NCBI GenBank assembly: GCA_013112725.1
Contig: JABFFZ010000014.1
Location: 23,321 to 87,320, forward strand
Reading direction: 5' to 3'
DNA: 64,000 nucleotides
Origin: Chloroflexota bacterium
GTDB lineage: Bacteria; Chloroflexota; Anaerolineae; Promineifilales; Promineifilaceae
Every line of letters starts with the position of its first letter. Positions within the stretch are counted from its first letter, which is position 1. This document shows, piece by piece, positions 1 through 64,000 of the stretch. A program made the translations under genes and the position numbers. The notes under the pieces are model-generated. The model did no database searches and was not told where the DNA came from. It was given only the letters and a program-made list of their open reading frames with translations.

Positions 1-906
1 AATGTGGAAAAGGTCATCATCGGCAAACGGCCGTCGCTGGAACTGCTGGCGGTGGCGCTGTTGTGCGAGGGGCATGCCCTGCTGGAAGATGTGCCCGGCG
101 TAGGCAAGACGATGCTGGCGCGGGCGTTCGCCGTCAGCCTGGGCATCCAGTTTAAGCGGCTGCAATGCACCCCCGACCTGCTGCCCAATGACGTTACCGG
201 CGTCTCCATTTTTGACCAGCAACAGCACAAATTCACCTTTATTCCCGGCCCCGCCTTTACCCATATTTTGCTGGCGGATGAAATCAACCGGGCCACGCCG
301 CGCACCCAATCGGCGCTGTTGGAGGCGATGGGGGAGCGGCAGGTGACGGTAGATGGGGTGACATATCCATTGACACGGCCGTTTTTCGTCATGGCTACGC
401 AAAACCCGGTGGAGTACGAAGGCACGTTCCCGCTGCCGGAAGCACAGCTTGACCGCTTTTTTATGAAGGTCAGCCTGGGGTATCTGGATGAACAGGCCGA
501 AGGCCAGATGCTGCTCAATCTGGGCGGCATACACCCCATTGAAACGCTGGCGCAGGTGGTGGACGGCGCCCGGCTGCCGGAACTGGCGCAGCAGGTGTGG
601 CAGGTGCATGTGGATGACACTGTGCGGGAGTATATTGTGCGCCTGGTGTTTGCCACCCGCCACCACAAAGATTTGGTGCTGGGGGCCAGCCCACGTGGCA
701 GCCACGCTCTCTACCGGGGCATTCAGGCATACGCGGCCATGCACGGCCGTGACTACACCCTGCCCGACGATGTAAAAACACTGGCGCTATCCATCCTGGC
801 CCACCGCTGCCTCATCCACCCCGAAAGCGCCCTGCGCGGCCTCACCACCACCCGCATCCTGGCGGACATCCTCAAAGACACCCCCCTGGATATAGGGGAA
901 TTATGA
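1..906 (+). CDS. MoxR-family AAA+ ATPase (5' end outside window)
   Basis: MoxR ATPases are AAA+ chaperone-like proteins that usually work with a DUF58 partner, often in assembly of metal-dependent or surface complexes. The frame is open to the left edge; a GTG lies at 4, but the family normally has about 15-25 more residues before the conserved VIIGK, so the gene is probably cut by the window. Walker A is seen in GVGKTML (about residue 33), Walker B in LLADEINRA, sensor 1 in FVMATQNPVE, and the AAA lid follows. The stop lies 75 bp before the DUF58 gene, which is the usual order. Exact substrate unknown. Confidence 0.93.
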   Translation, partial: NVEKVIIGKRPSLELLAVALLCEGHALLEDVPGVGKTMLARAFAVSLGIQFKRLQCTPDLLPNDVTGVSIFDQQQHKFTFIPGPAFTHILLADEINRATPRTQSALLEAMGERQVTVDGVTYPLTRPFFVMATQNPVEYEGTFPLPEAQLDRFFMKVSLGYLDEQAEGQMLLNLGGIHPIETLAQVVDGARLPELAQQVWQVHVDDTVREYIVRLVFATRHHKDLVLGASPRGSHALYRGIQAYAAMHGRDYTLPDDVKTLALSILAHRCLIHPESALRGLTTTRILADILKDTPLDIGEL

Positions 907-977
907 ATTAGGAATTAGGAATTAGGAATTAGGAATTAGGAAGTGGGTTCATCCTTCATAATTCATAATTCATAATT
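905..977. repeat. short tandem repeats between moxR-like and DUF58 genes
   Basis: About five copies of the 7-mer AATTAGG are followed by three copies of CATAATT. This is one of many junction repeats in the window in which a different short word is iterated. The downstream gene begins directly after it with no recognisable Shine-Dalgarno sequence. Confidence 0.8.
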
Positions 978-980
978 TTT

Positions 981-2264
981 ATGAACCAGTTTTCCACTCT
1001 GATCCTGATTTTCCTGGCAATCGCTTTTTTGCTGCGGGTTGATTTTGTGTTTTACATCATCTACGTTTGCATCGGCGTGTATGCCTGGAGCCGCTGGGTG
1101 GTTCCCCGCGCCGCCAGAAGTCTGCACAGTGGGCGCACCTACGCCACGCACTCCTTTTGGGGGGAGACGGTACCCATTACCATTCATCTGAAGAATGAGG
1201 GGCGATTACCCCTGCCCTGGATACGGGCAACGGAAAGTGTAGCCGTGCAGTTGCGCCAGGGCGCGCCGGTCAATACGGTGGTGGCGTTGGGGCACAAAAA
1301 GCAGGTGGACCTGACATATACCATTGCCGCCCGGCGGCGTGGTTTTTACCAGATTGGCCCCCTGCGCCTGACGATGGGCGACCTTTTTGGCATCCAGCCG
1401 GAGCGCCACGCCACCCTGCCCGCCGAATACATCACCATTTATCCGCGCATTACGCCGTTGGTGCGCCTGGGACTGCCGTCGCGCCTGCCGTTTGGCGTGT
1501 TGGCCAGCCAGCAGCGGCTCTTTGCCGACCCGGCGCGGCCTATGGGGGTGCGTGATTTCCGCTCCGGCGATTCGCTGCGGCAGATTAACTGGAAAGCCAG
1601 CGCCCACACCCGCCAGCTTTTGGTACGCACCTATGAACCGGCTATTTCGCTGGAAACGGCCGTTCTGCTAGATTTACACACCGACACCTATACCCGCCAA
1701 TCCCGCGCCAACACCATCGAGTGGGCCATCGAAGTGGCCGCTTCGCTGGCAGCGCATCTGGTAGACCAGCGGCAGGCGGTGGGGCTGATCACCAATGGCA
1801 TTGATCCGCTGGCGGTGGGCGATGGCCCTGTTTTTGACGAAAACAGCGGCCGTTTACTGCGCCACTCGGCCACCGCCCTATCGGAAAATCCAGGTGCTTT
1901 ATTGCCGCCGATAATTCCACCGCGTCACGGCCGTAACCATCTAGTCAAAATTCTGGAACGGCTGGCCCGCATTGAAAACGAAAATACCGTGTTGTTGACT
2001 AACTGGGCCACTGAAGCGACGGCGCATCTCAGTTGGGGCGTCACCATTTTGGCCATCACCGCGCGGGGTACAGAAGCGGTGTGCCAGACATTACACCGGC
2101 TGGCCCGCGCCGGTTACAACCCGGTGCTTTTAGCCGTGGAGCCAGATGCGAATTTTGGGCAGGTGCGGGAACGAACGCGCCGGCTTGGTTTTAGCGCCTA
2201 CCATGTGGCCGTCCCTGCCGATTTAGACCGCTGGCGACAGCGAACCACCTCCCCTTTTTCTTGA
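981..2264 (+). CDS. DUF58 domain protein
   Basis: A 427-residue protein of the DUF58 family, the usual partner of MoxR ATPases; it resembles a degenerate von Willebrand A fold and may receive the action of the ATPase. Two hydrophobic helices lie at the N-terminus (residues ~5-22 and 24-40), so it is likely membrane anchored with the rest in the cytoplasm. The family core is seen around residues 185-215 (RPMGVRDFRSGDSLRQINWK), followed by a basic stretch and an ETAVLLDLHTD strand resembling a MIDAS edge. It lies 75 bp after the MoxR gene in the same direction, so co-transcription is likely. The molecular function is not established. Confidence 0.9.
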   Translation: MNQFSTLILIFLAIAFLLRVDFVFYIIYVCIGVYAWSRWVVPRAARSLHSGRTYATHSFWGETVPITIHLKNEGRLPLPWIRATESVAVQLRQGAPVNTVVALGHKKQVDLTYTIAARRRGFYQIGPLRLTMGDLFGIQPERHATLPAEYITIYPRITPLVRLGLPSRLPFGVLASQQRLFADPARPMGVRDFRSGDSLRQINWKASAHTRQLLVRTYEPAISLETAVLLDLHTDTYTRQSRANTIEWAIEVAASLAAHLVDQRQAVGLITNGIDPLAVGDGPVFDENSGRLLRHSATALSENPGALLPPIIPPRHGRNHLVKILERLARIENENTVLLTNWATEATAHLSWGVTILAITARGTEAVCQTLHRLARAGYNPVLLAVEPDANFGQVRERTRRLGFSAYHVAVPADLDRWRQRTTSPFS

Positions 2265-2314
2265 CGCCTTGTTTGCCCCGGCGTACACTCTAATCAGACC
2301 TTGCGAATCTATTC

Positions 2315-2409
2315 GTAACCGTTCAGTTCCTCTGGAGACTTGACAAGTTTTTGCGCCTGAACTGCGGCATCCGCCTCTGGTAATAAACTCATCAAGTCTG
2401 AACGCTTAC
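2315..2409. mobile_element. IS66-like MITE, copy A (95 bp)
   Basis: The element starts GTAACCGTTCAG and ends with the complement of GTAAGCGTTCAG. It is flanked by the 8-bp near-duplicate ATCTATTC (left) and ATCTGTTC (right). It matches the reverse complement of the copy at 20106-20200 along almost its whole length, including the interior. The one mismatch in the target duplication and several interior changes suggest an older insertion. It has no coding capacity. It fills most of the 180-bp gap before the SulP gene. Confidence 0.88.
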
Positions 2410-2444
2410 ATCTGTTCAAATGTTACATAGCCGCATGATTAATC

Positions 2445-4700
2445 ATGGCCACCATCAAGCGAAATTTTTCGCCCAAACCAATCAAACAACCAACCCGGTT
2501 TGACACAATAGGTAAAAAAGTTGACCTGAAACGCGCTTTCAGGCCGGCGGGGCGTTATCTGCAACGGCCGTATACCATCCTGCGCACTTATGATCGACAA
2601 AACTTGCGCCCTGATCTCATTGCCGGCATTACCACCGCGGTTATTGTCGCCCCGCAGAGCATCGCCTTTGCCCTCATTGCCAACCTACCCCCCGAAATGG
2701 GTCTGTATGCGGCTATGGTAGGCGGTATCATCGGCGCGTTGTGGGGTTCCTGCAACCAGTTATTCACCGCCCCCACCAACACCATCTCCCTGCTGGTATT
2801 CGCTTCGCTGGCGACTGTTATTGAACCGGGTAGTCAGACATTCATCTATGCCGCCGGGCTGATGGCGGTAATGGTAGGGGTTCTGCAATTTGTGCTAGGC
2901 ATTGCCCGGCTGGGCATGTTGGTTAACTTCGTATCCCATTCAGTCATCATCGGTTTTGCCACCGGGGCCGGCATTCTCATTCTTGTCAACCAGATATCAC
3001 CACTGTTGGGCATTTCCCTACCCAGAGATAACATCCTGGTCACCATTTACGGCATCTTCTTAAACCTGATTAGTATCAATTGGGCCACCGCACTCATCGG
3101 CCTCAGCGCCATGGGCATCATTTTATTCATCAGGCGAATTAATACACGCCTACCCACCACTCTGATTGCAATGATCATCACTTCGCTGCTGGTGGCCATC
3201 TTTGATTTACAGGAAAAAGGAGTCGCTACCATCGGCCAGTTGCCGGTTGGGTTGCCTCCCCTGGCTGACCTGCCTGTGTTAGACCTGAATCTGATCGGCA
3301 GCCTTTCCGCCGGGGCGCTGGCGGTTACAGCCATCAGCCTGGTACAGACAACGGCGATTGCCCACTCGGTCGCTGCGCAAACGGGACAGCGGTTGGACAG
3401 TAATCAGGAATTTGTGGGCCAGGGATTGGCCAATATCGGTATGGGTTTGTTTTCTGGGTTTGCCGGTTCAGGGTCATTTTCGGTATCGGCTATAAACCTG
3501 GCTAACGGCGCCAAAACGGCTCTGGCGCCTGTTTTTGCCGCCGGTTTCATCCTGATCGCGCTCTTTACGGTGGGGCCACTAACGGCCTATTTACCACGGG
3601 CGGCCATGGCAGCGGCCTTGATAGTCACGGCCGTAACCATGATAGACCGCGCCGAAATCCGCCGTATCCTGCACAGCAATCTGGGCGAAGCCACCATCCT
3701 GTTAGCCACCCTGCTGGGCACGTTGTTCCTCGACATCCAGTTTGCCGTCTTGTTGGGCGTCTTGCTTTCCTTTATTCTCTACATCCTGCACACCAGCACA
3801 CCACGTGTCCACGAAGTAAAACCAGATGCCAACTACAAACACTTTCTTTACCAGCCGGAAAAAACCGGCTGCCCGCAACTGGGTATCATCGAAATCTTGG
3901 GTGACTTGTACTTCGGCGCCGTCCACCATGTTGAGGATTACATCCTCGACCATGCTGACAGCCATCCTGAACAGCGCTTTCTGCTTATTCGGATGCACAA
4001 CGTGAATGATTGTGACTTCAGCGGCATTCATATGCTAGAAAACGTGGTAAAGGCTTACCGTGACCGGGGCGGAGATGTCTACCTGGTACGGCCGCAATAT
4101 CGCGTCAAACAAATTTTTGCCACCACCGATTTTGTGGAAAATCTGTTAGGCACTGACCACATCCTGGACAAGGATGACGCCATCACCCACATTTTTTACC
4201 ACGTTCTTGATCCAGCCATCTGCATTTATGAATGCCCCGTGCGTGTCTTCAAAGAATGCGCCAATTTACCAAAACGTGTAAGTATTGCTGGCATTCCCCA
4301 CGACCATGAGGTAATTAGCGCCGATTTACATACCATTAAACCACTCACCCTGTGGCAGCAATTACATACATCGGCTTTGATCAACAAATATGCCGTCAAT
4401 GGCCTGGGCATGACACCGCCGCTGGTGGTTGATGTGCGCGAGCCACGCGAGTATCGTCAGGGGCACATCGCCGAAGCCCAATCCATTCCCCTGGCAACCA
4501 TCCTTTCTAAGGAAGTCAAACTGCCCACCAACCAGCCCATTGTGCTGGTATGCCGCAGCGGCCGGCGCAGCCGCCGCGCTGCCGCTGCCTTGCAAAATCT
4601 CGGCTACCAGAACATCGCCATCCTGGAAGGGGGCATGCAAGCCTGGGAGGCAGAGGCGTTGTTGGAGGCGGTGGGGGATTCGGCAATCGGCAATTCGTGA
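2445..4700 (+). CDS. SulP-family anion transporter with STAS and C-terminal rhodanese domain
   Basis: A 751-residue fusion. Residues ~55-440 are the SulP membrane domain (10-14 helices; sulfate, bicarbonate or related anions), with the family signature YAAMVGGIIGALWGS. Residues ~465-560 form a STAS domain, and ~655-745 a rhodanese domain with an intact active-site loop CRSGRRS at about residue 701. Between STAS and rhodanese is a short Cys-containing linker (CIYECPVRVFKEC). The rhodanese suggests that sulfur handling is coupled to uptake, for example of sulfate or thiosulfate. The transported ion cannot be told from sequence alone. Confidence 0.92.
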   Translation: MATIKRNFSPKPIKQPTRFDTIGKKVDLKRAFRPAGRYLQRPYTILRTYDRQNLRPDLIAGITTAVIVAPQSIAFALIANLPPEMGLYAAMVGGIIGALWGSCNQLFTAPTNTISLLVFASLATVIEPGSQTFIYAAGLMAVMVGVLQFVLGIARLGMLVNFVSHSVIIGFATGAGILILVNQISPLLGISLPRDNILVTIYGIFLNLISINWATALIGLSAMGIILFIRRINTRLPTTLIAMIITSLLVAIFDLQEKGVATIGQLPVGLPPLADLPVLDLNLIGSLSAGALAVTAISLVQTTAIAHSVAAQTGQRLDSNQEFVGQGLANIGMGLFSGFAGSGSFSVSAINLANGAKTALAPVFAAGFILIALFTVGPLTAYLPRAAMAAALIVTAVTMIDRAEIRRILHSNLGEATILLATLLGTLFLDIQFAVLLGVLLSFILYILHTSTPRVHEVKPDANYKHFLYQPEKTGCPQLGIIEILGDLYFGAVHHVEDYILDHADSHPEQRFLLIRMHNVNDCDFSGIHMLENVVKAYRDRGGDVYLVRPQYRVKQIFATTDFVENLLGTDHILDKDDAITHIFYHVLDPAICIYECPVRVFKECANLPKRVSIAGIPHDHEVISADLHTIKPLTLWQQLHTSALINKYAVNGLGMTPPLVVDVREPREYRQGHIAEAQSIPLATILSKEVKLPTNQPIVLVCRSGRRSRRAAAALQNLGYQNIAILEGGMQAWEAEALLEAVGDSAIGNS

Positions 4701-4835
4701 TCGGTAATCCGTGTTCCGTAATCCGAAGTCCGAGGCATGAAGTGGAGGTTAGGAGATAGGAGATTAGGAGATTAGGAGATTAGGAGATTAGGAGATTAAG
4801 AGATTGGCAGGGGTTGAATCTCCCAATCCCTCAAT
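4688..4835. repeat. junction tandem repeats before glpX
   Basis: Two word families lie side by side. The first is a set of CGTAATCCG-like units at 4695-4732. The second is AGGAGATT iterated about six times at 4746-4806, followed by reverse-complement words (AATCTCCCAATCCCTC) up to 4835. The second block could fold back on itself. No gene lies in this 154-bp gap. Confidence 0.75.
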
Positions 4836-4854
4836 CTCGCTCTGAAGCAGAGGT

Positions 4855-5829
4855 ATGGCAGAAGAACGAGCGCCGCGTAACATTGGTTTAGACCTGGTAC
4901 GGGTAACGGAAACGGCCGCACTCGCTGCCGGTCGTTGGATTGGCTCTGGCAATTATGCGGCCGCACATCGGGCCGCCACCCGTGCCATGCGGGCAGCGCT
5001 GGACACATTGGATATGGACGGCCGTATTATCATTGGCGAGGAAAACCGGCTGACTGCCGACGACGTGTCTTTGTGCCATGATGAAAAGGTGGGCACAGGG
5101 GACGGCCCTGAAGTGGATGTGATTGTAGACCCCATAGACGGTACCAGACTGCTGATCCGGGGACAGCCCGGCGCTATTTCTATCGTCGCCGTCGCCCCGC
5201 GTGATTCCATCTGGGACTGTGACCCGGCCGTTTACATGAATAAGCTGGTGGTAGACCGCCGCGCCGCCAAAGCGTTGGTACCTGAATGTTTGAATGCACC
5301 CGCCGCCTGGACGCTGGCACTGGTGGCCCGTATGAAGAAAAAAGCCGTCCACGATCTAACCGTTGTTGTCCTGGAACGGCCGCGCAACATGGATTTGATT
5401 GAAGAAATCCGCTCGGCCGGAGCGCGGGTGATGCTGCGCGCTGAAGCTGACGCCGAGGGAGCGCTACTGGCAGCCATTGGCGGCATGGGCGTGGATATGC
5501 TCATGGGCATTGGCGGCGCGGCGCAAGGCGTCATTGCCGCCTGCGCCGTTAAAGCCACTGGCGGCGCCATGCTGGCGCAGTTGGCCCCCCAAAATGAAGC
5601 CGAACGCCAGGCCATTGCCGCCAAAGGGTTGGATACTTCACGCATCCTCACCTGCCATGATATGGTACGCAGCAATCGGGTCTTTTTCGCCGCCACCGGC
5701 ATCACCAATACCCGCCTGCTGCGCGCCATGCACTATTTCAGCAGCCACGCCACCACCCATTCTCTACTTATTCGCTCCGAAACCGGCACCCGCCGCTTTA
5801 TCCGCGCTGAACATCATGCCCGCGTTTGA
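4855..5829 (+). CDS. glpX: fructose-1,6-bisphosphatase class II
   Basis: GlpX removes the 1-phosphate of fructose-1,6-bisphosphate in gluconeogenesis (and of sedoheptulose bisphosphate in some lineages) using divalent metal. The 324-residue length is close to the family's usual ~330. The metal-binding signature VDPIDGT lies at about residue 98, preceded by the GTGDGPEVDVI stretch typical of GlpX, and IGEENR gives the acidic ligands near residue 60. The ATG at 4855 follows the junction repeat; no strong ribosome site is visible. The next gene's frame begins at its stop codon. Confidence 0.95.
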   Translation: MAEERAPRNIGLDLVRVTETAALAAGRWIGSGNYAAAHRAATRAMRAALDTLDMDGRIIIGEENRLTADDVSLCHDEKVGTGDGPEVDVIVDPIDGTRLLIRGQPGAISIVAVAPRDSIWDCDPAVYMNKLVVDRRAAKALVPECLNAPAAWTLALVARMKKKAVHDLTVVVLERPRNMDLIEEIRSAGARVMLRAEADAEGALLAAIGGMGVDMLMGIGGAAQGVIAACAVKATGGAMLAQLAPQNEAERQAIAAKGLDTSRILTCHDMVRSNRVFFAATGITNTRLLRAMHYFSSHATTHSLLIRSETGTRRFIRAEHHARV

Positions 5830-5870
5830 TGATTGACAATTACCGATTGATCATTGACAATCCGCCCCCT

Positions 5871-6569
5871 ATGCTATGGCGTTATCGAATTATGAAAGTG
5901 GCCATGACCATTTGCCGGCTGATATTGATGGCGCGGATTGAGGTACACGGCCGTGAACACATCCCCCCTTCTGGCCCTTACATTGTGGTATTAAACCATA
6001 CCAGCGCCGTAGACACGCCGGTGCTGCTGCTGGCCTTTCCACTGCAAAAGTGGCGCTTTTTTGCTGTGGAAAAGTGGCGGCGCCATCCTATCTTTGGCCC
6101 GCTCATGGGCTGGTTGGGCGCCATTTACATCGCCCGTGATGAGGTTGACCGCCACCAGATGCGCCAGGCATTGGACGCCATTACCCAGGGCGTGGCTTTT
6201 GGCGTGGCCCCAGAAGGCACCCGCAGCAAAACGGGGCAAATGAACACCGCCAAAGATGGTGCGGCTTATCTGGCAGCCCGCACCGGCGCACCTATCTTGC
6301 CGGTGGGGTTAGAAAATACGGATGTGCTGTTTGCTAACTTCAAGCGGCTGAAGGGCACGGCCGTGCGCGTCCACATTGGCCCCCCTTTCCATCTGCCGCC
6401 GCTCGAACACCGGGTGCGCAGCCAGGATTTACCCGCCTATACCCACTACATCATGGCCCATCTGGCGGCCCAACTTCCAGAGCGTTATCACGGCGCTTAT
6501 GCCAATAGTCCGGCGTTAGTCGCCTTGCAGCGTTGTGAAGATCCCTGGCCTTATTGCCATCAGGCTTAG
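5871..6569 (+). CDS. 1-acyl-sn-glycerol-3-phosphate acyltransferase (PlsC family)
   Basis: A membrane-associated acyltransferase that makes phosphatidic acid from lysophosphatidic acid. Block I NHTSAVD (HX4D catalytic pair), block II-like FAVEKWRRHPIFG and block III PEGTRS are all present in the usual order and spacing. The frame is open upstream to 5826, but that part translates a junction repeat (ATTGACAAT words), so the ATG at 5871 is preferred. At ~232 residues it has normal length. It lies just after glpX and is followed by a stretch that seems to hold an RNA gene. Confidence 0.88.
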   Translation: MLWRYRIMKVAMTICRLILMARIEVHGREHIPPSGPYIVVLNHTSAVDTPVLLLAFPLQKWRFFAVEKWRRHPIFGPLMGWLGAIYIARDEVDRHQMRQALDAITQGVAFGVAPEGTRSKTGQMNTAKDGAAYLAARTGAPILPVGLENTDVLFANFKRLKGTAVRVHIGPPFHLPPLEHRVRSQDLPAYTHYIMAHLAAQLPERYHGAYANSPALVALQRCEDPWPYCHQA

Positions 6570-6603
6570 TACCATTGTCTGTGACAAATTTTGAAAATCA
6601 GGC

Positions 6604-6632
6604 TGGTCAAAATTGCTGATTACTGTTATAAT
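6604..6632 (+). promoter_or_regulatory. predicted sigma-70-type promoter for the 6639-6815 RNA
   Basis: A perfect TATAAT lies at 6627-6632, with TGGTCA (4 of 6 matches to TTGACA) 17 bp upstream at 6604-6609. Transcription would start near 6639. No start codon with a ribosome site follows before the terminator at 6784. Confidence 0.6.
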
Positions 6633-6638
6633 TTCTGC

Positions 6639-6815
6639 AAGCTTGGTTGGTTAAGGGATTTGAGAAAACACACCTCCCCCAAACTGGCACAAAAGAAACG
6701 CGACTGGAACAACCGCTGATCAAGCCCAGGGCACTGTTCCCTCTCTCAAATCTCTAACAGTGCCCGTTCCTTTGTGAACGGGCAGGCCACCTGAAATCAG
6801 GTGGCCTGTTTTTTT
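6639..6815 (+). ncRNA. candidate structured non-coding RNA, family unknown
   Basis: A ~175-nt transcript is predicted from the promoter at 6604-6632 to the terminator at 6784-6815. It contains several strong helices that compete for the same bases. An 11-bp pairing joins 6655-6665 with 6744-6754. A 10-bp hairpin joins 6729-6738 with 6756-6765 and places the 6744-6754 strand in its loop. An 8-bp hairpin joins 6762-6769 with 6776-6783. The first two could coexist as a pseudoknot or act as alternatives, while the second and third exclude each other. The next gene downstream is on the other strand, so this is not an ordinary 5' leader. I do not recognise 6S RNA, SRP RNA, tmRNA or RNase P RNA in it. 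Confidence 0.55.
6784..6815 (+). terminator. intrinsic terminator
   Basis: A perfect 10-bp stem (AGGCCACCTG with CAGGTGGCCT) has a 4-base loop and is followed by G and seven T. It is among the strongest terminators in the window and ends the predicted RNA or the plsC transcript. Confidence 0.88.
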
Positions 6816-6842
6816 GTAACGCGATTTGGCAAATCGCGTTAC
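6816..6842. repeat. dispersed palindrome, GTAACGCGATTT type
   Basis: A 12-bp perfect inverted repeat, GTAACGCGATTT, with a 3-base centre. It overlaps the stop codon of the gene on the minus strand. A close relative (GCGCGATTTGG with AAAATCGCGTTAC) lies at about 62345-62368 at the end of the TetR-like gene, so this looks like a small dispersed palindromic repeat. Confidence 0.7.
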
Positions 6843-7840
6843 AAAGAAGCCAATATAGAATGGGTTATCGCTTGCGTCGTCGTCAGTTGGGGGTAAGTCT
6901 CATGAACCAACGTGCGGGCCACGGCCGTTTCCACCCTCCCCGCCCCCTCCTCCAACCCCCACACATACCGCGCCAGCAGCGCCCCACTTAAAATGGCCGC
7001 TATCGGGTTGGCAACCCCCTTCCCGGCAATATCCGGCGCGGAACCATGCACCGGTTCGGCAAGCGCCACGCCATCCCCCCAATTCAACGAAGCCGCCAAC
7101 CCCAATCCCCCGCCCCAATGCGCCGCCGCATCGGATAAAATGTCGCCAAACAGATTGGTGGTCACAATCACATCAAACGATTCCGGCGCCGCCACCATTT
7201 TCAGCGCGGCTACATCTACCAGTAGTTCTTCCACGGTGATACCCGCCCCCGCAAACACCTCCCGCACGCTATCCCGGAACAGACCATCCGTCAGCGGCAG
7301 CACGTTAGCTTTGTGGACGATGGTGAGTTTGTGGCGGTTCTGACGCTGCATCAATTCCAGCGTCTTTTGGGCAATGCGGAGGCTGGCGCGACGGGTAATG
7401 AGGCGTTCGGCTACGGCCGTGTCTCCCCCATCCTCCCACCGTTCCCGTCCCACATACAGCCCTTCTGTATTCTCACGCACAATGATCATGTCCACGTCTA
7501 GCCGGGGGCTGACACGGGGCCAGCTTTGCACCGGGCGGATATTGGCATACAGGTCTAGCTCCTGGCGCATGGCCAAAATCGCGCTGCGATACCCGGCCAC
7601 TTTGTGTGATGGCGATGACACCGCGCCAAACAGGCCTGCGCCACATTCCCGAACGGCCGTCAACGTTTCCTCCGGCACGGAGACGCCAACTTTCTCAAAC
7701 GTGCCCCAACCCGCCTCGGCCATGACGATTTGCAGATGGGGGATCGCGGCCGTTAGCACCGCCACTGCCGCCGGAATCACTTCCTGCCCAATGCCATCGC
7801 CGGGGATTACACACAATTGGGGCGCTGTTATCCGGTTCAT
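6839..7840 (-). CDS. homoisocitrate dehydrogenase (isocitrate/isopropylmalate dehydrogenase family)
   Basis: A 333-residue NAD-dependent beta-decarboxylating dehydrogenase. The family start VIPGDGIGQEVIP is at residue ~11. The substrate loop and arginines follow (SSPSHKVAGYRSAI, LDLYANIRPVQS), then VRENTEGLYVGRE and the metal site FDVIVTTNLFGDILSDAAA. Sequence alone cannot exclude 3-isopropylmalate dehydrogenase, but homocitrate synthase, homoaconitase and LysW-dependent genes on the same strand make homoisocitrate the likely substrate, oxidised to 2-oxoadipate in the alpha-aminoadipate route to lysine. Confidence 0.85.
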   Translation of the reverse strand: MNRITAPQLCVIPGDGIGQEVIPAAVAVLTAAIPHLQIVMAEAGWGTFEKVGVSVPEETLTAVRECGAGLFGAVSSPSHKVAGYRSAILAMRQELDLYANIRPVQSWPRVSPRLDVDMIIVRENTEGLYVGRERWEDGGDTAVAERLITRRASLRIAQKTLELMQRQNRHKLTIVHKANVLPLTDGLFRDSVREVFAGAGITVEELLVDVAALKMVAAPESFDVIVTTNLFGDILSDAAAHWGGGLGLAASLNWGDGVALAEPVHGSAPDIAGKGVANPIAAILSGALLARYVWGLEEGAGRVETAVARTLVHETYPQLTTTQAITHSILASL

Positions 7841-8438
7841 TTACCGATACGCCTCATCTGGCTGCCAGTTAGTGGCCTGCGCCCATTCCTGGACGGCCGC
7901 AAACAGCATGTCCATCAACGGGTCTTTGATATAGAGATACCCCTCTATACTGTCCGGGAAAATTTCGGCCAGGCGCATTTTGATGAGGGCATAGCCATCA
8001 CGCATGATGGGGTGCGCCCGCAGATAATCGCGGAAGAGGAGGGGGTATCGCTGGTTGAAACGGCCGTCCTGCCGAATGTGAATGTTCGTGCGGCGCTGTC
8101 CCTCTGGTTCACGACAGTAACGCTTACGCAGTTCCAGCGAATCTGGGTTGGAGATGCCGATGTATTCGTCACGGCCGTACTCCAGCCGCATCTCATAACC
8201 CGCCCCCACCAGCTTTTCTACAATCGCCGGGTCATCCAGATCAGCCACCGTCACCTGCATATCTATAATGTCTTTGGCGGGCAAGTCTGGGATGGAAGTG
8301 GAGCCGATATGGTCAATGCACACGGCCGTGTCCCTCAACACCTGCCGCAATCGCCCCCCCAATTCCCTGAAATTCATCCACCCATCGGGGTTGGTAGGGC
8401 ACAATCACGATTGGTCTTGATTTCTCAAACTGGATCAT
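7841..8438 (-). pseudogene. GrpB/UPF0157 nucleotidyltransferase-like gene with a single-base frameshift
   Basis: The GrpB family resembles nucleotidyltransferases and is of uncertain function. The start at 8438 has a good ribosome site (AAAGGAG) and gives the family N-terminus IVIVPYQPRWVDEF. The conserved CIDHIGSTSIPDLPAKDIID and the rest continue one base out of register. The break lies at a run of seven G (minus strand, 8354-8360). With six G the two parts join into one normal ~199-residue protein, so one G is extra, either as a real mutation, a slippage site or a sequencing error. The start overlaps the end of the cutC-like gene by 14 bp. Confidence 0.85.
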
Positions 8439-9189
8439 TTTCTCTCCTTTCCTGATCATCAACCCTCCGCGCTGTCTGCACCAATCGGGAAACCTTCTTT
8501 TCACTCACGCCTTCCCCATCTAATACACCAGAATATGAATGTACAGCCAACCGACCGGCAGTCAATGGCAACTGCGCCAGTAACGCAGGTGCATTATGTG
8601 GGTCCAGACCACCACCAATGCTAATTTCCAGACGATTGTTTGCCTGGCGCATAATTTCTGCTAATTGGGCTACACCTGCGGTCGCCGGTAATGAGCTACC
8701 CCAGGGGGTACCGCTGGTTAACACCCGATCAACACCTATTTCAATCAACTGTTCCAACGCCTCAGCCTGGTTGGCTACGGCGTCAAACGTCCGGTGACAA
8801 GTCACGATTAACCCAAGGCTATGTGACCATTGCGTCAACTGGCGCATCTCGGCCACGGCCAAAGCCTGCCCACTCAGCAGGCCAAATACCACGCCGTTGG
8901 CGCCAGCGGCTGCGGCCGTTTCTATCTGCCGCCTCATTTCTGTCACTTCCTCAGACGTGTAACAAAAGTCGCCCGCTCGTGGCCGGATCATCACCATCAG
9001 CCCTGGCCGATCCCCAAAAGCCACCCGCGCGGCCACAATATGTTCTCGTTTCGGCGTAAGCCCATCAAGTTCCATCTGGCTGCACAGTTCAACCGTGTCG
9101 GCCCCGCCCCGACATGCCGCCGCCACCTGCTGCTGCACGGCCGTGACCGTTGTACAGTTAATGCAAATTTCCACCTGAACACGCAACAT
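8425..9189 (-). CDS. cutC: CutC-family copper homeostasis protein
   Basis: A 254-residue TIM-barrel protein. It shows the CutC signature near the start (QVEICINC, then GGADTVELCSQMELDGLTP) and later MIRPRAGDFCYTSEE, GVVFGL and TSGTPWGSS. CutC is called a copper homeostasis protein by convention, but its biochemical role is still debated and copper binding is not proven for most members. It overlaps the GrpB-like gene by 14 bp, so they form one transcript. Normal length, no visible defect. Confidence 0.9.
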   Translation of the reverse strand: MLRVQVEICINCTTVTAVQQQVAAACRGGADTVELCSQMELDGLTPKREHIVAARVAFGDRPGLMVMIRPRAGDFCYTSEEVTEMRRQIETAAAAGANGVVFGLLSGQALAVAEMRQLTQWSHSLGLIVTCHRTFDAVANQAEALEQLIEIGVDRVLTSGTPWGSSLPATAGVAQLAEIMRQANNRLEISIGGGLDPHNAPALLAQLPLTAGRLAVHSYSGVLDGEGVSEKKVSRLVQTARRVDDQERRENDPV

Positions 9190-9210
9190 TATTTCCTCAG
9201 GCAGATAGGG

Positions 9211-9516
9211 TTACACGTAACTCAGCCAGGGGTCGTCCCGGATATAACTCAATTGCTGACCTAAATAGGGGCGTGGTTCTAATCCATGCCATTCCCGCAA
9301 CAGGTGATAAGCTGGAGATGTGAGTAAGTTACATGCTTCAACGGCCGTTCGCCAATGCTCCCTTCGAATTTCAGCGATTGTTTCCGGTTTTGGCAAAATA
9401 CCAAAATCCCAGGCCGCACACAACCGGCATAAAAAATCCACCTGATCTGCCAGTGATTCAATATGTTCTGGCGGCTCTTCATCTGGGTAAAGGGTAGCAT
9501 CAAACCAATCAGCCAT
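9211..9516 (-). CDS. small protein of unknown function, paired with AbiEii-like gene
   Basis: About 101 residues, beginning MADWFDATLYPDEE. The start at 9516 overlaps the end of the upstream AbiEii-like gene by 8 bp, which argues for translational coupling. It is acidic and rich in Trp, Leu and Cys, with no membrane segment and no motif that I recognise. The frame is open further upstream (to 9735), but that part is antisense-like sequence inside the neighbouring gene. The tight coupling suggests it is the partner of the nucleotidyltransferase, for example as an antitoxin, but that is inference only. Confidence 0.65.
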   Translation of the reverse strand: MADWFDATLYPDEEPPEHIESLADQVDFLCRLCAAWDFGILPKPETIAEIRREHWRTAVEACNLLTSPAYHLLREWHGLEPRPYLGQQLSYIRDDPWLSYV

Positions 9517-10201
9517 GGAGTGCCTCAAGAAAGTCCGATTTGAACCAGTTTCGTACCAGGCGAGCCGATGCCTGTTCTTTAGGGTCTGAAATGCCCGCCA
9601 ACGGCCGATGCTGTTCAATCCGCACCAGGTGCATTTGCACTGCCAATCGCGCCCGATCTGAATCGGTGCTGCTGCCGGACTGGAACTGTCGTTGTTGCCA
9701 CAATCGCCAGCATTGAACGGCCGTGAACAGTTCATGTTGGCAAATGGTATAAATATCTAGAAAGTCGCGGGGTGCGCCACGTTCCACCAACGCCACCATT
9801 TTGCTGGCAACCAGGTCTTCCAGACTGTCTACATGAATACCGTTCCAGGAAGATGGCACAGGCGGCTGCAACCGTGTCGAACGGGCCGCAATTTGAAAAC
9901 TAAAAGCCTTACATCTGTCGATATGTAATTCGACACTGACTACGTCTCCCCACTGCCGGGTGGTCACTTCCCCATAAGGTCGTAAGGTTTGGGTCAACAG
10001 TAACACAATTTGCTCTCGCTCCTTGCTGGTAGCGTCTGCTGCCCACCAGGCATCCACATCATAAGTTGACCGGTATTCCAGGTAATGCATCAGGCCAAAT
10101 GCCCCACCAAGCGAGATTTTACCGGCCCATGGACTTGTCGCCAGTGCTTCCAGACACTGGTTTGCATAATCGGAAACCTGACGGGGCTTTTGTGGTTGCA
10201 T
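9509..10201 (-). CDS. AbiEii/AbiGii-type nucleotidyltransferase-like protein
   Basis: A 230-residue protein with the core of the AbiEii toxin-like nucleotidyltransferases. GGAFGLMHYLEYRSTYDVD (residues ~32-50) matches the GG-x-L ... R-x-T-x-D-x-D pattern in which the acidic residues bind metal. The later LEDLVASKMVALVERGAPRDFLDI is the lysine/Asp segment usual for this family. Such proteins are toxins of type IV systems or general nucleotide transferases. The partner gene here lies downstream rather than upstream as in classical AbiE, so the assignment to a toxin pair is uncertain. Confidence 0.75.
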   Translation of the reverse strand: MQPQKPRQVSDYANQCLEALATSPWAGKISLGGAFGLMHYLEYRSTYDVDAWWAADATSKEREQIVLLLTQTLRPYGEVTTRQWGDVVSVELHIDRCKAFSFQIAARSTRLQPPVPSSWNGIHVDSLEDLVASKMVALVERGAPRDFLDIYTICQHELFTAVQCWRLWQQRQFQSGSSTDSDRARLAVQMHLVRIEQHRPLAGISDPKEQASARLVRNWFKSDFLEALHG

Positions 10202-10220
10202 GATAGGATTATATCAAAGT

Positions 10221-10727
10221 TCAAGGTTCGCCAGGAAAACGGCCGTATTCCCGCACATACGCCACAATCCCACCCGCCGCCACAATCTCCTGAGCAAACT
10301 CCGGTAACGGGGGTAGGTCTATAGTCAAGTTGGAGGTAAGGACACGGCCGTTGCCCAAATCCAACTCCACCTCATCCCCATCTGCCAATAAAGCCACCGC
10401 TTCAGGGGAGGTAAACAGTGGAATCCCCAAATTGATCGCATTGCGGAAGAAGATGCGGGCAAAACTGAGGGCAATGATCGCCCCAATCTCGCGCCGCCGC
10501 AACGCCTCCGGGGCATACTCCCGCGACGAACCGCAGCCAAAGTTATTCCCGGCCACAATGATGTCCCCAGGTCGGGCATACCGCGCAAAATCGGGCCGCG
10601 CCTCGATAAAGGCATAATCCTTCACATCCTGCCCCTCTTTCAACATAAACGGCGCATACCGCCCCGGCACAATCTGATCCGTATCCACATCCGCCCCAAA
10701 TTTCCACACTTTCGCTTCATAATTCAT
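10221..10727 (-). CDS. homoaconitase small subunit (LeuD-like swivel domain)
   Basis: A 168-residue aconitase swivel domain. FGADVDTDQIVPGRY at residue ~10 and the GNNFGCGSSREYAPEAL loop (substrate-binding Ser/Arg) are clear. It pairs with the large subunit encoded upstream at 10856-12100 to convert homocitrate to homoisocitrate through cis-homoaconitate. The protein could equally belong to an isopropylmalate isomerase by sequence; the lysine neighbourhood decides. The large-subunit gene is separated from it by a MITE and junction repeats. Confidence 0.85.
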   Translation of the reverse strand: MNYEAKVWKFGADVDTDQIVPGRYAPFMLKEGQDVKDYAFIEARPDFARYARPGDIIVAGNNFGCGSSREYAPEALRRREIGAIIALSFARIFFRNAINLGIPLFTSPEAVALLADGDEVELDLGNGRVLTSNLTIDLPPLPEFAQEIVAAGGIVAYVREYGRFPGEP

Positions 10728-10751
10728 AATTCCTAATTCCTAATTCCTAAT

Positions 10752-10845
10752 GTAACCATTCAGACCTGACAGGTTTTTTACCAGTTCAACTTGAAACTTT
10801 GCAGGCCAAAAACCTGTCAGGTCTCTTGAGGGACTGAACACTTAC
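10752..10845. mobile_element. IS66-like MITE, copy B (94 bp)
   Basis: Begins GTAACCATTCAGACCTGACA and ends in the complement of GTAAGTGTTCAGTCCC. The flanking octamer TTCCTAAT occurs on both sides in correct register, although it sits inside a TTCCTAA tandem repeat, so the duplication is less certain than at copy C. The subterminal arms pair with each other (ACCTGACAGGT). It separates the two homoaconitase subunit genes. Confidence 0.8.
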
Positions 10846-10855
10846 TTCCTAATTC

Positions 10856-12100
10856 CTAATTCCTAATTCCTAATTCTCTTGGGTCGGTGATGACCCCCGT
10901 CACGGCCGTCGCCGCCGCCACACTTGCACTCGCCAGATAAATTTGTGACGATGGATGCCCCATCCGCCCCTTAAAATTGCGGTTGCCGGTGGAGAGGCAT
11001 ACATCCCCTTCGCCCAACACGCCCTGGTGCCGCCCCATGCAAGGGCCACAGCCCGGCGTCGTCAGTATGGCTCCCGCTTCCAGCAGAACGTTCAGCGTAT
11101 CATCGGCAATGGCTCGCTGCAATTCCACCCGGCTGGCGGGGCTGAGGATCAGGCGCGTCCCTGGAGCTAACTGCCGCCCTTTTAGAATATCCGCCGCGTC
11201 GCGCATGTCTTCGTAACGGCCGTTGGTACAAGTCCCTAAAAAGACCACATCCACCTTTGTCCCCGCCACCGCGCCCACATCCACCACATCATCTACCGCG
11301 TGGGGGATCGCCACCTGCGGTTCTAATTCATCCAGATTAATCGTGACGGTCTGGGTATAGGTGGCGTCGGGATCCACAAACAACCAATCTGGCACGTCCC
11401 AATCCACCGCCGCTACACCTGTTGGCGGGAAGATGCCCGCCTTCGCGCCCAACTCAATGGCCATGCTGCTGATGGTCTGGCGGCCCGGCAAGGACAGCCA
11501 TTCCAGCCCATGATACTCAATTGCCCTGTACGTGGCCCCGGCAATGGTTAATTCGCGGCCCAATTTAAGGGCGAAATCTTTGGCGTCCACACCGGGGCGG
11601 AAACGGCCGTGTGCCACCACCCGCAGCGTCTCCGGCGCCCGCAACCACGTTTTGCCCGTCGCCCACACCAGGGCCACATCGGTAGACCCCATGCCCGTGC
11701 CAAACGCCCCCACCGCGCCATAACTGGTAGAGTGTGAATCCGACCCCACCACTATCATGCCGGGCCGGGCAATCCCTTCCTCCACCAACACCTGATGGCA
11801 AATGCCCCGCCCCACTTCAAACAGGCGAATCCCCTGCTCCCCGGCAAAGCGGCGCACCAGGTTTTGGTTATCGGCCACACCCACCGTAGAAGCCGGGGCC
11901 ACATGATCCAGCACCAGCACCACCTGTTCCGGGTTGTGGACACGGCTCACGCCCAGCCGCTCCTGCATCACCTTGATGATGCCCGGCGACAGCGAATCAT
12001 GCCCCATGGCTACATCCGGTTCCACCACCACCAGATCGCCCGGCTGCACCCGTCGCCCCGCTTTGTGCGATAAAATCTGCTCCGTTAACGTCTGTCCCAC
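10856..12100 (-). CDS. homoaconitase large subunit (aconitase family)
   Basis: A 414-residue catalytic subunit binding a [4Fe-4S] cluster. Cluster cysteines are visible in FLGTCTNGRYEDM and in GCGPCMGRHQG, and the GSDSHSTSYGAVGAFGTGMGS loop is typical. The start is GTG at 12100, four bases after a very strong ribosome site (AAAGGAGG). With the small subunit it isomerises homocitrate to homoisocitrate. LeuC function cannot be excluded from sequence, but no leucine genes are nearby and all other lysine genes are. A long inverted repeat lies just upstream at 12133-12181. Confidence 0.87.
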   Translation of the reverse strand: MGQTLTEQILSHKAGRRVQPGDLVVVEPDVAMGHDSLSPGIIKVMQERLGVSRVHNPEQVVLVLDHVAPASTVGVADNQNLVRRFAGEQGIRLFEVGRGICHQVLVEEGIARPGMIVVGSDSHSTSYGAVGAFGTGMGSTDVALVWATGKTWLRAPETLRVVAHGRFRPGVDAKDFALKLGRELTIAGATYRAIEYHGLEWLSLPGRQTISSMAIELGAKAGIFPPTGVAAVDWDVPDWLFVDPDATYTQTVTINLDELEPQVAIPHAVDDVVDVGAVAGTKVDVVFLGTCTNGRYEDMRDAADILKGRQLAPGTRLILSPASRVELQRAIADDTLNVLLEAGAILTTPGCGPCMGRHQGVLGEGDVCLSTGNRNFKGRMGHPSSQIYLASASVAAATAVTGVITDPRELGIRN

Positions 12101-12132
12101 TTTTCCTCCTTTAATAGGATGCGGATTTGCAG

Positions 12133-12181
12133 GATGGACGCGGATTTTTTATCTCAGCCATTCCCAAAATCCGCGTCCATC
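12133..12181. repeat. 16-bp inverted repeat between homoaconitase and MOSC genes
   Basis: GATGGACGCGGATTTT at 12133-12148 is perfectly complementary to 12166-12181 across a 17-base loop. There is no T-run on either strand, so it is a palindromic repeat rather than a classical terminator. It separates the homoaconitase gene from the MOSC gene. Confidence 0.75.
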
Positions 12182-12186
12182 TGCGT

Positions 12187-12750
12187 TTATTCGCGTCCTA
12201 CTTTCAAAACGGCATCTCCCGTTTGTACCACTCCTGGCTCAACCACTTTCACATACAGGCCACGCAAACGCAAAGCTCTGCCCACATCGGAATTGGCGAA
12301 TTTGACGGCGTCCATGCCGAAGCGGTCGGTGAATTTGGCGCAGCCGGTGTGGGGCACGGCCGTCACTTCCACTACGGCCGTGCCCAACTGTAACTGCTGA
12401 CCAACCGGCAGGTTCTCCACGCTCAAATCCATGTCTACAATAAACTGGTCGCCGGCCAGCGGCCACCGTTCCCGGTCATCATTCGCGGCCAGGTTCAGGA
12501 AACGGCCGTTCATTAGCGTGAGCTGCATCTCCGGGTGCGCCGATCCGTCGGCCGTCCGTTTGCTGCCCCGCGCCCGCCAATTGTCCCCTTCCAGCCCATT
12601 GGCAACCGTCAATTCGCCCTGCGCCAACACCCGCCGCTCCCCATCGGCCGGCCGGGCCACAATCATCTGCACCACGCCGCCATCGGCCGGCGACTCCTGC
12701 ACCTGCGCCAACCCTGCTTCCAATTCTGCCATATTCAAATGTTTGGTCAT
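12187..12750 (-). CDS. MOSC domain protein
   Basis: A 187-residue cytoplasmic protein. The C-terminal half carries the MOSC pattern: a conserved cysteine in TGCAKFTDRFG, then RLRGLYVKVVEPG and QTGD. MOSC domains act in sulfur transfer and in molybdenum-cofactor-dependent reactions. In stand-alone proteins of this size the substrate is usually unknown. It lies on the lysine strand but has no obvious role in that pathway and may be a passenger. Confidence 0.85.
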   Translation of the reverse strand: MTKHLNMAELEAGLAQVQESPADGGVVQMIVARPADGERRVLAQGELTVANGLEGDNWRARGSKRTADGSAHPEMQLTLMNGRFLNLAANDDRERWPLAGDQFIVDMDLSVENLPVGQQLQLGTAVVEVTAVPHTGCAKFTDRFGMDAVKFANSDVGRALRLRGLYVKVVEPGVVQTGDAVLKVGRE

Positions 12751-13060
12751 CGTTTACTCCTTTAATGGATGAGATTGAGAGATTAGGAGATTAGGAGATT
12801 GGGCATGGTTCACTTTCTCTGGAAACAGCGCCTTACAAATTTCTGACCGCAAACGGCCGACGACAGGCCGCCCACCATTGGTAAAATCGCGGTCGGTGGT
12901 CAGTGGTCGGCGGTCATATTTGTTAAGATCACCTGAACTATGCCAGAGATTGCAACCTCCTAACTCATGTTACGCACCTGCTCTGGTCGGTGTCCCACCG
13001 AGCCAGCGTCGCTCGGTCTGGAAACCGGCGACAGCCCGCGTAACATCAGCTCCTAATCTC
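12751..13060. repeat. 310-bp gene-free stretch with repeats
   Basis: GAGATTAG words lie at 12772-12800 and their complement (CTCCTAATCTCC) at 13049-13070, so the two ends of the gap could pair. Between them is an 80-bp unit bounded by ATGTTACGC (12967-12975) and its complement (13038-13046), with small inner hairpins. I see no gene. The 80-bp unit may be another small inverted-repeat element, but no clean target duplication is visible. Confidence 0.6.
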
Positions 13061-14197
13061 CTAATCTCCCACACTATTTGCGGCATCATACAGCAGCGCA
13101 TCCACATCATCCAGCGTCAAACGGCCGTGATCGGCCATCGTTTTGATTTCACTCGTCAAATACTTCAGTTGCTCATCATCCAGACATAGCCCCAACTGCT
13201 CCGCCCGCCCTTTCACCGCGTTCCAGCCCGTCAGCCGGTGCGCCACGTGAATATAGCGCGTCAGACCAAAATCCTCCGGCCGCAAAATCTCATACGTCGC
13301 CGGATTATTCAGCACCGCTTTGGCATGAATGCCCGCTTTGTGCGTAAAACTGGCAAAGCCCGTGATGTAATTGTTGAAGGGAATGTCCACCCGTACCAGC
13401 CGCGCCACCAGGCTGTCCAAATTACGAATCAGCGGCAGGTGATACTTCTTCACCAGCGCCGGGTCGGTGGCATAGAGACGGGCAATAAAACCGCCCAACG
13501 ACGTAATGCCGTTCCGCTCGCCAATACCCAACACACTGGTATCAATGTGCGTGGCCCCCGCTTCCAGCGCCGCGTACGCATTGGCAATGGCGCAGCCGGA
13601 GTCGTTGTGCCCGTGAAACTCAATATCACAGGTCAACTCCTGGCGCAGGCGGGCCACCAGGTCGTAAATCTGGCGCGGTGTGCCCACGCCCACTGTATCG
13701 GCGATACCTACCCGATGCACACCCAATGCACACACCGCCCGGTAAACGCGCACAATATCTTCCACGTCACTCCGCAGGCTGTCCTCGGTGCTAAAGCGCG
13801 TTTCCACGCCCTGGCTGAGCAGATAGGCCACCACTTCCTGGGCTATATCCAGAATCTGGTCAATGGTACGGCCGTGACTAAATTCCCGCAGATACGACGA
13901 CGTACCAATAACCACATCCACCCCGCCCACACCTGTATCCACTGCTTTTTTGGCATCTTCCAGATTACAGCGCGTGTGCGTCAAGATTTTGGCATTCAGC
14001 CCCAGCCGGGCAATGGTCACACAGTCGTTATAACTCTCCGGTGAGGCCAGCGGCGAGGTCAGTTCCAGATACTCCACGCCAAACGTATCCAGCAGCGTGG
14101 CAATCTGAATCTTCTCGGCCGTGCTGAAAAAGGCATTCACAAACTGCTCCCCTTCCCGCAGCGTAGACTCAATAATGGCAAACTTTTCCAGACTCAT
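13061..14197 (-). CDS. homocitrate synthase
   Basis: Condenses acetyl-CoA and 2-oxoglutarate, the first step of the alpha-aminoadipate pathway. [11 protein letters not shown] at residue ~7 is the family start (Arg/Asp-type metal and substrate site). [12 protein letters not shown] and the [18 protein letters not shown] motif supply the metal-binding His pair. The ATG at 14197 has the ribosome site AAGGAAG; a longer frame to 14248 is less likely. At ~378 residues it matches Thermus-type homocitrate synthases, which lack the C-terminal regulatory domain of isopropylmalate synthase. It was probably once contiguous with lysJ; two toxin-antitoxin modules now lie between. Confidence 0.92.
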
Positions 14198-14250
14198 CAC
14201 AACTTCCTTCGCAATTGACACGCCTTCCTTCTCATCGCTATACTCCACCT

Positions 14251-14516
14251 ATGAAGTTTGAGTGGGACAGACAGAAACGGCTGGCAAATATCCGAAAACA
14301 TCACATTGATTTCGCCCACGTGATTGAGCTTTTCTATCAGCCCACTTCATTGTAGAAGACGAGCGTTTTGATTATGAAGATGAACGATTTTGGGCGATTG
14401 GTTTCTTTCGAGACCAACCTACCATTGTCGTTCACACCTATGTTGGAGATGATGTCATTCGCATCATCTCCGCCCGTAAAGCGACGAGATATGAACAACA
14501 AAAATACTTCTCTTGA
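14251..14516 (+). pseudogene. BrnT-family toxin gene with a single-base deletion
   Basis: BrnT toxins are small RNase-like proteins. The frame starts MKFEWDRQKRLANIRKH and stops after QPTSL. One base out of register the conserved remainder continues: VEDERFDYEDERFWAIG, then the RIISARKATRYEQQKY ending of the family. Restoring one C in the CCC run near 14342 gives QPHFIVEDER, the expected family sequence, and one ~89-residue protein. So one base is missing, by mutation or sequencing error. The end overlaps the next gene by 26 bp, the usual toxin-antitoxin arrangement. Confidence 0.85.
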
Positions 14517-14844
14517 ATCCCAAACCAACTGGGAGCGGCTGGAAGCAATGGACGATGAGGACATTGACCTATCAGACATCCCCGAACTCACAGAAGAAGA
14601 TTTCAAACGGGCCAAACCGGCAGTCCAATTTTTCAAGGAACGTGGGATTAAGTTTGACCCCAACGAACCACTGGTCGTGACTGAATACCAGGAAGATGGC
14701 ACGGCCGTGACATATGAACTGCCGCCACCTAAGCCCTTGCTTGTTACCCTCGATCCTGATTTACGCCGGTATTTCCCAGATTCCGAATCGGTCAACCGTA
14801 CCTTACGTTCGCTCATTGCCCTCATTCCCAAAGCACGTGTTTGA
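14491..14844 (+). CDS. antitoxin of BrnT-type module (BrnA-like)
   Basis: 117 residues, acidic N-terminal half with IDLSDIPELTEEDFKRAKP, a phrase common in BrnA-like antitoxins. The C-terminal RRYFPDSESVNRTLRSLIALIP probably forms the DNA-binding or dimer part. The same C-terminal block recurs almost exactly in the second antitoxin at 15152-15418. Its toxin (14251-14516) is frameshifted, so this antitoxin may now be orphaned unless it also binds the second toxin. Confidence 0.75.
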   Translation: MNNKNTSLESQTNWERLEAMDDEDIDLSDIPELTEEDFKRAKPAVQFFKERGIKFDPNEPLVVTEYQEDGTAVTYELPPPKPLLVTLDPDLRRYFPDSESVNRTLRSLIALIPKARV

Positions 14845-14889
14845 GATGCTGACGGCCGTGCATTTATCCAGCAGCAGGATATTTCTGAC

Positions 14890-15168
14890 ATGCCGCAATT
14901 TGAGTGGTATGAGAAAAAGGCAAAACCAAATGAACGGAAACATGGCGTCTCATTTGATAAAGCTATAACTGTTTTCAAAGACCCCTTCTCTATCACTATT
15001 ATTGACCCTTATCATTCAGATGATGAAACTCGTTTTATTGACATCGGTTTTTCTGACCAGGGATGCCTGGTGGTAGTGATTTATACTGAACGAGATGACC
15101 ATACCCGGATAATTAGCAGCCGTTTAGCTAACAAGGCTGAACAAGAAACCTATGAACGAGACGAATAA
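14890..15168 (+). CDS. BrnT-family toxin (second, intact module)
   Basis: 92 residues with the complete BrnT pattern: FEWYEKKAKPNERKHGVSF, FKDPFS, then ETRFIDIGFSDQG and RIISSRLANKAEQETYE. BrnT is a ribonuclease-like toxin of type II systems that is neutralised and autorepressed together with its antitoxin. It overlaps the next gene by 17 bp. Unlike the first module at 14251 it has no visible defect. Confidence 0.88.
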   Translation: MPQFEWYEKKAKPNERKHGVSFDKAITVFKDPFSITIIDPYHSDDETRFIDIGFSDQGCLVVVIYTERDDHTRIISSRLANKAEQETYERDE

Positions 15169-15418
15169 TAATTTGACAGATATGCAACCAGAATATGATT
15201 TTTCTGGTGGTGTGCGTGGCAAACATTTCCGAGAAATGCGCCAGGGTTATCGCGTCACCATTCATAACGAAGATGGCTCTACTACCATCAAAGAATATGA
15301 GCCGGACGAGGGCTGGATTGCCCTCGATCCTGACGTGCGCCGATATTTCCCAGACTCCGAATCGGTCAACCGCACCTTACGTTCGCTCATTGCCCTCATT
15401 CCTGAACATCACTCCTGA
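15152..15418 (+). CDS. antitoxin paired with second BrnT
   Basis: 88 residues. The N-terminal part (EYDFSGGVRGKHFREMRQGY) is typical of antitoxins that follow BrnT-like toxins. The C-terminal RRYFPDSESVNRTLRSLIALIP is shared with the antitoxin at 14491-14844, and the DNA is also highly similar there (about 14756-14826 versus 15330-15400). The shared block suggests duplication or gene conversion between the modules. Confidence 0.78.
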   Translation: MNETNNNLTDMQPEYDFSGGVRGKHFREMRQGYRVTIHNEDGSTTIKEYEPDEGWIALDPDVRRYFPDSESVNRTLRSLIALIPEHHS

Positions 15419-15445
15419 CCTGGCAAATAGAATTCGCGGCTACAT

Positions 15446-15570
15446 TTGCTAAGTTGCTAAGTCTGCCTTCGCAGACTGGAAGAGAACGCTTCAGCCGACA
15501 CACTGCCTGCCCTGAACCTGGTGAAGGGTCGGCTTTGCCTTTTGTTGCCGCAATTTTAATCGCTGGGTTT
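15446..15570. repeat. relic related to the element at 57643-57822
   Basis: AAGTCTGCCTTCGCAGACT, CCTGCCCTGAACCTGGTGAA and ATTTTAATCGCTGG occur here in the same order as near-identical segments at 57700-57797. Terminal inverted repeats are not seen at this copy, so it is probably a truncated relic. It fills the gap between the second antitoxin and lysJ. Confidence 0.65.
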
Positions 15571-15574
15571 TGCC

Positions 15575-16735
15575 TCACATCTCCACCAATACCGCTGCAA
15601 TCGCCTCCACTACCTGATCAATCTCCTCTTTTGTAATCACCAGTGGCGGCGTCAGGCGGAGGACTGTAGAACCGGCCGTCAGTGCCAAAACACCGCGTTC
15701 CATTAAGCCCCGCACCACCTCCATCGCCCTGATTTTCAATTCCACCCCAACTAGCAGACCCAAACCACGCACCTCCCGAATAAGGGGTGAAGGAATGGCC
15801 CATAATTGTTCCATGAAGTACGCGCCCCGTTCGGCCGCACGGCCGTGCAACCCCTCCGCCTCCATCACAGCCAACACCGCATTCGCCGCCGCACAGGCCA
15901 GCGGATTGCCGCCAAAGGTGGAGCCATGCACCCCTGGCGTCAGATTTTGCACCCGCCCGCCAATGCCCACCGCGCCGATCGGCAGCCCCCCGGCCATCGC
16001 TTTGCCCAGACAGATCAGGTCAGGCGTAATGCCCACCTGTTCGCAGGCAAAGAACGTTCCGATACGGCCGTAACCCGTTTGCACCTCATCCACAATCAAC
16101 AGCGCGCCCCGTTCGTCACACAGCCGCCGCGCCGCCTGGAAAAAGGCCGGGTCCGCCAGGCGCACGCCCCCCTCCCCCTGCACAATCTCCAGGATGACGG
16201 CGGCCGTTTGTTCGGACACGGCCGTGTCCAACCGGGCCACATTACCAAAGGGCACATGTGAAAAACCAGGCACCAGCGGTTGGAACGGCTCCCGGTAATC
16301 CGATTTATGGGTAGCGGAGAGGGCGCCAAAGGTACGGCCGTGAAACCCCCGCATCATCGCCACCACCTCCGCCCGCCCCGTACTCAGCCGGGCAAACTTC
16401 AACGCCGCTTCCACCGCCTCCGTGCCCGAATTGCATAGAAAGACGCGGTTCAAATCACCAGGCAAAATGGCCGCCAGCCGGGACATAAACCGCGCCCGCT
16501 CGTCGTTGTAAAACATCTCCTGGCAGGTGATGAGCGTTTGCGCCTGCCGGGTGATGGCGTCTACCACCGCCGGATGGCAGTGCCCCACGTTGGCCACAGC
16601 CGTTCCCGCCGCACAATCAATATAGACACGGCCGTCCCCGTCCCAAACCATCGCCCCCCGCCCCCGCACAATAGCGACCTCTCGCTTGCCGTACACGCCG
16701 CTGGTGAATTGGTTTTCAAGTGTGAATGTGTCCAT
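15575..16735 (-). CDS. lysJ: [LysW]-aminoadipate semialdehyde aminotransferase
   Basis: A 386-residue class III PLP aminotransferase that transaminates LysW-bound aminoadipate semialdehyde to LysW-lysine. The PLP lysine is in LGKAMAGGLPIGAVG, the preceding VDEVQTGYGRIGTFFACE holds the conserved Asp/Gln, and HGSTFGGNPLACAAA closes the site. By sequence it overlaps with acetylornithine aminotransferase (ArgD); neighbouring LysW, LysX, LysY and LysZ make LysJ the better name, though dual use in arginine synthesis is possible. A palindromic junction repeat separates it from lysZ by 44 bp. Confidence 0.88.
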   Translation of the reverse strand: MDTFTLENQFTSGVYGKREVAIVRGRGAMVWDGDGRVYIDCAAGTAVANVGHCHPAVVDAITRQAQTLITCQEMFYNDERARFMSRLAAILPGDLNRVFLCNSGTEAVEAALKFARLSTGRAEVVAMMRGFHGRTFGALSATHKSDYREPFQPLVPGFSHVPFGNVARLDTAVSEQTAAVILEIVQGEGGVRLADPAFFQAARRLCDERGALLIVDEVQTGYGRIGTFFACEQVGITPDLICLGKAMAGGLPIGAVGIGGRVQNLTPGVHGSTFGGNPLACAAANAVLAVMEAEGLHGRAAERGAYFMEQLWAIPSPLIREVRGLGLLVGVELKIRAMEVVRGLMERGVLALTAGSTVLRLTPPLVITKEEIDQVVEAIAAVLVEM

Positions 16736-16740
16736 GTTTT

Positions 16741-16794
16741 TATGTAATTGAGTAATTGGGTAATTGGGTAATTACCCAATTACCCAATTACCGT
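16741..16794. repeat. palindromic junction repeat (TAATTGGG word)
   Basis: TAATTGRG units repeated three times run straight into their reverse complement (ATTACCCAATTACCC), forming a near-perfect long palindrome between lysZ and lysJ. The right arm extends into the last codons of lysZ. Related words occur at 20081-20105, 20201-20226, 56448-56488 and 59020-59090. Confidence 0.85.
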
Positions 16795-17586
16795 CCCCAC
16801 CCCATCCAACGCCCTTAACACCGGTCGCTCCCCCCGCGCATCGCCCAGGATGACGTGGCGGACGCCACCTTGCAGCGCCTCCTGTGCGCCCAGCAATTTG
16901 ATGCGCATCCGTCCCTGGGCATGGCTTTGGGCGACAGACTCGATCTCGTCCGCCGCCAGTTGCCGAATGAGCGAACTTTCGTCGGGAAAGTGGCGCAGCA
17001 GGCCAGGCACGTTGGAGAGAATGAGCAGTTCCGTTGCGCCCAGGGCTACGGCCGTGGCCGCCGCCGCCCGGTCGCCATCCACATTCATCGCCTCGCCGTC
17101 ATAGCTGATGGCCGGGGGGGTCAGCACGGGTACAAAGCCGTTATGCAGCAGCCCGGTTAGCAGCGCTGTGTTCACCTGCTCCACCCGCCCCGTCAGATTA
17201 TCGCGGATGAGGCGGGTACGGCCGTTTTCCACCACTTTGATCACCGCTTTGCGCGATCCCTGCCAGAGACGGCCGTCCAGCCCACTCAGCCCCACCGCAT
17301 TCACCCCGCGCCGCTGCAACCGCTCCACAATGTTTTTGTTCACCTGCCCACAATACACCATCTCAAAAATCTCCAGCGTCGCCCGGTCGGTCAGGCGGCT
17401 GGTGTAACCGGATGGCGAGGTGACAAACTGCGGCGGATGGCCCAGCGCCAGCGCCACCTGATTGGTCAGGTGCGAACCGCCATGCACCAGCACCACCCGC
17501 TGCCCCTCGCGCACCAACTGCGCCACATCCCCACATACCGCCTCATAATCAATCCCCTCGCTGCCGCCAATTTTAATCACAATCAT
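16780..17586 (-). CDS. lysZ: [LysW]-aminoadipate kinase
   Basis: A 268-residue amino-acid-kinase-fold enzyme that phosphorylates the side-chain carboxylate of LysW-bound alpha-aminoadipate. The N-terminal VIKIGGSEG and VLVHGGSH are the phosphate-binding glycine loops of the NAGK family, and NVDGDRAAAATAVALGA and LLILSNVPGLL complete the ATP site. It differs from ordinary ArgB by its position next to lysX and lysY. The C-terminal codons run into the palindromic repeat at 16741-16794. Confidence 0.9.
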   Translation of the reverse strand: MIVIKIGGSEGIDYEAVCGDVAQLVREGQRVVLVHGGSHLTNQVALALGHPPQFVTSPSGYTSRLTDRATLEIFEMVYCGQVNKNIVERLQRRGVNAVGLSGLDGRLWQGSRKAVIKVVENGRTRLIRDNLTGRVEQVNTALLTGLLHNGFVPVLTPPAISYDGEAMNVDGDRAAAATAVALGATELLILSNVPGLLRHFPDESSLIRQLAADEIESVAQSHAQGRMRIKLLGAQEALQGGVRHVILGDARGERPVLRALDGVGTVIG

Positions 17587-17637
17587 CTCTCATCCTCCCA
17601 CTTCATAATTCATAATTCCTAATTCCTAATTCCTAAT

Positions 17638-18660
17638 TCAAACCGGGTGTAACCCGGTAAACTCCAGCCCCATCCGCTCCGGCCAACCCATCATCACATT
17701 CAGGCATTGCACGGCCGTGCCCGCCGCCCCCTTCATCAAATTATCCAGCGCACTGAGCACCACCAACCGCCGGCTCTGTTCATCACGGGCAAAACCAATG
17801 TCACACCAGTTGGTACCCGCCAGGATTTTTGGCTCCGGGTAACGGTAAATGCCTTTGCGCTCATGCACCAGACGGATAAACGGCTCGCCGCCATACGCTG
17901 CCCGGTATAACTGCCAGACCGCTTTCTCGTCCACGTCCCGATTCAAAAAAACGTGTGCCGTACACAACACACCCCGCACCAACTCGACGGCCGTGACCGA
18001 AAAATGCAGTTCCATCGCCCCCAACGCCTGCAACACCTCTGCCTGATGCCGATGCCCGGTGGGAGCAAAGGATCGCACCGCCCCGCTCCGCTCCGGGTGA
18101 TGGCTGGCGGCGCTGAAACTGTTCCCCCCCTCCGACGACCCCACTTTCAGGTCAACCACCGCCCGCTCAATCCAACCCGCCTGGACCAGGGGAGCCAGCG
18201 CCAGATTCACGGCCGTGGCGTTACACCCCACCCCACTCACATACCGCGCCCCCCGCAGCCGCTCCCGGTGCAGTTCCGGCAGCCCATACACAAAATCTGC
18301 CAGCCAGCCCGGATTGGGGTGCGACTGCCCGTACCACCGTTCATACACCGCCGCGTCCCGCAGCCGGAAATCGGCCGACAGGTCAATCACCCGTTCGGCA
18401 AGGGCGGCAAACTGTTCGATCTGGGCGGCGGCACGGCCGTATGGCAGCGCCAGAAACAGCACATCACACGGTTGCAACTCCTCCACCGCGCAAAACTGTA
18501 ACCGGGTAATCCCGCGCAGGTTAGGATGAACCCCATGCACATACCGCCCCGCGTGTTGCTGCGACGTCACCTGCGCCACCCTCACCTGCGGATGCGCCAA
18601 CAGCAGCCGCAGTAATTCCCCCCCTGCATAGCCGGAACCACCGACGATACTTGCTCTCAT
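17638..18660 (-). CDS. lysY: [LysW]-aminoadipyl phosphate reductase
   Basis: A 340-residue ArgC/LysY-type NADPH-dependent reductase producing LysW-aminoadipate semialdehyde. The Rossmann loop GGSGYAGGELLRLLL is at residue ~7, the catalytic cysteine lies in SGVGCNATAVNLAL (about residue 146), and VGSSEGGNSFSAASHHPER is the substrate loop with the family histidines. It is directly upstream of lysZ with a 51-bp gap filled by a TTCCTAA repeat. Dual function in arginine synthesis cannot be excluded. Confidence 0.92.
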   Translation of the reverse strand: MRASIVGGSGYAGGELLRLLLAHPQVRVAQVTSQQHAGRYVHGVHPNLRGITRLQFCAVEELQPCDVLFLALPYGRAAAQIEQFAALAERVIDLSADFRLRDAAVYERWYGQSHPNPGWLADFVYGLPELHRERLRGARYVSGVGCNATAVNLALAPLVQAGWIERAVVDLKVGSSEGGNSFSAASHHPERSGAVRSFAPTGHRHQAEVLQALGAMELHFSVTAVELVRGVLCTAHVFLNRDVDEKAVWQLYRAAYGGEPFIRLVHERKGIYRYPEPKILAGTNWCDIGFARDEQSRRLVVLSALDNLMKGAAGTAVQCLNVMMGWPERMGLEFTGLHPV

Positions 18661-18724
18661 TGTTCTTCTCTCGCTATCTGGGAATCGGCAAGCAGTGAGC
18701 AGTGAACGGTTGACTGCTCACCGC

Positions 18725-19582
18725 TCACCGCTCACTGCTAACTGTCCACTTCATCAAAAAATCCACCACCCGCCCCGGAATATCCACCCCCGTGGGGGCG
18801 ATGCTGTTGCGGAACTCCATGGTGTGGTTGACCTCGTTCACCAGCAAACGGCCATCGGCCGTTTCCAGCAGGTCAATGGCGACGATGCCGCCGCCCACGG
18901 CCGTTGCCGCCGCCCGTGAGAGTGCATCAATTTCTGGTGTCACCGGGCAATTTTCCGCCCGCCCGCCCCGCGCCGTGTTCGTAATCCAGTGCGCGGAATG
19001 GCGAGTAATGGCGCAAATCGTCTCATCGCCGACGACAAAGCTGCGGATGTCCCGCCCCGGTTTGTCCACGTACTCCTGAATGTAAAAAACGGAATGTTGG
19101 TATGACCCCAACGTGGCTTTGTGTTCCAGGATCGCCTCGGCCGCTTCCCGGTCATTGATTTTCGCCAGCAGCCGTCCCCAGGAACCGACTGCCGGTTTCA
19201 ACACCACCGGGTAACCCATCTGCTCGATGGCGTCCAGCGCACTTTCCGGCGAAAAGGCGATCTGGGTGCGCGGCGAGGGCACACCGGCTCGCGCCAGTGC
19301 CAGCGTTGTCTCCAATTTACTGCCACAGGCCTGTACCACCTGGGCCGTGTTCACGCAGGGAATCCCCCACGCCCCCCAGATTTGCAGGCAGGCCAGCGCG
19401 GCCGTATGGCTGACGCAGCGGTCGAGGATGACGTCAAAGCGCCTCCATGCCGCGGGGCAGGTCAGGTCGAGTACGGCCGTGCGCACATCCACCAACTCAT
19501 AATCCACCCCCCGCCGCTCCATCGCTTCAATGAGCAGCTTTTCCTCCACGCGGATTCGGGAATACAAGATACCTATTTTCAT
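18725..19582 (-). CDS. lysX: [LysW]-alpha-aminoadipate ligase
   Basis: A 285-residue ATP-grasp ligase that attaches alpha-aminoadipate through its amino group to the C-terminal glutamate of LysW. The ATP-grasp elements [18 protein letters not shown] and [14 protein letters not shown] are clear, and metal residues lie in [14 protein letters not shown], the phrase typical of LysX in Thermus and Sulfolobus. It is followed at 64 bp by lysY and preceded at 79 bp by lysW. A GTTATCG tandem repeat lies just upstream. Confidence 0.95.
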
Positions 19583-19584
19583 GT

Positions 19585-19661
19585 TGGTAATCGGTTATCG
19601 GTTATCGGTTATCGGTTGTCGGCTGCTTAACGATTACCGTTCACCGATTACCGATTACCCT
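19585..19661. repeat. junction repeat between lysW and lysX
   Basis: CGGTTATCGGTTATCGGTTA at 19590-19617 is followed by complementary words (CCGATTACCGATTACC) at 19630-19660, so the transcript could fold here. It sits between two genes that should be expressed together. Confidence 0.75.
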
Positions 19662-19835
19662 CTATTCCCCCCAATCCTCAGCCACTTCCGGGGCCAGTTC
19701 CAATTGCAGCGGGTGTGTGCTGATCACTTCCAGTTCCACGCCGCAGTCGGGACATTCCAGGATTTCGCCGGGCAGCACGGCCGTGCCCACCGCTACCCCA
19801 CCACCACATTCGGGACATTCAAAATTGTTCATCAT
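19662..19835 (-). CDS. lysW: amino-group carrier protein LysW
   Basis: A 57-residue acidic protein with a zinc ribbon (CPECGGG near residue 7, CPDCG near residue 30) and the C-terminal EDWGE that defines LysW. Its terminal glutamate carries the aminoadipate and later intermediates, protecting the amino group and presenting the substrate to LysX, LysZ, LysY and LysJ. Two adjacent ATGs (19835, 19832) follow the ribosome site AGGAG; the second has the better spacing. It is the first structural gene after the tandem attenuators, so it is probably the one most directly controlled. Confidence 0.95.
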   Translation of the reverse strand: MMNNFECPECGGGVAVGTAVLPGEILECPDCGVELEVISTHPLQLELAPEVAEDWGE

Positions 19836-19856
19836 TCAACTCCTAAAAATCGTTTC

Positions 19857-19912
19857 GTTTGTAGTAGGCGATTCATCGCCTTCTGAACGGCGATAAATCG
19901 CCTACTACGAAC
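19857..19912. repeat. palindrome in the lysW 5' region (GTAGTAGGCGATT type)
   Basis: An inverted repeat of ~24 bp per arm with an 8-base centre, built on GTAGTAGGCGATT. A shorter relative (GTAGTAGGTGATTCATCACC) lies at 45092-45118 before another gene. It falls between the second attenuator terminator and lysW and would form a hairpin in the mRNA. There is no T-run, so it is not an intrinsic terminator. Confidence 0.75.
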
Positions 19913-19920
19913 ATGGTCGG

Positions 19921-19960
19921 AAAATAAAAAGCGGACTTACCACCGTTCTGGTAAGCCCGC
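19921..19960 (-). terminator. attenuator 1 terminator
   Basis: The 12-bp stem GCGGGCTTACCA / TGGTAAGTCCGC with a 6-base loop is followed by a T-rich tail of ten bases. It lies 86 bp before the lysW start on the same strand, i.e. inside the leader of the lysine operon. Confidence 0.88.
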
Positions 19961-19987
19961 CTGATACACCCTTTTACCTTTTCGCTC

Positions 19988-20071
19988 TCAGGGCGTAGCG
20001 CAACACACCAGAACCGGCGGCGGTTTGGTCTTCTTGCCCTTCTTGAATTGCAGCGAAAAGTTTGTGTTCAT
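19988..20071 (-). CDS. lysine leader peptide 1
   Basis: A 27-residue open frame, MNTNFSLQF then KKGKKTK then PPPVLVCCATP. Five of seven consecutive residues are lysine (four AAG, one AAA), followed by three CCG proline codons that form part of the antiterminator strand. No ribosome site is visible, and no convincing promoter lies directly upstream, where MITE copy C is inserted. The lysine run placed before competing hairpins is the hallmark of a ribosome-mediated attenuator. The triple proline could itself slow translation. Confidence 0.82.
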   Translation of the reverse strand: MNTNFSLQFKKGKKTKPPPVLVCCATP

Positions 20072-20105
20072 AACAGGTAATTGAGTAATTGGGTAATTAC
20101 TCAGT

Positions 20106-20200
20106 GTAAGCGTTCAGACTTGACAAGTTTTTTACCAGAGGCAGTTGCCGCAATTCAGGTGTAAAAACTTGTCAAGTCTCCAGAGGAACTGAACGGTTAC
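20106..20200. mobile_element. IS66-like MITE, copy C (95 bp) with perfect target duplication
   Basis: Starts GTAAGCGTTCAGACTTGACA and ends in the complement of GTAACCGTTCAGTTCC. The octamer TACTCAGT lies directly on both sides (20098-20105 and 20201-20208), a perfect 8-bp target duplication, so the boundaries are firm. Removing the element and one octamer restores a palindromic TAATTGGG-type junction repeat. The insertion separates the two lysine attenuators. Confidence 0.94.
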
Positions 20201-20230
20201 TACTCAGTTACCTAATTACCCAATTACAAA

Positions 20231-20261
20231 TAAAAAAGCCCCGCCGGTTATCTGGCGGGGC
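20231..20261 (-). terminator. attenuator 2 terminator
   Basis: An 8-bp all-G/C stem with an 8-base loop (AGATAACC) followed by six T on the minus strand. The loop and the end of the 5' arm are exactly the bases that pair with the antiterminator strand. Confidence 0.9.
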
Positions 20262-20306
20262 CTTGCTGTGCAAACGAATGTCGGGAACGCACAACGTCCA
20301 GATAAC

Positions 20307-20372
20307 CTACCGGTTTCTGCTGCCCTTCTTGCTCTTCTTGGAGACAATGATTGGTGTGTTTGCGTTCATCAT
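20307..20372 (-). CDS. lysine leader peptide 2
   Basis: A 21-residue open frame, MMNANTPIIVS then KKSKK then GSRNR and TAG. All four lysines use AAG. The first ATG lies only seven bases after the -10 box of the promoter at 20380-20407, so the mRNA is probably leaderless and begins at or within about two bases of the start codon. The peptide itself probably has no function other than to sense charged lysyl-tRNA through ribosome position. Confidence 0.85.
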   Translation of the reverse strand: MMNANTPIIVSKKSKKGSRNR

Positions 20373-20379
20373 GCGTCAA

Positions 20380-20407
20380 AGTTTAGCAGGGGATAGGGGA
20401 TTGTCAA
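20380..20407 (-). promoter_or_regulatory. predicted promoter of the lysine operon leader
   Basis: A perfect TTGACA (minus strand 20407-20402) is followed after 16 bp by TAAACT (20385-20380). The predicted start point coincides with the ATG of leader peptide 2. The -35 box overlaps the end of an ACGGCCGT palindrome (CGGCCGTTGACA). Confidence 0.75.
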
Positions 20408-20752
20408 CGGCCGTACCTCCCTTTCTGTCAAAATAACCAACCCCACCCGCCGGCCGTTGGTCATAGTTCACAAACAATGCCCCTTGCCGGTCATCTTGAC
20501 ACTTTCTAAACGCCACTGCCGCCAACCTGTACCCCACCTTGACCTCAGGCGCGGTACAGTTTGGGAAATCGTGATGCGTGATGCGTGACCGGGAAATCCT
20601 CACACGTCACACATTGCATGTCACGCCGGACTCCGCGAGATCCTATTAAGCCAAAATAAGCGGATGTGTCAAGAAAATGGCAATGTCCCATAGGCTCGGC
20701 GTCCTATGGGCTGGAGCAAATTGTTCAGGTAACGGCCGTACTAATCCGGGTC
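20408..20752. other. gene-free stretch between the lysine leader and the surface-protein promoter
   Basis: No coding frame looks real here. The stretch holds GTGATGCGT-type tandem words with their complement (about 20569-20636), an 8-bp hairpin CCCATAGG / CCTATGGG (20687-20710) without a T-run, and two ACGGCCGT copies. It separates two divergent promoters (20407 leftward, 20753 rightward). Confidence 0.7.
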
Positions 20753-20780
20753 TTAACATAAACGAAAAAAGTTGTATAAT
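20753..20780 (+). promoter_or_regulatory. predicted promoter of the surface-protein gene
   Basis: TTAACA (20753-20758) and a perfect TATAAT (20775-20780) are separated by 16 bp. Transcription would start near 20787, giving a ~75-base leader before the ATG at 20863. Confidence 0.75.
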
Positions 20781-20862
20781 AGACACACTTTGCATAATGT
20801 TGCTTCATTTGAACTGTCGGCGGCGGTAAACGGGCCGGCGGTTGATCAATCGGGAGGCTATG

Positions 20863-21519
20863 ATGACGGCAAAAAAAACGATGGCAGGATTGCTGGCGGT
20901 GTTGGTCTGGTTCTGGGTGGTTGGTGTGGTCGGGGCACAAACGCCACGACCCACCCCCACGAATGTGCCGCCACCCGGCGGTGGCGGCGACTCGGCGCAA
21001 GTTGATGATCAGCGTGGCTCTATTTCGGGTTTTGTGTATGAAGATGTGAATGGCGACGGCCGTTGCGTGGGCACGGACGTCACCGGCGAAAATCCCATTC
21101 AGGGCATTGATGTCCGCTTTGTCAGCAGCGACCGGAAAACCGTGATCACCAATTACTCTGGCGCAAAAGGGGATTTTGGTCTCTATGCGACCGGGCAAAG
21201 TTATTGGGAAGTGACTGTTCTACCCCCCGCGGGCTGGACGGCGACGACACAAAGCACGGTCTATGTGCCTGTGTACCCGGAAAGCCTGAACCACGCTAAC
21301 ATCAATTTTTGCCTCACCAGGGGTACCAACGCGGTGATTCGACTGCCCGGCGCCAGCGGCATCGTTTTGCTGCCAGAATCTGGCGCCAGCCGCGCAGAGC
21401 AGCAGGCCGCGCAGTGGCAAATGGTATGGCAGGTATTGGCGCTGGTTACGGCCGTGTTTGGACTCGCCCTCATCAGCAGCGGCATTTATCTGCAATGGCA
21501 GCGTAAACCATCCAATTGA
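20863..21519 (+). CDS. secreted/anchored protein with SdrD B-like domain and LPESG tail
   Basis: About 218 residues. A signal peptide (hydrophobic to ~residue 25, cut near VGAQT) is followed by a Pro/Thr/Gly linker. A B-type repeat domain starts GSISGFVYEDVNGDG (calcium-type DVNGDG loop), with NYSGAKGDFGLYA and YWEVTVLPPAGW after it. The end carries LPESG, then a 20-residue membrane helix and a short basic tail (QWQRKPSN). That resembles a sortase substrate, although LPESG is not the usual LPxTG and no sortase gene lies here. The ATG at 20863 has a GGGAGG ribosome site. Likely displayed on the cell surface. Confidence 0.75.
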   Translation: MTAKKTMAGLLAVLVWFWVVGVVGAQTPRPTPTNVPPPGGGGDSAQVDDQRGSISGFVYEDVNGDGRCVGTDVTGENPIQGIDVRFVSSDRKTVITNYSGAKGDFGLYATGQSYWEVTVLPPAGWTATTQSTVYVPVYPESLNHANINFCLTRGTNAVIRLPGASGIVLLPESGASRAEQQAAQWQMVWQVLALVTAVFGLALISSGIYLQWQRKPSN

Positions 21520-21524
21520 CAAAG

Positions 21525-21556
21525 AAAAAACCTCTGGCTGAGCCAGAGGTTTTTTT
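21525..21556. terminator. bidirectional terminator
   Basis: A 7-bp-plus stem CCTCTGG / CCAGAGG has A6 on the left and T7 on the right, so it can end transcripts from both sides: the surface-protein gene (+) and the small gene at 21555-21770 (-). Confidence 0.88.
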
Positions 21557-21770
21557 ATGAGGACAGCACACGGCCGTCTGGAAGCAATTTCGTTTCTGGG
21601 ATTTGGGCAATGATCTGGCGAGCCACGCCTATGACGGCAATGGGCGAGGTCATCATTTCTTCAAAACGGCCGTCCAACATCACCACCGGCTCCACCTGCA
21701 TAATCACCCGGCGTAACGCTGAAAGCTCCCCTTTCAAGCGCCGATTTTCTTCCTGGACGATATTGAGCAT
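21555..21770 (-). CDS. small protein of unknown function
   Basis: 71 residues from the ATG at 21770 (MLNIVQEENRRLKGELSALR), which has an AAGGAG ribosome site. A TTG six bases earlier is an alternative start. The first ~30 residues can form a charged amphipathic helix, possibly a coiled coil; the rest is mixed hydrophobic. I do not recognise a family. It lies 47 bp after surE on the same strand and runs into the bidirectional terminator. Confidence 0.5.
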   Translation of the reverse strand: MLNIVQEENRRLKGELSALRRVIMQVEPVVMLDGRFEEMMTSPIAVIGVARQIIAQIPETKLLPDGRVLSS

Positions 21771-21817
21771 AGACAATTTCTCCTTACCGCATGGGCTCTA
21801 CCCTGAAAGCCTTACCC

Positions 21818-22687
21818 TCAGGCAGCCATCACTTCTAACGGAACCGGCTCAATAGGGAGACGGCCGTTGCTGCCGCCCGGTTCTTCAGACAACCCGGTTT
21901 CCAGGGCGCTTACTGCCGGCGCCGGCCATTCCCAGTCAGCCAGCACCGATAAGGCATGATACGCCGTCAGGTCTAGCTGTAACGGCGTAACCGAGGCATA
22001 ACCCTGGGCTAACGCCCCCACATCGGTGCCTTCTTTGGGCACACCGGTGGGGCGGTCGCCGCCAATCCAGTAATAATCGTTACCCCGCGGGTCCTGGCGT
22101 TTATCCAACCGGTCACGATACACCCGCAACCCCTGGCGCGTCATCTGCACACCGCGCAGTTCACCCACGGGCAGATTGGGCACATTCACATTAAGAAAAG
22201 TTCGGTCTGGCAACCTCTTCTCCACGACAGTTTGCACCACCTGGCAAGCCACTTCCACAGCCATACTGTAGTCTAGTTCCCAGGAGCTAACGCCCCGGCC
22301 ATCCAGCGACACGGCCACGCCGGGCACACCCCAGATAATGCCTTCCATCACGGCCGTGACCGTGCCCGAATACGTCACATCATGACCCAAATTGGCCGAC
22401 GTATTCACCCCGGAAACCACCAGATCAATTTTTTCATTCAGCAGCCCCATCAAGGCCAGCGCCACACAGTCAGAGGGTGCGCCATCGCTGGTAAAAGCCG
22501 GGCTGCCGTCGGCCAGTTTCACCCGGCGCACACGCAGTGGCCGGTTCAACGTTTTCACGTGCCCACCGCCTGACCAATCATGGTCGGGGGCCAAAATACT
22601 GACCTTACCCAAACGGCGCATGCCCTGGGCCAAAGCCAGCAGCCCCGGCGCCGTCACGCCATCATCATTTGTTACTAAAATATGCAT
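21818..22687 (-). CDS. surE: 5'/3'-nucleotidase SurE
   Basis: A metal-dependent phosphatase releasing phosphate from nucleoside monophosphates. The 289 residues start MHILVTNDDGVTAPGL, where the Asp-Asp pair binds metal, followed by the HVKTLNRPLRV, GAPSDCVALAL and VSGVNTSANLGHDVTYSGTV motifs. The start at 22687 has a GGAG ribosome site; a longer frame exists upstream but lacks one. The C-terminal ~40 residues are less conserved. Confidence 0.93.
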   Translation of the reverse strand: MHILVTNDDGVTAPGLLALAQGMRRLGKVSILAPDHDWSGGGHVKTLNRPLRVRRVKLADGSPAFTSDGAPSDCVALALMGLLNEKIDLVVSGVNTSANLGHDVTYSGTVTAVMEGIIWGVPGVAVSLDGRGVSSWELDYSMAVEVACQVVQTVVEKRLPDRTFLNVNVPNLPVGELRGVQMTRQGLRVYRDRLDKRQDPRGNDYYWIGGDRPTGVPKEGTDVGALAQGYASVTPLQLDLTAYHALSVLADWEWPAPAVSALETGLSEEPGGSNGRLPIEPVPLEVMAA

Positions 22688-22844
22688 CGGTTTCTCCAGG
22701 GAAATAGAGGCTGGTGGCTGAGGCAAAACAGCAGCTAACCGCCAACCCATGGGCTAACACCCCTGTCGTTTTCTTTCTTTATCATACAGGTAGCAGAGTA
22801 GCCTTCCCCCGTTAAGTCCGAATCAACAGCCGGTTAAGAGCCGG

Positions 22845-22917
22845 CTAAGGTTTGGTTAACAGCCGGTTAACCAAACCTCGGCAAAACCTGACAGGTCTTT
22901 GAAGACCTGTCAGGTTT
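22845..22917. repeat. two adjacent inverted repeats after feoB
   Basis: AGGTTTGGTTAA with its complement, then AAACCTGACAGGTCTT with its complement, fill most of the gap between feoB and surE. The second may act as a weak terminator for feoB, but only four T follow. The CCTGACAGG core also occurs in the arms of MITE copy B. Confidence 0.65.
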
Positions 22918-22919
22918 GT

Positions 22920-24404
22920 TTAGCTGCCCAACCACATGGCGGCCAGCCGCCAGATTTGGGCGACGAAGAAGGTGACGGTAAAGCCTAAGGCCAGGGGGAG
23001 CAGAGCGGACACGGCCGTCCACTTTTTGCTGCCCGTCTCCTTGTAAATGGTGTAAATGGTGGTGCTGCACGGGTTGTGAATGAGCGAAAAGAGCATCAGG
23101 TTCACGGCCGTGAGCAATGTCCAGCCGCCCGCCGTTAGCAGACTTTTCACTGCCAACGGCTCATCTAATTCAAACATTACCCCCGCCCCTGCACCCACAT
23201 CACCAGTTACGCCCAACATCATCACCGTTAGCATGAGGATGGTGGGAATCACAATCTCGTTGGCCGGGATGGCCACCACATACGCCAGCAAAATGACGCC
23301 ATTCAGGCCAAACAAAATACCTGCCGGATTCAGGAAATTGACCATATACTCGGCAATGCTAACGCCCTGAACGGTGACATTACCAATCAGCCAGATAACG
23401 GCCCCGGCCGGCAAGGCAAACACCACCGCCCGCCACAACACATACAGCGTGCGGTCAATGAGCGAGGTGTAAATGGTTTGCAGCACCCGCGGCGGACGGT
23501 ACGGTGGCAGTTCCAGGCTAAAGGTGGACAGTTCACCGCGCAGCACCGTGCGCGACAGGCTCCAGGAGACGACAAAGGTCAGCAACACACCTAACACGGC
23601 AATACCCACCACCGCCAACGCCGAGACCAGCCCGGAGATGTACGCCGGCGCCAACGCGCCCACAAACAGGCTGGCAATGAGGATTTGCGTGGGCCAACGG
23701 CCGTTGCACAATGCAAAATTATTGGTGATGATGGCAATCAGCCGTTCACGCGGGCTGTCAATGACCCGTGTGGCAATCACCCCCGCCGCATTGCAGCCAA
23801 AACCCATCATCATACTCAACGCCTGTTTGCCATGCGCCCCCGACTTTTTGAAGGCATTATCCAGGTTAAAGGCTACCCGCGGCAGGTAGCCAAAATCCTC
23901 CAGCAGCGTAAACAGCGGAAAGAAAATGGCCATCGGCGGCAGCATCACGCTCACTACCCAGGCTGTCGCCAGGTACATGCCGTCAATCAGCAGCCCACTC
24001 AACCACCAGGGCAGACCAATGGCGGCGGCAATCTGGTGCAGCAATGGCACCATCGTATCAATCAGGATGGACGCCAAAAATTGCGACGGATAATTGGCGC
24101 CGATAATCGTCAACCAGAAAACGATGGCCAACATGGCAATCATCATTGGGAAACCCCAGATGCGGCTGGTGACAATGCGGTCAATGGTGCGGTCTAGGTC
24201 AAAACGCGGCTTTTCGCCGGGGCGGGTGACGGCGCGGTCGGCCAATTGCGCCGCGTTGGTGTAAATATCTTCCATCAGATGTTCATGGAAGCCCTGCCCA
24301 ATTTGCCAGCGCAATGACTCCGCCATTTGCAAAACGGCATCATGTGGATCAGATGTAGGTTGGGGGGCGATGGCGCCCCGGCCATTCAACGGATAGGTGG
24401 TCAT
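22920..24404 (-). CDS. FeoB membrane (Gate) subunit of a split ferrous iron transporter
   Basis: 494 residues. An N-terminal helical linker of ~75 residues precedes about ten membrane helices with two Gate (nucleoside-recognition-like) domains. FeoB cysteine and core motifs are seen in [25 protein letters not shown] and [20 protein letters not shown]. The G domain is a separate gene upstream, overlapping by 4 bp (ATGA), so the normal single FeoB chain is split here. The two proteins must associate at the membrane to import Fe(II). Confidence 0.9.
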
Positions 24405-25246
24405 GCCAGTACCTCCAATTCGATGCGATTATTCTGTTGCGGCGCGGGCGCGTTCAGGTGGCCTAATTCACCATTGCGCACAGCGCGGATAATGCTCTGG
24501 TCGCCATCCAGCAGCCGCAGCGCCACCCAGCGGGCATTGGGCAGGCCAGGAAACGCGGCCTGCAACTGCTGCACCAACTGGTTGATCGCCTTCTGCACGG
24601 CTGAGGATTCACTTTTGATGCGGTATGGTTTGCACACGGTCTGGCCCGTGGCCACTTCATGGACGGCTTGCAGTAGTTCGGGCAGGCCACGGCCGTAACG
24701 CGCCGCCGTGGGCACGACCGGAATGCCCAAATCCCGCGCCAGCCGCCGGTCATCTACTACCAGGCCATGCCGTTTGGCCTCGTCCATCAGGTTCAGGCAG
24801 GCCACCGCCCGGTCGGTAATTTCCAACACTTGCAACGCCAGATTCAGGTTGCGTTCCAGCCGGGTGGCATCCAGCACAATGATGGTCACGTCCGGCTGGC
24901 CGAAGAGAATGAAATCCCGCGCCACTTCTTCATCCAGACTGGTGGAGAGCAGCGAATAGGTGCCGGGCAAATCTACGAGTTTGTAGCGAGAGTCAGCGTA
25001 ACTAAAACCACCTTCGGCGCGGGTGACGGTTTTACCGGGCCAGTTGCCGGTATGCTGGCGCAGCCCGGTGAGGGCATTAAAAACGGTACTTTTACCGGTA
25101 TTTGGATTCCCGGCCAACGCCACCACATAATCCCAATCACTCATATCAATGCCCAGTTTTTTCAAATTACCGGCATTGTGAACGGGGCAGGTGACGCAGC
25201 CATCGGGAGTGTGTTGTATTTGTGTTTGCATGGTTCCTCTTTGCAT
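24401..25246 (-). CDS. FeoB G-domain protein (split FeoB, cytoplasmic subunit)
   Basis: 281 residues. All G motifs are present: G1 [10 protein letters not shown]2 region around [10 protein letters not shown]3 DLPGT and G4 NLMD. The C-terminal helical part resembles the FeoB GDI domain ([12 protein letters not shown]). An N-terminal C-x-x-C (CVTCP) may bind metal. It ends by overlapping the membrane-subunit gene by 4 bp. The start could be the second Met (MQTQIQ). Together with the FeoA-like gene upstream it forms a three-gene ferrous iron operon. Confidence 0.92.
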
Positions 25247-25291
25247 CGTAATCCGTAACCCGTATTCCGTAATCCGACTTCGGGCCTCGGA

Positions 25292-26317
25292 TTACGGTTC
25301 ACGGATTATGGAAATAAATGCGGCTTGCTCCCGCCGCAGGGCAATCGTCGCCCCGCGAATCTGGTAGGCGACGGGGTCGCCGCCGGGGCTGCGAAAGCCG
25401 GCAGTGATTTTAGCGCCGCGCAAGATGCCTAAGTCCATAAAACGGCGGCGTTCTGCACCGCGACAGGCAGGTGAAATGGCAATGACTTCGCCGGTTTCAC
25501 CCGGTTTGAGTGCGGTCAGCGGTTCGCCGGCGGGCACAGGTTCGGGGGGTACGGCCGTCTCTATCTCCACCACCGACACATTGGCGGCAATGATGGGGGC
25601 CAGCCAGTGTTCATTCCCATTAGCCCAGAAACGGATGCGCTCCGGCGAGACTTCCACCACCCGCACGGCCATTCCCGGATGCAGGCCTTCGGCCGCTAAT
25701 TGGGCATACACCAGTTCCGGTTCATCTTCCAGGTGAACGATGCGGGCCGGTGTGTCCAGCGGTAGTTGGGTCAAGGCCATGCCGCCATGCGTTATGATCT
25801 CGCCGCTGGCAGTGGGGATGGGGTCGCCATGCGGGTCGTGCGTGGGGTGGCCTAACCGTTCCGCCAGCGCTTCCACTTCTTCCGGGGAGAGATGGTGTTC
25901 AATTTGCTCGGCACGGCCGTGCCACTCGGCCTGGTCATAGCCCGTTTCTTCAGCCAGGTGGCGCTCCCACAGCCGGTGGGCGCGGATGATGTGCAGCGCC
26001 GCTTCCCGGCCCGGTGGGGTCAGTTGAATTTGCCCCTGCTGAACAGTCAAGAGTTGTTCGTTTTGCATGTCGGTGAGCAGAACGGCCGTGTCATTCTGGC
26101 TGATGTGCAGCGTACCGGCAATGGCCGCCAGCGTCGGTTTTTCACCGCGCATCTCCGCTTTGTGGATGAACTTGAGCGCGTCTTCTGTCAGCACTCGCTG
26201 CGTCAGGCGGCCCGTTTGCTGCCAGCGCCAATACAAACCGCGCTCCGGCAGGAATAAAAGGAGGAGGACGGCAACAACGGCCGTGCCAATGAGTAAAGCA
26301 ATCAATGGGTTATGCAT
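25292..26317 (-). CDS. membrane-anchored DtxR-like / FeoA fusion protein
   Basis: 341 residues. An N-terminal membrane helix (residues ~5-24) is followed by a winged-helix part (~45-105), a DtxR/MntR dimerisation region (AHRLWERHLAEETGYDQAEW, then GHPTHDPHGDPIP) and two SH3-like parts, the last (~270-338) a FeoA domain. Metal ligands typical of DtxR (His, Glu, Cys) are partly visible. The order feoA-like, feoB-G, feoB-membrane suggests an iron sensor and FeoA subunit in one chain. A palindromic operator lies only 14 bp before its start codon. Confidence 0.85.
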   Translation of the reverse strand: MHNPLIALLIGTAVVAVLLLLFLPERGLYWRWQQTGRLTQRVLTEDALKFIHKAEMRGEKPTLAAIAGTLHISQNDTAVLLTDMQNEQLLTVQQGQIQLTPPGREAALHIIRAHRLWERHLAEETGYDQAEWHGRAEQIEHHLSPEEVEALAERLGHPTHDPHGDPIPTASGEIITHGGMALTQLPLDTPARIVHLEDEPELVYAQLAAEGLHPGMAVRVVEVSPERIRFWANGNEHWLAPIIAANVSVVEIETAVPPEPVPAGEPLTALKPGETGEVIAISPACRGAERRRFMDLGILRGAKITAGFRSPGGDPVAYQIRGATIALRREQAAFISIIREP

Positions 26318-26330
26318 AGAACCTCCAGGA

Positions 26331-26363
26331 ATTTAGATATATCTAAATATCAGTTTAGCTAAA
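26331..26363. promoter_or_regulatory. predicted iron-regulator operator
   Basis: A perfect 18-bp palindrome ATTTAGATATATCTAAAT (26331-26348) is followed by a second palindrome TTTAGCTAAA (26354-26363). Both lie just upstream of the DtxR-FeoA start and its GGAGG ribosome site. The TTTAG/CTAAA half-sites resemble the DtxR/MntR style of operator in an AT-rich version, so autoregulation of the feo operon by iron is plausible. Confidence 0.65.
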
Positions 26364-26478
26364 AGGCAAGAAAATTGCAAGTGGCAAAATGAGGAGGCGT
26401 AGACGGCCGTTTCTCCCTGCCCCCCCTTTATGCTACAATCAGGCCATTATCCGGCATATCCCAGGCAGGTGATCATTG

Positions 26479-27249
26479 ATGGCAACCGTCACTCCGCATT
26501 TTTCAACCAAAATTGAATACCCTGATACGGACGGAAAACCCATGGCCGAAAGCGACTTCCAGGCTGATCCGCTCATTTACGCCAAAACAGCATTGAAGCG
26601 ACACTTCAAACAAGATCCCAACGTCTACGTGTCTGGCAATCTGCTGCTTTATTACGAAAAAGGCAATCCAGAGGCAGTAGTAGCTCCAGACGTGTTTGTG
26701 GCCATGGGCGTTGCCAAACACGACCGGCGCTCCTTCAAATTGTGGGAAGAACCCAAAGGGCCAGATTTTGTCATTGAAATTACGTCTCTCAGCACCTACA
26801 CGCATGATCAGGGATCCAAAAAAGGGATTTATGCCTTCCTCGGCGTCAGTGAATACTTCCAGTACGACCCTACTCAGGATTATTTGAACCCACCGCTGCA
26901 AGGCTACCGGCTGGTGGACGACTACTACTTACCCATCCCCGCTACCCCCTTATCTAAGAACGCCTTCGCCTTGCACAGCAACATACTACAACTGGATTTG
27001 CAGTGGCGAGACGGCGTGTTGCACTTCTACGACCCGGAAACCGAAGAATACCTGCTAACCTACGACGAAGCAATAGACACGCGCCTGGCGGCCGAACAGG
27101 CCCGGCGCGAAGCCGAACAGGCGCGGCAACAAGCCGAAGAGCGCGCCGCCGCAGAACGCGCCGCTCGTTTGGCGGCAGAAGCACGTATCGCCGAATTGGA
27201 AGCGCAACTGGCGCAGGGGAAAGCAACTGGTGATAAAACTTCTGAATAA
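26479..27249 (+). CDS. Uma2-family (DUF820) endonuclease-like protein
   Basis: 256 residues. Residues ~20-185 are the PD-(D/E)XK-like Uma2 fold: VVAPDVFVAMG (catalytic Asp region), DFVIEITSLSTYTHD (the E-x-S/T pattern) and KKGIYAFLGVSEYFQYDP. The last ~55 residues are a strongly charged Arg/Glu/Ala coiled coil. Such genes are found in many copies in cyanobacteria and Chloroflexota, and their role is unknown. The ATG at 26479 is preferred over a TTG just before it. Isolated gene, transcribed away from the feo operon. Confidence 0.85.
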   Translation: MATVTPHFSTKIEYPDTDGKPMAESDFQADPLIYAKTALKRHFKQDPNVYVSGNLLLYYEKGNPEAVVAPDVFVAMGVAKHDRRSFKLWEEPKGPDFVIEITSLSTYTHDQGSKKGIYAFLGVSEYFQYDPTQDYLNPPLQGYRLVDDYYLPIPATPLSKNAFALHSNILQLDLQWRDGVLHFYDPETEEYLLTYDEAIDTRLAAEQARREAEQARQQAEERAAAERAARLAAEARIAELEAQLAQGKATGDKTSE

Positions 27250-27318
27250 GTTGCCGGTGGCAAATGGCAAGTCACCTGCAACTTGCCACTTGCCGCCTGC
27301 AACCTGCCACCTTCTAAA

Positions 27319-29082
27319 TCACTGTTCTGCAGAGATGGAGAGGTAGACGTTGCTGATGGAGGTGGGCGCGGCCGTAAACATACGCCCACCGGTGACATTC
27401 GCCACCCGCTCTAACACGGGCACATCGGCGGCGTTGCCAAAGGCGATGGGATAGATACGCACGCCATCTGCTTCGGCATTGGCGGGCAGACAGGTGGCAA
27501 ACATCTGGTTTTCGGTGGGGCGGCCAACGGTGTCTTCGCCGTCTGAAAGCAAGATGATGCCGTACAGGCGCGATTCCCCCGCAGCCAAATCCTCTGCCCG
27601 CAGGGTTTCCATTTGCGCCACAGCCTCACACACCGCACCATACAAGGCCGTGTTACCATCGGCAATCAGTCCATTCACCCGCTGCGATAACCCTTCCACT
27701 ACGTCACCCACCCGCGCCGGCTCCGCCAACATCGTCACATCATTGCTAAAGACAATCAGCCCTACTTCATCATTGGCGTCCAGGCGGTTGAGGAATTCAA
27801 CGGTGGCGGCGCGGGCGGTGTTAATGCGGTCGCCTTGCATACTGCCAGACACGTCCAGTACCAGCAAGATGGTGGCTTTGCGTTTGGTAATGTTGAACAG
27901 GTCAATAACGGCGTTGCTAACGGCGGCGTTGGGGCTGGGCAGTAAGGCGACGGTGCGCGGCGTAACATTGGGGTCGGTGCCATTGGCCATGGTCAATGGG
28001 GCGCGGAGGGGGATGCTGGGGTCTAACGGCCGTAGAAAATTATCTATCGCCTTCTCCTGCTGCGCCCGCGCCAGGATAAAGTCGCGGAAGATGGTGGCCG
28101 CTTCCGCTTCTTCGGCATCCACCCAATCGGCGTTATCCAGCACACAGTAGGGTTGGTCGGCCCAGATGGCGCCGCCCGCCGGGAAAATAAAGATCAGCGG
28201 GAAAGCGAGTTCGTCGCCGCGTTCGATGTTGAAGCGCACCACCTCGGCTTCGGGTACGGCGGCGGCGTGCAGATAGCTCGGCCCCTGGCGGGCCATGGCG
28301 TCGAGAATGGCGGGGGCCTGACGGCCGTATTTGCTCGTTACCTGTTCCAATGCCCGCATGGCCTCTTCCACTTCCGGCGCGTACACGTCGGCGGCGGTTA
28401 GCGTATCCGTCTTGCCGGTGACGCCATAGACAAAGCTGGTCATAGCCAGCAGGCCGGAATTGGCGTAGGCGGGATGGGTGTGCCCAAAGCGGAATTGGCC
28501 CCATTCAGGACGGCTGTAGCTGGCCCAGCCATTCGGATCTTCGGCCAGGGCTACAATCGTGTCCCAACCAATCGGTTCATTCGGCCAGCCCAGTGTTTCC
28601 GCCATCGGTTTCCACATGGCAAAACCCAGGGGCGCATAAACGGTAGCCGGGCACGGCTGGCTGGCTAATGGCTTATTGGTTCGCTGCCGCCAGGTGTCGT
28701 TGGCCTGATCTACCCAGGATTGGTCGCCTGGACTCCAGGCAACAGGCTGTAGCGTGCCATCTAAAATGGCGTCCATGGCCCCGCCAGACGTGCCATGAGT
28801 GACCTGAACGGCAATGGGACGGCCGTTGCTCGTTTTCATGCCCGCTGCGTTAAAGTCCGCCTCCATTTGTTTCATCCAGGCTTCTTTGGTATTGGAAGAT
28901 TCCACCGTGACCAATATGCCGCCGGCCGGCACGTCTACTTGCGGGGCGCGCGTCTCCGCGTCAGTCTGGGAAGTGTTGGCGCCTTCCACCAGATTGCCAA
29001 TCACCTGGACGCCGACCATGACGCCCACAATACAAAGGGCGATTACCACAATCACTACAAAAATAATGCGTGTACGGTCCAT
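27319..29082 (-). CDS. membrane-anchored solute-binding-like and VWA fusion protein
   Basis: 587 residues. A single N-terminal membrane helix (residues ~6-28) is followed by a periplasmic-binding-protein-like region (~50-360; ILVTVESSNTKEAW, then WSPGDQSWVDQAN). A von Willebrand A domain (~385-580) has an intact MIDAS, DVSGSMQGDRI, and VFSNDV and SDGEDT supply further ligands. Similar fusions are usual in Chloroflexota. It is probably extracytoplasmic, binding a ligand or partner through metal. A short tandem repeat (CTTGCCACTTGCC words) lies at 27243-27315 downstream. Confidence 0.85.
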   Translation of the reverse strand: MDRTRIIFVVIVVIALCIVGVMVGVQVIGNLVEGANTSQTDAETRAPQVDVPAGGILVTVESSNTKEAWMKQMEADFNAAGMKTSNGRPIAVQVTHGTSGGAMDAILDGTLQPVAWSPGDQSWVDQANDTWRQRTNKPLASQPCPATVYAPLGFAMWKPMAETLGWPNEPIGWDTIVALAEDPNGWASYSRPEWGQFRFGHTHPAYANSGLLAMTSFVYGVTGKTDTLTAADVYAPEVEEAMRALEQVTSKYGRQAPAILDAMARQGPSYLHAAAVPEAEVVRFNIERGDELAFPLIFIFPAGGAIWADQPYCVLDNADWVDAEEAEAATIFRDFILARAQQEKAIDNFLRPLDPSIPLRAPLTMANGTDPNVTPRTVALLPSPNAAVSNAVIDLFNITKRKATILLVLDVSGSMQGDRINTARAATVEFLNRLDANDEVGLIVFSNDVTMLAEPARVGDVVEGLSQRVNGLIADGNTALYGAVCEAVAQMETLRAEDLAAGESRLYGIILLSDGEDTVGRPTENQMFATCLPANAEADGVRIYPIAFGNAADVPVLERVANVTGGRMFTAAPTSISNVYLSISAEQ

Positions 29083-29191
29083 AAGGTCTCCTTAGTGTTT
29101 AATTGATATTGGGATTAAGGGGTCGCATCCCGCTATCCCAATCCCTCAGTCACGAGAAGTTTAGGCGCAGCGACAAACAGTTGCAAACGTC

Positions 29192-29221
29192 TTGTCATGC
29201 CTGCGCCGTCCATGTTAGAAT
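29192..29221 (+). promoter_or_regulatory. predicted promoter of the rsfS gene
   Basis: TTGTCA (29192-29197) and TAGAAT (29216-29221) are 18 bp apart. The start point would be near 29228, so the mRNA begins just before the ribosome site at 29241. Confidence 0.55.
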
Positions 29222-29251
29222 CTGGCATATTTGAAAAATCGGAGGTACAGA

Positions 29252-29602
29252 ATTCTGGATAGTTTAGAGTTAGCACATCTTTTGGTGGATGCGATTTTGG
29301 AGAAAAAGGGAGCAGACATTACACTGCTTGATTTGCGGGAGCAAAGCATTTTTGCCGATTACTTTCTCATTTGCAGCGGGGATAATGACCGGCAGATCAA
29401 GGCGATTGCCCAGAGCGTTGCCTACGACGCCAAACATAACGGCCGTGTCTACCCGGTGACGATGGAAGGCGAACCCGAAACCGGGTGGGTTCTGGTGGAT
29501 TTCGGTGACGTCATTGTCCACGTGTTTATGCCCGAACAGCGCGAATACTATGACCTGGAAGGGCTGTGGGACGAGGCCCGCGTCTTGCTGCAAATGCAAT
29601 AA
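29252..29602 (+). CDS. rsfS: ribosomal silencing factor RsfS, unusual start codon
   Basis: About 116 residues. RsfS binds ribosomal protein uL14 and blocks subunit joining in starvation. The family pattern is clear: DITLLDLREQSIFADYFLICSGDNDRQ is the core, with later WVLVDFGDVIVHVF and REYYDLEGLWDEA. A GGAGG ribosome site lies at 29241-29245, and the codons after it are ATT (29252) and CTG (29255); no ATG, GTG or TTG is at the right distance. The TTG at 29231 precedes the ribosome site. An ATT start, as in infC, or CTG is therefore likely. Confidence 0.88.
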   Translation: MLDSLELAHLLVDAILEKKGADITLLDLREQSIFADYFLICSGDNDRQIKAIAQSVAYDAKHNGRVYPVTMEGEPETGWVLVDFGDVIVHVFMPEQREYYDLEGLWDEARVLLQMQ

Positions 29603-29634
29603 AAAAAAGCCTGCGGTACCGCAGGCTTTTTTTT
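29601..29634. terminator. bidirectional terminator between rsfS and ndk
   Basis: A perfect palindrome AGCCTGCGGTACCGCAGGCT is flanked by A8 on the left and T9 on the right, placed between two convergent genes. Confidence 0.93.
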
Positions 29635-30083
29635 TACTCGATAATCCAGCTATCGGTGGCCCGGCTCCAGGTGACGAGTTCTTCCGGGCGGAAGAAGAGA
29701 TTGACTTCGTTGACGCCATTTTCCGGGCTGTCGGAGCCATGCACCAGGTTACGGCCGATCTCCATGCCCAGGTCGCCGCGAATGGTGCCGGGGGCGGCTT
29801 CCACCGGTTTGGTGGCGCCCATGGTGGCGCGGGCGGCGGCCACCGCATTGTTGCCTTCCCAGGCCATGGCCACCACCGGGCCGGAGGTGATGTACTCAAC
29901 CAGGCTTTTGTAAAACGGCCGTTCCCGATGCACCCCATAATGTTCACCGGCCAGTTCGGGGGTCATCTGGATGAACTTCATGCCCACCAGTTTCAGGCCA
30001 CGCCGTTCAAAACGGCCGATAATTTCGCCAATCAATCCGCGCTGTACGCCATCGGGTTTCACCAGAATCAATGTTTTTTCCAT
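29634..30083 (-). CDS. ndk: nucleoside diphosphate kinase
   Basis: 149 residues, normal length. NDK transfers phosphate between nucleoside tri- and diphosphates through a phospho-histidine, here the His in RNLVHGSDSPE (about residue 116). Other conserved parts are LVKPDGVQRGLIGEI and MAWEGNNAV. It has a good start (MEKTLILVKPD) and converges on rsfS across a shared terminator. Confidence 0.97.
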   Translation of the reverse strand: MEKTLILVKPDGVQRGLIGEIIGRFERRGLKLVGMKFIQMTPELAGEHYGVHRERPFYKSLVEYITSGPVVAMAWEGNNAVAAARATMGATKPVEAAPGTIRGDLGMEIGRNLVHGSDSPENGVNEVNLFFRPEELVTWSRATDSWIIE

Positions 30084-30112
30084 GATCTACACTCCACAAA
30101 GTTAATTTTCAG

Positions 30113-30150
30113 CAAGAAGCCGGGTTTTTGCAAAAACCCGGCTTCTTTTT
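30113..30150. repeat. dispersed palindrome, AAGCCGGGTTTTTGC type
   Basis: GAAGCCGGGTTTTTG pairs with CAAAAACCCGGCTTC. An almost identical copy lies at 57873-57907. Here it can serve as a terminator for the large TPR gene on the minus strand. It is probably a dispersed palindromic repeat used as a terminator rather than a unique site. Confidence 0.8.
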
Positions 30151-30174
30151 ATCAGCAGAAATTGTGCCCGTTTT

Positions 30175-33100
30175 TTACAATTGGTCAAGAGCCATGCGGT
30201 AAGTGTTCAGCGCCTTTTGCAGTTGACCGTTGCGCATGTAGGCGTCACCCAACAGGCGACGAAAAGCGGGTTGGGCAGGATACTCATCCGCCAGCGATTC
30301 CAATTCGGCAATCAAACCTAAGGTGGCCGTACCGGAAACAATCATCCGGTGGTAATGGGCGGCGGCTTCCTCGTATCTCTTTTCGGCCAATACCACCCGC
30401 ACATCAGAAAGCTGGCTCATACTGAGTTCGTCAGCGGCCAACCGTTTCACTTCAAACGATTCGGCCGGCATTTCTGGTTCAGCCGGCGTGAGTGAAGGTA
30501 AACGACCAGTGGCGGGCTTGGCAGACGGTCGTACCTCGGCTACTTCAGAGATGATCGCGTCATCAAAGTCTACCGTGGTCGCTTCTTCTTCGGCCACCAG
30601 CCAGCTAATGACATCCAGGTCTTCTACGGCCGTCAGCCAACCCGTTTGCCCGGTGCTGGATGAGCGTTCATCGTCTGCCGCCAGCCAATCTGGCAGAGAA
30701 TCGGATAAATCATCTGCCATGTCCACACCCAGATCATCCATGAGGCTCAACTCTGTCTCGTCTGCCGATAAAGAACCGAACGCTTCCACATCGGTCTCTT
30801 CGCCGGTGAGCCAGGCAGGCAGCAGTGCGTCATCCGGGGCAATGGCCGGTTCCAGTGAACCGGTTTGTTCATCGGCGATTTTTTGCAGCCAGGCCATGGC
30901 CTCATCCGGGTCTTCCGGCACAGCGGCGATGATGTCCTCTTCGGCTAGGCCGGCCAGGGATGAAATTTCCGCGGCTGGCTCCATAACAGTGGTGGCCGGT
31001 TCACCATAATCAATGGCAAATTTGGCGTCTTCACTGGGGCTGATGGGCGGCGGCTCCATGTCAAAATCAATCATGAAATCGTCGCCGAGCATGTCTTCCA
31101 GCCAGCCCTCATCCTCACCGGTATCCATGCCAGCCATAAAGGCTTCATCGGCATCAGCACGCACATCGGCTACGGCCGTGTCCATCTCTATCTCTGGCTC
31201 GGCAGAAATGGTGCGGGCCGGTTCACCATAATCAATGGCAAATTTGGCATCTTCGCTGGGGCTAATGGGCGGCGGCTCCATGTCAAAATCAATAGATGCA
31301 TCCCCCTGGGCCATGTCTAACAACCAGTTCATGGCCGCATCGGGGTCATCAGGCATGTCATCTATGTCCAGATCATCAGCCAACAACCCCATCTCATCCT
31401 GCGTGATAGCACCGGCAACGGCTGTGGGCAATACAGCACCGACCGGCTCAATCCACGTCTCATCCATCTCGCGCTCTTTATCCTCAGCCGGTTCCTCCCA
31501 GGCAGGCATAGACAAGGTTGGCGACAGGGCGGTTGTTTCTTCACCCTCATCGGCGCCAAAGCGGGCCAGCCATTCCATGGCTGCGTCGGGATCATCAGGC
31601 ATATCTAACAAAGCCAACTCTGCCGCGGCTGCATCGGATGGCAGCGAAGTTGACGGTTTGGCAGTCACGGTCAACAAATCGGTGATAGATTCCGGCTGCT
31701 CCCAATCCCAGGATTCATCATCCCACAATTCAGCTTCGGCTAATCCATCCCCGATCGTCATTTCCGCAGCAACCAACGCATCCATCCGATCCATTTGTGG
31801 TTCATCGGCGAGCGCCAGGGCGTCGGCCAGTTCCCATTCACTGGCCATTTCCAATGGTTCAGGTTCGGCTGGTTCATCTATCACTACCGTTTGATCTGCC
31901 ACAGATGATTCTTCCAACCAGTCAAGCGCCGCCATTAACTCGGCATCAGACACGACGGCCGTGCCCCCAGAAACCGCAGCGGTGATCCCTTCTGCCTTTA
32001 CCTGTTCATCCAGGAAATTCAGCGCCTCGGCCAGTTCGTCATCCTGTTTTGGCGGCAGGGCAGCAGCTTTAGAAGAGGGGGCAACGGCCGTACCCGCTAT
32101 CATAGTCGCCAATAACTCCTCATCCAATTCCGGCCATTCTTCCTTCGTTTCCGGCTCTTCCGCCAGATCGTTCATCCAGGCCAGTGCATCATCAAGGTCA
32201 GCCTGCGCTTCGTCCACCAGCCCATCCAGGCTGCGATCTTGCAAAGTGGGCAATTCTTCCAGCAGCGCACCTTGCCTGGCGGCCAATTCTTCTAGCCAGG
32301 CCATAGCGGCTTCTGTGTCATCTTCAGGGGGAGCGGGCATGGGGGTGACCTGGGTTTCTTCGTCAGCCATCAATACATCCAGCCAACTTTCGCCTTCCGC
32401 TTCTTCCTCTTCAGCAAGCACATCATCGGCGGCAGACATGGGCGTGAGATCTGCCGGGAATGCCTCCTGCCACGCTTCATCCAGGACATCATCAAATGCA
32501 GCGTCAAACATTTCTGCCACGTCAAACGCCTCTTCGTTGTCAAACGCTTCACCCATCATGTCCTGGCGAACCAGAGCGTCCATTTCGACGGCCGTTAATT
32601 CCTCCGCCAACAGATTTTCAGCGACGGTGGGTAGTTCTTCTACCGGCGTTTCTTGTTGTGACGCCAGCTCTTCCAGCCAGGAAATGGCATCATCCAGGCC
32701 AGCGCCGGAGGCATCCAGGCCCACATCTTCCAACCCTGGTTCAGGTGCAGCTATAACGGCCGTTTCCATCTCGGCCATGACAGATTCTTCAGCCAGCCAA
32801 TCCAGTTCCACCTCATCGGCCACTTCTAAAGCGGAGGCAGGTTCCTCTTCACCCATACCCACCAGCCAATCCATATCAGTTTCCGCACCCAGACCGGCCA
32901 GAGTAGCCGGTTCATCGTGAATGCTGGAAAACAGCGCGGTCAGGTCAACGGCCGTCAACCCTTCATCAACCGCCTCTTCCGGCGCTGCTTCCTCAAACCC
33001 GAACGACAGGCCAGCTTCCAACTCTTCCAGTTCGGCCGGTGGCCCAAAGGCGTCAGCTTCGTCGGTGGCAAACAAATCTTCAGAATCCAACTGTGCCGGC

Positions 33101-36100
33101 GCATCACCATCATTTCCCATCAACCAATCCGGTAAATTGGACTCTTCTTCAGCCGTTACAATGAGATCGCCCGTGGCCGGGGATAACCAATCCGGCAAAT
33201 TGCTTTGATCGGTGGCGAATAGTTCTTCGGAAGGGATTTCGGGAATATCGGCAGCAGCGGCGTAATCCGGCTCGCTGCTGGCAGCAGGTTCGTCTGCCGG
33301 CAGTGAACTTAGCCAGGATGTAAGACCACCGCCAGGCACGGCCGTGCCAGCCACCAATTCCTCGTCCGGGCCATCTTCAAACGAAGCAAAATCATCATCC
33401 GCCAGCCAATCTGCCAGCGGTGATTCACTGGCGGACATATCGGCCAACACATCGAACAGTTCGTCCGCCTCTTCACTATCACCAGCGGCAGCACGGGAGG
33501 GCATAGCAGGCGGTTCATCGGTTACGGCCGTGCCCGCAAAGCCGGTTAACCAATCTGGCACTTCCTCATCCTCAAACGCAGCATCCGCAAATGGCGTTCC
33601 ATCCGGCACAGCGGCAGCCATCCACTGGTCGGCCGCTTCTTCGGCCTCACCGGCTGTATCCATTTCAAACCCGACTAACCAGTCAGGCACTTCGTCCGCC
33701 CCTGGCGTCACATCCAACTCATCGTCATCGTCAAATGCTTCTGCCTGGTCGCCGCCAGTAAACTCTGAGAACCAATCCCCCCTTAAACTGGCAAAATCAT
33801 CCTCTGATTCTGGTTGTTCAGGTAAAGCTGCTTCTTCCTCATCTCCCATCATACCCATCACCCTATCCTCCGCTTTACCCACACTGGCCTGGTCATTCCC
33901 TAACAGCCAGTCTGGGATTTTTTCTTCTGCTCCAGCCAGATCCTCATCCAGGTAAGCCTGCTCCCCGAAGGTTTGGGCAAACTCGGCGGCCACATCGGTC
34001 GTTTCCACGGCCAGATCAGAAAGGTCATCGGCCAGCAGATCACCAGCCCATATGTCTTCCGCCTGGGATAACCAATCGCTGTCCAGGCTAAATTCAGCAG
34101 CTTCAGCAGCTTCATCGGCGGCTTTGTCTGTGAATAACGCACGCAGATCATTCAGCGAGACGGCCGTATCCGGTTCCGCCGCCGGTATTTCGTCAATCGC
34201 CTCCTCCAGGCCAGACAGCCAATCGTCTGCATCCAGGTCGGTCTGGGGTGGTGTGGGGGGCACGGCCGTGCCTGCCATCTCACTCACCTCGCCAAACAGG
34301 TCATCCCATTCATTCATCTGCGCTGCCGGCGTCTCTGCTGCTTCGGGCAGATCATCATCCAACGAAGCAAACATGGCCGTCAGCCCTAAGGCGGCCGTGC
34401 CTTTCACCGGCTCCGGCTCATCAGACAACCATCCAGCAAATGGAGAATCCTCTTTGGGCTCAGGCGTTTCGACCGCCATGCCCGCATCCCCGCCCAGCCA
34501 ATCATCGAACGCTTCACCTCCGGTAGCCGCCGCCATTTCAGACTCTAATTCGCCTGTTTGTTTCAAGAGCCAATCCGGCATTCCCCCGGCGGGCATTTGC
34601 GCCCCAACGGCAGACACGGCAAGCGCATCCCCGGCCTCCGGTTCTGCCGCCACACCCTCTGAAGCATCAAAAGCGGCAACATCTTGCAGCCAATCTGGCA
34701 TTTCTTCGGCGGTATAACCCGGCTCGTCCCACTGATCTTCGGCCCGTTCGTCAATTATCCAGTCATCTTGATCACCGGTCCCCACCGGCGCTAATTCCAC
34801 CACGGCAAAGTCAGAAGCAGCCGGAACAGACGCGCCATCATCCACCAGGTTGCTCAGCCAATCTGGCATATTGGTTTCGGCTACAGACAACGGTTCATCA
34901 TGACCGCTGTCACCAAACCAGTCTGAACTGATGTCGGCGGCGGCCTTTTCCCCGCCCAGATCGGGAATGTCCGGTTCATCCACCAGGGAAACCAGCCAGT
35001 CTGGGGCCAATTGTTCCGAGGCAAAGGTTTCTTCCGGTTCAAGCTCAGATTCTGACTGGGCCAGGAACCAATCTTCAGGTTCCGGCTCGGCCACAACATC
35101 GGCATCCAACGGAGCAAAATCATCGTCGGGAAAGAGCAAATCAAAATCATCGCCGGCAACGGCCGTTTCCACCGCTGCCAATTCGATGCCAGACAACCAA
35201 TCATCTTCCAGCGCCGGTTCGGCTTGCAGCACCTCATCTACAAACCATTCAGATTCCACCGGCAAGCTCTCGGCCGATGTCAGATCATCGTTTACATCGG
35301 CCATCCAATCATAACTGTGCATGCCGCTGGGTGATTCGCCGACTACATCCAACTGCTTGTAATCAAACTTTTCACCCATGTCGGAATCAAAGGTAACGTC
35401 GTTCATCCAATCGGCAGAAGGCCCTCTGGCGGCAGCCGCGGCCGGCGTCGCCAGCCCATCACCCTTGAACTCAATTTCCACCTTGTCCGGTAAAGCAGGC
35501 GCCCCTTCAGCTCGGAAAGCCCGGCCAACGGCCGTGTCCAAATCCAGGCTTGCCTTATCCGGGCTGGTCAAATTGACCAACCGTCGCAGATATTTTTGGG
35601 ACTCCCCAATTCGCCCCGTTTGCAGCCAGATATCCGACAAAACGGCATTTACGGCAATGCAGTTTGGCAATTTTTGCAGTACATTCAAACACACTTCTTC
35701 TGCGTCTACCCGCTGCTCATTGCGCCATAACGCCTCTGCCAGCAACACTTCCAGGTCTACCCGATCCTGGCTTTGCTGAATAGCCTGCCGCAATTCCTGC
35801 ACGGCCTGTTGGTACAACTCCCCCTTAATATACAGCCGGGCCAACGCTCCCGAAGTCAGCGGAATCCGGTCTACTGCCATATCGGAAAATTGGGCATAAT
35901 GATGGCGCAACTCTTCTTGAATGGCCGCATTATACGGTTCAATCTCAAACGCCCGCTGTAAGTGCCACAAGGCATCCTCCACCTGTGATTCTTCGGCGCG
36001 CACAATAGATAGACCCACATGGGCCACAAAATCATTGGGATCGGCGCTCAAGACGCGCTGGAACAGGTCGGTGGCGCCATCATAATCATGCTGCTCTAAC

Positions 36101-36249
36101 AGGGCTTTCGCCAACAACCGGTAGGTGCGGATATGGCTGGGATAAGACTCTAGGATATGCCGGCAGTGGGCAACAGCCTCAGTCAGCATATTTTCATCAA
36201 TCAGTTTTTCTATCCGCTCGTGATATTCCTGGAGGGTAATGGTGGTCAT
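30175..36249 (-). CDS. giant acidic TPR protein with repeated PDWL-type motifs
   Basis: About 2,024 residues. The first ~240 residues are tetratricopeptide repeats (LLAKALLEQHDYDGATDLF, then FVAHVGLSIVRAEES), and the last ~95 residues hold another TPR pair (FRRLLGDAYMRNGQLQKAL). Between them lie ~1,650 residues that are strongly acidic, low in complexity and probably disordered, with roughly thirty short D/P-W-L motifs such as MPDWLSNLV, IPDWLLGND, VPDWLTGF and LPDWLSPA. A 24-residue block starting FDMEPPPISPSEDAKFAIDY occurs twice, near residues 1650 and 1725. No signal peptide. The TPR ends and repeated hydrophobic-aromatic anchors suggest a scaffold; the function is unknown. The ATG at 36249 is preferred over one four codons earlier. 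Confidence 0.9.
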   Translation of the reverse strand: MTTITLQEYHERIEKLIDENMLTEAVAHCRHILESYPSHIRTYRLLAKALLEQHDYDGATDLFQRVLSADPNDFVAHVGLSIVRAEESQVEDALWHLQRAFEIEPYNAAIQEELRHHYAQFSDMAVDRIPLTSGALARLYIKGELYQQAVQELRQAIQQSQDRVDLEVLLAEALWRNEQRVDAEEVCLNVLQKLPNCIAVNAVLSDIWLQTGRIGESQKYLRRLVNLTSPDKASLDLDTAVGRAFRAEGAPALPDKVEIEFKGDGLATPAAAAARGPSADWMNDVTFDSDMGEKFDYKQLDVVGESPSGMHSYDWMADVNDDLTSAESLPVESEWFVDEVLQAEPALEDDWLSGIELAAVETAVAGDDFDLLFPDDDFAPLDADVVAEPEPEDWFLAQSESELEPEETFASEQLAPDWLVSLVDEPDIPDLGGEKAAADISSDWFGDSGHDEPLSVAETNMPDWLSNLVDDGASVPAASDFAVVELAPVGTGDQDDWIIDERAEDQWDEPGYTAEEMPDWLQDVAAFDASEGVAAEPEAGDALAVSAVGAQMPAGGMPDWLLKQTGELESEMAAATGGEAFDDWLGGDAGMAVETPEPKEDSPFAGWLSDEPEPVKGTAALGLTAMFASLDDDLPEAAETPAAQMNEWDDLFGEVSEMAGTAVPPTPPQTDLDADDWLSGLEEAIDEIPAAEPDTAVSLNDLRALFTDKAADEAAEAAEFSLDSDWLSQAEDIWAGDLLADDLSDLAVETTDVAAEFAQTFGEQAYLDEDLAGAEEKIPDWLLGNDQASVGKAEDRVMGMMGDEEEAALPEQPESEDDFASLRGDWFSEFTGGDQAEAFDDDDELDVTPGADEVPDWLVGFEMDTAGEAEEAADQWMAAAVPDGTPFADAAFEDEEVPDWLTGFAGTAVTDEPPAMPSRAAAGDSEEADELFDVLADMSASESPLADWLADDDFASFEDGPDEELVAGTAVPGGGLTSWLSSLPADEPAASSEPDYAAAADIPEIPSEELFATDQSNLPDWLSPATGDLIVTAEEESNLPDWLMGNDGDAPAQLDSEDLFATDEADAFGPPAELEELEAGLSFGFEEAAPEEAVDEGLTAVDLTALFSSIHDEPATLAGLGAETDMDWLVGMGEEEPASALEVADEVELDWLAEESVMAEMETAVIAAPEPGLEDVGLDASGAGLDDAISWLEELASQQETPVEELPTVAENLLAEELTAVEMDALVRQDMMGEAFDNEEAFDVAEMFDAAFDDVLDEAWQEAFPADLTPMSAADDVLAEEEEAEGESWLDVLMADEETQVTPMPAPPEDDTEAAMAWLEELAARQGALLEELPTLQDRSLDGLVDEAQADLDDALAWMNDLAEEPETKEEWPELDEELLATMIAGTAVAPSSKAAALPPKQDDELAEALNFLDEQVKAEGITAAVSGGTAVVSDAELMAALDWLEESSVADQTVVIDEPAEPEPLEMASEWELADALALADEPQMDRMDALVAAEMTIGDGLAEAELWDDESWDWEQPESITDLLTVTAKPSTSLPSDAAAAELALLDMPDDPDAAMEWLARFGADEGEETTALSPTLSMPAWEEPAEDKEREMDETWIEPVGAVLPTAVAGAITQDEMGLLADDLDIDDMPDDPDAAMNWLLDMAQGDASIDFDMEPPPISPSEDAKFAIDYGEPARTISAEPEIEMDTAVADVRADADEAFMAGMDTGEDEGWLEDMLGDDFMIDFDMEPPPISPSEDAKFAIDYGEPATTVMEPAAEISSLAGLAEEDIIAAVPEDPDEAMAWLQKIADEQTGSLEPAIAPDDALLPAWLTGEETDVEAFGSLSADETELSLMDDLGVDMADDLSDSLPDWLAADDERSSSTGQTGWLTAVEDLDVISWLVAEEEATTVDFDDAIISEVAEVRPSAKPATGRLPSLTPAEPEMPAESFEVKRLAADELSMSQLSDVRVVLAEKRYEEAAAHYHRMIVSGTATLGLIAELESLADEYPAQPAFRRLLGDAYMRNGQLQKALNTYRMALDQL

Positions 36250-36265
36250 ATGACTTGGCATCAGG

Positions 36266-36292
36266 CCCTAAGGGTTTTAGAAACCCTTAGGG
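36266..36292. repeat. palindrome just upstream of the TPR gene
   Basis: CCCTAAGGGTTT with its complement, a 12-13 bp near-perfect palindrome with a short centre, lies 17 bp before the ATG of the TPR gene. In the mRNA it would form a hairpin before the start codon. There is no T-run, so it is not an intrinsic terminator. Confidence 0.6.
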
Positions 36293-36304
36293 TCTCAATT
36301 ATTT

Positions 36305-36361
36305 ATTTCGTTATGGTAAAGTTAACGAAATTATTATGCAAAGTTTCCGCTAATAAATCAA
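36305..36361 (-). promoter_or_regulatory. predicted promoter and operator of the TPR gene
   Basis: On the minus strand TTGATT (36361-36356) and CATAAT (36338-36333) are 17 bp apart. Just downstream, ATTTCGTTA (36305-36313) and its complement TAACGAAAT (36323-36331) form a 9-9-9 inverted repeat at the expected start point, a likely repressor site. Confidence 0.6.
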
Positions 36362-36367
36362 GTAACC

Positions 36368-37402
36368 CTAAATGAAATGCCGCTCCTGGAGACTCACCAG
36401 TAAATCAGTCACGTCGGTTTCCGGTTGAGGCATAGGGCCTAGTGGGTCTTGCCACATATCCCGGCCTAATAAAGCATAAATTGTATTGAGGATACCGTAG
36501 GAGAGCGCACCTACCTGGTAGCCCCCTTCTAACACGAACAAGATACGGCCGTGACACAACCCATTGGCCATCTCCACTAACGTCCGCACCATCTGAGCAT
36601 ACCCACGCAAACTCAAACCAGCCATAGCCAATGGGTCTTGCCAATGGGCATCAAAACCGGCCGAAACCAGAATGAGTTGGGGATCAAATGCTTTGGCTTT
36701 GGGCCAGACCACATCCCGAAAGAGACGGCTGTACCCCTCATCCCCCACATACGGCAGCAGCGGCACATTGAGCGTAAAACCACGTCCAGAGCCAATGCCA
36801 ATTTCATTGACACCGCCCGTGCCAGGGTAAAACATGCGGGGCATAAAGAGGTGAGTAGAGACAAACAACACTGTTTCGTCTTGAAAAAAAATATCCTGGG
36901 TGCCATTACCATGATGCACGTCAAAATCCACAATCAGCACCCGCTCCACGCCATATGTGGCCTGCGCATAACGCGCCGCCGCGGCCACATTGTTAAACAG
37001 GCAAAAACCACTGACAGTACTGCCCTCGGCATGGTGCCCCGGCGGGCGCACCAATGCAAAACCATTGGTTGCCTGACCGCGCATAATGGCGTCAACGGCC
37101 GTCAGGCAGCCGCCCACCGCCAACCGCGCCAGGTCATAAGAAGCAGCCGTCGCATAGGTATCACCATGATCCAGCAGACCGCCACCGCACTCCGCCACAC
37201 GCCGCACATGCTCAATCAGGCCATCGGTATGCACCCTTCGCAAATCAGTCAACGAGGCCAGACGGGATGGTAACGGCCGTAAATCCGCCAAAACCTTGTG
37301 CATATCCAAAAATGGCAATAAATCCGCCAACCGATGGCTGCCCTCAGGATGATCTCGTTTGGTATGCTCCATTGCCGGCGAAAAAACAATAACCGTACTC
37401 AT
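36368..37402 (-). CDS. histone-deacetylase-family amidohydrolase (AcuC/APAH-like)
   Basis: 344 residues with the arginase-deacetylase fold. RPPGHHAEGSTVSGFCLFNN holds the catalytic His pair, VDFDVHHGNGTQDIF the zinc Asp and His, and SAGFDAHWQDPL the second zinc Asp. ILVLEGGY-like FVLEGGYQ and the Tyr before it complete the site. Bacterial members deacetylate acetylpolyamines or acetyl-lysine; the substrate cannot be told here. The start MSTVIVF at 37402 lies six bases after a TATAAT (minus strand), so the message may be leaderless. Confidence 0.92.
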   Translation of the reverse strand: MSTVIVFSPAMEHTKRDHPEGSHRLADLLPFLDMHKVLADLRPLPSRLASLTDLRRVHTDGLIEHVRRVAECGGGLLDHGDTYATAASYDLARLAVGGCLTAVDAIMRGQATNGFALVRPPGHHAEGSTVSGFCLFNNVAAAARYAQATYGVERVLIVDFDVHHGNGTQDIFFQDETVLFVSTHLFMPRMFYPGTGGVNEIGIGSGRGFTLNVPLLPYVGDEGYSRLFRDVVWPKAKAFDPQLILVSAGFDAHWQDPLAMAGLSLRGYAQMVRTLVEMANGLCHGRILFVLEGGYQVGALSYGILNTIYALLGRDMWQDPLGPMPQPETDVTDLLVSLQERHFI

Positions 37403-37427
37403 ACCCCTATTATACCCCTGAAACAAC

Positions 37428-37458
37428 ACAGGGGTGTGGCTAGAAGACCACACCCCTG
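37428..37458 (-). terminator. hairpin after the pyrophosphatase gene
   Basis: CAGGGGTGTGG pairs with CCACACCCCTG across an 8-base loop, followed on the minus strand by GTGTTGTTT. This is a plausible but T-poor terminator for the pyrophosphatase gene, just upstream of the deacetylase promoter. Confidence 0.65.
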
Positions 37459-37488
37459 CCCAACCAACAACCGATTACCGATTACCGA

Positions 37489-39801
37489 TTAACCGCCAAA
37501 CAACACAGCTACCAACCCCTGTCCGTCTGCCAGGTACGTCACCAGCCCGGCAAACACAACCGAAGCCATTGCCATCAGCTTGATCAAAATGTTAAGCGAA
37601 GGACCAGAGGTATCCTTAAACGGATCACCCACCGTGTCGCCCACCACAGCCGCCTTGTGCGCGGGCGAACCTTTACCGCCGTAATGTCCTTCTTCAATGT
37701 ATTTCTTGGCATTGTCCCAGGCCCCACCAGCGTTAGACATCATGACTGCCAGCGCAAAACCAGCCGTTAACGTACCCGCCAACAACCCCAAGACACCGGC
37801 CACACCAAACAAGACGCCCACGATCACCGGCACCGCAATCGCCAGCAACGAAGGGGCGACCATCTCTTTTTGGGCAGAACGCGTGCTGATTTCTACACAG
37901 CGGGCATAATCAGGCCGCTCAGTTCCTTCCAAAATGCCCGGTTTTTCGCGGAACTGGCGACGCACTTCTTCCACCATTCCCCCGGCCGCCCGGCCAACGG
38001 CACGCATGGTCATAGAAGAGAAATAGAAAGCCGTCGCCGCGCCCGTCATCACCCCAATCAATACCGCCGGATTCAAAATAGTGACATTATAAAAGTCCAT
38101 AAAATTCTGCATGGTCCAGTTGGTGATATTCACGCCATCTACGGTCAAGGCTGCGTCACCATGCAGCACCAACGCCAGACGTACCTCCTCCAAATAAGCC
38201 GACAACAGCGCCATCGCCGTCAGGGCCGCCGAACCAATGGCAAACCCTTTACCAATGGCGGCCGTGGTATTACCAACCGCATCTAGCTGATCCGTTCGAT
38301 TACGTACAGCCGGATCCAAACCAGACATTTCCGCGTTGCCACCGGCATTATCCGCAATCGGGCCATAAGCGTCCGTCGCCAGTGTAAAACCGAGGGTAGA
38401 CAACATGGCTACGGCCGCAATACCCACGCCATACAGCCCCATAGAAATGTTGGTCAACCCACCCATGGTATAAAAACTGACGGCAATCCCAACCACAATC
38501 GCAAACACCGGAATACCGGTGGATTCCATACCAACAGATAAACCTTCAATCATCAATGTGGCCGTGCTGGTATTTGCCTGCTCAGCCATCGCCCGTGTGG
38601 GCTTGTTGGCGTGAGAGGTGTAATACTCTGTGGATTTACCAATGACCATCCCCACCGCCAAACCCACAATAATGGATATAAATACCGGCCATATGTTAGG
38701 AATATCCAGGATATACAAAATGGGGATAGCCAGCACCGCGATGCCCACCGAACTCACATACAACCCACGCGACAAGGCGCCAATTAACTTACCCTGATCC
38801 GCGCCCTCTTCGGTGCGTACCAGATAGATTGCCAGAATAGATAAGAAAACGCCCACAGCCGCCAGCGCCATCGGCGCGGTGATATAACGCAGTTGCAACT
38901 GCATGACTGACATGCCCGCATCCACCGCAAAGGCCGCGCCGGCCGAAGTAACCGCCGCCACTCCCAACGCCGAAGTTGCCAGAATCGAACCGGCATAGGA
39001 CTCATACAGGTCAGCGCCCATACCGGCCACATCACCCACATTATCACCCACATTATCAGCAATAGTCGCTGGATTACGCGGATCGTCTTCAGGGATGCCA
39101 GCTTCTACTTTACCCACCAGGTCAGCGCCCACATCGGCCGCTTTAGTGTAAATGCCACCACCCACACGGGCAAACAACGCATACGTGGAAGCGCCCATGC
39201 CAAAACTCAGCATAGTCGCCGTAATGATGGGCAGCGGATTGCCCGTGGCCATAATGAACCCGCCATTGGGCAGGATAGATGGCAGCAAATAATACAAAAT
39301 CAAAAACCAGAGCGAAATATCCAGTAGGGCAAAACCAACCACTACCAGCCCCATAACAGCCCCCGCTCGTAACGCCACTTTCAAACCGGCGTCCAGGCTT
39401 TTGCTGGCCGCATGAGCGGTGCGTGCTGAAGCATTCGTGGCTGTTTTCATCCCAAAAAAGCCACACAAAGCAGAAAAGAACCCGCCGGTAATAAAAGCCA
39501 CAGGTACAATGGGGTTCTGCAAATTCAAAAAGGCCATGACGCTGAAGATGATCAGCAGCGCCACAAAAACCAGGGCCACCACCCGATATTGGCTAGACAA
39601 ATAAGCCATCGCTCCCTCGCGTACCGCCTGTGCGATTTCCTTCATCTTGTCATTGCCTTCGCTTTCTTTCATCACTTGCTGGTAGAAATACCAGGCAAAA
39701 AACAGGGCCACCAGAGCGCCAACCAAACCCAGCCACCAGATGAAGGGTAATGGTTCCTGGGTCGTGTTTTGGGCAGTCGTTGAATATAATGCATCCATCA
39801 T
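37489..39801 (-). CDS. hppA: membrane-bound ion-pumping pyrophosphatase, K+-dependent type
   Basis: 770 residues, about 16 membrane helices. It pumps H+ or Na+ using pyrophosphate hydrolysis. The active-site signature DVGADLVGKVEAGIPEDDPR and the Asp-rich DNVGDNVGDVAGMGADLYES are intact, as is the C-terminal GDTVGDPFKDTSGPSLN. The sequence GNTTAAIGKGFAIGSAAL has Ala where K+-independent enzymes have Lys, so this is the K+-dependent class; Na+ versus H+ specificity is not decided here. It has a GGAGG ribosome site. The gene has no exact ACGGCCGT, unlike most genes here. Confidence 0.96.
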   Translation of the reverse strand: MMDALYSTTAQNTTQEPLPFIWWLGLVGALVALFFAWYFYQQVMKESEGNDKMKEIAQAVREGAMAYLSSQYRVVALVFVALLIIFSVMAFLNLQNPIVPVAFITGGFFSALCGFFGMKTATNASARTAHAASKSLDAGLKVALRAGAVMGLVVVGFALLDISLWFLILYYLLPSILPNGGFIMATGNPLPIITATMLSFGMGASTYALFARVGGGIYTKAADVGADLVGKVEAGIPEDDPRNPATIADNVGDNVGDVAGMGADLYESYAGSILATSALGVAAVTSAGAAFAVDAGMSVMQLQLRYITAPMALAAVGVFLSILAIYLVRTEEGADQGKLIGALSRGLYVSSVGIAVLAIPILYILDIPNIWPVFISIIVGLAVGMVIGKSTEYYTSHANKPTRAMAEQANTSTATLMIEGLSVGMESTGIPVFAIVVGIAVSFYTMGGLTNISMGLYGVGIAAVAMLSTLGFTLATDAYGPIADNAGGNAEMSGLDPAVRNRTDQLDAVGNTTAAIGKGFAIGSAALTAMALLSAYLEEVRLALVLHGDAALTVDGVNITNWTMQNFMDFYNVTILNPAVLIGVMTGAATAFYFSSMTMRAVGRAAGGMVEEVRRQFREKPGILEGTERPDYARCVEISTRSAQKEMVAPSLLAIAVPVIVGVLFGVAGVLGLLAGTLTAGFALAVMMSNAGGAWDNAKKYIEEGHYGGKGSPAHKAAVVGDTVGDPFKDTSGPSLNILIKLMAMASVVFAGLVTYLADGQGLVAVLFGG

Positions 39802-40024
39802 GTATTAAGCCTCCAAAAAAGTTTCTTCTACCTCAGGGGTTTTTGCTGGTAACGCAACCGGGCAATAGCTTGCGGTTCGCAGACTAATCCCGTTACCCAC
39901 TTTCTTCGATTTTCAAGTCAGTGTGAATTGCATACCTGCATTTTTTGATGTGAAAATGCCCCGTCACCGGGGCATCAACATGCCGATTGTAACGAATGGC
40001 ACAAATGATGTCAAAAAGCCACAA

Positions 40025-40054
40025 AAAAAGGTGGAACCAGTTGGTTCCACCTTT
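40025..40054 (-). terminator. terminator of the TRAP lipoprotein gene
   Basis: On the minus strand AAAGGTGGAACCA pairs with TGGTTCCACCTTT and is followed by a run of T. It begins ~10 bp after the stop codon at 40065. Confidence 0.88.
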
Positions 40055-40064
40055 TACCTTTTTC

Positions 40065-41255
40065 TTATTGCCCGGTTTGGGCTTCAATATATTTCATGTA
40101 ATCCGTCTCATTGACACTGTGCCAAATTTGAATATCATCCCGGAACTTTTTCCACTGTTCAAAGATGGATTTGAAGTCAGAATCAGCCTGGGAAAACTCA
40201 TCGAAGAGAGCAAAGGCAGCTTGTTCGGAGGCTTCGAGGATTTCCTGGCTAAAGCTACGCAGTTGGGTTCCACCCTGAATCAGGCGTTCCAATGCTTCTT
40301 TATTGCGGGCATCATAGCGGGCTAACATTTGTGTGTTTGCCTGGAAAGCGGCTGTACGAACAATCTCCTGGTACACTTCCGGTAGTTTATTCCATTCAGA
40401 AAGGTTGATCTGTACTTCTAGCGCAGGGCCAGGTTCCCACCAACCAGGGGAATAATAAAACTGGGCAGCATCATTCAGGCCTAATTTTTCATCATCATAA
40501 GGGCCAACCCATTCAGCAGCATCAATGGCGCCCGTTTGTAGAGCCTGGAAAATTTCACCGCCAGCGACTACCTGTACGGTAACGCCTAATTTATTCATCA
40601 CCTGCCCACCCAGGCCGGGGATGCGCATTTTTAAGCCCTGCAAATCAGCCGGAGTGGATATTTCTTTTTTGAACCAGCCACCCATTTGGGCGCCCGTGTT
40701 ACCGGCAGGGAATTGGATCACATTGAAACGATCGCGGTAGTATTGCTGTAAGAGTTCCAAACCACCACCTTCATAAAACCAGGCATTTTGTTGGCGGGCG
40801 GTGAGACCAAAGGGCAGGGCCGTGCCAAAAGCGGTCACAGGGCTTTTGCCGACATAATAATAGGAAGCGGTGTGGCCGGCCGTTACCGCACCCTGCTCTA
40901 CCACATTCAGCACTTCCAGACCGGGAGCCAGTTCACCGGCAGCACGGGGGGTGATCACAAACTTGCCACCTGTCATGGCTGCAACCCGTTGGGCAAAAAT
41001 TTCGGCGCCACCAAAAATGGTATCGAGAGCCACCGGCCAACTGGTGGCCATTTGCCATTCAATGTTGGGCAGGGCCGTATCGGTTTGGGCGGCTTCAGTG
41101 AGGGTGGTTTCATCGGCTACGGAGGGAGCTGTGGTGGCAGCAATGCTTGTGGGGGTGTTGGCAGTTTCGTCTTCAGCGCCACAGCTAACCAGCCCCATGG
41201 TGGCAGCGCCAGCTGCACTTTTTGAAGCGAGGCCTAAAAATTCTCTTCTGTTCAT
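40065..41255 (-). CDS. TRAP-type substrate-binding lipoprotein, Tat-exported
   Basis: 396 residues of the DctP/TAXI-like binding-protein family. The N-terminus NRREFLG is a twin-arginine signal, and the lipobox VSCG gives lipidation at Cys ~25. A Thr/Ala-rich linker leads to the binding domain starting [37 protein letters not shown] and [13 protein letters not shown] are typical of keto-acid-binding DctP proteins. The DctQ and DctM membrane subunits are not nearby, so the ligand and partner must be found elsewhere. Confidence 0.92.
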
Positions 41256-41350
41256 GTCTTCCTCCTATAGGTTTTGTGGGTATTGGCCTTATGGCCTGTG
41301 GTTAAGTAGGCGTATTGTAATAACCTGATGGTATAGAGGCAAGAAATCAG

Positions 41351-41473
41351 ACAGGGCGATTCCAAAGTCGGGTTTCACACGCAGTAGCGGCGTGCGCACG
41401 CCCACGTGCTGCATGGTCGCACGTGGGCATGTGCACGCCGCAGACAGAAAATGTGGACTTTGGAATTACCCTG
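41351..41473. mobile_element. second MITE family (122 bp, CAGGG ends, 10-bp target duplication)
   Basis: Left end CAGGGCGATTCCAAAGTC (41352-41369) and right end GACTTTGGAATTACCCTG (41456-41473) are complementary at 16 of 18 positions. A second pair of arms, 23 bp each (41387-41409 and 41419-41441), matches at 21 positions, so the whole unit is one long hairpin. AGAAATCAGA flanks both sides (41342-41351 and 41474-41483). CAGGG ends with 8-10 bp duplications fit the ISAs1 family, as far as I recall. It has no coding capacity. Confidence 0.88.
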
Positions 41474-41511
41474 AGAAATCAGAAACGGCCGTCGCAGATT
41501 ATTTGGACCTT

Positions 41512-42684
41512 TCAGGATTTCGTGGGGTCCGATGTGAAACCTGATAGTTGCGCAACCGAAACACCTTTTGTGCCTAAACTACTGTTGTCATTGTCGTTGT
41601 CATTATCGTTGTCATTATCGTTGTCATTATCGTTGTCGTTGTCATTATCGTTGTCATTATCGTTGTCATTATCGTTGTCGTTGTCATTATCGTTGTCGTT
41701 GTCATTATCATTTTCGTTGACGTTGTCGTTGTCATTATCGTTGCCGTTGTCGTCTGGTTCAGGCGTCTCCGTAGCTGCCGGGGGGGTAGCGGTTGGTGTT
41801 ACCGACGATGTGGGTGTTTCGGTAACAGGCACGGCCGTCAATGTGGGCGATGGTGCTGGCGTCATGGGCACAGGCGTGGGCGTCCCGGTCGGCCGGAGGG
41901 TGCGCGTAGATGCGGCGGTTGGTGTATCTGTGGCTGTGGGTGTAGGCGTAGACGTATCCGTCGGCGTCATCGTTGGCGGTAGCGGCGGCTGGTCTTCATC
42001 TCCCGGCAGCACGACGATACGGGTGATGGTAAAACGGCCGTTCCCCGTCACCCCCGTCACCACAACCGCCGCCCCTACCACAGGGTTGCCTTCAATCATG
42101 GTTTGGTCATTGACGACGGCCGTCAATCCACACAACACCCAATTTTCCGGCCCTATGGCGTCTATAAACCCCCGGCATTCCACCTGGGCTTCGCGCCCTA
42201 CGGCCAGCAGTGTATCAATTTCCCGCACGCGCTCTGCCGCAAACCGGGTGTGCAGCGTCTCTCTGGCCTGTTCATCATTCGTCAGACTCAGGCGCAAATC
42301 TTCGGCGGCTCTTTTCACCGGATAAAACGCCGAACCGGGCAAAGCAGCCGCCGTTTGTTCCGAAACCGCCAGGAAAGCCACAAATAACAGCACCACCATT
42401 CCCAAGGCAACTACCAGCCGTCGCCAGCCGGAAACCGCCAGGCGCGGCTGTTGATTCGCTTTTTTGATCGCTTTGGCATGTGCCAGAAAAACCGCTTGCG
42501 ATGTAGTTTGCGCCTGCGGCGGCGGTTCCGGGGCCAGCAGGGCCAGTTGGACGGCCGTTTCCAGCAACGGCCATATCACATCTGTCTGCTCTGGATACTG
42601 CGCCAATATCTCCTCAGCCGGTACGCCGGCCTCTAATTCATCCAGACAATAAATCAACAAGGCTTCCAATACGTCGTCGTTCAT
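41512..42684 (-). CDS. DUF5667-like membrane protein with Asn-Asp repeat tail (putative anti-sigma partner)
   Basis: 390 residues. A cytoplasmic N-terminal part of ~85 residues is followed by one membrane helix (LVVALGMVVLLFVAFLAVS) and an outside domain containing GSAFYPVKRAAEDLRLSLT, the phrase of DUF5667. A β-rich part (~160-235) comes next, then a Thr/Pro-rich stalk, ~55 residues of nearly pure alternating Asn-Asp, and a short tail. The start overlaps the sigma-factor gene by 4 bp, so it is likely its regulator. The Asn-Asp tract is encoded by a microsatellite and may vary in length. Confidence 0.85.
   Translation of the reverse strand: MNDDVLEALLIYCLDELEAGVPAEEILAQYPEQTDVIWPLLETAVQLALLAPEPPPQAQTTSQAVFLAHAKAIKKANQQPRLAVSGWRRLVVALGMVVLLFVAFLAVSEQTAAALPGSAFYPVKRAAEDLRLSLTNDEQARETLHTRFAAERVREIDTLLAVGREAQVECRGFIDAIGPENWVLCGLTAVVNDQTMIEGNPVVGAAVVVTGVTGNGRFTITRIVVLPGDEDQPPLPPTMTPTDTSTPTPTATDTPTAASTRTLRPTGTPTPVPMTPAPSPTLTAVPVTETPTSSVTPTATPPAATETPEPDDNGNDNDNDNVNENDNDNDNDNDNDNDNDNDNDNDNDNDNDNDNDNDNDNDNDNDNSSLGTKGVSVAQLSGFTSDPTKS
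41580..41757. repeat. in-frame microsatellite encoding (Asn-Asp)n
   Basis: About 29 copies of the hexamer GTTGTC or its variant ATTATC/GTTATC (plus strand) run for ~178 bp without breaking the frame. The unit is six bases, so slippage changes length by two residues without frameshift. A few units read NVNEND or NGND and interrupt the pattern. Confidence 0.92.
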
Positions 42685-43223
42685 GTCATCTCCCCGCCAG
42701 CTAACTGTTGTGAGAGGAGCGTCAGCGCCCGTAGTTGCAATTGCTTCACCGCGCCCTCACTCTTATTGATGGTTGCGGCCACCTCCCGTGTACGCATGCC
42801 AAAGCCAAAACGCAGCGCCAACACCCGCTGCTGATCTTCCGTCAGCCCTTGCATGGCCGCGCGCAGCCGTTCCGCCGTCAGGCGTTTATCCACTTCCTCT
42901 TCAGGCATACCTGTTTCCGCCGCTACCGTCTCCAACAATTCCACCTGTGGCGCCCGCCCCGTCTGCCGAAAATGGTCGCTCACCACCCGCGCAGCCACGC
43001 CATATAACCAACCGCGCAATGTATTTTGGGGGGCTGATTTATCCCGGAGCGCGCTCAGCAATCGGGTGAATACCTCGCTGGTCAGGTCTTCAGCCAGCGG
43101 TATATCACTGACGCGAAAGGCAATATACCGGTAAATGGCCCGGTAATACGCCTGGTGAATTTCCGCCAGGGCATCCGCTTCCAGGGCGCGCGCCCGCGCC
43201 AACAATTTCAATTCATCTTCCAC
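42681..43223 (-). CDS. ECF-type RNA polymerase sigma factor
   Basis: About 180 residues. Region 2 is seen in YYRAIYRYIAFRVSDIPLAED then LTSEVF and LRGWLYGVAARV. Region 4 is LTEDQQRVLALRFGFGMRTR then EVAATINKSEGAVKQLQLRAL. The frame has no ATG at the right place; GTG at 43223 (or CTG at 43226) follows a GGAG. A CAATTGT-type palindromic repeat lies just upstream. Its end overlaps the DUF5667 gene by 4 bp, a usual sigma/anti-sigma arrangement. Confidence 0.9.
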   Translation of the reverse strand: MEDELKLLARARALEADALAEIHQAYYRAIYRYIAFRVSDIPLAEDLTSEVFTRLLSALRDKSAPQNTLRGWLYGVAARVVSDHFRQTGRAPQVELLETVAAETGMPEEEVDKRLTAERLRAAMQGLTEDQQRVLALRFGFGMRTREVAATINKSEGAVKQLQLRALTLLSQQLAGGEMT

Positions 43224-43241
43224 CAGGGTTGATCTCCATGA

Positions 43242-43282
43242 ACAATTGTCAATTGTCAATTGACAACCGACAATTGTCAATT
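43242..43282. repeat. junction repeat (CAATTGT word)
   Basis: ACAATTGTCAATTGTCAATT followed by its complement. The word is itself palindromic, so the unit can fold in several ways. It lies between the glycosyltransferase and the sigma-factor gene. Confidence 0.75.
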
Positions 43283-44528
43283 AACCAACCCAATAGCCAT
43301 TGGCAAACAGGGCGGTAAAGAGGCCGAGCAGCATCAGGGACACGGCCGTGACCAACCGATCCACCCACGGCCGTCCACCCCACTTTGCCAGCACAATAAA
43401 CGCCGGGAACAGCGCCCACATGTAGCGCCGCTGGCTCATCAGCAGGCCAGAGCTAAAAGCCACGCTTACCCCTAGCAGCACAAAAGCAGACTCCGGCCAA
43501 CGCCGCCAATACAACAAAACCAATCCCAGTCCGGCAAATAACAAAACGGCCAGAAAATCTATCCAGTTATCCAGATGGATGTTTCCAGCCCACAGCGCGG
43601 CCCACCAACCACCCGCCGGGGTTTTCAGCAAATCGCCGATTGTAACCAGCGGCGATTGTGGCTGGCGTGCCCAGGCTGCCGCCCCATGCACAAAGGCCAG
43701 CGGATCGCCAAAGGCGCGCCAGAGGTAGGCCATATAAGCCAATGTCCCCAACGGCACAGCCAGCGCCGCCAATACAGCAAAGGGCGACGGCCGTACCCCT
43801 TCCCCTCTCTCGCGCCATTGCCTCCACCATTCCAACAGCAGCACCGGGGCGATGATAACACCCACCACCCGCGTCAGCGCCGCGCCGATGCCCAACAGCG
43901 CCGCCACTTCCCAATAGCCGCGCCGGGCAGCATAAAGCGAGCCAATTGCACACAAGAGAAAGAGCGATTCCGAGTAAGCGGCCGTGCCAAAAAACGCCGC
44001 CGGGAAAATGAGCCAGTACCAGATAGCCCGATCCGCCACCACCTCATCCCAACTTTCCGCCACCAGCCGGTAAAAAAGTATCGTCGCTAATAACAGCGCC
44101 CCATTGCTGATGAGGATACCCGCCACCACGGCGTCCCCCACCACGGCGGCCAGCGCCCGCATCATCAACGGGTACAGCGGGAAAAAGGCAACTGATGGCA
44201 GGGGGACGCCTTCATAAAAGTACCCTTCTTCAGCGATGCTGACGTAAAAACCGGTGTCCCACCGGCTGCCCAACACATCTAGCAGCCGGTTATCCAGCCC
44301 ACGCAAATGGTATGGCGGTGGGGCAGCGGCATCGGCCACCAACCCCACCGAGAGATAGGCCACTAACAAAATCCCCAACCGTGTAGTTGTAAACAGGATC
44401 ACCGGCAGCCAGAACCAACGCGCTGCCGGGATGGCCTGCCAACGGCTGACGGCCGTATGGCTAACGGCCGTATGACTAACGGCCGTCTGTTCGTCTTCGC
44501 TCTTTCTCATTACAATAGCCATATTCAT
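43281..44528 (-). CDS. membrane mannosyltransferase-like protein (PIG-V/GT-C fold)
   Basis: 415 residues and about 10 membrane helices. After helix 1, SRWDTGFYVSIAEEGY carries the acidic residue typical of GT-C/PIG-V-type mannosyltransferases, and VAFFPLYPLMMR follows. The sugar donor would be a polyprenyl-phosphate sugar. The N-terminus holds three direct copies of TAVSH, encoded by a 15-bp repeat each containing ACGGCCGT (44449, 44464, 44479). The start could be the third codon (MAIVM). Neighbouring genes suggest surface glycosylation. Confidence 0.8.
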   Translation of the reverse strand: MNMAIVMRKSEDEQTAVSHTAVSHTAVSRWQAIPAARWFWLPVILFTTTRLGILLVAYLSVGLVADAAAPPPYHLRGLDNRLLDVLGSRWDTGFYVSIAEEGYFYEGVPLPSVAFFPLYPLMMRALAAVVGDAVVAGILISNGALLLATILFYRLVAESWDEVVADRAIWYWLIFPAAFFGTAAYSESLFLLCAIGSLYAARRGYWEVAALLGIGAALTRVVGVIIAPVLLLEWWRQWRERGEGVRPSPFAVLAALAVPLGTLAYMAYLWRAFGDPLAFVHGAAAWARQPQSPLVTIGDLLKTPAGGWWAALWAGNIHLDNWIDFLAVLLFAGLGLVLLYWRRWPESAFVLLGVSVAFSSGLLMSQRRYMWALFPAFIVLAKWGGRPWVDRLVTAVSLMLLGLFTALFANGYWVG

Positions 44529-44532
44529 ACAC

Positions 44533-44582
44533 CCGGAGATTGGAGATTAGTGACAGCCCATCGCTAATCTCCAATCTCCACC
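44533..44582. repeat. junction repeat (GGAGATT word)
   Basis: GGAGATTGGAGATTAGTGA and its near complement TCGCTAATCTCCAATCTCC form a hairpin between two genes of the same strand. Confidence 0.8.
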
Positions 44583-44586
44583 ACAC

Positions 44587-45075
44587 CTACGGCTTCGTCA
44601 CCAGCGGCAGATAGACCTCATTCACCAGGTTAAACGTCGGCCCCGGAAAATCCGGCGGCGGTGTTACCACTGACCCGGTTTCAACCAATTCAATACCGCG
44701 CGTCGCCGAAGCATTGATATCTACTTCCAGCGTCACGTTGTATTGGCCAATGGCAGCGCCGGCTGTATTCAACATGAATGTACCCACGCCATTGCCATCA
44801 ATCGGTACCGCGCCTAATGGCTGCCCATCCTTATACGCCGTTGCCACAGTATGAGGCGGATAGCCGCTGCCGGTAAAGGCGAAAATACTGCCCGGCACAC
44901 CTGACGGCGCGTTCACTTCCAATTCCGGTTCATAAACCCCCGCCAACGATTGCCAGGTAATGGCTGCCTGAGCGGGCAGGTCAATGAACGGCACCATTGC
45001 CAGACCGGATAGTAAGATCACGGCCGTCAGCGCCACTCGTATCATTTGTTCACGTAAAAATCTTTGCATATGCAT
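44587..45075 (-). CDS. secreted protein of unknown function with YLPLV tail
   Basis: 162 residues. A signal peptide (hydrophobic residues ~12-35, cut near AQA-AI) is followed by a β-sandwich-like domain (residues ~50-130) with GSIFAFTGSGYPP and GTFMLNTAGAAIG, resembling Ig-like extracellular domains. The C-terminus VNEVYLPLVTKP resembles a tail often seen on exported Chloroflexota proteins and may be a sorting signal. The specific function is unknown. Confidence 0.75.
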   Translation of the reverse strand: MHMQRFLREQMIRVALTAVILLSGLAMVPFIDLPAQAAITWQSLAGVYEPELEVNAPSGVPGSIFAFTGSGYPPHTVATAYKDGQPLGAVPIDGNGVGTFMLNTAGAAIGQYNVTLEVDINASATRGIELVETGSVVTPPPDFPGPTFNLVNEVYLPLVTKP

Positions 45076-45174
45076 TCTCCTATAAAAAGGTTTGTAGTAG
45101 GTGATTCATCACCTGCTTACACCGCCAAAGCGGTTACGCCGAACAACTCTTTATCCAACTCAAAACCAAACCTA

Positions 45175-46746
45175 TCACCTCCTTTTTAACTCCTCAGGCG
45201 TCACGCGCGGTTCCAGTAAATAAAGAGGCCCAACCGGTTTGGCGGTCACATGCCGCAGCAGTTCCACAGACGGGTTGTTGACATAAATGGGGCGACGCCC
45301 CAATTCGGCCAGGATCAGCTCGTTCATATCGGCGCCGCTAATCAAGAAACGATTCACGGCCGTCACATCCCCCCTTTGCCCCTCAACAAACTGCAAATAC
45401 TGAATCGCTGGCACCGTCTCCCACCAGCCAAAGATCAACGCATTGGGTTCCGCCAGTGCCAGGATTTCTTCGCTCTGTTCCCGTGTACTCCAATCGTCTG
45501 AACGATCTACCCGTCCCCAATTGAGCAGCAGCGCCAGCAAAACAGAACCCACAATGGCTATGCGCAGGGCGGAGATTGGCAACTGGCGATTGGCGATGAA
45601 AGCAATCGCCAATCGCCAATCGCCAATCTCTCTCAACATGACCTCATACCCCACCCCCAACCAGATCGCCCAGACCACATACGTGGGCAAAAACATGGTG
45701 GTTTTGTCTACCACGCGGTAATTGATGTAAAAGATGGCGTTTGCCAGGAACATCAGCGTCAACATTCCGCTCAGCCGCCAGTTGCGCCGCCAGAGGACAA
45801 CCAGCCCCAGCAGCCCCGGCCCAATGCCCACTACCAGGAACGCCCCCCATAACTGGCCCAGGTACGCCTGCACTTCCCACCACACGGCCGAACCGCTGTA
45901 CCCAAACATCTGCCCGGCAAAACTCTTGCCGCTGATCAGCCACCAAAATCCGGCCCATGTTTGCAAATTAACCGGCTGGAATGTACCGGAGGCATCATAC
46001 ATCCCGGCATAATTAAAGTCGGGTTGGGCCGCGTACCGCAGGGGCAGCGCCAGAAAAACTGAAGCGCCCAACGCTAAGGCCATGAACGCAGCCATCCATA
46101 CGCGCGGCCGTATCAATTGCCGCGGCTGGCTAACCAGCACGTACCACAAGCAGCCCGGAAGCAGCAGCACGGTAGCCGCATGGTTGCCCATGCTGAGCGC
46201 CATTAAAAAAATGGGCAGCGCCAGACGAATGGGAGATGGTTGATCCGCCCAATACAACAACGCCAAAATCACCCCCGCCATCAACGCCGTGTGCAGGGTA
46301 TACACCTCCGCGATCACGGAAAGCGCCCAAAAGAAAGGGGCTGTGGCCAGCAGGCCCAACGCGCCCAACCGCGCCCAACCACTCACCGGCAACCGGCGCA
46401 AGATGCAGTCAGCCAGCAAAATGGTGAGCGCGCCACAAAACGCGGAAAAAAGGTTCATCCGGTAGCCCATATCCCCCACCGGCAAATACGACCAGATTTT
46501 GCCCACTACCAGGTATAATGGATAACCGGTAGCGCGGATAATGCCATTGCTGGCAACGGCCGTCGTCAATTCGGCGCTGTCCAGGTTATAAATGGTAGGG
46601 GCCAGGGTGCGGGCATACAGTAAAAAGGGGAGAACAAAAGCGGCAACGGCCGTGCAATCTACCGCGAGAAGCCTGGCTTTCAAGGCAGCAAACCAACCAG
46701 AATTTTGCCGGGAAATGAAAGTTAGGGTGTGCATTTGTCTGTCCAT
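45175..46746 (-). CDS. DUF2723 membrane glycosyltransferase-like protein
   Basis: 523 residues and about 11 membrane helices. The family start LPFLLYARTLAPTIYNLDSAEL has the conserved Asp-Ser-Ala-Glu, followed by RATGYPLYLVVGKIW. DUF2723 proteins are GT-C-type enzymes thought to glycosylate exported proteins. Residues ~370-392 (DWRLAIAFIANRQLPI) are encoded by an inserted junction-type repeat (45571-45632), an in-frame invasion. Two Met codons (1 and 5) can start the frame. Confidence 0.85.
   Translation of the reverse strand: MDRQMHTLTFISRQNSGWFAALKARLLAVDCTAVAAFVLPFLLYARTLAPTIYNLDSAELTTAVASNGIIRATGYPLYLVVGKIWSYLPVGDMGYRMNLFSAFCGALTILLADCILRRLPVSGWARLGALGLLATAPFFWALSVIAEVYTLHTALMAGVILALLYWADQPSPIRLALPIFLMALSMGNHAATVLLLPGCLWYVLVSQPRQLIRPRVWMAAFMALALGASVFLALPLRYAAQPDFNYAGMYDASGTFQPVNLQTWAGFWWLISGKSFAGQMFGYSGSAVWWEVQAYLGQLWGAFLVVGIGPGLLGLVVLWRRNWRLSGMLTLMFLANAIFYINYRVVDKTTMFLPTYVVWAIWLGVGYEVMLREIGDWRLAIAFIANRQLPISALRIAIVGSVLLALLLNWGRVDRSDDWSTREQSEEILALAEPNALIFGWWETVPAIQYLQFVEGQRGDVTAVNRFLISGADMNELILAELGRRPIYVNNPSVELLRHVTAKPVGPLYLLEPRVTPEELKRR
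45571..45632. repeat. junction-type palindromic repeat inside a coding sequence
   Basis: GATTGGCAACTGGCGATTGG and its complement (CCAATCGCCAATCGCCAATC) flank a short centre. The repeat has the same architecture as the intergenic ones but lies in frame inside the DUF2723 gene, in a loop near residue 380. Confidence 0.82.
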
Positions 46747-47055
46747 CGTCTGTTAAGTCGCCTGACGCTAGCAAAAGGTTACGCACCAATTTCATTTTGA
46801 AGGAATATGAGACAGATGAATGGCCAAAGAGGAAAGGCGTACTGGCATCAACCTGGCCCACGCCAGAATTTAAGCGGGATTTAACCATCCAGGCTTCTGG
46901 TTACATTACTATATACCCATCAAATATCTACAGCGCCGTAACCTTTTCTTCTAAAATACGACCTGTTGATTGATGAGAGATTGGGGAATAGAGACTAGAG
47001 ATTGGTAATCTCCTAATCTCCAATCCCCAATCTCCCAATCTCATTTCTTATAACT
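46747..47055. other. 309-bp divergent intergenic region
   Basis: It separates the DUF2723 gene (-) from the cytochrome b gene (+). 46972-47043 is a junction repeat (GAGATTGGGGAATAGAGAC words and complement AATCTCCAATCCCCAATC). The rest (46750-46970) is AT-rich with no convincing frame. Promoter-like words such as CTATATA near 46910 exist, but no pair with good spacing stands out. Confidence 0.6.
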
Positions 47056-47844
47056 ATGCAGCAGCATCGAGAACTAGAACTCTCCTTTTTTATCATCATC
47101 ATCCTCAGCGGCGTGTATGTGGCCTATGACATCCTGGCTGAACCGGCGGGGGGGCATCCGTTTGGGCATTGGCTGGGCATTATCGGCACACTGCTGATGG
47201 TGATGACGGAAACGCTCTACAGCCTGCGCAAACGTACCCGCCTGCTGAACCGGTATGGGCCGGTGCGCTGGTGGTTGTCGTTTCACATTGTCACCGGGCT
47301 GGTGGGGCCATTCCTGGTGCTGATGCACACCGGCCTGCAATTTCGGGGATTGGCGGGGCTGACGGCGCTGCTCACGGCCGTCGTCGTCGTCAGTGGTTTC
47401 ATCGGCCGTTACCTGTATACGGCGCTGCAAGGTGGCATCCGCAGCAGCCAGATGAGCCGCCAGCAGCTAGAGTTCCAGGCCGGCGGCATTCAGCAAATAA
47501 TTGTTCAACTGGAAACAGACAAACCGGCGCAGGTACGAGCCATCACCCGGCAGCTTCAGGCGCAATATCCACAAAATTCGTGGTGGGGGCGCTGGCGTTA
47601 CGGCCGTGCCCTGCAACACGCCCTGCACAACCTGGAAAAGGAAACGGCCGTGCAGCAGCAAGCGCTATCCCGCATCCGCCGCGACCAGGAGCGGCTAGCC
47701 CGGCAGGCCGCCCGCTTGGGGCAAACCCGCTGGCTGTTCCAATTCTGGCACACTGTTCATATTCCCATTGGGCTGGTGCTGTTCACGGCCGTAGCCATCC
47801 ACATCATCGCCGCCTTCTACTTTCGCGCCGGGTTATTCAAATGA
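47056..47844 (+). CDS. b-type cytochrome membrane protein with coiled-coil insert
   Basis: 262 residues and five membrane helices. Candidate heme-ligating histidines lie in GHPFGHWLG, SFHIVTGLVG, LVLMHTGL and FWHTVHIPIGL, with VAIHIIAAFYF in the last helix, so one or two b hemes are likely. Between helices 4 and 5 is a ~95-residue charged helical insert. The stop overlaps the next gene's start by 4 bp (ATGA). The role is probably to pass electrons between quinone and the cytochromes c encoded downstream. Confidence 0.8.
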   Translation: MQQHRELELSFFIIIILSGVYVAYDILAEPAGGHPFGHWLGIIGTLLMVMTETLYSLRKRTRLLNRYGPVRWWLSFHIVTGLVGPFLVLMHTGLQFRGLAGLTALLTAVVVVSGFIGRYLYTALQGGIRSSQMSRQQLEFQAGGIQQIIVQLETDKPAQVRAITRQLQAQYPQNSWWGRWRYGRALQHALHNLEKETAVQQQALSRIRRDQERLARQAARLGQTRWLFQFWHTVHIPIGLVLFTAVAIHIIAAFYFRAGLFK

Positions 47845-48641
47845 AACAGCAACGATTGATACAGCGCCAGCACCCTTTGTTTTCGCCCATTGCCCTGCTC
47901 ATGACGGCCGTTCTCATTCTGCTCCTGGCACTTCTGCTCTGGCAAACGGGGGGGCGCCTCTTTAGTCCCGGCGACCTTTCCAGCATGGCCCGCAGCCCAC
48001 AGCAAAGCGGCGGCTTCGCCAACCATGCCGCCTTCGCGGACGATTGTACGCAATGCCACGACCCCTTTGTGGGGGTCACGGCCGTGCGCTGTGAGACCTG
48101 CCACGTCAACATTGCCCGACAGCGCGAGAGTGGGACGGGCTTACACGGCCGTCTGGCTACCCCCGACTGCGCCGCCTGCCACGTTGAGCATCAGGGGCAC
48201 GACTTTGACCTGTACGCCGCCGCCTTCGACCAGTTCAGCAGCGAACACCACGCCGCCCTATTCCCTCTGCACGGCCAACACGCCACCCTAGAATGTACCG
48301 ACTGCCACCAAAACGAGCAGTACGCGGGCATACCGGCTACCTGCGTCGGCTGCCACGCCGAACCCGACCTGCACAAAGGGCTGCTGGGTACTGACTGCGC
48401 CCGCTGCCATACCCCCGAAGGCTGGCAGCCCGCCTTGCTCACTGACCATACTTTCCCACTCGATCACGGCGACAAAGGCCAGATTCCCTGCGCCACCTGC
48501 CACACCACCACCTTCACCGTCTACACCTGCGACAACTGCCACGAACCGGCGAAAATGATCGAAGAACACCAGCAAGAAGGCATCGCCCCGGCCGAACTGA
48601 CCAACTGTATAGAATGTCACCCCACCGGAGAGGAGAAATAG
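47841..48641 (+). CDS. nine-heme cytochrome c
   Basis: 266 residues with an N-terminal membrane anchor (residues ~15-38) and nine C-x-x-C-H motifs (CTQCH, CETCH, CAACH, CTDCH, CVGCH, CARCH, CATCH, CDNCH, CIECH). Extra histidines such as EHQGHDFD and FPLDHGDKGQIPC can serve as distal ligands, as in c7/c3-type and NrfB-like proteins. It should face the outside and carry electrons from the adjacent b-type cytochrome. It overlaps that gene by 4 bp. Confidence 0.93.
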   Translation: MKQQRLIQRQHPLFSPIALLMTAVLILLLALLLWQTGGRLFSPGDLSSMARSPQQSGGFANHAAFADDCTQCHDPFVGVTAVRCETCHVNIARQRESGTGLHGRLATPDCAACHVEHQGHDFDLYAAAFDQFSSEHHAALFPLHGQHATLECTDCHQNEQYAGIPATCVGCHAEPDLHKGLLGTDCARCHTPEGWQPALLTDHTFPLDHGDKGQIPCATCHTTTFTVYTCDNCHEPAKMIEEHQQEGIAPAELTNCIECHPTGEEK

Positions 48642-48650
48642 CCTGACCAG

Positions 48651-48681
48651 ACATCCGATTTCTTGAAGAAATCGGATATCT
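48651..48681. repeat. hairpin after the nine-heme gene
   Basis: ATCCGATTTCTT pairs with AAGAAATCGGAT. A related sequence (TTCTGATTTCCCC with AAAATCGGATGTC) lies at 52140-52166. There is no T-run, so it is a repeat rather than a clear terminator. Confidence 0.65.
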
Positions 48682-48696
48682 TACTGGCTAAAAACC

Positions 48697-48945
48697 ATGT
48701 TCAAACGTCTAAAGAAAGAAACATCACCACCTACCGAACCCATTCACCTGGGGCTGGTAGCCGCCGACGCAACCCGCTGCATACAATGTGGTCTATGCGG
48801 CTACAACTGTCCAGTGGGTATTCCCGTGCGTGACTACGCCCGGCAGGGGTTGACGGTTGACGATCCCACCTGTATCACCTGCGGCAACTGCATCCAGGTG
48901 TGCCCGCGTGGTACGCTGCGCTGGGAGACTAAACATGATGCGTGA
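48697..48945 (+). CDS. 2x[4Fe-4S] ferredoxin-like protein
   Basis: 82 residues with two cluster motifs, CIQCGLCGYNCP and CITCGNCIQVCPRG. It resembles small electron-transfer ferredoxins or the iron-sulfur part of glutamate synthase/NrfC-like proteins. No signal peptide, so it is cytoplasmic and probably hands electrons to or from the FAD protein encoded 38 bp downstream. Confidence 0.9.
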   Translation: MFKRLKKETSPPTEPIHLGLVAADATRCIQCGLCGYNCPVGIPVRDYARQGLTVDDPTCITCGNCIQVCPRGTLRWETKHDA

Positions 48946-48983
48946 CTTCACGAGTCACGTATCACGCATCACGTATCACTTCT
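48945..48983. repeat. junction repeat (CACGTATCAC word)
   Basis: GTGACTTCACGAGTCACGTA, CACGCATCAC and CACGTATCAC: iterated words with an inverted copy at the left. It directly precedes the FAD-oxidoreductase start. Related words at 59878-59938 and 61833-61955. Confidence 0.75.
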
Positions 48984-50339
48984 ATGAACTACCTCATCAT
49001 CGGCAACGGCGCGGCGGGCATCACCGCCGCCGAAACCATCCGGCAGCATGATCCCCGCGGCCAGATTACAATTCTCTCGGCCGAGCCTTCGCTTATGTAT
49101 TCGCGGCCTGGCCTGGCTTACGTCATCAGCGGCGAAATCCCACCGCAGCAGGTAATCGCCCGCACCCGCGAATGGTATGCGGATTTGCGGTTGGAACTGG
49201 TGTACGGCCGTGCCCAATCCCTCGATGTATACAACCGGCTCGTTATGCTGGCAGACGGCCGTGTCCTGCCTTACCACAAACTGCTCATCGCCACCGGCGC
49301 CCGCGCCGTACCCGCCCCCTACCCCGGCAACGACCTGGACGGCGTGGTTTATCTGGACACGCTGGAAGGCACAAAAGAACTGCTCAAAAAAGCGCGGCGC
49401 GGCCAACGCGGCGTGGTGATTGGCGGGGGCATCACCGCCCTGGAAATGGTGGAAGGGCTGACCCAACGCGGCGTAAACACCCACTACTTTCTGCGCCGCG
49501 ACCGCCTTTGGAGCCAGGTTTTTAACGAGGCCGAATCCCGCCTGCTGGCCGAAAAAATGCACCATCATGGCGTCCATATCCACACCAACACCGAAGCCGC
49601 CGAAATCCTGGGCAATTGGCGGCATAACGTCCGCGCCGTGCGCCTGCAAAATGGCAAAGAATTCAAATGCAACCTCTTTGGCGTGGCGATTGGCGTCAAA
49701 CCACAGCTTGAATTGGTGAAAAACACACCTATCCAGACCGACCGCGCCATCCTGGTGAACGAACAGATGCAGAGTAACGTCCCAGATGTTTACGCTGCCG
49801 GGGATTGCGCCCAGGTGTATGACCGTTGGAGCGGCCAACATCTGCTAGATGTGTTATGGCCCAGCGCCATCGCTGAAGGGCGGACGGCCGCATTGAACAT
49901 GGTGGGGCAAACAACGCCCTACGTCAAAGGCATTCCTTTTAACGCCTGTCTGCTCTTTGGTCTGCACATCACCATCATCGGCCAGATCAGCCCTGACCCG
50001 AAAGCAAAGGATGATTTTGCCGAAATTCAGCATCTCTCGCGGGGATCATCGGAAGTGTGGTTTACGTTTCCCCGCCATTACCAAAGCGCCTGGGCAAAAA
50101 GCGGCCCGCATACCTTACGGTTGGCCTTGGGCGGCGGGAATGGGAACGGCCGTGAAGGGCACGGCCGTACCATTGTTGGCGCGCTCATCATGGGCGAACA
50201 AACCCTGGCCGACCCCCTGCGCACCCTGATCGAAAACCAGGTAGACGCCTCCCCGCTGCTCCCCTACTTGCAAAGCGACCGGGAGACGTTGGGGCGAGAA
50301 ATCAAGAATTTGTCGTTATCCGTAATCCGTAACCCGTAA
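48984..50339 (+). CDS. NAD(P)/FAD-dependent oxidoreductase (NirB-N/rubredoxin reductase-like)
   Basis: 451 residues. The FAD loop IIGNGAAGITAAETIR is at residue 5, RPGLAYVISGE follows, the NAD(P) loop VVIGGGITALEMVEGL is at ~148, and VYAAGDCAQVYD at ~270 closes the FAD site. A C-terminal extension of ~110 residues resembles the dimerisation or ferredoxin-facing domain. The ATG at 48984 fits; an upstream frame only translates the junction repeat. With the ferredoxin it can connect NAD(P)H to the cytochrome chain. Confidence 0.9.
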   Translation: MNYLIIGNGAAGITAAETIRQHDPRGQITILSAEPSLMYSRPGLAYVISGEIPPQQVIARTREWYADLRLELVYGRAQSLDVYNRLVMLADGRVLPYHKLLIATGARAVPAPYPGNDLDGVVYLDTLEGTKELLKKARRGQRGVVIGGGITALEMVEGLTQRGVNTHYFLRRDRLWSQVFNEAESRLLAEKMHHHGVHIHTNTEAAEILGNWRHNVRAVRLQNGKEFKCNLFGVAIGVKPQLELVKNTPIQTDRAILVNEQMQSNVPDVYAAGDCAQVYDRWSGQHLLDVLWPSAIAEGRTAALNMVGQTTPYVKGIPFNACLLFGLHITIIGQISPDPKAKDDFAEIQHLSRGSSEVWFTFPRHYQSAWAKSGPHTLRLALGGGNGNGREGHGRTIVGALIMGEQTLADPLRTLIENQVDASPLLPYLQSDRETLGREIKNLSLSVIRNP

Positions 50340-50392
50340 TCCGACGCAGTTCACGGATTACGATTCACGGATTACGGATTACGGGTTACGAA
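50318..50392. repeat. junction repeat (CCGTAATCCGTAA word)
   Basis: ATCCGTAATCCGTAACCCG is followed by CACGGATTACGATTCACGG and GGATTACGGATTACGGG, i.e. words then complements. It lies between the FAD protein and the 18-heme gene. A related block is at 25245-25312 before the feo operon. Confidence 0.8.
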
Positions 50393-50393
50393 C

Positions 50394-51710
50394 ATGAGAC
50401 GCATCCTCTTCTTCATCAGCGGTTTTATCATCTTCGGCCTGATCGTTTTATGGGCGTTCGCTTTGTCGCGGCAGATGGCGGAGACCGGGCAAACGGCCAA
50501 CAGTGACCAGATTGCTGCTTTATTGCAGGCGGTCAACACACCAGAGGGCAGCCTGACCGGGCAGCCGGTCATCTTCCTACCGGGGGCGGGTACGGTGGTG
50601 GGGCATCGTTACTTCCCACTGACCGGCGGCCATGCGTTGAATGATTGTGCAGCCTGCCATGCCGACGGCCGTTACCAGGGCACCGATCCTACCTGCCTCA
50701 CCTGCCACGCCGCCGACGACGCCCACAACGGCGAAAACGGCACAGACTGCGCCACCTGCCACACCCCCACCACCTGGCAAGACGCTACCTTTGACCACGC
50801 CACCATTGGCGCACGAGACTGCGCCGACTGCCACACACCCCCACCCGACCATTACGCCGCCCCCTGTGCGGCCTGCCATCTGGACACCACCAATTTTCTA
50901 AACGTGCTGTTTGACCATAGCCAGATTGGCGACCAGGATTGTGCCGCCTGTCACACACCGCCGCCCAACCATTACCAGGGCGCGTGCCGTAATTGTCATT
51001 TGGATACCACTACTTTCCAAAACGCCACATTTGACCACAGCACAATTGGCAGCCAGGATTGCGCCAACTGCCACACACCGCCGCCAAACCATTACCAGGG
51101 CACATGCCGCAACTGCCACACGGACACCACCAATTTCCGCAACACCTTTTTTGACCACAGCGTTATTGGCTCTCAAGACTGTAGCAACTGCCATACGCCG
51201 CCGCCCAATCATTTTGTGGGCGCGTGCAGCAGTTGTCACTTTGACACCACCAATTTCCAGAATGCAATTTTTGACCACAGCACCATTGGTACGCAGGATT
51301 GTGTCAATTGCCATACGCCGCCGCCTAACCATTACCAGGGCGCGTGCCGCAACTGCCACACGGACACCACCAATTTCCGCAATGCTTTCTTTGATCACAG
51401 CGTTATTGGCTCTCAAGACTGTAGCAACTGCCACACCCCGCGACCCAACCATTTCCCTGGCGCCTGCCGCAACTGTCATTCGGACACGACCAATTTCCGC
51501 AATGCCACGTTTAACCACACATTCCCTCTGAATCATGGCAATGCCAACGGGCAGTGTACGGCCTGCCACACGGACAATGACTACAGCAGCTATACCTGCA
51601 CATATTGCCACAACGGCGGTGAGTTTGAAGACGAACACCGGGAGGAAGGGATTACGGATTTGAGCAACTGTTTGCAGTGTCATCCCGACGGCCGTGAAGG
51701 AGATGATTGA
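50394..51710 (+). CDS. 18-heme cytochrome c with tandem repeats
   Basis: 438 residues with an N-terminal membrane anchor (~residues 4-25) and eighteen C-x-x-C-H motifs. From about residue 133 the protein is built of six 40-residue units, each FDHSxIGxQDCxxCHTPPP then NHYxGxCxxCHxDTTNF, giving two hemes and the extra His ligands FDH and NH. The ends are non-repeated heme modules like those of the nine-heme protein (FPLNHGNANGQC). The serial arrangement suggests a long molecular wire on the outside of the cell. No defect is seen. Confidence 0.95.
   Translation: MRRILFFISGFIIFGLIVLWAFALSRQMAETGQTANSDQIAALLQAVNTPEGSLTGQPVIFLPGAGTVVGHRYFPLTGGHALNDCAACHADGRYQGTDPTCLTCHAADDAHNGENGTDCATCHTPTTWQDATFDHATIGARDCADCHTPPPDHYAAPCAACHLDTTNFLNVLFDHSQIGDQDCAACHTPPPNHYQGACRNCHLDTTTFQNATFDHSTIGSQDCANCHTPPPNHYQGTCRNCHTDTTNFRNTFFDHSVIGSQDCSNCHTPPPNHFVGACSSCHFDTTNFQNAIFDHSTIGTQDCVNCHTPPPNHYQGACRNCHTDTTNFRNAFFDHSVIGSQDCSNCHTPRPNHFPGACRNCHSDTTNFRNATFNHTFPLNHGNANGQCTACHTDNDYSSYTCTYCHNGGEFEDEHREEGITDLSNCLQCHPDGREGDD
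50790..51509 (+). repeat. six 120-bp tandem repeats within the 18-heme gene
   Basis: The TTTGACCA-type start of each unit falls at 50790, 50910, 51030, 51150, 51270 and 51390, exactly 120 bp apart; a diverged seventh starts at 51510. Units 2-6 are much more alike at DNA level than unit 1, with unit pairs such as 51046-51180 and 51286-51420 nearly identical, so recent duplication is likely. Confidence 0.92.
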
Positions 51711-51729
51711 TTAACAAGGAATGGTCTAA

Positions 51730-52138
51730 ATGAGCAAAGAACGGTATCTATTCCAGGTGGTAGAGCGAGTGGACGGCCGTGTCCTGTGGGGTAATTTGCA
51801 CCTGCTCTTCTTCTGGCTCTCGCTTATTCCTTCTGTCACTGCCTGGATGGGGGAAAGCGATTTTGCCGCACTGCCGGTGGCAGCGTACGGCCTGACGCTG
51901 CTACTGTCGGCCATTGCCTATTTCTTTGCTCAGCCGCGCCTTACTGCGGCTGCATGAAAATGACTCGACATTAGCGGTAGCATTGGGCCGGGACGCAAAA
52001 GGCAAACTCTCCGTTGTGATGTATCTGGCGGCCATTCCTCTGGCTTTTGTGGCGACATGGTTGGCCGGGGCCTTGTATGTAGCCGTAGCCATTGTCTGGC
52101 TGGTTCCAGACCAACGAATCGAGAAGCAACTAAGATAG
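51730..52138 (+). pseudogene. TMEM175/DUF1211-like gene fragment with frameshift
   Basis: The first frame gives LWGNLHLLFFWLSLIPSVTAWMGE and AIAYFFAQ and stops at 51957. One base later in register the family continues: ALLRLHENDSTLAVALGRDAKGK, MYLAAIPLAFVATWLAGALY and LVPDQRIEK. Together these form the second half of a TMEM175-type potassium channel-like protein (DUF1211). The usual first helices are absent, and the shift lies between 51914 and 51957. An AAGGA ribosome site precedes the ATG, so a short product may still be made. Likely a decaying gene. Confidence 0.7.
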
Positions 52139-52178
52139 ACTTCTGATTTCCCCAAAAATCGGATGTCTGGTAAAGGGT

Positions 52179-54638
52179 TTACCGCCAGACGAGTGGAGGG
52201 ATTTCTTTGGTGATGTGCTGCATTTCGGGCGGGGTAGGGCCGGTTTCGTACTGCGGCAGCGTAAAATAGAAGGTTGAGCCTTTGCCCGGTTCAGACTCTA
52301 CCCAAATCTGACCGCCGTGCATTTCAATGAACTTTTTGGCAATGGGCAAGCCCAAACCGGTACCGCCGGTGCGCCGGGCCATGTGCCCATCTAACTGCAC
52401 AAATTCACTAAAGGCACGGGGAATATCTTCCGGTCGCATACCAATGCCGGTATCCGTTACGCTGACCGTCACCCACTGCTCGCCATCGCTGGCAGCGCGC
52501 ACGGTAATATCACCCCCATCGGTGAATTTAGCGGCGTTGGAGACCAGGTTGAGCAACACCTGGCGCACCCGGTTACGGTCGGCCTGCACCAGGGGCAGGT
52601 TATCAGGCACAGCCACATGTAGGGCGATGGATTTGCCGCGCGTGAGGCCCACGGCCGTAGACATGACCCCATGAATCACCTCTGGCAAATACACCTTTTC
52701 CAAAAACAGGTCAATTCGGCCCGACTCAATCTTCGCCAGATCAAGAATGTCGTTGATCAATCCCAGCAGATGGCGGCCCGAATCCCCAATCCGGTTCAGC
52801 ATATCTTGTTGTTCGGTCGTCAGCGGGCCATCCACCCCCAATGACATCAAGTAAGCAAAATTAATAATGGCATTGAGTGGAGTACGCAGTTCGTGAGACA
52901 TGTTGGCTAGAAATTGTGATTTAAGGAAATTGGCTTCCTCCGCTTCCATCCGGGCGCCTTCCACAGCCTCGAACAATTGGGCATTGCGAATGGCGGTGGC
53001 AATCTGGTCAGACAAGGTTTGCAGCACCTGCACATCTTCCGGGCTGAAGGCGTACATTTCTGAATGCTGAATTTCTAATACGCCAATCACATCCTCGCCG
53101 ACCTTGAGCGGCAGGCCAATTTCTGACTTCACCCGCGGCAGCCGGTCATCCGGTAGGAAATAGCTGTTTTGGATCACGTCGTTGGCAACCAAAGGCCGTC
53201 CCGTTTTCACCACCTGCGTAATCATGCTCTGGCTTTCGATTTTGATGGCAAATGAGCCGGGCATAACGGGCATCGCCTCGGCCGTGTCAGCCGCCGAAAG
53301 ATACACTTCCCCCCGTTCCCGGTCTACCAGCAAAATCCCAACCGCATAAAAATCAAAACTCTGGCGAATGAGTTTCACCACTTCAGCCAGCAGGGCATCC
53401 AGTTCCAAATGAGAAATGGCGCTGCGCCCCACCTGGTTGATGAGATCAAGTTGCTGCACCCGTTCGGCCAGTTCCGCCGTGCGGGCATTCACCTGCGCTT
53501 CCAGGCTGATATACAGACGGCGCAACTGCTCTGTCATCTGGTTAAACGTGCGGGCCAGTGTGCCAATTTCATCCTGGGTTTGCACGCTAGCGGTGGCGGT
53601 CAGGTCGCCTTCGGTCACACGCACGGCCGTTTCCGTCAGGGCGGCAATTGGCCGGCTGATGCTGCGGGTGACCCAGGTCATAATAGCAATCACAAAGGTA
53701 ATACCGGCCAGACCCGTCAGGAGAATGTTGGCCGTCAACTGTCGCACCGGGGCATAAGCTTCGGCAACCGGCAGTTCCGCCACCAGACCAAACTGCATCT
53801 CATCCAGCCAGCGGTAAGCGCCCAAGACGGGGATGTTTTGGTAATTGGTGTATTGGGCACGGCCGTCTTGCCCGGCCAACACCGCTTCAATCCCGGCTGA
53901 GGTCACTGTTTCCTTTTGCAGCGTGCGGTGCAGATAGGGGTCAATCACCTGCACCAAATGGCGATGGGTATCAACCAGATAGGTAATGCTGGCCGGCCCC
54001 AACCCCGTCTGGTCTAACACAATCTGCTCCATGTGCGTGGGGTCCACCTTGGCCGCCAGTACTCCTTTCACTTCGCCATTCACGGCGCGCAGCGGCGTAG
54101 CAATGACCAGATACATACGCGGCGCCTGTGGGTCGTCATCCACACTCTGCAAATAGACGTTTTGCAGACCGGCTTCAAAATAGGGGGCCGATACCCGCTC
54201 CCCCAGGCGGCTGGCATTGGTAGAGTAGAGGACACGGCCGTCAGCCGGCGACATGAGAAAAATCTCCAGCAAATCCACCCGCCGCCGTAGCACATCCCGC
54301 AAACTTTGATCCAACGCCGCATACGCCGTCTGATACAGGTCACTGCCACTTTCTGTGGCCGGATCAAGCAAGATTGTGCCGGCATTGCGCACTTCTGGGG
54401 CGCGGGTCAGCAACACCACGTCGGCCTTCCGTTCCGCCTGCCAGCGCGCCAGCGATGCTTCCTTCACCATGGTCACCGCTTCCATCCGGGCGTAAATGGA
54501 CTCTTCCAATGCCTGCCGCGCCCAATAGTTAACGACCAGCACGGTTGCTAACACCGCCACCAGGGAAACCAGGAAAAACCCAATAATCAGGCGGCCCCGT
54601 AAACTTTTGCGTGGATCGAGGTTCTTACGAAGTTGCAT
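52179..54638 (-). CDS. membrane hybrid-sensor histidine kinase (Cache-HAMP-GAF-HisKA-HATPase)
   Basis: 819 residues. Helix 1 is at ~15-35, an extracellular double-Cache domain at ~40-285, helix 2 at ~290-315, HAMP at ~315-370, GAF at ~410-555, HisKA with the phospho-accepting His in MSHELRTPLNAIINF (~595), and HATPase with DTGIGMRPEDIPRAF and GTGLGLPIAKKF (~735-790). A small extracellular ligand and an intracellular signal are probably integrated. No response regulator gene is adjacent, so it is an orphan kinase. The Met at 54638 (MQLRKNLDPRK) is the likely start. Confidence 0.93.
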   Translation of the reverse strand: MQLRKNLDPRKSLRGRLIIGFFLVSLVAVLATVLVVNYWARQALEESIYARMEAVTMVKEASLARWQAERKADVVLLTRAPEVRNAGTILLDPATESGSDLYQTAYAALDQSLRDVLRRRVDLLEIFLMSPADGRVLYSTNASRLGERVSAPYFEAGLQNVYLQSVDDDPQAPRMYLVIATPLRAVNGEVKGVLAAKVDPTHMEQIVLDQTGLGPASITYLVDTHRHLVQVIDPYLHRTLQKETVTSAGIEAVLAGQDGRAQYTNYQNIPVLGAYRWLDEMQFGLVAELPVAEAYAPVRQLTANILLTGLAGITFVIAIMTWVTRSISRPIAALTETAVRVTEGDLTATASVQTQDEIGTLARTFNQMTEQLRRLYISLEAQVNARTAELAERVQQLDLINQVGRSAISHLELDALLAEVVKLIRQSFDFYAVGILLVDRERGEVYLSAADTAEAMPVMPGSFAIKIESQSMITQVVKTGRPLVANDVIQNSYFLPDDRLPRVKSEIGLPLKVGEDVIGVLEIQHSEMYAFSPEDVQVLQTLSDQIATAIRNAQLFEAVEGARMEAEEANFLKSQFLANMSHELRTPLNAIINFAYLMSLGVDGPLTTEQQDMLNRIGDSGRHLLGLINDILDLAKIESGRIDLFLEKVYLPEVIHGVMSTAVGLTRGKSIALHVAVPDNLPLVQADRNRVRQVLLNLVSNAAKFTDGGDITVRAASDGEQWVTVSVTDTGIGMRPEDIPRAFSEFVQLDGHMARRTGGTGLGLPIAKKFIEMHGGQIWVESEPGKGSTFYFTLPQYETGPTPPEMQHITKEIPPLVWR

Positions 54639-54773
54639 GGCGCTATAGTAACGCATTTTAGCGCGTGATGCTGTGAACAATAGGAAATTAGGAATTAGGA
54701 ATTAGGAATTAGGAAGGATGAATTGGGGAGAATGCTGATCTTCAACTACGAATTACCGATTACGGATCACTGA

Positions 54774-55517
54774 TTACCGGTTTCCACCCCGCCGGCGGCT
54801 GAAAAAGGAGCTGCTGCCTTCGTTCTGGGAGAGTTCTCCTTGCAGGCGGGCTAACTGCGCCTCGGCGGAGGCGGCGCGGGATTGGGCATTCATACGCGCC
54901 TGGCGCTCTTCGGTAAGCAGAGCATCTAGCTTGTGCAGGCTTTGCACCTGCACTTCTAGCGTTGCCTTTTCCCGTTCCAGGCGAATACGGGCGTCGCGCT
55001 CTACCACCAATTGTTCGGCTACCTGGTCGGCCCGTTCAGCGCGAACTTCCAGGGTAGCGATTTTGCGTTCCAGTTCCAGGCGCAGGAGGCGCTCTTGTTC
55101 CAATGCGGCAGCAGATTGTTGGGCCTGACGCACTTCCACTTCCAGCGCCGCCAGTTCGCGTTCCAGGGCCAGCCGTATGTCGCGCTCTTTTTGTAGTTCT
55201 TGAATGGTTTGTTGAGACTGGGTCACGGCCGTTTCCAATATATACAGCCGCCGTTCCTGGTCACGCATGGCAGCTTCCCGCGCTTCTAGCTCTTGTTTCA
55301 ACGCCAAGACCTGTTGTTCCGCCAACTGCAGCTGGTTGGCAAAGGGGGGCATTACCACTGTCGGCGCCGGTTTGGGCGGGCCCAGGGGGGAGACGGGGGT
55401 GCTGATGGTGGGGTCGGCAACGACGGCCGTTTCCCGCGCCAAATCCATCTTCGGATTAAACGTTTCCACGGCAGCCAATGGATCCTCACCACTATCCGGT
55501 TTAACTTTTCTAGCCAT
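54774..55517 (-). CDS. coiled-coil protein coupled to a ParA-like ATPase
   Basis: 247 residues. Residues ~60-225 are a continuous heptad-rich coiled coil (EQQVLALKQELEAREAAM, then LERELAALEVEVRQAQ), and the C-terminus is Ser/Arg/Gly-rich (SSFFSRRRGGNR). The N-terminal ~55 residues are Pro-rich and flexible. It overlaps the ParA-like gene by 8 bp, so it probably is its partner, in the position where a ParB or cargo adaptor would be. No DNA-binding domain is obvious. Confidence 0.75.
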   Translation of the reverse strand: MARKVKPDSGEDPLAAVETFNPKMDLARETAVVADPTISTPVSPLGPPKPAPTVVMPPFANQLQLAEQQVLALKQELEAREAAMRDQERRLYILETAVTQSQQTIQELQKERDIRLALERELAALEVEVRQAQQSAAALEQERLLRLELERKIATLEVRAERADQVAEQLVVERDARIRLEREKATLEVQVQSLHKLDALLTEERQARMNAQSRAASAEAQLARLQGELSQNEGSSSFFSRRRGGNR

Positions 55518-56418
55518 AATACACTCTGTCTACCAATTCCTGATACGCTACGGTCGCCGGGTTCAAATAACGCGGATCAAATTCAAAAATCGTTTGCTGC
55601 ACCGACGGCGCTTCCGCCACTTGTTGGCTGCGCGGGATGGGGGCGCTGACGATATTGCCGTACTTTTGCCGCAGCTCTTCCACCATTTGTTTATCCAAGA
55701 CCTGCCGCTCCACGTTAAAGGTGGGCACAATGGTGTGGATATTGATGTCAATACCCCGCACCTGTGCCTCAAAGATGTTCGTAATATGCTGCCCCGTACC
55801 CGCCATGCTGAAATAGTCCGGTTTCACGGGCACAATGGCGGCATCGGCAAACTGGTACACTGCCTGCGTAAAAGCATCCAGCGCCGGCGGGCAATCCATG
55901 ATGATAAATGTGAACCGTTCAATCGCCAGCCCCAGCCGGTCAGATAATATCCGCAACAGGCCGTAATTCCGTTTGGTGGTCAGGGACATGGTTTGCAGCC
56001 GTAAAATATCTTTGGCGCTTTCCAGATTATCCGAAGAAGGCAGCAGCCACAAATTGGGGCGGGGATACCCATCGGCGGAACGGTCGGCGGAAATGACCGC
56101 TTCTGTGAGGTGTTGTTGTTCCAGCAGCACTTCACCAATATCGGCGCGGCCAGGGTCAATGCCCAATCCACGCGCACAGTGCCCCTGCGGGTCAAAATCA
56201 ATCAGCAGCACATGGCCCAACAGGTAATAGATACGATCATGATAATGGAAAATGCTGCTGGGATCAGACACGCGCTCCACGTCTTCCGAGGCCAGGCGGC
56301 GCATGAGTTTGCGCGACAGGCCATGCGCCAGGTTGATGGCAGTGGTGGTCTTGGCCACACCACCTTTGCGGTTGACCACAGCCAACACTTTGTGCCGTTG
56401 GGGTGTTCCCTCTGTCAT
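55510..56418 (-). CDS. ParA/MinD-family ATPase
   Basis: 302 residues. The deviant Walker A KGGVAKTTT (residue ~18) and the Walker B-like DFDPQGHCARGLGID are clear, and IMDCPPALDAFT is the A' motif. An insertion of ~25 residues lies after the first helix (RRLASEDVERVSDPSSIF). Such ATPases position plasmids, chromosomes, chemoreceptors or carboxysome-like cargo. The coupled coiled-coil partner and the absence of replication genes suggest a cargo-positioning role, but this is inference. Confidence 0.9.
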   Translation of the reverse strand: MTEGTPQRHKVLAVVNRKGGVAKTTTAINLAHGLSRKLMRRLASEDVERVSDPSSIFHYHDRIYYLLGHVLLIDFDPQGHCARGLGIDPGRADIGEVLLEQQHLTEAVISADRSADGYPRPNLWLLPSSDNLESAKDILRLQTMSLTTKRNYGLLRILSDRLGLAIERFTFIIMDCPPALDAFTQAVYQFADAAIVPVKPDYFSMAGTGQHITNIFEAQVRGIDINIHTIVPTFNVERQVLDKQMVEELRQKYGNIVSAPIPRSQQVAEAPSVQQTIFEFDPRYLNPATVAYQELVDRVYYG

Positions 56419-56447
56419 GTTGAGTCGCCGGATTTTTGGCTGGAATC

Positions 56448-56488
56448 TGGTAATTGGGTAATTGGGTAATTACCCAATTACTTAATTA
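56448..56488. repeat. palindromic junction repeat upstream of parA-like gene
   Basis: TAATTGGGTAATTGGG runs into its complement TAATTACCCAATTAC. Same word family as 16741-16794 and 59020-59090. Confidence 0.8.
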
Positions 56489-56614
56489 CTTCTTTCCCAC
56501 CAGGCTACCAGTTCAGTTTCATACCTTACATAATGAAGCATGTCCATTGTATCATACGCCTTTCGTTTGCCCACTGAGAGGGGGGCGATTTTTCAAATCA
56601 CCCTACAATGCCGA

Positions 56615-57547
56615 TCACGGCCGTACCGTGTAACTGTCAATCAACGCACCGGCGCGATTGAAGAAGGTGAAATTGAGGCAGGTTTCGGTGGTAGTGAGCA
56701 GCAGAGCGCCGTAATCCTGGTTATAGCGCACGGCGCTGCCGGGCACGGCCGTGCCCCTAAACGCATCAATCCGCCACCGCCCTCCCAGGCCATTGACAAA
56801 GTAGACGATGCCATCGACGTGGATGCGTTCGTAGGTGTGGTCGTGCCCGGCAAGCACGGCCGTGGCTCCCCACGCCGCAAACGGCCACTGCCGCAATGGG
56901 TCGCTGCCATGCGTAGCCGCCGATGAATACGGTGCATGGTGCAGCGTTACCAGCTTCCAGGGAGCGGTGGAGGCAGCCATCCGGGTTTGTAGCCATTGCG
57001 CCTGGGCCGAATCGGCCGTGTACCCATCCGGCTCATGCTCATCACTGTCCACCACGAACAGATGCACCGGCCCCAATACCACATCGTAATACCGTTCATT
57101 GCCGGGCAACACGAAATAATCCAGATGCGGCTGCACGTTGCCGAGACGCCAGTCATGGTTGCCCAGCGCCGGGAAAAAGCGGTTTTCATCGGCCGCGCCG
57201 GGGCCATATGTGCCCACATACGGGTAAATGTACCGCTGGTAATACTGGCCGATATTTTTGTCAATGGTGCTGGCTCTGCCATACGAGTAATTGTTGTCGC
57301 CCACCGTCAGCACATAGGCCACCTGCCAGCCATGTACCAGCGCCGCCACATCCGCTTCCGGTGGGCCGGCGTTGCCAAAATCACCGATCACCGCCATCCG
57401 AACGCCGCCCACGCAATCCGCCGGGCTGCCGGTGATGGGCACATCCACCATATACAACTTCCGCCCTGGGCCATGATTCCACCACAGCCACACCGCCAGC
57501 GCCACCAAAAGGGCGGCCAGCATAATTCCCATGGTCCATCGTTTCAT
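56615..57547 (-). CDS. membrane-anchored metallophosphoesterase
   Basis: 310 residues. An N-terminal membrane helix (residues ~5-24) is followed by a calcineurin-like phosphoesterase domain: VIGDFGNAGPPEAD, then VGDNNYSYG, ALGNHDW, LVTLHHAPYSS and LAGHDHTYERI. These supply the two-metal site in the same order as in purple acid phosphatase-like enzymes. The substrate is unknown, and the protein probably faces outside. The start at 57547 has an AAGG site. A MITE was inserted ~95 bp upstream. Confidence 0.9.
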   Translation of the reverse strand: MKRWTMGIMLAALLVALAVWLWWNHGPGRKLYMVDVPITGSPADCVGGVRMAVIGDFGNAGPPEADVAALVHGWQVAYVLTVGDNNYSYGRASTIDKNIGQYYQRYIYPYVGTYGPGAADENRFFPALGNHDWRLGNVQPHLDYFVLPGNERYYDVVLGPVHLFVVDSDEHEPDGYTADSAQAQWLQTRMAASTAPWKLVTLHHAPYSSAATHGSDPLRQWPFAAWGATAVLAGHDHTYERIHVDGIVYFVNGLGGRWRIDAFRGTAVPGSAVRYNQDYGALLLTTTETCLNFTFFNRAGALIDSYTVRP

Positions 57548-57642
57548 CGTCACATAACCTTTACGCGCATCTTCAGATAACGGATGGTCACGGCCGTTCT
57601 CCGTTTGTCCACTTCTCCATCCCTCGCCCATCCCCGCCATTA

Positions 57643-57822
57643 TCAGCAATTCTCAATTTGGCTGGCTCCGGCAGATAAATCTGCACCTACAAAAGGCAAA
57701 GTCGGCCTTCGCCGACTGGCGCCCAGCCCACGCAGAGCCTGCCCTGAACCTGTTGAAGGGTGGGCTTTGCTCTCTGTAGGCGCGATTTTAATCGCTGGCT
57801 CTTGGTAAATTGAGAATTGCTG
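57643..57822. mobile_element. third MITE family (180 bp, 16-bp terminal repeats, 9-bp target duplication)
   Basis: CAGCAATTCTCAATTT (57643-57658) is repeated in exact complement at 57807-57822. CGCCATTAT directly flanks both sides (57634-57642 and 57823-57831). The interior includes AAGTCGGCCTTCGCCGACT and a segment shared with the relic at 15446-15570. No coding capacity. The perfect ends and duplication suggest a recent insertion. Confidence 0.92.
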
Positions 57823-57872
57823 CGCCATTATCGCACAGCTTGGAGATCATCCCAATCAATGATAGCATTGCA

Positions 57873-57907
57873 CAGAAGCCGGGTTTTTGCGAAAAACCCG
57901 GCTTCTT
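57873..57907. repeat. dispersed palindrome, AAGCCGGGTTTTTGC type, copy 2
   Basis: AGAAGCCGGGTTTTTGC with complement GAAAAACCCGGCTTCT, nearly identical to 30113-30150. It lies ten bases before the start of the PHP gene, so as a hairpin in the mRNA it would sit just upstream of the ribosome site. Confidence 0.8.
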
Positions 57908-57917
57908 CAAGGAATAT

Positions 57918-59021
57918 ATGGAGCTATTTGAAGTAGTCGGCAATATGCACATGCACACCCCCTATTCCGATGGGGAGAAGTGGCACGCCGAGATTGCGCA
58001 GGACGCCATCGCCGCCGGGCTGGGCTTTATCATTGTCACCGACCATAACATCTGGGTGGATGGGGTGGAAGGGTATTATGAGAATGAGAACGGCCGTGTC
58101 CTCCTGCTCGCCGGTGAAGAAGTGCATCATGTCCGGCGAGAGCCGCAGGCCAGCCACCTGCTCGTTTACGGCGCCGAACGGGAGCTTTCCCCCTGTGCGC
58201 CCAATCCCCAAGAACTGCTCAACGCCGCCAACGCCTGTGGCGCCCACACCTTTCTGGCCCATCCCCACGAAAAAGATTGCCGCCTCTTCCCTTATCCCAA
58301 TCTCGGCTGGCGCGATTGGGACATTGAAGGGTATACCGGTCTGGAATTGTGGAACTACATGTCCAGTTTTGTGTGCCGGTTGTCTGAAGAGCTAAACAAA
58401 CTATCGGTGCAAAATGGGCTGTTGGATAAATTCACCGCCATTCGCGTCGCCCTCAGCCCCGAAAAATATATCGCCTTCCCCGAACCGGAAACGCTGGCCT
58501 TGTGGGATGAACTGCTGGCCCAGGGTAAAGAGGTGCCCGTTGTGGGCAACAGCGACGCCCACGGCACGCCCTTTAACCTCGGCCCGCTGCACCGCCTCAT
58601 TTACCCCTACGAATACCTCTTCCGTGCTATCAACACCCATCTGCTACTGCCGGAACCACTTAGCGGCGACGTGGGACGAGATAAACAGCTGATCCTGCGC
58701 GCCATTGGCAAGGGGCATAGCTGGGTGGCCTACGATTTACCCCACCCCACCAAAGGATTCCGCTTTACGGGTCACGGCCGTGCCAAAGGGCATATGGGCC
58801 AGCGCATCCAATTGGACGCCGGGGCCACCCTGCAAGCCAGCCTGCCCACCCGCGCCCACATCCGCCTCATCCGGCACGGCGAAACGGTGAAAAGCATTGA
58901 AAACGAAACCCACCTCTCCTACACCGCCACCGAACCTGGCGCGTATCGCGTGGAATGTACCCTCCCCTTCCAGGGCAAGGAACGGGGGTGGATTTATAGT
59001 AATCCGATTTACCTCTGGTAA
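57918..59021 (+). CDS. PHP-domain metal-dependent phosphoesterase
   Basis: 367 residues. PHP metal motifs are in order: HMHTPYSDG (residue ~11), TDHN (~45), EEVHH (~72), AHPHEKD (~120) and GNSDAHG (~212). The C-terminal ~75 residues form a β-rich domain. PHP proteins hydrolyse phosphoesters of nucleotides or sugar phosphates; the substrate is unknown. The ATG at 57918 is chosen because the open frame upstream only translates a dispersed palindrome. Confidence 0.9.
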   Translation: MELFEVVGNMHMHTPYSDGEKWHAEIAQDAIAAGLGFIIVTDHNIWVDGVEGYYENENGRVLLLAGEEVHHVRREPQASHLLVYGAERELSPCAPNPQELLNAANACGAHTFLAHPHEKDCRLFPYPNLGWRDWDIEGYTGLELWNYMSSFVCRLSEELNKLSVQNGLLDKFTAIRVALSPEKYIAFPEPETLALWDELLAQGKEVPVVGNSDAHGTPFNLGPLHRLIYPYEYLFRAINTHLLLPEPLSGDVGRDKQLILRAIGKGHSWVAYDLPHPTKGFRFTGHGRAKGHMGQRIQLDAGATLQASLPTRAHIRLIRHGETVKSIENETHLSYTATEPGAYRVECTLPFQGKERGWIYSNPIYLW

Positions 59022-59090
59022 TTGCGTAATTGGGTAATTGGGTAATTTGACACCGCCAACCACCCAATTACGCAATTACCCAATTACTTC
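59020..59090. repeat. palindromic junction repeat (TAATTGGG word)
   Basis: GTAATTGCGTAATTGGGTAA and complement (CCAATTACGCAATTACCC) with a 20-base centre, between the PHP and SDR genes. Confidence 0.8.
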
Positions 59091-59092
59091 GT

Positions 59093-59887
59093 ATGACTCC
59101 AAACTTAACCAACAAAGTCGTTCTCATTACCGGCGCATCCGCCGGAATTGGGCGGGCGACGGCCGTCGCCCTGGCCCAAGCGGGCGCAAACGTTGTCCTC
59201 ATTGCCCGGCGTCAGAAGCGGCTGGCGGCGCTGGTGGAGGAACTGGCAGCATATCCCGGCCAACGCCTGGCCATGGCCGGGGATGTGGGGGATGAAGCGT
59301 TTGTGCAAACGGCCGTTGCCGAGATCATCGCCACCTTTGGCCGCCTGGACGTACTCATCAACAATGCCGGGCTGGGCCACCGCAGCCGCCTGGCCGACAT
59401 GCCCGCCGCCGACATGCACCGCCTCTGGGACACCAATGTGATGGGGCTGCTCTATTTCACCCAGGCGACCATCCCACAGATGAAAGAGCAAGGCAGCGGG
59501 CACATCATCAATATCTCCTCTATCATCAGCCAACGGCCGTTGCCCCACATGAGCCTCTACTGCGCCAGCAAAACGGCCGTGAACTTTATCAGCCGGGCGC
59601 TGCGGATGGAGCTACGGTCGTATCACATTCGCGTCACCACCGTTTACCCTGGCCGCACCCAAAGCGAATTTGGCGACGCCCTGTTAGGGGAAAAAGGGGC
59701 CAATCCCACCCGTCTGGCCCGCGTTTCCGCCGACCGGGTGGCCCAGGCCATCGTCAAAGCCATCCACACCGGCAAAACCGAGGTCTACATCACCGGGACA
59801 GACTGGCTCTTTGCCCACTTCAACCGCCTCTTCCCCCGTACCACCGATTGGTTGGTAGAGCGCATTGCGGCCCGGCGTGACACGTGA
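59093..59887 (+). CDS. short-chain dehydrogenase/reductase
   Basis: 264 residues. The cofactor loop TGASAGIGRAT is at residue ~14, the structural NNAG at ~90, the catalytic Ser in INISSIIS (~142) and Tyr-x-x-x-Lys in YCASK (~157). The Arg pair after β2 (IARRQKR) favours NADP(H). The substrate cannot be assigned. Start at 59093 after the junction repeat. Confidence 0.93.
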   Translation: MTPNLTNKVVLITGASAGIGRATAVALAQAGANVVLIARRQKRLAALVEELAAYPGQRLAMAGDVGDEAFVQTAVAEIIATFGRLDVLINNAGLGHRSRLADMPAADMHRLWDTNVMGLLYFTQATIPQMKEQGSGHIINISSIISQRPLPHMSLYCASKTAVNFISRALRMELRSYHIRVTTVYPGRTQSEFGDALLGEKGANPTRLARVSADRVAQAIVKAIHTGKTEVYITGTDWLFAHFNRLFPRTTDWLVERIAARRDT

Positions 59888-59938
59888 CGAGTGATGCGTG
59901 AGGTTTCTCTAGTCACGCATCACACGTCACGCATCACA
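59878..59938. repeat. junction repeat (CACGCATCAC word)
   Basis: GTGACACGTGACGAGTGATG and complement-like CACGCATCACACGTCACGCA, overlapping the SDR stop. Same word family as 48945-48983 and 61833-61955. Confidence 0.75.
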
Positions 59939-60070
59939 GCCTGCCCCGAGCTTGTCGGAGGGGCCTGTCAACCCCCTGAATTCCTAAAAAACCCCTTTAT
60001 GCCCTGTGCCTGGCACTGCTTTGGGGGTTACAATACGGCCGTAACCCTATCCACAAGGAGGACAAGCCTC

Positions 60071-60655
60071 ATGCAATTCACTATTTCCCTGCCTGACTGG
60101 GCCGAAGCGGAACTGGCAAAATTACCGGCATATTTGCCTACACTGGCGGAACGGATGACGGCCGTGATCCACTTTTCCCGCCTCAACATTGAACACAACA
60201 CGGGCGGCCCCTTTGCCGCCGGTTTGTTTGAACGGGAGAGTGGCAAACTGGTGGTCATCGGCGTCAACCGCGTCGTGCCGCAGCACTGTTCCTCCGCCCA
60301 CGCCGAAGTGGTGACGCTTTCGCTGGCGCAGCACCTATTGGGCACATTTGACCTGGGTGGGCCGGGCATGCCCGCGTATCAATTGGTAGTCAACTGGCGG
60401 CCCTGTGCCATGTGTTATGGCGCGGTCGTCTGGTCGGGCGTGCGCTCGTTAGCCATTGCCGGCAGCGGCCCGGAACTGGAAACCATCACCGGCTTCGACG
60501 AAGGCCCCATCCACCCCCACTGGCAAGCGGAACTGGAAACACGCGGCATCGAAGTCATTGACGGCGTATTGACCGCCGAAGCGGTAGCCGTTTTTGAACA
60601 GTTCCGGGAGAGTGGGGCGCTGGTGTATAACGGCCGTTTGGGTGACAACTCGTGA
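60071..60655 (+). CDS. cytidine/guanine deaminase-family protein
   Basis: 194 residues. The zinc site is clear: HAEVVTL (His and catalytic Glu) and PCAMCYGAVVWSGV (two Cys). This is the deaminase fold of guanine deaminase and related nucleoside deaminases. The N-terminal ~60 residues carry a helical part. The ATG at 60071 has an AAGGAGG site ten bases upstream. The C-terminus overlaps the next gene by 4 bp. Confidence 0.88.
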   Translation: MQFTISLPDWAEAELAKLPAYLPTLAERMTAVIHFSRLNIEHNTGGPFAAGLFERESGKLVVIGVNRVVPQHCSSAHAEVVTLSLAQHLLGTFDLGGPGMPAYQLVVNWRPCAMCYGAVVWSGVRSLAIAGSGPELETITGFDEGPIHPHWQAELETRGIEVIDGVLTAEAVAVFEQFRESGALVYNGRLGDNS

Positions 60656-60984
60656 ACCGGTGCATTTGTTTGGAACCGCCATTCCATTCCGCAAATTTTG
60701 ACTCATCCAGCGTGGGAATTGATGAGACAAACGGCCGTTTCGCCGAAGTTTCGCTTGAGAGGTGCAAACAATGTGGCCGCAAATGGCTGCGTTATTTTGT
60801 GGAATATGAAGCCTTCCCCCACTCTGGCCGCTGGTATCGGGGGCTGATTGCCGATGAGATGGTGGAGAAGGTGACGCCGGAAACGGCCATGACCATCCTG
60901 GCAAATGTGGAGTGGCGCTTTTGTGGCGGCAGTTACTTCAATTCCACCGGGCACAGGCATGTTGGCCCGTTGTTTTTGGATTGA
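60652..60984 (+). CDS. small protein of unknown function with CxxC
   Basis: 110 residues from a GTG at 60652 that overlaps the deaminase stop (GTGA), so translation is coupled. It has a CKQCGRKW zinc-knuckle-like motif and a second half rich in aromatic residues (YFVEYEAFPHSGRWYRG). I do not recognise a family. Its coupling suggests that it works with or modulates the deaminase. Confidence 0.7.
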   Translation: MNRCICLEPPFHSANFDSSSVGIDETNGRFAEVSLERCKQCGRKWLRYFVEYEAFPHSGRWYRGLIADEMVEKVTPETAMTILANVEWRFCGGSYFNSTGHRHVGPLFLD

Positions 60985-61003
60985 TCAGAGGGAGACATAA
61001 CCC

Positions 61004-61835
61004 GTGTATTTTGATCAAAACGAATACGACATCCGCTTTGAATGGGGGCTGTCCGGTTTGCAGGCGCTGCGGCCTGTGAGCGACGTGCTGGTCATTATGG
61101 ATGTGCTGTCCTTCACCACCTGCGTGGACATCGTGGTGGGGCGCGGCGGCGTGGTGCTGCCCTACCGGGGCCAGGCAGAGGCGCTGCCCGCTTTTGCCCA
61201 CAGCCAGAACGCCCTCTACGCCAGCCCATCCCGGCAGCACGACGCCCGACAACATGATGCCGCCTTTTCCCTTTCCCCCGCCTCCCTGCTGACCATTCCC
61301 GCCGGTACGCGGCTGGTGCTGCCCTCCCCCAATGGCTCGACGCTCTCCCTGGCGACGGGTGATGTGCCCACGCTGGCCGGCTGTTTGCGCAACGCCACGG
61401 CCGTAGCTGCCAAAGCACAGCAACTCGGCCAGTGTATCAGCATCATTGCCGCCGGGGAAAGATGGCCGGATGGGCTGCTGCGCCCCAGCCTGGAAGACCC
61501 GCTCGGTGACGTCGTGCTGTCGTTCTTAAATAACGCATCGTCAAGGTGGGCTGCTGCGCCCCAGCCTGGAAGACCCGCTCGGCGCGGGGGCCATCATCGC
61601 CCAATCGCCGGGTACACGCTCACCGGAAGCGGACACGGCCGTTGCCGCCTTCCACCACGCCCAAAGCAACTTGCCCGACATCTTAGCCCGCTGCGGCTCC
61701 GGCAAAGAACTGATTGGCCGCGGCTTCGCCGATGATGTACAGCTTGCCAGCCAGCTAGATGTGAGCCACACGGCCCCCCTGCTGGCAAAGGGCGCCTATC
61801 AACAGCCAGGCTCTACGGGATTTCGTGGGACATGA
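61004..61835 (+). pseudogene. ComB-like 2-phosphosulfolactate phosphatase gene broken by a 76-bp duplication
   Basis: The family start VLVIMDVLSFTTCVDIVV and LPSPNGSTLSL and CLRNATAVA are present in one frame. The remainder (GAGAIIAQSPG, FHHAQS then CGSGKELIGRGFADDVQLA) is one base out of frame. The break is a 36-bp direct repeat (61471-61506 and 61547-61582) with 40 unique bases between. Deleting one copy plus the insert (76 bp) restores one continuous protein of ~250 residues. ComB acts in coenzyme M synthesis in archaea; in bacteria its role is less clear. Confidence 0.85.
61471..61582. repeat. 36-bp direct repeat with 40-bp spacer
   Basis: TGGGCTGCTGCGCCCCAGCC and the next 16 bases occur twice, identical, separated by 40 bases not seen elsewhere in the window. 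The period of 76 is not a multiple of three and breaks the ComB-like frame. It could be a real duplication or an assembly join. Confidence 0.9.
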
Positions 61836-61960
61836 CGTGACGAGTGACGAGTGACGAGTGATGGGTGATGGGTGACGAGTGACGAGTGAGGGATCTCTGA
61901 TCACGTATCACTCGTCACGCATCACTCCTCACCCATCACTCCTCACCCATCACACCCTGC
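61833..61960. repeat. long junction repeat (GTGACGAGTGA word)
   Basis: GTGACGAGTGACGAGTGATG iterated about six times, then complementary CACTCGTCACGCATCACTCC words to 61955. The longest of the junction repeats; it can form a hairpin with ~45-bp arms between two convergent genes. Confidence 0.85.
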
Positions 61961-61975
61961 CTACTCTCTGAATTC

Positions 61976-62329
61976 TCAAAGAGCCGCGATTTCTTCACCC
62001 CATAGCACAACCAACAACCGGTTGATCAGATAGACAACCAGGAGAATGATGGCCAGAAACGGCCGTGCCACCGCCACCAACGCCACCGCTGCCAACCCAA
62101 ACAACACCAATTCCACCAGAAATCGCCAGGGGTCGGCCAGCCGCCGCTTCGCTTTGGGCGCAATCAGCAGCCCCCAAACGGTTGCTGCCAGCAGCGGCGC
62201 GCCCATGCCCGCCACCAACCGCAGCAGCCAGCCGCCATCCCGTTGAAAACCCCAGTATGCCAGCGCCGCTGGCATACACAATTCCAACAAAAACCGCACC
62301 GTCATGTTCACTGCTCGCCAAACAATCAT
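61976..62329 (-). CDS. small membrane protein, DUF2568/YrdB-like
   Basis: 117 residues and four hydrophobic helices. VRFLLELCMPAALAYWGF, LRLVAGMGAPLLAATVWGLL and AKRRLADPWRFLVELVLFGLA follow the DUF2568 pattern. The function is unknown. The start may be the internal Met (MTVRFLL). It lies downstream of the TetR-like gene on the same strand. Confidence 0.8.
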   Translation of the reverse strand: MIVWRAVNMTVRFLLELCMPAALAYWGFQRDGGWLLRLVAGMGAPLLAATVWGLLIAPKAKRRLADPWRFLVELVLFGLAAVALVAVARPFLAIILLVVYLINRLLVVLWGEEIAAL

Positions 62330-62365
62330 TGCTAATCCCTGCGTAGCGCGATTTGGAAAATCGCG

Positions 62366-62929
62366 TTACGGTATAACGCCATCCAGATAAGCTGCCACCA
62401 ACCGCCGAAAACTTTCATCCTGGGCCAGCGGCAGGCGAAACCCCTCGGCCGATTCCAGCGCGGTAAAGCCGTGCAGCACCGCCCGGAAGCCACGAATGGC
62501 GTGCAGGGCGTCATCCCCCGTCAGCCCCACCGTGGCCCAGACCAACAGCAGCATTTACACCAATTCTTGCGCCAACATCCCTAGTTCGGCGTCATCCGGT
62601 TCAGGGGCACGCACCGTCAGAGGGTAAATACCAGGGTGGTTGTGGGCAAAGTGGCCGTAGGCGTGGGCCATAGCTTCCAGCGACGGCCGTGCCACTAACC
62701 CCACCGCCGCCACCCGCAGTTCATCTAGCAACAACCGCACCCCGGCTACCGCCATGCCATGCTGCAAATCTTCCAGACTGGCGACATGGTTATAGAGTGA
62801 GAGGGCGCGCACATCCAGGCTCTCGGCCAGGGCGGTGAGGGAGACGGCCGTAGCACTACCCGCCGCATCCGCCATTACCATCGCCCGGCCAATAACCAAC
62901 TCACAGTTAAGCCACCTGCGCTTGCCCAT
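62366..62929 (-). pseudogene. TetR-family regulator gene interrupted by an in-frame stop
   Basis: The helix-turn-helix (VSLTALAESLDVRALSLYNH) and dimer domain begin normally, but the first part ends at a TAA (62555-62557). The next codon is ATG, and the same frame continues MLLLVWATVGLTGDDALHAI and FRAVLHGFTALESAEGF, the expected C-terminal part. So a single nonsense codon splits one ~187-residue protein; re-initiation at TAA-ATG could yield two chains. The start overlaps the MBL-fold gene upstream by 23 bp. It may once have regulated that gene. Confidence 0.82.
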
Positions 62930-63623
62930 TAACCTTTGCCTCCGCCAGGCGAATCGCCGCTATCATTGCCGGTAGGGGGTCTTCCAGCACACGGCCGTGC
63001 CCCACCGCCAGCCGGGTCGAGTTCAGGGCGCGCAGGGCGACGGCCGTCTCCAGCGCCGTGGGCAAATGCCAGGTAGCCATGGCCGGAAAAGGAAACGACC
63101 AGCGCACGACCCCGGCAACGGCCGTGCCGCCCTGCGTTTGGAAAACGTCCCCGGCAATCAACGTGCCATCGCGCTCATCATAAAAGGCGATCTGATCCGG
63201 CGTGTGCCCCGGAGCCGCCACCACCCACAGTGAACCGAGCCTATCGCCAGCTTGCAGCGTCCGGGTGGCCTGGGTGGAGCGGTTCACAAAGCTGCCGCGC
63301 AGTTTGGCCTGCGGTTCGCCGGGTTCGAATGCGCGCTGTCCTTGCAGGAACACGGCCGTGCGCGCCGCCAAAGCCACCTCCACCCCTGGCAGTTGTGTAC
63401 TTACTTCATCCAGCGAACCGGCGTGGTCGCCGTGTGCATGGGTCAGCGTCACCCGCGTAATCGGCCAGCCGATACCCTGCGCCGCCTGCAAAATTCCCTT
63501 GCCGCTGCCGCTCATGCCGGTGTCAATCAGCGTCAGGCCATCAGCCTCACACACCAGATAACAGTTGAACATCCCCATTCGGGTCAACTGCCATAAGTTT
63601 TCACCAAATCGCGTTATTTTCAT
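62907..63623 (-). CDS. MBL-fold metallohydrolase
   Basis: 238 residues. The metal motif THAHGDHAGSLDE is at residue ~61; further ligands lie in APGHTPDQIAFYDE and AVGHGRV. Such proteins include lactonases, glyoxalases and phosphodiesterases; the substrate is unknown. The IS66-family element ends only ten bases before its ATG, so the native promoter and probably the ribosome site have been displaced. Its TetR-like neighbour is broken. Confidence 0.9.
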   Translation of the reverse strand: MKITRFGENLWQLTRMGMFNCYLVCEADGLTLIDTGMSGSGKGILQAAQGIGWPITRVTLTHAHGDHAGSLDEVSTQLPGVEVALAARTAVFLQGQRAFEPGEPQAKLRGSFVNRSTQATRTLQAGDRLGSLWVVAAPGHTPDQIAFYDERDGTLIAGDVFQTQGGTAVAGVVRWSFPFPAMATWHLPTALETAVALRALNSTRLAVGHGRVLEDPLPAMIAAIRLAEAKVNGQAQVA

Positions 63624-63633
63624 CGCCTACATC

Positions 63634-64000
63634 GTAACCGTTCAGGTGTGGTCTGAAAGATGTCAATTGCAAAAAAGACCCATAGCCTGAAAGATGAAAA
63701 AGAGGCATACTGCAAGGATGAGCGCCACAGAACCATCCCTCCCCGCGCAGGCGGGGAGCATCTCCCAGGCCGATTGGCAAACCACACCTCTGGTGGTGCG
63801 CCAGTTGGTGCTAACGTTGTTGGCGACGGTGGAGCAGTTGCAACAAGAGGTGGCGCAATTGCCGGAGCAAGTGAATAAGAACGCACACAACTCATCGAAG
63901 CCCCCATCCAGCGACCCGCCCTCGGTGAACCGCAAGCCACCGGTTGCCAAAGGGGAACGCAAACGGGGCGGTCAACCTGGTCATGAAGGCAGCGGGCGGG
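63634..64000 (+). mobile_element. left end of an IS66-family insertion sequence (continues past window)
   Basis: The terminal sequence GTAACCGTTCAGGTGTGG is at 63634, and a transposase frame begins 60 bp inside. IS66 elements have GTAA-type ends and 8-bp target duplications, as I recall. The left flank is CCTACATC (63626-63633); the same octamer should follow the right end outside the window. Twelve terminal bases equal those of the 95-bp MITEs. Confidence 0.85.
63694..64000 (+). CDS. IS66-family transposase (TnpC), N-terminal part
   Basis: The frame is open to the window end. After a variable start it reads LATVEQLQQEVAQLPEQ (coiled coil), NKNAHNSSKPPSSDPPS and KGERKRGGQPGHEG, the diagnostic N-terminal signature of IS66 transposases. 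The start may be ATG 63694 or 63718. No TnpA or TnpB gene precedes it, so this is a single-gene IS66 type. The catalytic DDE part lies outside the window. Confidence 0.9.
   Translation, partial: MKKRHTARMSATEPSLPAQAGSISQADWQTTPLVVRQLVLTLLATVEQLQQEVAQLPEQVNKNAHNSSKPPSSDPPSVNRKPPVAKGERKRGGQPGHEGSGR

Follow-up and report, generated by a model that had tools for sequence, protein, structure and literature searches.

Two short open reading frames rich in lysine codons lie on the minus strand upstream of lysW in a Chloroflexota genome, each followed by a candidate terminator. Why should one lysine operon carry two such leaders, and could both act as gates on the same transcript? The initial annotation of the window (the whole stretch of DNA analysed, 64,000 nucleotides) had proposed two minus-strand leaders containing KKSKK and KKGKKTK, each followed by a terminator and both 5' of lysW, and all of these elements were found in the places it gave. 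Judged from the sequence, it is very probable that they make up two Lys attenuator-like modules in series, and that the operon would be reached only if ribosomes stall on lysine codons in both. Ribosome-mediated attenuation of this kind would be classical and already known; what we rate as new is the putative arrangement of two gates for the same signal in series.

The leader region and the lysine operon

The leader region begins with a promoter-like site, P1 (20380..20407, minus strand, as for every feature below unless a plus is given). It consists of TTGACA (20407-20402) and TAAACT (20385-20380) separated by 16 nt, with 10 of 12 matches to the consensus. The last base of the -10 element lies 7 nt 5' of the leader 1 ATG (20372-20370), and the position relative to the ATG is similar in relatives. 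Leader 1 is predicted to be leaderless, or nearly so. A TTGACA promoter starting the RNA at the first leader ATG had been claimed before; the site is there, a similar one was found at 17 of the 19 strict tandem loci, and the RNA probably starts at the ATG or a few bases from it.

Leader peptide 1, MMNANTPIIVSKKSKKGSRNR, contains KKSKK and is encoded at 20307..20372; its Lys runs are kept in relatives. It is followed by terminator 1 (20228..20264), predicted from sequence to be of the intrinsic type, with a T tract. Leader peptide 2, MNTNFSLQFKKGKKTKPPPVLVCCATP, contains KKGKKTK, is encoded at 19988..20071 and has no clear Shine-Dalgarno sequence. The predicted intrinsic-type terminator 2, also with a T tract, occupies 19921..19962, and its 13-bp stem is conserved with compensatory changes.

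Two palindromes, both dispersed repeats, interrupt this layout. The one in the spacer between the modules (20116..20179) has 86 genome matches to one arm and is not conserved in relatives, and the one between terminator 2 and lysW (19857..19912) has 144 matches to one arm. By eye, the inter-module palindromes of L002, L003 and L007 differ from the window's, and the palindrome before lysW in L002 and L003 belongs to the window's repeat family. The leader spacers seem to tolerate insertions.

The first structural gene is lysW (19662..19835; TIGR01206, 65.7 bits against a cut-off of 53.2), followed by lysX (18725..19582; TIGR02144, 344.6 bits against 275.6), a lysY/argC-type reductase (17638..18660; TIGR01850, above cut-off), lysZ, the [LysW]-aminoadipate kinase (16780..17586; NF010659, above cut-off), and a lysJ-type aminotransferase (15575..16735), whose best match, NF042418, is below its cut-off and whose match to TIGR00707 is above its own. 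Homocitrate synthase (13061..14248; TIGR02146) and a homoaconitase-family large subunit (10856..12100; TIGR01343 and TIGR02086) complete the set, all above cut-off. Genes of the same pathway thus lie 3' of the leaders, with lysW, lysX, lysZ and homocitrate synthase above the NCBIfam cut-offs. This gene set presumably serves the aminoadipate pathway, with lysine carried on LysW.

Other reading frames lie within the cluster. A MOSC-domain ORF (12187-12750, minus) lies between the homocitrate synthase and homoaconitase genes, and a BrnT-type toxin ORF (14890-15168, plus; Pfam PF04365) lies on the opposite strand. Two ORFs adjoining the BrnT ORF (15152-15418 and 14368-14844, both plus) share a near-identical C-terminal stretch, have no Pfam match and may be antitoxin copies.

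Conservation, pairing and folding of the two modules

Relatives were collected with lysX as a handle, 30 and 80 loci followed by 40 further stretches, nearly all the sequences analysed being MAGs. De-duplication of the lysX upstream regions reduced 110 to 102 and 40 to 35, leaving 137. Our strict scan asked for a leader of 10-45 aa with an ATG start and at least 4 Lys in 8 residues, and for an intrinsic-type terminator 5-150 nt past the last Lys. Lys modules were found in 37 of the 137 regions, 18 single and 19 tandem. The same scan of the 137 regions for each of the other 19 amino acids gave at most 5 regions (Arg) and no tandems; the Lys scan gave none in the 137 reverse strands and none in 2740 dinucleotide shuffles. 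The tandem array is far beyond chance. The other 100 loci have no strict module, several of them having relaxed forms. By a crude test, 65 of the 100 may be operon-internal, as they have a long open frame that ends within 150 nt; the other 35 look free.

By eye, both modules are present at the window's own locus and at all seven close loci. In the window's family (f1; 20 genomes, LysX E <1e-100), two modules were counted at 14 loci, 13 of them strict and one, L125, with a second terminator accepted on relaxed criteria; five loci have one module (L061, which is also L120, and L121-L124) and one has none. G003, of the same genus and with no LysX match, has leader 1, terminator 1 and a covariance model match for module 2. 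Across several genera both modules keep Lys runs, antiterminator and terminator, and the leader peptides diverge outside the Lys runs. The distance from the last Lys codon to the terminator is 46-86 nt, with a median of 60, and falls within 46-71 nt in 55 of 56 modules. In the scan set the starts of leader 2 of L006 and L013 and of leader 1 of L009 are probably too far upstream; for the promoter and folding analyses those of L006 and L009 were reset, and that of L013 was left inside terminator 1.

What could the two modules form? In module 1, segment 1 (CAGAAACC, 20312..20319) is predicted to pair with segment 2 if no ribosome is on it, a hairpin that scores -9.1 against a shuffled mean of -5.0 (p 0.04) and also appears in the fold. 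Segment 2 (GGTTATCTGG, 20298..20307), the predicted 5' strand of the antiterminator, begins with a G that is the last base of the leader stop codon. It is the perfect 10-bp complement of segment 3 (CCAGATAACC, 20246..20255), the 3' strand, which lies in the tip and loop of terminator 1. The antiterminator takes up the loop of the terminator but reaches into the stem by just its two uppermost base pairs, leaving most of the 5' arm out.

In module 2, segment 1 (ACCAAACCG, 20021..20029) is predicted to pair with 20016-20007, and in the fold makes a hairpin of 9 bp interrupted by one bulge. Across 17 loci the consensus retains a 4-bp form of this hairpin (20024-20021 with 20010-20007), and the 9-base core of the window's hairpin was not significant in a shuffle test. 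The antiterminator would be formed by segment 2 (GTTCTGGTG, 20006..20014) as 5' strand and its complement, segment 3 (TACCAGAAC, 19945..19953), as 3' strand, the helix being extended by further pairs past a bulge. Each module thus has three pairing segments, the first lying 3' of the Lys codons, and a second terminator arm; this predicted plan, in which the 1:2 pairing has mixed support, is that of the trp and his attenuators. Against shuffled sequences the window's pairing taken alone is marginal for module 1 (p 0.06) and reaches p 0.015 for module 2; it is the set of relatives that makes the predicted antiterminator pairing secure.

To compare partners across the set, the 5' region and the terminator arm with its loop were paired in all combinations among 56 modules. 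Own pairs had a mean of -20.4 kcal/mol and cross pairs -15.9. The own-pair mean was reached by none of 10,000 permutations, and again by none of 10,000 on the 44 modules without near-duplicates, the own partner having a mean rank of 0.23 and 0.20 (random, 0.5). By this measure the predicted antiterminator co-varies in relatives. Singly, 41 of the 56 antiterminators reach p<=0.05 against a shuffled strand; 15 do not, module 1 of the window among them at p 0.06. Tested one at a time, the segment 1:2 hairpins of 18 of the 56 modules are significant.

Alignments were also folded with RNAalifold. For 19 distant modules, drawn from the single-call set (15 of 18) and from the first modules (4 of 19), it chose the segment 2:3 helix, UCUGG with CCAGA, both sides having changed in 4 of 7 pairs. 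For module 2, aligned from 17 loci, its choice was the 13-bp terminator with the 4-bp 1:2 hairpin, 6 of 17 pairs being compensated. Alignments A1 and A2 left out L131 and L154 (17 of the 19 tandem loci were used), and A3 left out L054, L134 and L156. In A2, the MAFFT alignment of module 1, the antiterminator of L051 and L066 is misplaced, and no conclusion is based on A2; a column scan found the antiterminator as 7 columns in A1 and only 4 in A2.

Folding in silico with a ribosome in place gave opposite answers for nascent and full-length RNA. When a ribosome sits on the last Lys codon of the nascent RNA, all 56 modules form the antiterminator, and 52 of 56 retain it when half of the terminator 3' arm has been made. 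With the ribosome at the stop codon it forms in 9 of 56, falling to 2 with half the 3' arm, and without a ribosome in 35, falling to 18. Of the 56 real modules, 46 show the full switching pattern, compared with 74 of 560 when the 5' strands are shuffled; the antiterminator core in these folds was the best complement, a choice that favours the antiterminator, and the shuffled control was treated alike. At equilibrium, with the full-length module and a stalled ribosome, the antiterminator exceeds 0.5 in only 3 of 56 modules and the terminator wins, as it does in the window's own two. Equilibrium folding thus failed as support for the switch and counts as evidence against it. The antiterminator is predicted to exclude the terminator in nascent RNA, not in the full module at equilibrium. 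As the terminator wins at equilibrium, the switch must be kinetic, decided during transcription, which is usual for attenuators.

Several expectations of the initial annotation can be judged from these results. It had each leader holding a strand complementary to its terminator, perfect over 10 bp in module 1 and bulged in module 2, and both helices are there, with the refinement that module 1 uses the loop and top two stem pairs. Its expectation that Lys runs and antiterminator pairing would be conserved in relatives was borne out, and the pairing co-varies. The folding with ribosome constraints that it called for supports the switch in nascent RNA (52 of 56 modules against 2 of 56) and does not support it at equilibrium.

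Distribution and age of the modules

Profiles of module 1 and module 2 were built from 13 f1 loci and scored on the other loci. The first modules of L045, L046, L047, L051 and L125 fit the module 1 profile better, and the module 2 profile is the better fit for the second modules of L045, L046, L047, L050, L051, L060, L066 and L125. L054 is contrary, the first modules of L050, L054, L060 and L066 are unscored, and L131 and L154 cannot be placed. This pattern suggests that both modules predate the split from Anaerolineales-type loci. Single modules fit the module 1 profile at L044, L061 and L121-L124, and weakly at L049 and L063; those of L027, L048 and L136 fit the module 2 profile better. For the f1 single-module loci, the scores suggest loss of module 2.

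A LysX tree was made with 74 of the 137 rows, 29 labelled tandem, 11 single and 34 none. The last label covers 32 of the 35 free loci together with L062 and L064, some with weak Lys leaders by eye. Ten tandem labels follow relaxed criteria judged by eye (L125, L047, L050, L054, L060, L024, L065, L134, L156 and L157), L125 also entering the f1 count. The tandem label needs at least 7 changes on the tree, 4 of them forced by well-supported branches, and 23 when labels are shuffled. It is clustered on the tree, by an unrooted count that does not tell gains from losses.

A covariance model of module 2 found matches in 36 of 396 genomes of the class. Among 29 newly fetched model loci, 24 have lysW, lysX or homocitrate synthase, five of the 29 (L165-L169, counted among the 24) being the model's own training set. 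L164, L172 and L184 have Lys leaders on stretches without any of these genes. L190 and L192 are false matches with no Lys leader, and at L185 lysW is present and no Lys leader was called at the match. New tandem arrangements were found at L170, L184 and L188, and single Lys modules before homocitrate synthase or lysW-homocitrate synthase operons at L173, L175, L176, L178-L180, L182, L183 and L187. By eye, MAGs labelled Phycisphaerales (L053, L117) have a Lys-rich leader and a hairpin before lysW, and weaker Lys-leader candidates occur at L062 (Blastocatellia), L064 and L068; none of these passes the strict scan. In the window's own genome the model found the two modules and three weaker matches (E 0.09, 0.7 and 3). 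Two of the three have no Lys leader near them and were rejected. The third (window 6716-6819, plus) has a terminator-like hairpin and an ORF whose Lys residues are scattered, no more than 3 in 8, and was not taken as a module either.

Is doubling a habit of the lineage? At hisG, a single His-rich leader followed by a terminator was found in 11 of 14 relatives' loci (L200, L202-L207 and L209-L212), and never two. These include the window's own genome (L203; G000 contig 110). The L200 leader starts with GTG. The hisG leaders are likely to be His attenuators in Chloroflexota. Twelve trpE loci gave one weak match, and 16 leuA loci gave no leader module, where leuA may not be first in its operon. 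As the his leaders are always single, tandem attenuators are not supported as a general habit of the lineage.

Probable serial order, rival readings and known systems

If both modules work, does one transcript pass through both? Leader 1 is preceded at 17 of the 19 strict tandem loci by a promoter-like site that matches the consensus at 10 or more of 12 positions, 7-10 nt from the ATG in 16 of the 17; the site of L154 matches 12 of 12 but is 27 nt away, that of L046 matches 7 of 12 and L131 has none. In the 55 nt 5' of leader 2, no site with at least 9 of 12 matches was found in the 19 tandem loci, the best having 8. A TTGACA in the spacer palindrome was rejected as a leader 2 promoter, being part of the dispersed repeat and not conserved. 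At six loci (L154, L066, L051, L006, L046 and L005) only 14-25 nt separate terminator 1 from the leader 2 ATG, leaving no room for a promoter. Module 2 would most simply be reached by read-through of terminator 1. With a promoter-like site only at leader 1 and spacers this short, the two gates are likely to be in series. The serial arrangement claimed at the outset agrees with this, as a promoter-like site stands only before leader 1 and none of at least 9/12 before leader 2 in the 19 loci. The predicted leader RNA thus has one promoter-like site, two leader ORFs and two modules. A Shine-Dalgarno-like word was found before leader 2 in only one of the 19 loci by a simple 4-base word test, which makes translation of leader 2 uncertain.

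We picture one transcript from P1, starting at or a few bases from the leader 1 ATG. A ribosome stalled for want of charged tRNA-Lys would cover segment 1 and leave segment 2 free to pair with segment 3 before the terminator is complete, and transcription would continue. A ribosome that reaches the stop codon would cover segment 2, or have passed it, and the terminator would form. Module 2 would then repeat the choice of module 1. The chance of passing both gates would be one probability multiplied by the other, so that the basal level would fall and the logarithmic sensitivities would add up. It is simple arithmetic that read-through multiplies, and logarithmic sensitivity adds, across serial gates; that the cell makes use of it we can only infer. 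The steep response to charged lysyl-tRNA put forward in the initial annotation is likewise no more than a possible outcome.

A stronger form of this picture is possible, though we put it at somewhat less than even. The device would be a natural two-stage lysine amplifier in strict series, fixed early in the Anaerolineae and retained from then on, its output the product of two read-through probabilities. The first stage would be leaderless and the second internally initiated, giving two thresholds, and the leaderless 5' end would let ribosome and polymerase start together. The AAG-biased Lys runs would tie both stages to one tRNA-Lys isoacceptor. At the 37 loci, AAG and AAA stand in a ratio of 215:61 among the Lys codons of the leaders and of 120:179 in lysX (odds ratio 5.3, p 2e-20). 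According to selective charging theory, in the passages cited, the codon bias of a leader is connected with the isoacceptor that is most sensitive to starvation (PMC1183508). The AAG bias could be explained just as simply by avoidance of slippery A runs.

Perhaps only one module works as a lysine gate here, the other being a relic or a back-up of small effect. The five f1 loci with a single module (L061, or L120, and L121-L124), like L044, are matched better by the module 1 profile, so loss of module 2 is possible, and leader 2 has no clear Shine-Dalgarno sequence. Both modules keep their Lys runs, antiterminator and terminator across several genera, however, and the profiles point to an origin of both before the split from Anaerolineales-type loci; we consider a single working gate unlikely. 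The two leaders might instead answer to different signals, leader 1 sensing charged tRNA-Lys and leader 2 the capacity for translation initiation or some other state. Their initiation contexts do differ, and the mgtCBR leader, as described in the parts of the report cited, sets a precedent for two signals (PMC3641672). Leader 2 keeps its Lys runs about as well as leader 1, though, and no other amino acid is enriched in the scan, which makes a second signal quite improbable.

The hairpins could also be plain terminators or insulators, intrinsic terminators being common between genes, and the small ORFs accidental or functional Lys-rich microproteins. Against these readings, the enrichment is specific to Lys, the spacing is narrow, the antiterminator co-varies, and the peptides diverge outside the Lys runs. 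The chance controls make these readings very unlikely. Lysine riboswitches and Lys T-boxes are both known to control lysine genes, and either might control this operon. Rfam gave no family at gathering score in the whole window, the lysine riboswitch (L-box) and T-box included, and a permissive scan of 19600-20800 found neither, so that such control is hardly conceivable. The best permissive match, AaHKsRNA41 (20105-20264, plus; E 0.0034, 24.4 bits against a gathering score of 97), was judged to be chance. Two serial lysine gates remain the reading we prefer.

How does such an arrangement compare with known systems? By sequence, a leader ORF with a Lys run, an intrinsic terminator, an alternative antiterminator and genes of the same pathway are all present, as in attenuators of the trp and his type. 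Tsubouchi et al. in 2005 reportedly described ribosome-mediated attenuation by a leader peptide in the aminoadipate lysine cluster of Thermus thermophilus, a lysine leader said to be single and in Deinococcota. Classical trp and his attenuators, in the passages cited, share with this locus a leader ORF bearing regulatory codons, an antiterminator and a terminator that exclude each other, and a gene of the same pathway downstream (PMC3641672, PMC1183508). Here, in contrast, two complete modules stand in series for one amino acid, the first leader is predicted to be leaderless, and the phylum is another.

The earlier statement that no tandem arrangement was known does not hold as it stood. The Salmonella mgtCBR leader mRNA, like the one predicted here, has two short ORFs and two attenuators (PMC3641672). 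In the account cited its ORFs respond to ATP and proline and act independently and additively, and its stem-loops are said not to resemble intrinsic terminators (PMC3641672). In the present locus, by codon content, both leaders have codons for the same amino acid and both predicted terminators are of the intrinsic type. The mefA/msrD macrolide-resistance operon also has two attenuators, called a double-lock in the passage cited, but it senses a drug and its second attenuator regulates msrD alone (PMC10314930). Two pT181 attenuators have likewise been put in series, reportedly with an improved dynamic range; these are engineered antisense-RNA attenuators, described without lysine leader peptides in the section cited (PMC3753616). 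Among the matches listed from the open-licence literature, outside which subscription papers lie, neither tandem leader attenuators serving one amino acid nor a lysine leader in Chloroflexota was reported. The authors of a 2010 survey stated in the part cited that, to their knowledge, before their own Firmicutes cases no leader-peptide system had been shown outside Proteobacteria and Actinobacteria, the atypical ermC apart (PMC2965389).

The locus would thus bring ribosome-mediated attenuation to the Chloroflexota, by sequence, in the form of a conserved device with two stages for a single amino acid. Provided that both stages work, it would offer a natural test of what serial gating gains in lower basal level and higher sensitivity. 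The sensitivity of a single attenuator has been treated by theory (PMC1183508) and serial gating with engineered parts (PMC3753616), as the passages cited describe. The modules may serve as compact natural parts, and related genomes provide a clean contrast, his being single and lysine double.

Elsewhere in the window, FeoB is encoded by two overlapping minus-strand ORFs, one for the GTPase part (24401-25246) and one for the membrane part (22920-24404), which is either a natural split or a frameshift.
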